From: a bacterium
GTDB taxonomy: Bacteria; UBP15; UBA6099; JAJRTR01
Length of the DNA stretch: 9,813 nt
Assembly: GCA_024278215.1 (NCBI GenBank)
Contig: JAJRTR010000109.1
Span: 1 to 9,813, forward strand
Direction: 5' to 3'
The translations under genes and the position numbers were made by a program. Below the pieces are notes generated by a model. That model made no database searches. It had not been told where the DNA came from and saw nothing but the letters and a program-made list of their open reading frames with translations. Below are positions 1-9,813 of this stretch, piece by piece (position 1 is the stretch's first letter; each line of letters starts with the position of its first letter).

Positions 1-612
1 AACAATATCAGGATGCGATGCATTGTTGCAGGCCATGGCGGCTGGGACACGTATCTTAACCCGGAATTCACGCCGCCTGAAGTGAACCGGCAGCCGGATT
101 TCGAGAAAAGCTTTTTTCGCGAACTTTATGAAAAGTTGTCGTTCGCATATTGTGCGCTCGGGCCGATAAAAGAATTATTCGCGTTTACGCGGCACGCGAC
201 GGGCGGCGCGCGAACTGCTGTTGTCACGTGGAAACATAGGAAACCGGGAGTTTATGCGTCGATGGATTTTGCTTATGCGCCTGATATGACGATACGTTCG
301 GCATATTATCCACGCGACGACAATATGGAACTGACAGGTTCGGCGGGCATCATCTGGTTGACCCTCGCAAGTTCGCAACTGAAGAAGGAGCCGACACTTC
401 ACTTATATCGCGGAGAGAATCAGTTTGCTTATGGCAATCTCGAGGACGACTGGATATTCGGATACAGGCGATGCGTCGAACATTTCGCGAAATGCGTGAT
501 ACGCAACAGACATACGGTGGTCGCCCCGAAGACATCTGTGCGTATTGTTGACTATGCCGCCGCGGCTGTCGAAAGCGCGAAAACAGGCGAAAGAATCAAA
601 CTTCGCAACTAG
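1..612 (+). CDS. Gfo/Idh/MocA-family oxidoreductase, C-terminal part (5' end outside window)
   Basis: The frame is open from base 1, and the first ATG (base 13) has no ribosome binding site, so this is most likely the 3' part of a longer gene. About 203 residues are visible. They fit the C-terminal alpha/beta domain of Gfo/Idh/MocA NAD(P)-dependent sugar dehydrogenases: an aromatic, Gly-rich start (GGWDTYLNPEF), a helix running into ALGPIKELFAF, beta strands with EPTLHLYRGENQFAYGNLED, then the family-like tail DDWIFGYRRCVEHFAKCV and AAAVESAKTGERIKL. The N-terminal Rossmann nucleotide-binding half is not in the window, so the cofactor and the catalytic Lys of the family cannot be checked. Relatives oxidise or epimerise sugars and cyclitols, which would suit the GH31 glycosidase downstream, but the actual substrate is unknown. 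The TAG stop (610-612) overlaps the left arm of an inverted repeat. Recognition is by overall pattern, so confidence is moderate. Confidence 0.62.
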   Translation, partial: NNIRMRCIVAGHGGWDTYLNPEFTPPEVNRQPDFEKSFFRELYEKLSFAYCALGPIKELFAFTRHATGGARTAVVTWKHRKPGVYASMDFAYAPDMTIRSAYYPRDDNMELTGSAGIIWLTLASSQLKKEPTLHLYRGENQFAYGNLEDDWIFGYRRCVEHFAKCVIRNRHTVVAPKTSVRIVDYAAAAVESAKTGERIKLRN

Positions 613-816
613 TGTCGTGTCAACAAAGAAAAGCCGTGAGACGGGTTAGCGTCAATACCGGTCACATAGCGTGACAATGAGACATATTATTAAAGATAAA
701 CACAGGGCTTTTCGAGTGTCATTATTGCTTAAGTGACCGATATTGAGGTTATGCGGGGTACGGTGCACCCGACCTTGTCTACACATTTTGCACATTTACT
801 TGTGTGACATGACACT
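611..816. repeat. 206-bp intergenic block bounded and filled by inverted repeats (possible MITE remnant)
   Basis: The ends match as an inverted repeat: AGTGTCGTGTCA (611-622) against TGACATGACACT (805-816), 11 of 12 pairs. Inside are CAATACCGGTCAC (653-665) against GTGACCGATATTG (733-745), 12 of 13 pairs, and GAAAAGCC (628-635) against GGCTTTTC (706-713), 8 of 8. The two inner pairs cross each other, so they cannot form as one simple nested hairpin. A further compact hairpin lies around the GGTGCACC palindrome (762-769). No open frame of note is present. The block starts on the stop codon of the upstream gene. I see no clear target-site duplication, so a transposon origin is inferred; a regulatory or terminator role is also possible. 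Confidence 0.4.
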
Positions 817-850
817 GGTTTGCATTACTCTAAGGTGCAAGCGTTATGTT

Positions 851-874
851 TGTCATTCTGAATGAAGCGAAGAG
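851..874 (+). repeat. TGTCATTCTGAATGAAGCGA-type intergenic repeat motif
   Basis: The stretch at 851-874 matches, from memory, a short motif (GTCATTCTGA.. GAAGCGAAG) that recurs between genes in many unrelated bacterial genomes. It occurs once here. It matters because the first possible ATG of the GH31 frame (862) falls inside it, which argues against using that ATG as the start. Confidence 0.3.
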
Positions 875-892
875 TAAATAACAGTTTCATCT

Positions 893-896
893 GGAG
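893..896 (+). promoter_or_regulatory. Ribosome binding site (GGAG) that decides the GH31 start
   Basis: GGAG lies 10 bases before the ATG at 907. The upstream in-frame ATG at 862 has no purine-rich site and sits in a repeat-like motif, so the 907 start is preferred. Confidence 0.5.
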
Positions 897-906
897 CATT
901 TGTGCT

Positions 907-3348
907 ATGACAATAAGAAGACGACGAAGCATAAATTATATCGGCGAAATCACAAAGGCGGTGGAAACAGGCACCGGAGTGGAGTTTTGCGTCGAGGGCA
1001 GTGCCGCCTCGATTACTGTCTGCACTCCTGAAATTGTGCGTGTAAATGTTACGCCCGGCCATACTGAGATCGAGCCCGCCATCTCATGGTCGGTCGTGAT
1101 GGACATGCCCGAAAAAGCGGAGTTTGATTTCGGTGAAAATGAAGATGGCTGGATAATTGACACCGGTGCGCTGAATATTGAAATATGTCGTGATCCTTTC
1201 AGAGTCAAGGCGAAAGATAAATCCGGGCGCGTGCTGTGCGAAGACGCGAAGTGGGGCGGCGTCGGGTCGCGCGGCAGCCGCGTATGCTGCGACAAAATCA
1301 TTCACGACAATGAGCACTTCTATGGCTTCGGAGAAAAAGCTTTTACCATCGACAGGCGCGGAAAAAAGATGGTGATGTGGAACACCGACGCCGCGAATCA
1401 CCAGTGGGACAGCGACCCGCTGTATATCGCCATTCCTTTTTTTATCGGCCTCCACGACGACACTGCTTACGGCATATTTTTCGACAATTCATGGAAGCCT
1501 TTTTTCGACATGGGCGGCATAAGCAAGCAATACTACACTTTCGGGGCCGAAGGCGGACCCGTCAATTACTACATAATCGCGGGGCCGCGCGTCAAAGATG
1601 TAATAGAAAGATATACCGCCCTCACGGGGCGCGGTTCGATTCCGCCGCTGTGGTCGCTCGGCTACCACCAGTCGCGGTGGAGCTATAAGAACGAAAAGAA
1701 AGTGAAACAGATCGCCGATAAAATGCGGGAACATAATATCCCCTGCGACGTGATCCATCTCGACATCCATTACATGAAGGGCTACCGCGTCTTCACGTGG
1801 AATCCGAGAAGGTTTTCCGACCCGGCGGCGATGACTGAAAATCTTGCAAAAGACGGCTTCCGCATCGTTACGATTATCGACCCCGGCGTAAAAATCGACA
1901 CGGATTACGATATGTACCGTGAAGGTATCGAGAACGACTTTTTCTGCAAAGAACGTGGCGGACGGCTTTTCACAGGCATCGTGTGGCCGGGCGAGACGCA
2001 TTTTCCGGACTTCGTGCGCGACGATGTCCGCGACTGGTGGGCCGGTCATGTCGAGCGTTTCATGAATGTCAGCGGCAATGCCGGAATATGGAACGATATG
2101 AACGAACCGAGTGTAAACATAAAACCGCATCTTCGGCGCATAAAAACCGACGACATCTATCATGAGGAAAAGGGCAGGCGCGTACCGCATCTGAAACTGA
2201 GGAATCTTTACGCCCAGCACGAAGCGATGGCGACTCACGACGGTATGCTCAGGGCGCGACCCGGTGAGAGACCGTTTATTCTCACACGCTCGGGCTTTGC
2301 AGGCATACAGAGATACGCGGCGGCATGGACCGGAGACAACACGAGTTCATGGGCGCATCTGCGTTTGAGCATCCCCATGCTGTGCGGACTGGGTATGTCG
2401 GGCGTTTCGTTTGCCGGCGCGGATATCGGGGGCTTCGCAGGCAACTGCACTCCTGAATTGTTTGCGCGCTGGATTCAACTCGGAGTTTTCTATCCCTTCT
2501 GCCGCACTCACACAATGATGCTGTCGCGTGCGCAGCAGCCGTGGTCGTTCGGGCGGCGTGTGCTTCGCATAGCAAGGGAGCACATCCGGCTTCGCTACAG
2601 GCTGCTGCCTTATATTTATAATGCGTTCCATGAAAACTCGCTCACTGGAATACCCGTAATGAGGTCAATGGCTCTTGAGTTCGATGATGACGATAAATGC
2701 CTTTCGATGGACGATCAGTTCATGTTCGGTCCCGACCTGATGATCGCTCCGGTTATGGAGCGGGGCGCACGCAGTCGCAGTGTATATCTGCCTCGCTGCA
2801 ACTGGTTCGATTTCTATACAGGCGTTAAGTATACAGGCGGCACGGATGTACAGGGGGAAGCGCCCCTCGATAGAATTCCTGTTTATGTGCGTGCCGGAAG
2901 CATCATTCCGATGGCACCCGTCGTTCAGTGTACCGACAACTATCGCGCCGACCCGCTTCTGCTTCACGTATATCCCGGTAACGACACAAAGCTGTCTCTT
3001 TATGAAGACGATGGAATAAGTTACCCCGCGGGAAATGCGTACATACTTACCGACTTCGCATTCGACGAGTCCGGATCAGGAATGAAGCTTACCGGCAAAA
3101 CCCGATCAGGCGGTGAATCCGGGAAAGAAATGATTGCGACAAGGAAGAATATTACTGTCTTTTTTTATTCTTCAGATAAATATCCAAAAAAGATTTCGCA
3201 CAATGGAAGAGCGCTTCACGAAGCGTGGCTCGAAGACCTTCCGGGCGAGGAACCTTTCCATGGCTGGTTGTGGGACAGGGGAAAGAAGATACTTGCCGTC
3301 GGTTTCAACAACAACAACGAAGATTTTACAATTGATATTGAATTCTGA
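907..3348 (+). CDS. GH31 family alpha-glucosidase (alpha-glycosidase)
   Basis: This 813-residue protein belongs to glycoside hydrolase family 31, retaining enzymes that release sugars from alpha-linked glycans or glycosides. Domains, numbered from Met at 907: an N-terminal beta-sandwich (about 1-235) with the family segment HFYGFGEKAF (137-146); a TIM-barrel catalytic domain starting near GSIPPLWSLGYHQSRW (about 243-258), with HLDIHYM (Asp286) for substrate binding; nucleophile Asp397 in WNDMNEP; acid/base Asp477 in WTGDNTSSW; then C-terminal beta domains with the DUF5110-like YEDDG (about 699-703). All key residues are present and the length is normal for the family. No signal peptide is evident, so it probably acts in the cytoplasm on imported oligosaccharides. 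Start 907 is chosen for its GGAG site; 862 would add 15 basic residues. It is the first gene of a run with ispH and a methyltransferase. GH31 also contains alpha-xylosidases and other specificities, so the substrate stays open. Confidence 0.93.
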   Translation: MTIRRRRSINYIGEITKAVETGTGVEFCVEGSAASITVCTPEIVRVNVTPGHTEIEPAISWSVVMDMPEKAEFDFGENEDGWIIDTGALNIEICRDPFRVKAKDKSGRVLCEDAKWGGVGSRGSRVCCDKIIHDNEHFYGFGEKAFTIDRRGKKMVMWNTDAANHQWDSDPLYIAIPFFIGLHDDTAYGIFFDNSWKPFFDMGGISKQYYTFGAEGGPVNYYIIAGPRVKDVIERYTALTGRGSIPPLWSLGYHQSRWSYKNEKKVKQIADKMREHNIPCDVIHLDIHYMKGYRVFTWNPRRFSDPAAMTENLAKDGFRIVTIIDPGVKIDTDYDMYREGIENDFFCKERGGRLFTGIVWPGETHFPDFVRDDVRDWWAGHVERFMNVSGNAGIWNDMNEPSVNIKPHLRRIKTDDIYHEEKGRRVPHLKLRNLYAQHEAMATHDGMLRARPGERPFILTRSGFAGIQRYAAAWTGDNTSSWAHLRLSIPMLCGLGMSGVSFAGADIGGFAGNCTPELFARWIQLGVFYPFCRTHTMMLSRAQQPWSFGRRVLRIAREHIRLRYRLLPYIYNAFHENSLTGIPVMRSMALEFDDDDKCLSMDDQFMFGPDLMIAPVMERGARSRSVYLPRCNWFDFYTGVKYTGGTDVQGEAPLDRIPVYVRAGSIIPMAPVVQCTDNYRADPLLLHVYPGNDTKLSLYEDDGISYPAGNAYILTDFAFDESGSGMKLTGKTRSGGESGKEMIATRKNITVFFYSSDKYPKKISHNGRALHEAWLEDLPGEEPFHGWLWDRGKKILAVGFNNNNEDFTIDIEF

Positions 3349-3379
3349 CAGGTGTTGCGCAGAAGATACGGGCTTTATT

Positions 3380-4219
3380 ATGGATGTGACAATAGCCGGA
3401 AACGCCGGATTCTGCGGCGGTGTGAGACGGGTTGTAAATCTCGTCGAAAACGCACTGTCAGATAATTTACGTCCTTTGTATACAATCGGTGAAATCGTCC
3501 ATAACCGGCGAGTTGTTGAAATGTTTCGTGACAGGGGCGTGCAGACTGTGTCGACTGCGAACGATGTCCCCGGAAAATGCACGGCAGTCATCAGGGCACA
3601 CGGGCTGCCTGCCGAAGAAATCAGCGTTCTCAGGGCAAAGGACATTAACCTGCTCGACGGCACATGCGGGAAAGTTGCAAAGGTTACGTACAGGATAAGG
3701 GAATGCGCTGTCGAAGGACGTCTCATCTATATTGCGGGCGAACACGGGCACGCTGAAATGAAAACGCACACGAGCATCGCGCCGGGAAGTACGGTCCATG
3801 TGGCCGGCCTCAAGCAACTGATGCAAATGAGTATTCCCCGTATCCCGTCGGCCCTTTTTGCACAGACTACTTTCTCTCCATCCGGGTTTTCACAGATAAA
3901 AGATCACCTGACCGGGTGCATCGGCGACCTTAAAGTATTCGATACGATCTGCAACTGGACACTCGAGGCCCAGCGCGCGGCGGCGGAGGTTGCCGGGCAG
4001 GTTGACTTGATGATCGTTGTCGGCGGAAAAAACAGTGCGAATACCGCGAGACTTGTCGAGGTATCCCGCGGCGCGGGTGCGGAAACAGTTCTCATAGAAA
4101 GTGTCGATGAACTAAGAGATTACGATTTCACAAAAATTGCGATGGCAGGTATCACGGGCGGCGCGTCGACTCTGCCCGCGGATATCGATGAAGTGCGGCG
4201 TTTTCTCGAAAGAATATAG
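3380..4219 (+). CDS. ispH: 4-hydroxy-3-methylbut-2-enyl diphosphate reductase (IspH/LytB)
   Basis: IspH is the last enzyme of the MEP isoprenoid pathway. It reduces HMBPP to IPP and DMAPP with an iron-sulfur cluster in the cytoplasm. The 279-residue product has the three cluster cysteines: Cys12 (GFCGGV), Cys96 (DGTCGK) and Cys191 (DTICNWT). It also has substrate residues His41 (VHNRR), His74 (RAHG), His124 and Glu126 (GHAE), the AQTT motif (161-164), KNSANT (217-222) and the C-terminal GITGGAST (257-264). Cys12, His41, His74, Cys96, His124 and Glu126 fall at the same numbers as in E. coli. The frame extends upstream to 3134 inside the GH31 gene, but conserved sequence starts at the 3380 ATG, the usual IspH start. 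The ribosome site is weak (purine-rich AGAAGA about 13 bases upstream), so translation may depend on coupling to the GH31 gene, which ends 31 bases before. Small departures such as GITGGASTL for the usual GITAGASTP do not touch catalytic residues. Confidence 0.95.
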   Translation: MDVTIAGNAGFCGGVRRVVNLVENALSDNLRPLYTIGEIVHNRRVVEMFRDRGVQTVSTANDVPGKCTAVIRAHGLPAEEISVLRAKDINLLDGTCGKVAKVTYRIRECAVEGRLIYIAGEHGHAEMKTHTSIAPGSTVHVAGLKQLMQMSIPRIPSALFAQTTFSPSGFSQIKDHLTGCIGDLKVFDTICNWTLEAQRAAAEVAGQVDLMIVVGGKNSANTARLVEVSRGAGAETVLIESVDELRDYDFTKIAMAGITGGASTLPADIDEVRRFLERI

Positions 4220-4221
4220 CA

Positions 4222-4935
4222 ATGAATATTCAATCTGAAAAATGGAAGCTCTTCGATGGCGGGCATGTACCTTCGTCTTTACATATCTCCCATTTGCTTT
4301 TTGACTACATAAATAAGGATTCACACATACTCGACCTGGGCTGCGGCGAGGGACGTGCGATAATCGAACTGTTCGAGAAAGGATACGACGCAATAACGGG
4401 GACGGACATAAACGCGCAATCACTGAACAACGCGGTGAAACGGCTGAAGACACATGCGCCCGCCGGCAACCTGCCTCAACTTGCCGTATCGGACGCATAC
4501 TCATTGCCATTCCGCAACGAATGCTTCGATTGCGTGGTCACTCATGCTTTCTGGACAACGATTATCGGTGCGGAAAACAGAGCGGCAGTTGCCTGCGAGA
4601 TATTTCGGGTCCTGCGCAACGATGGAATACTTTACATAAGCGATTTTGCCCGCAATGACGACAAACCGTTATATCGAAAAAGATATGAAGAAGGAAAAGC
4701 GATGGGTTACGAGGAAGGCACATTTGAAGCAGCCGGCGTGTCAGCATCCCAAACCTATCTCGCACACCATTACACGATAGAAGAAATAGAAGATTTTACC
4801 CGTGTTGCCGGGTTGAAAATGCAACGCTGGTCTTTGCAGGTCGTCACTACCCGGAGCGGAAATAAGATCGACGGACATGTCGCTATCGCCTTGAAACCGG
4901 ATGCCGCCTGTTCAAAATGCAGGTCGGACAAGTGA
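4222..4935 (+). CDS. Class I SAM-dependent methyltransferase
   Basis: The 237-residue protein has the Rossmann-like methyltransferase fold: motif I LDLGCGEGR (37-45) for S-adenosylmethionine, acidic Asp62 at the end of strand 2 (TGTDIN), the motif-II-like SDAYSLPF (90-97), FDCVVTHAFW (102-111) at strand 4, and EIFRVLRNDGILYISDF (126-142), the typical post-II and III region. It resembles small-molecule methyltransferases of the UbiE/methyltransferase-11 type. The acceptor cannot be told from sequence, and the region after 145 (YRKRYEEGKAMGYEEG) shows no family signature I recognise. It starts 2 bases after the ispH stop, so it is almost certainly translated from the same message. It ends with a Cys-x-x-Cys tail (CSKC, 230-233), which may be chance. 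The gene converges on the transporter gene with 29 bases between the stops and no good terminator in between. Confidence 0.85.
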   Translation: MNIQSEKWKLFDGGHVPSSLHISHLLFDYINKDSHILDLGCGEGRAIIELFEKGYDAITGTDINAQSLNNAVKRLKTHAPAGNLPQLAVSDAYSLPFRNECFDCVVTHAFWTTIIGAENRAAVACEIFRVLRNDGILYISDFARNDDKPLYRKRYEEGKAMGYEEGTFEAAGVSASQTYLAHHYTIEEIEDFTRVAGLKMQRWSLQVVTTRSGNKIDGHVAIALKPDAACSKCRSDK

Positions 4936-4964
4936 ATGAATCTTTCATATTTTTTACAGGCTCA

Positions 4965-7538
4965 CTACCAGCCGCTTTTGCGCAGTATCTGCTCGGCAGC
5001 CTGCATCGACAGGTTCTGGCGAAGTTTCATGTGCTCGATCTTCGCAAGTTTGATCTTTTCCATCAGGGAATCGAGTTCGACAGGTTTCTGGACAATATCG
5101 AATGCACCGAGTTTCATTGCTTCGACACTGACCTGAATCGTCGCCTTGCCCGTAACAAAAATCACCTGCATGGACTCGTCGCGCTCCTTCATCTGCCGCA
5201 ATACTTCGATGCCGTCGATGCCCGGCATATTTATGTCGAGCAGCACAACATCCATTTCAGTAGACAGTGTTTTCTCGAGCGCTTCCTCGCCACTTTTAGC
5301 GGTGAACACCCTGACATTCCGCTTTTTCATGCGCTTTGACAGCAGGGACACAAAATCTTCCTCGTCGTCTACTATCAATACTCTGGTCATCCTGTCCGCT
5401 ACGAATGAAACAGGGAACACTTCCTTGAGCGGGCATTTCTTTTCATCGGAGTCCCTGTGCGCTTCTTCATGAATATGTTCGAGAGCCGTTGCGACATTCC
5501 TGTAGATGTGGTCTTCGCCAATTTTCTCCAGGAGATGAGTTCGACTGAAAGTGGCCAGCACGGATTCGTTGAGTCCGCTGAAGGAAACGTCGTATCCGGA
5601 TTCACGCAGTCTGTCGATCATAATAGAAAGGAATTCCTCGCCTGAAGCGTCCACTTCAGTGATACCGTTGCCTACGATAAGGATATGGCGCAGGTCGGGT
5701 TTTTCGGCGACTTCCTCGAGTATTGTATCTTCGAAGAAAGAAACATTTGCAAAGAACATCGGGCCGCTGAACCGCATCACGGCTATATGCCTGCATTCGC
5801 CCAGTCCATGTGTCTCGGCGTCCCTGAACGAGCCGTCGTCGAACTTTGCAAGCACGTGAACGGCGGGCTTCATGTTTCGCAGCAGATAGAGCCCTATCGA
5901 GAGTCCGACCCCGATCATGAGTCCGCGGTCGAGGTGCGGTGCGAAATACAGAGTTGTCAGACATGTTATTATGCTGATGGCGCCGTCGTATTTCTGGACC
6001 TGCCAGGCATGAACAAAACCGCTTACATTTACGAGGCCGATCACTGCCATCATAATAATTGATGCCAGCACCGCCTGCGGCAGGTGGTACAGCAGAGGCG
6101 TGAAGAATAATAGTGTCAGGCCGACAACGATACTGCTGATGACATTCGACAGGCCGGTAGCCGCGCCGGCCTGCAGGTTCACCGCCGAACGCGAGAATGA
6201 GCCGGACACGGCATAACTGCTGAAGCATGAACCCACTATGTTCGACAGCCCCTGTCCGATAAGTTCCTGGTTGGGGTCGAGCCGCTGGCCTGTTTTTGCA
6301 GCCATTGCTTTGGCGATTGATATCGCTTCCATAAATCCGAGTATGGAAATGATCACCGCCATGGGGAGCAATGTGAGTATAATCTTAAAATCGATTTTAG
6401 GAATTTTGAATTTTGGCAGTTCGGCAGGAATCTCGCCGATGACGGCGCCGCCGCCCATCATTTTGATTCTTTCCGTATTCAATTCGGAATAGCCGACTTT
6501 GATACGCCATATCTTTCCTTTGATTTTACTTCCGGGAGGCGCATTCCCGGCAAGGTAAAACGAAAGTTTACCCTCGCCCGTGTCCACTGCATTGAAGTGT
6601 GAATTCCGCAGTTCATATCTCAACTCATGCTGGTTCTCGCGCAAGTCCTCGATTTCAACATTAAGTATTGCGATTTTGTTGAAAAGCAAAAGGTATTCAA
6701 CCGTGTTGGTACCGTGTTGTTCCTTTGTCCTGTCGAGTTCCTCCCGCAAAAGAAACCTTTGCTCGCTCTTTTCATTCCCGAGTCTGACGGATTCGTTGAA
6801 CTCTTCGATCACACTGACGATCTCATCTGATTTTATCTCTGAAATGTCGGCGTAAAAGTCATTGCTGAAGCCGACGAGTGCGGACAGAACGGTTGTGACC
6901 GCTACGGCCATAAGCACATTGGGCAACCTTGGGTTGAGCTTTTTCATGCCGATCATAATGGCGAAAGAGACCACCGCCATGCCCAGTGTGGGAAGGTGCG
7001 TGTAGTTAAAAGCCGAGATGATTACGTTATATATCGTCTCATAATGGTGGTGCCCTTTGTCAACATAAACACCGAATAATTTCGACAACTGGCTCGTCGC
7101 GATGATGATAGCGGCAGCATTCGTGAATCCGTTGACCACCGGATGCGACAGGAAATTGACAACAAGCCCCAGCTTGAGCGCGCCGAGAGTGAACTGGAAA
7201 GCACCCACGATAAGCGCAAGCAGAATCGCATAGGCAATGAACATATCACTGCCGGCGGTAGCAAGCGGTGCAAGAGCAGTATTTGTCATGAGCGAAACAA
7301 CTGCCACCGGGCCGGTCGCAAGCTGATAGCTCGACCCGAACAGCGAAGCGACAAGAGGAGGAAGAAAAGCCGCGTAGAGACCATAATACGGCGGCAGTCC
7401 TGCAAGTTGAGCATAAGCCATGGATTGGGGAATCAGTACCATGGCGACAGTCAGCCCGCCTATGATATCCGATCTGAGCTTATCTTTGGAATAATCGCTA
7501 AACCAACCGAGGAAAGGAAGGAACCTTGCAAGAATCAT
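4965..7538 (-). CDS. SulP-family anion transporter fused to STAS and response-regulator receiver domains
   Basis: One uninterrupted 857-residue frame. Residues about 20-555 are a SulP (SLC26-like) secondary anion transporter of the inner membrane: the signature region IPQSMAYAQLAGLPPYYGLY (36-55), ATGPVAVVSLM (74-84), GFMEAISIAKAMA (401-413) and many hydrophobic helices. About 135 residues (225-362) are inserted before the IGEIPAELP segment, with heptad-like charged helices (240-312) then a beta-rich part. About 575-692 is a STAS domain with DASGEE (630-635). After a charged linker, 717-857 is a complete receiver domain: Asp724/Asp725, phosphoacceptor Asp768 (LLDINMPG), Thr796 and Lys818 (QKP). 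SulP-STAS is normal; the covalent receiver is unusual and implies phosphorylation control. No histidine kinase is in the window. The ion (sulfate, bicarbonate or other) is unknown. The start has GGGAG nine bases upstream; a TATAGT -10-like box lies at 7588-7593 on this strand. Met717 could be an internal start for a separate receiver. Confidence 0.9.
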   Translation of the reverse strand: MILARFLPFLGWFSDYSKDKLRSDIIGGLTVAMVLIPQSMAYAQLAGLPPYYGLYAAFLPPLVASLFGSSYQLATGPVAVVSLMTNTALAPLATAGSDMFIAYAILLALIVGAFQFTLGALKLGLVVNFLSHPVVNGFTNAAAIIIATSQLSKLFGVYVDKGHHHYETIYNVIISAFNYTHLPTLGMAVVSFAIMIGMKKLNPRLPNVLMAVAVTTVLSALVGFSNDFYADISEIKSDEIVSVIEEFNESVRLGNEKSEQRFLLREELDRTKEQHGTNTVEYLLLFNKIAILNVEIEDLRENQHELRYELRNSHFNAVDTGEGKLSFYLAGNAPPGSKIKGKIWRIKVGYSELNTERIKMMGGGAVIGEIPAELPKFKIPKIDFKIILTLLPMAVIISILGFMEAISIAKAMAAKTGQRLDPNQELIGQGLSNIVGSCFSSYAVSGSFSRSAVNLQAGAATGLSNVISSIVVGLTLLFFTPLLYHLPQAVLASIIMMAVIGLVNVSGFVHAWQVQKYDGAISIITCLTTLYFAPHLDRGLMIGVGLSIGLYLLRNMKPAVHVLAKFDDGSFRDAETHGLGECRHIAVMRFSGPMFFANVSFFEDTILEEVAEKPDLRHILIVGNGITEVDASGEEFLSIMIDRLRESGYDVSFSGLNESVLATFSRTHLLEKIGEDHIYRNVATALEHIHEEAHRDSDEKKCPLKEVFPVSFVADRMTRVLIVDDEEDFVSLLSKRMKKRNVRVFTAKSGEEALEKTLSTEMDVVLLDINMPGIDGIEVLRQMKERDESMQVIFVTGKATIQVSVEAMKLGAFDIVQKPVELDSLMEKIKLAKIEHMKLRQNLSMQAAEQILRKSGW

Positions 7539-7547
7539 GTAGGGTAG

Positions 7548-7552
7548 CTCCC
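7548..7552 (-). promoter_or_regulatory. Ribosome binding site (GGGAG) of the SulP-REC gene
   Basis: Read on the minus strand, GGGAG lies 9 bases before the ATG at 7538. This supports the annotated start, which begins directly before the first conserved SulP segment. Confidence 0.6.
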
Positions 7553-7598
7553 GCGTTCTTTATTTTTCATGCTGTTTCGAGGAATTAACTATACTTAT

Positions 7599-7776
7599 GA
7601 GCCAATTGCGAAATTATGTTCGTAGCGAGGTCGAGCGAAATTGTTCAGAGCAAGGCGAAGGTGTAAAATCCTCACAGGCATACTTGCAGAGTACGTCGAG
7701 GACGATTTTGTGCCGACAACGCAGCTATGGACAATAGCAGCCGACCGCAGCCGAATCAGAATTTTGCAATTGGCTC
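7599..7776. mobile_element. 178-bp MITE-like foldback element with TTAT target duplication
   Basis: The ends are inverted repeats: GAGCCAATTGCGAAATTATG at 7599-7618 matches the reverse complement of 7757-7776 at 18 of 20 positions, and weaker similarity runs further inward. Both ends are flanked directly by TTAT (7595-7598 and 7777-7780), which looks like a 4-bp target duplication. The centre is also self-complementary: AAAATCCTC (7666-7674) faces GAGGACGATTTT (7698-7709), so most of the element can fold into one long interrupted hairpin. There is no convincing gene inside; the minus-strand open frame that spans it is an artefact of the repeat. It lies just upstream of the SulP-REC gene and could affect that promoter. 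The mobilising transposase is not in the window. Confidence 0.65.
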
Positions 7777-7894
7777 TTATCTCCAATCGTGTTAAACACT
7801 CGAAAAATGAGTAATGAGATTCTTGTGATCAGCGTCTGAACAGTATCGACCCTGGCACTGTTAAATACATTCCATTTAATTGTATTGTCAGATT

Positions 7895-7922
7895 ATGTCA
7901 TAACACTCATTTTATATGACAT
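7895..7922. promoter_or_regulatory. Operator-like inverted repeat ATGTCATA / TATGACAT
   Basis: The perfect 8-bp arms at 7895-7902 and 7915-7922 are separated by 12 bases. The right arm covers the -35 box of the promoter predicted at 7916-7944, a position where a repressor or activator could bind. The sequence TGACATGACA at 7917-7926 also occurs at 805-814 in the other intergenic repeat block. Confidence 0.3.
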
Positions 7923-7944
7923 GACAATAAGATTTGTGTATACT
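7916..7944 (+). promoter_or_regulatory. Predicted sigma70-like promoter without an obvious gene
   Basis: ATGACA (7916-7921), a 17-base spacer and TATACT (7939-7944) match the consensus at 5 of 6 positions each. Transcription would start near 7951. The next 200 bases hold no open frame with a ribosome binding site, only small hairpins: GCGC arms around 8008-8034, and ATTCTTTTC at 8046-8054 against GAAAAGGAAT at 8094-8103. It could give a small RNA or an upstream transcript of the 8340 gene. Apart from these sites, and a short palindrome GTGTTAAACAC at 7789-7799, I see nothing else in 7781-8130. Confidence 0.35.
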
Positions 7945-8130
7945 ATATTGAAAAAATCACTTTTGGCAATAGCTCTCTAAATAATATGCGTTACAACTTC
8001 AGAGAAGCGCAACGAGGGAAAATCATTTCGCGCGGCGAGCACTTTATTCTTTTCCTTTTGTGTAAGATAGTTCTGAGAATATACATAAGAATTGAAAAGG
8101 AATGCTGTGTAAACCAGCGAGATTTCGGAT

Positions 8131-8176
8131 AGAAAAAAAATATAATATTGACAAGTATTTTCGTAGGTGATAGTAT
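8131..8176 (+). promoter_or_regulatory. Strong promoter of the acidic secreted protein gene
   Basis: A perfect -35 TTGACA (8148-8153), a 17-base spacer and -10 TAGTAT (8171-8176) preceded by TG one base upstream (extended -10). Directly before the -35 is an A/T-only tract (about 8133-8147) that could serve as an UP element. The expected start of transcription is near 8183, giving an untranslated leader of about 155 bases. Confidence 0.75.
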
Positions 8177-8182
8177 ACCGGG

Positions 8183-8339
8183 CGTACAAGTATATCGCCG
8201 CTTTTCAGTAGCGAGGATGTGCTGTTACTGTAGAGGCATATCATGCGGCAAATATTCAATAATTTTTTCTCGAAGGCTTTTTACGAGCCTTATAGATAAA
8301 CAAAATACCAGAAACAGGCAGAACGAGAGGAGAGTGTTA
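8183..8339 (+). other. Long 5' leader with possible RNA structure and strong ribosome site
   Basis: The leader can form a stem closing GCCGC (8197-8201) on GCGGC (8245-8249). A small inner hairpin CGCT/AGCG and a second hairpin GGCT..AGCC near 8275-8290 are also possible. It ends with AGGAG (8328-8332), 7 bases before the ATG at 8340. I do not recognise a known riboswitch or thermometer. The structure may stabilise the message or regulate it; this is inference from base pairing only. Confidence 0.4.
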
Positions 8340-9536
8340 ATGAGAGACATCAAGATGCTGTTGGTAGTAATGTGTGCGTTTATCTTCGCCCTTGGAGTAG
8401 CTATGTTTCCCGTGGCGAGAATCGCAACAGTTGATATGGGAATCGCCATCGCCCAGGCGCAGGACGACAGTGACGCAAAAGCAGACACGACAGACAGTGC
8501 TGAAAGTGCCGAAGGCGCAACCAGCACAGAAAGCGCAGAGAGCGAAGACGACTGGGACGACTGGGACGACGAAGAAGGTGATGAAGAGGATGCTTTCGGC
8601 AACATTATGGAAACAACCTTCGCGACCATCGGTGAAGTAACAGTCGACGGCGCTACAGCCGGTTCCGATGCTAAAGTAACCGCAACAATAACCCTCGAAG
8701 ATGAAGAAGAGGAAGCCACAATTTCATCTGTCAAACTAAGCTACTCGGTCGACGGCGGCGCTGTCAGCACAGTTGACATGAGCGACAACGGCGACGGCAC
8801 ATATTCCGGTACAATCCCCGTACAGGCCTCAGGTGCTAAAGTCGAATATTACATCACAGTCACAGACTCCAACAACAATGTTACAACCGGCGCGCTTCCC
8901 GGACATGAAAATGTTGTTTCCGGTGTTGCCGACATGGACAACTCGGAAGATATCGTCGCAGACGATGCGGACCTGATTGATCTCGCAGCCGGTTATGACG
9001 ATGACTATCTCTATGTCGACTTCTCCGTTCAGGGCGCGATCAGCGGCGGAACAATTGATCCTCCGTACATTCAACTCTACGGCGTAAAAATCACAAACCC
9101 CGACACTGAACAGGGCGAAGGACTCATGGTTGGTAAACTCTGGATTTACCTCCCGCTCGCAAAAGAAAAAGAAGTTCAGGATAAATTCATGCCGATGCTT
9201 ATGGACGCAGGCAAGGAGTACATCGACCAGATCGGCCAGGAAAACATCGACAGAGTCATGCAGACTGGCATGATGGTGCTGGATATACAGAAACTTATGG
9301 GCGGCAATTTCATGGAAGGCATGCTCTTCTCCGCGGAACCTGAAGCGGATATCGACGGCGGAAAATTCTCAGGCAAAATCAAGCGTGCGGCGCTTGGCGA
9401 CAACCCGTCAGGCTACCTCCGTATCATCACGCTCACCGCAGCCAATGCTTCCATTGATTCATTCATGCCCATACCGCTGAACTGCTCCAACTTCCTCACA
9501 ATCTACACGAGCGACTACAGCTACGAAGTAAAGTAA
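8340..9536 (+). CDS. Secreted, highly acidic protein of unknown function with Ig-like domain
   Basis: The start at 8340 is fixed by AGGAG 7 bases upstream and by the signal peptide beginning right there; the frame runs further up to 8148 but that part overlaps the promoter. The 398-residue product has a basic start (MRDIK), a hydrophobic core (7-24) and a likely signal peptidase site after AQA (38-40), so it is exported. Residues 41-85 are low-complexity and acidic, peaking in SEDDWDDWDDEEGDEED (68-84). About 92-184 looks like an Ig or fibronectin-type beta-sandwich (SVKLSYSVDGG.., DNGDGTYSGTIP, VEYYITVTDSNNN). About 200-260 (DADLIDLAAGYDDDYLYVDFSV) resembles the beta segments of extracellular carbohydrate-binding or DOMON-like modules. 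The rest (275-398) has amphipathic helices with Met-rich stretches and no family I know. It is alone between a strong promoter and a terminator, so probably abundant. Possible roles are surface or periplasmic binding of cations or polymers; none is proven. Confidence 0.85.
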   Translation: MRDIKMLLVVMCAFIFALGVAMFPVARIATVDMGIAIAQAQDDSDAKADTTDSAESAEGATSTESAESEDDWDDWDDEEGDEEDAFGNIMETTFATIGEVTVDGATAGSDAKVTATITLEDEEEEATISSVKLSYSVDGGAVSTVDMSDNGDGTYSGTIPVQASGAKVEYYITVTDSNNNVTTGALPGHENVVSGVADMDNSEDIVADDADLIDLAAGYDDDYLYVDFSVQGAISGGTIDPPYIQLYGVKITNPDTEQGEGLMVGKLWIYLPLAKEKEVQDKFMPMLMDAGKEYIDQIGQENIDRVMQTGMMVLDIQKLMGGNFMEGMLFSAEPEADIDGGKFSGKIKRAALGDNPSGYLRIITLTAANASIDSFMPIPLNCSNFLTIYTSDYSYEVK

Positions 9537-9561
9537 TTGCGGGCTGAATAAAAGAAATAAT

Positions 9562-9600
9562 AAACGGCGGGAGATTTTTTTCCCGCCGTTTTTGTTTTCT
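9562..9600 (+). terminator. Rho-independent terminator
   Basis: AAACGGCGGGA (9562-9572) pairs fully with TCCCGCCGTTT (9581-9591) around an 8-base loop. The pairing runs into a T-rich tract (TTTTTGTTTTCTGTTTT from 9589). It sits 25 bases after the stop of the acidic protein gene. Confidence 0.92.
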
Positions 9601-9623
9601 GTTTTCAGAACTGATAAAAAATG

Positions 9624-9652
9624 CTGATAAACAGCTTTTTAGTCGTTATAAT
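9624..9652 (+). promoter_or_regulatory. Promoter of the right-edge transcription unit, with overlapping inverted repeat
   Basis: A perfect -10 TATAAT (9647-9652) with -35-like CTGATA (9624-9629, 4 of 6) at 17 bases. The -35 lies within an inverted repeat (A-tract, GCTG 9623-9626, ATAAA, CAGC 9632-9635, T-tract; about 9616-9640) and a repeated CTGATAAA (9611 and 9624). The repeat could be a repressor site. Transcription would start near 9659, only about 15 bases before the ATG at 9675. Confidence 0.6.
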
Positions 9653-9674
9653 AGCCCTGTAGACAGGAGTATTT

Positions 9675-9813
9675 ATGGGGCATCCGGGAATCAAGTGGGT
9701 GACCACAACATGTAGTGTAGAAAGGATAGAAAGGCGAGTTTATCGCATTCAGGACGATAACTGGAGAGAAAAAGAAAGAGAGGCCCCATTGAGAGGGCCT
9801 CTCCAGTTACCGT
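9675..9813 (+). CDS. Possible start of an unknown gene, cut by the window end
   Basis: An ATG with AGGAG (9665-9669) 5 bases upstream opens a frame that stays open for 46 codons to the window edge: MGHPGIKWVTTTCSVERIER, then RVYRIQDDNW, then an Arg/Glu-rich part ending GPLQLP. I recognise no family. Codon use is rich in AGA and AGG, unlike the upstream genes. The same bases form several hairpins, so the stretch may be a structured RNA or leader instead of, or as well as, a coding region. Confidence 0.4.
   Translation, partial: MGHPGIKWVTTTCSVERIERRVYRIQDDNWREKEREAPLRGPLQLP
9755..9812 (+). other. Competing hairpins (attenuator-like or 3' end of a small RNA)
   Basis: Arm A, CGATAACTGGAGAG (9755-9768), pairs with CTCTCCAGTTACCG (9799-9812) at 13 of 14 positions. 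Arm B, GAGAGGCCC (9778-9786), pairs perfectly with GGGCCTCTC (9795-9803). Both use bases 9799-9803, so they partly exclude each other, or stack with a bulge in the left side. Upstream in the same transcript are GTGG-GTGA-CCAC (9695-9706, a GNRA-type tetraloop hairpin) and GCGA/TCGC (9734-9746). The window ends before any T-run can be seen. Confidence 0.5.

Follow-up and report, generated by a model that had tools for sequence, protein, structure and literature searches.

A SulP-type anion transporter joined in one reading frame to a receiver of putative phosphorelay origin

The window, a stretch of 9,813 nt of bacterial DNA, encoded in one reading frame a SulP/SLC26-type anion transporter that continues behind its STAS domain into a complete two-component receiver domain. 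From sequence comparison we lean towards reading this protein as a transporter with a captured terminal relay receiver, in which phosphorylation of Asp768 by the relay would shift anion flux. Both parts belong to known families; their union and the relay context appear to be new. If this reading is true, a receiver whose covalently attached output is a transporter would let a periplasmic sensor act on ion flux in seconds, bypassing gene expression, and the fusion itself points to a specific phosphorelay.

The SulP–STAS–receiver gene

The gene occupied positions 4965–7538 on the minus strand, to which all feature coordinates in this section refer, and gave one frame of 857 aa plus stop. By Pfam, SulP, STAS, and receiver followed each other inside this frame. 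The single stop-free frame described in the original prediction was confirmed. The Sulfate_transp profile matched in two pieces with 346 bits. The first transmembrane half (aa 1–225, 6864–7538) covered PF00916 positions 1–211 and aligned to SLC26/SULTR structures, and the second half (aa 363–560, 5859–6452), which holds the GSFSRSAVN motif, covered PF00916 positions 218–380. The NCBIfam model TIGR00815 (sulP) gave a score of 443.8 bits against a cut-off of 380.45 bits, and the best solved match in the PDB alignment was sulfate transporter 4.1 (E 6.5e-95). Oxyanion transport of the SULTR type is suggested by the GSFSRSAVN motif and by the closest structural relatives. The STAS domain (aa 584–685, 5484–5789) showed 54.7 bits with PF01740 (cut-off 22.6) and was followed by a Cys-Pro-Leu motif (aa 702–704, 5427–5435) shared without change by all 7 aligned members. 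The linker KEVFPVSFVADR (aa 705–716, 5391–5426), leading from transporter to receiver, contained no in-frame stop.

The receiver domain (aa 717–857, 4968–5390) matched Response_reg (PF00072) at aa 720–830 over the full profile length of 1–111, and its score of 104.4 bits (cut-off 30.2) is far beyond chance. The acidic pair (Asp724 and Asp725), the phospho-Asp (Asp768), Thr796, and Lys818 were all present, exactly the residues that had been named earlier as the complete phosphorylation set. By alignment of receivers, the codon of the predicted phospho-acceptor Asp768 lies at 5235–5237. The C-terminal tail ILRKSGW (4968–4988) was of a kind common to stand-alone receivers ending in ILKRKGW, ILKSKGW, IVRKKGW, or ILKGKSW. 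The AlphaFold model of the whole protein reached a pLDDT of 44 and was too poor to reveal any receiver–STAS contact.

An insert of about 137 aa (aa ~226–362, 6453–6863) split the two SulP halves. The alignments with SLC26 structures in the PDB stopped at aa 224 and resumed at aa 363, which places the insert at the TM7–TM8 loop. This loop faces outside in SLC26 proteins, and by the known topology the insert would be periplasmic. Modelled alone with AlphaFold2, the insert formed an antiparallel long helical hairpin with a small beta part (pLDDT 90.7, pTM 0.81), for which Foldseek and VIA-align found generic helical hairpins only and no confident fold relative. The same insert was kept in relatives from several phyla, down to a protein of 38% identity on a Legionella adelaidensis plasmid (L058).

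The window protein had both transmembrane halves, GSFSRSAVN, and the C-terminal STAS domain in common with the SulP/SLC26 family (TIGR00815, PF00916 plus STAS; for example plant SULTR4;1 and prestin), but it differs in its folded insert, its Cys-Pro-Leu motif, and the complete receiver that follows STAS. SulP proteins with a fused carbonic anhydrase or cyclic-nucleotide-binding domain are known, and these also carry an attached domain, but theirs is not a two-component receiver. We found no published SulP–receiver protein and no published cytidylate-kinase-like protein with a response regulator, which is weak evidence, as the classic response-regulator censuses lay outside the search. A survey of sulfate transporters does not mention two-component systems (PMC5840216).

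Relatives of the transporter and ancestry of the receiver

The four closest relatives of the SulP protein showed 70% (L034), 66% (L035, genome G002), 61% (L045, G099), and 59% (L006, G030) identity. These four and the Legionella protein (38%) had no receiver and ended a few to about 30 residues after the Cys-Pro-Leu motif behind STAS. Since the four closest relatives end there, the intact fusion is particular to the genome of the window (G000). Relatives that always have two separate genes had been named as a finding that would speak against a true fusion; the close relatives were instead without any attached receiver. SulP and receiver as adjacent genes were not found in relatives, and in G002 the receiver gene was the fifth and last one behind SulP, in an order inferred across a contig break where the contig ends have no sequence overlap.

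One other SulP protein, from G195 (48% identity), had a tail of 150 aa counted from the Cys-Pro-Leu motif. A Pfam search of this tail matched no domain, but a profile of 78 receivers detected a receiver in it (E 1e-6 in a 10-sequence search), and its local alignment with the window receiver scored 55, compared with 27.9 ± 4.7 and at most 51 in 1000 shuffles. This receiver lacks the Lys as well as the second acidic-pair Asp, and we therefore regard it as decayed; with these residues lost, the fused form cannot in general depend on phosphorylation. On present sequences, the intact SulP–receiver fusion is known from one genome, with a decayed counterpart in another phylum.

Among 386 genomes, the decayed G195 protein was the only further SulP–receiver fusion. 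No fusion in frame and of the right length was seen in 398 genomes of one large phylum, none among the plasmid matches listed, and none in viral contigs; searches centred on small phyla gave no additional case. A SulP-like match at G682:C55:7071–8180 lay in an open frame of 1064 aa when two stop codons were read through, and may be a larger fusion or a broken gene. The SulP protein of G262 (contig C861, L047) carried four tandem STAS-like domains, each with a C-P-L or C-P-Y end, and no receiver.

In a tree of 79 receivers, the window receiver fell with support of 100/96 among the stand-alone receivers of REC-GW, a clade defined here as stand-alone receivers with a C-terminal K/S-G/S-W tail, and grouped with six of them. 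An orphan receiver of unknown origin was ruled out by this tree. The closest match (49%) was the REC-GW receiver of the relay operon in its own genome (G000:C25). The window receiver itself is encoded outside that operon, in a gene on contig C82. Window receiver and REC-GW had the C-terminal tail (I)L/VxxKxGW in common. Helix alpha1 is the usual kinase-facing helix of receivers. Its pattern xxFxxxLS(E/K)RMxxR was present in the window receiver, in REC-GW, and in the receiver of the operon's cytidylate-kinase-like protein, but was absent from the examined G000 receivers on contigs C129, C70, and C206; the receiver on G000 contig C184 was similar and sister of the REC-GW clade. All five catalytic positions were kept in the window receiver and in every aligned REC-GW and REC-DASS receiver. 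Single-domain response regulators and Spo0F/Spo0B-type phosphorelays have in common with the window protein the DD/D/T/K receiver and the ancestry among stand-alone operon receivers, but the terminal receiver here sits covalently in a transporter and is neither DNA-acting nor a free protein.

The phosphorelay operon and the anion transporters beside it

No kinase was encoded on the 9.8-kb contig, as had been noted earlier. Rather than an unknown orphan kinase, the likely partner is an identifiable phosphorelay operon on another contig (G000:C25:27,752–32,288). In G000 (L039), G002 (L040), and G030 (L041) this operon ran in the order Cytidylate_kin2–receiver, dCache–HisKA–HATPase kinase, short receiver, a protein of about 230 aa, and REC-GW, and the order was partly conserved in G195. 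In G099 the part from kinase to REC-GW lay on one contig and the cytidylate-kinase-like–receiver gene on another, and in G012 and G300 receiver–receiver proteins replaced the cytidylate-kinase-like one and the ~230-aa protein occupied another position in the cluster. The head of the operon (L039:11035–12288 and homologues) is a Cytidylate_kin2 domain fused to a receiver. A second type of Cytidylate_kin2/receiver/kinase cluster was observed at L043:10608–18000 (G030:C84), within a few kb of SulP in that genome. For ligand assignment, no solved relative of the dCache sensor was found by sequence.

The ~230-aa protein (L039:8250–8939 and homologues) had no Pfam match. An H-E-(I/L/F) His box (SHEINN and variants) was present in 7 of 7 copies. 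The N, G1, F, and G2 ATP boxes, which the operon kinases keep, were absent in the six copies that reach this region; the G195 copy was cut by a contig end before it. With the His box kept and the ATP boxes lost, the protein resembles a Spo0B/ChpT-type phosphotransferase, and it is a probable new family of this kind. Read in this way, the operon set makes up a complete four-step relay, and the phosphotransferase-like protein, not the kinase, would probably be the last donor to the window receiver.

Anion transporters stood next to several of these relays. A CBS protein and a DASS (SLC13, PF00939) transporter adjoined REC-GW in G030, G012, and G300, and CBS-CBS-DASS genes lay about 5 kb beyond REC-GW in G099. 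In G195 the SulP gene with the decayed receiver was the first gene of the operon, 12 bp ahead of the cytidylate-kinase-like–receiver (cytK2–receiver) gene. In G002 a cytK2 gene started 49 bp after SulP at a contig end, and the remaining cytK2–receiver part opened the contig bearing the relay; as the two cytK2 fragments do not overlap, this SulP–relay join is putative. In G000 itself no transporter adjoined the C25 relay, and SulP stood alone on C82 with its own receiver copy. Directly after DASS, a Porin_O_P outer-membrane porin gene (L041:3471–4961) closed the G030 operon, which suggests anion passage through both membranes.

The SulP subfamily (at least 50% identity over length) was found in G000, G002, G030, G099, and G195 only of 386 genomes, and the cytK2–receiver at E < 1e-100 occurred in exactly the same genomes of this set. 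The probability of this co-occurrence by chance was 1.4e-11 ignoring kinship, a value that is too small because of kinship. Sister genomes in three lineages (G001 and G003–G006; G098; G049) had neither the SulP subfamily nor the cytK2–receiver. In G262 the cytK2–receiver was absent, and its SulP, a more distant one (53% over 331 aa), was present only as a contig fragment. About 17 of 25 DASS loci, in nine genomes, had a receiver within 3 kb, compared with about 4 expected by a rough estimate that assumes roughly 100 receivers per genome. Judged by gene neighbourhood and co-occurrence, the genome context outside the window ties the REC-GW receiver type to anion transporters.

Receivers were also fused directly to DASS transporters. 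The G002 protein (687 aa, L086:5368–7431) consisted of an N-terminal receiver and a DASS/CitMHS transporter, and full-length relatives with 52–63% identity to it were present in G030, G099, G098, G214, and G195 (L092–L096), so that these fusions span six genomes of about four lineages. Their receiver residues were intact. dCache kinases adjoined the receiver–DASS genes, in G099 on the same contig but further off. The receivers of these proteins formed their own clade, and the joining of receiver and anion transporter is therefore a separate one here; with these fusions conserved in six genomes, receivers tied to anion transporters are a theme that recurs among these uncultivated bacteria. As in the window protein, a full-residue receiver is fused to an anion transporter, and several genomes are shared with the SulP subfamily; there, however, the receiver is N-terminal and of another clade, and the transporter is DASS and not SulP. 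The window protein, a SulP with a C-terminal receiver, is thus analogous to the receiver–DASS class and not a member of it. The receiver–DASS fusion was better conserved than the SulP–receiver fusion.

Proposed mechanism, alternative readings and other genes

In the mechanism that we propose, the dCache histidine kinase of G000:C25 most likely senses a periplasmic ligand, and the phosphoryl group would pass from the kinase to the short receiver, then to the degenerate-kinase phosphotransferase, and finally to Asp768 of the transporter's receiver. Phosphorylation of Asp768 would alter the receiver surface beside STAS, and this change, felt through STAS, would shift the anion flux of the SulP dimer. 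The order of phosphotransfer, the service of this receiver by the C25 relay, and a direct effect on transport are what we infer from the domains and their gene order, and the transporter may, as suggested earlier, be gated or relocated. In relatives the receiver is separate and encoded with DASS or SulP, and the fusion would therefore make permanent an association that otherwise depends on contact. Three findings count against this explanation: the intact fusion is found in one genome and is missing from the four closest relatives, the relay of the same genome lies on another contig with no transporter beside it, and the fused receiver of G195 is decayed.

The window's genome comprises 207 contigs and resembles a metagenome assembly. 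Two neighbours, a SulP gene that stops close to aa 712 and an independent receiver gene with Met717 as its start, might have been joined through a base error or by chimeric assembly. We consider this very unlikely. The receiver does begin at Met codon 717 with MTRVLIVDD, as is typical of a stand-alone receiver, the relatives stop at this point, and the fusion is known from a single assembly. The junction (5391–5435) had no in-frame stop. An out-of-frame TAG was observed 11 nt before the Met717 ATG, so that one indel would give back two genes, but out-of-frame stops are common by chance over such a distance and the TAG therefore says little either way. The frame of the linker, however, agreed with the tail of the G002 protein (CPLRTVLPV against CPLKEVFPV), and GC3 and codon fit were unchanged across the junction. 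The Met717 ATG had no Shine-Dalgarno sequence, although its stand-alone paralogue in G000 carries AGGAG, and a second SulP, in G195 from another phylum, holds a receiver remnant at the same place. Even with an artefactual join the genes would stay adjacent, and most of the functional inference would survive.

The signal may also run in reverse, with the transporter as a co-sensor that controls the receiver, which takes phosphate from the relay or returns it, through its transport state or its load of substrate, and with the relay reporting anion flux. The fusion and operon data fit this direction too, the relay has three receivers besides the fused one, any of which could be a phosphate sink, and some transporters are known to modulate sensor kinases, as DctA/DcuB do with DcuS. 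Sequence does not separate the directions, but a terminal receiver placed by the transporter gene agrees slightly more with an output role, and we hold the reverse signal to be rather unlikely. That the fused receiver is a phosphate sink, an adaptor, or a localisation tag with no effect on transport would agree with its decay in G195, and single-domain receivers often work by binding alone (PMC12471899). The retention of the five catalytic positions in the window receiver and in all aligned REC-GW and REC-DASS receivers, and the repeated independent linkage of receivers to transporters, make this account decidedly unlikely.

Under the preferred reading, with the captured receiver as relay output, the conserved receiver–DASS fusions open the idea to several lineages. 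It is possible, and we put it forward tentatively, that phosphorelays of uncultivated phyla set anion transport directly instead of transcription. Their terminal receivers, fused to transporters of two unrelated families (SulP and DASS) or encoded next to them, would make the transporter a new kind of response-regulator output. Response regulators otherwise act mostly on DNA, on enzymes, or by binding partners. Regulation of SulP proteins via STAS is a long-standing question for SLC26, human transporters included, and a switchable domain after STAS would offer a handle on it.

The rest of the window held genes of other kinds. A GH31 glycosidase, LytB/IspH, and a class-I methyltransferase were encoded at 862–4935, the latter two genes 2 bp apart (4219/4222). 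A secreted acidic protein with a DWDDWDDEEGDEED stretch was encoded at 8148–9536 and gave a borderline CBM_56 match of 27.1 bits against a cut-off of 27.
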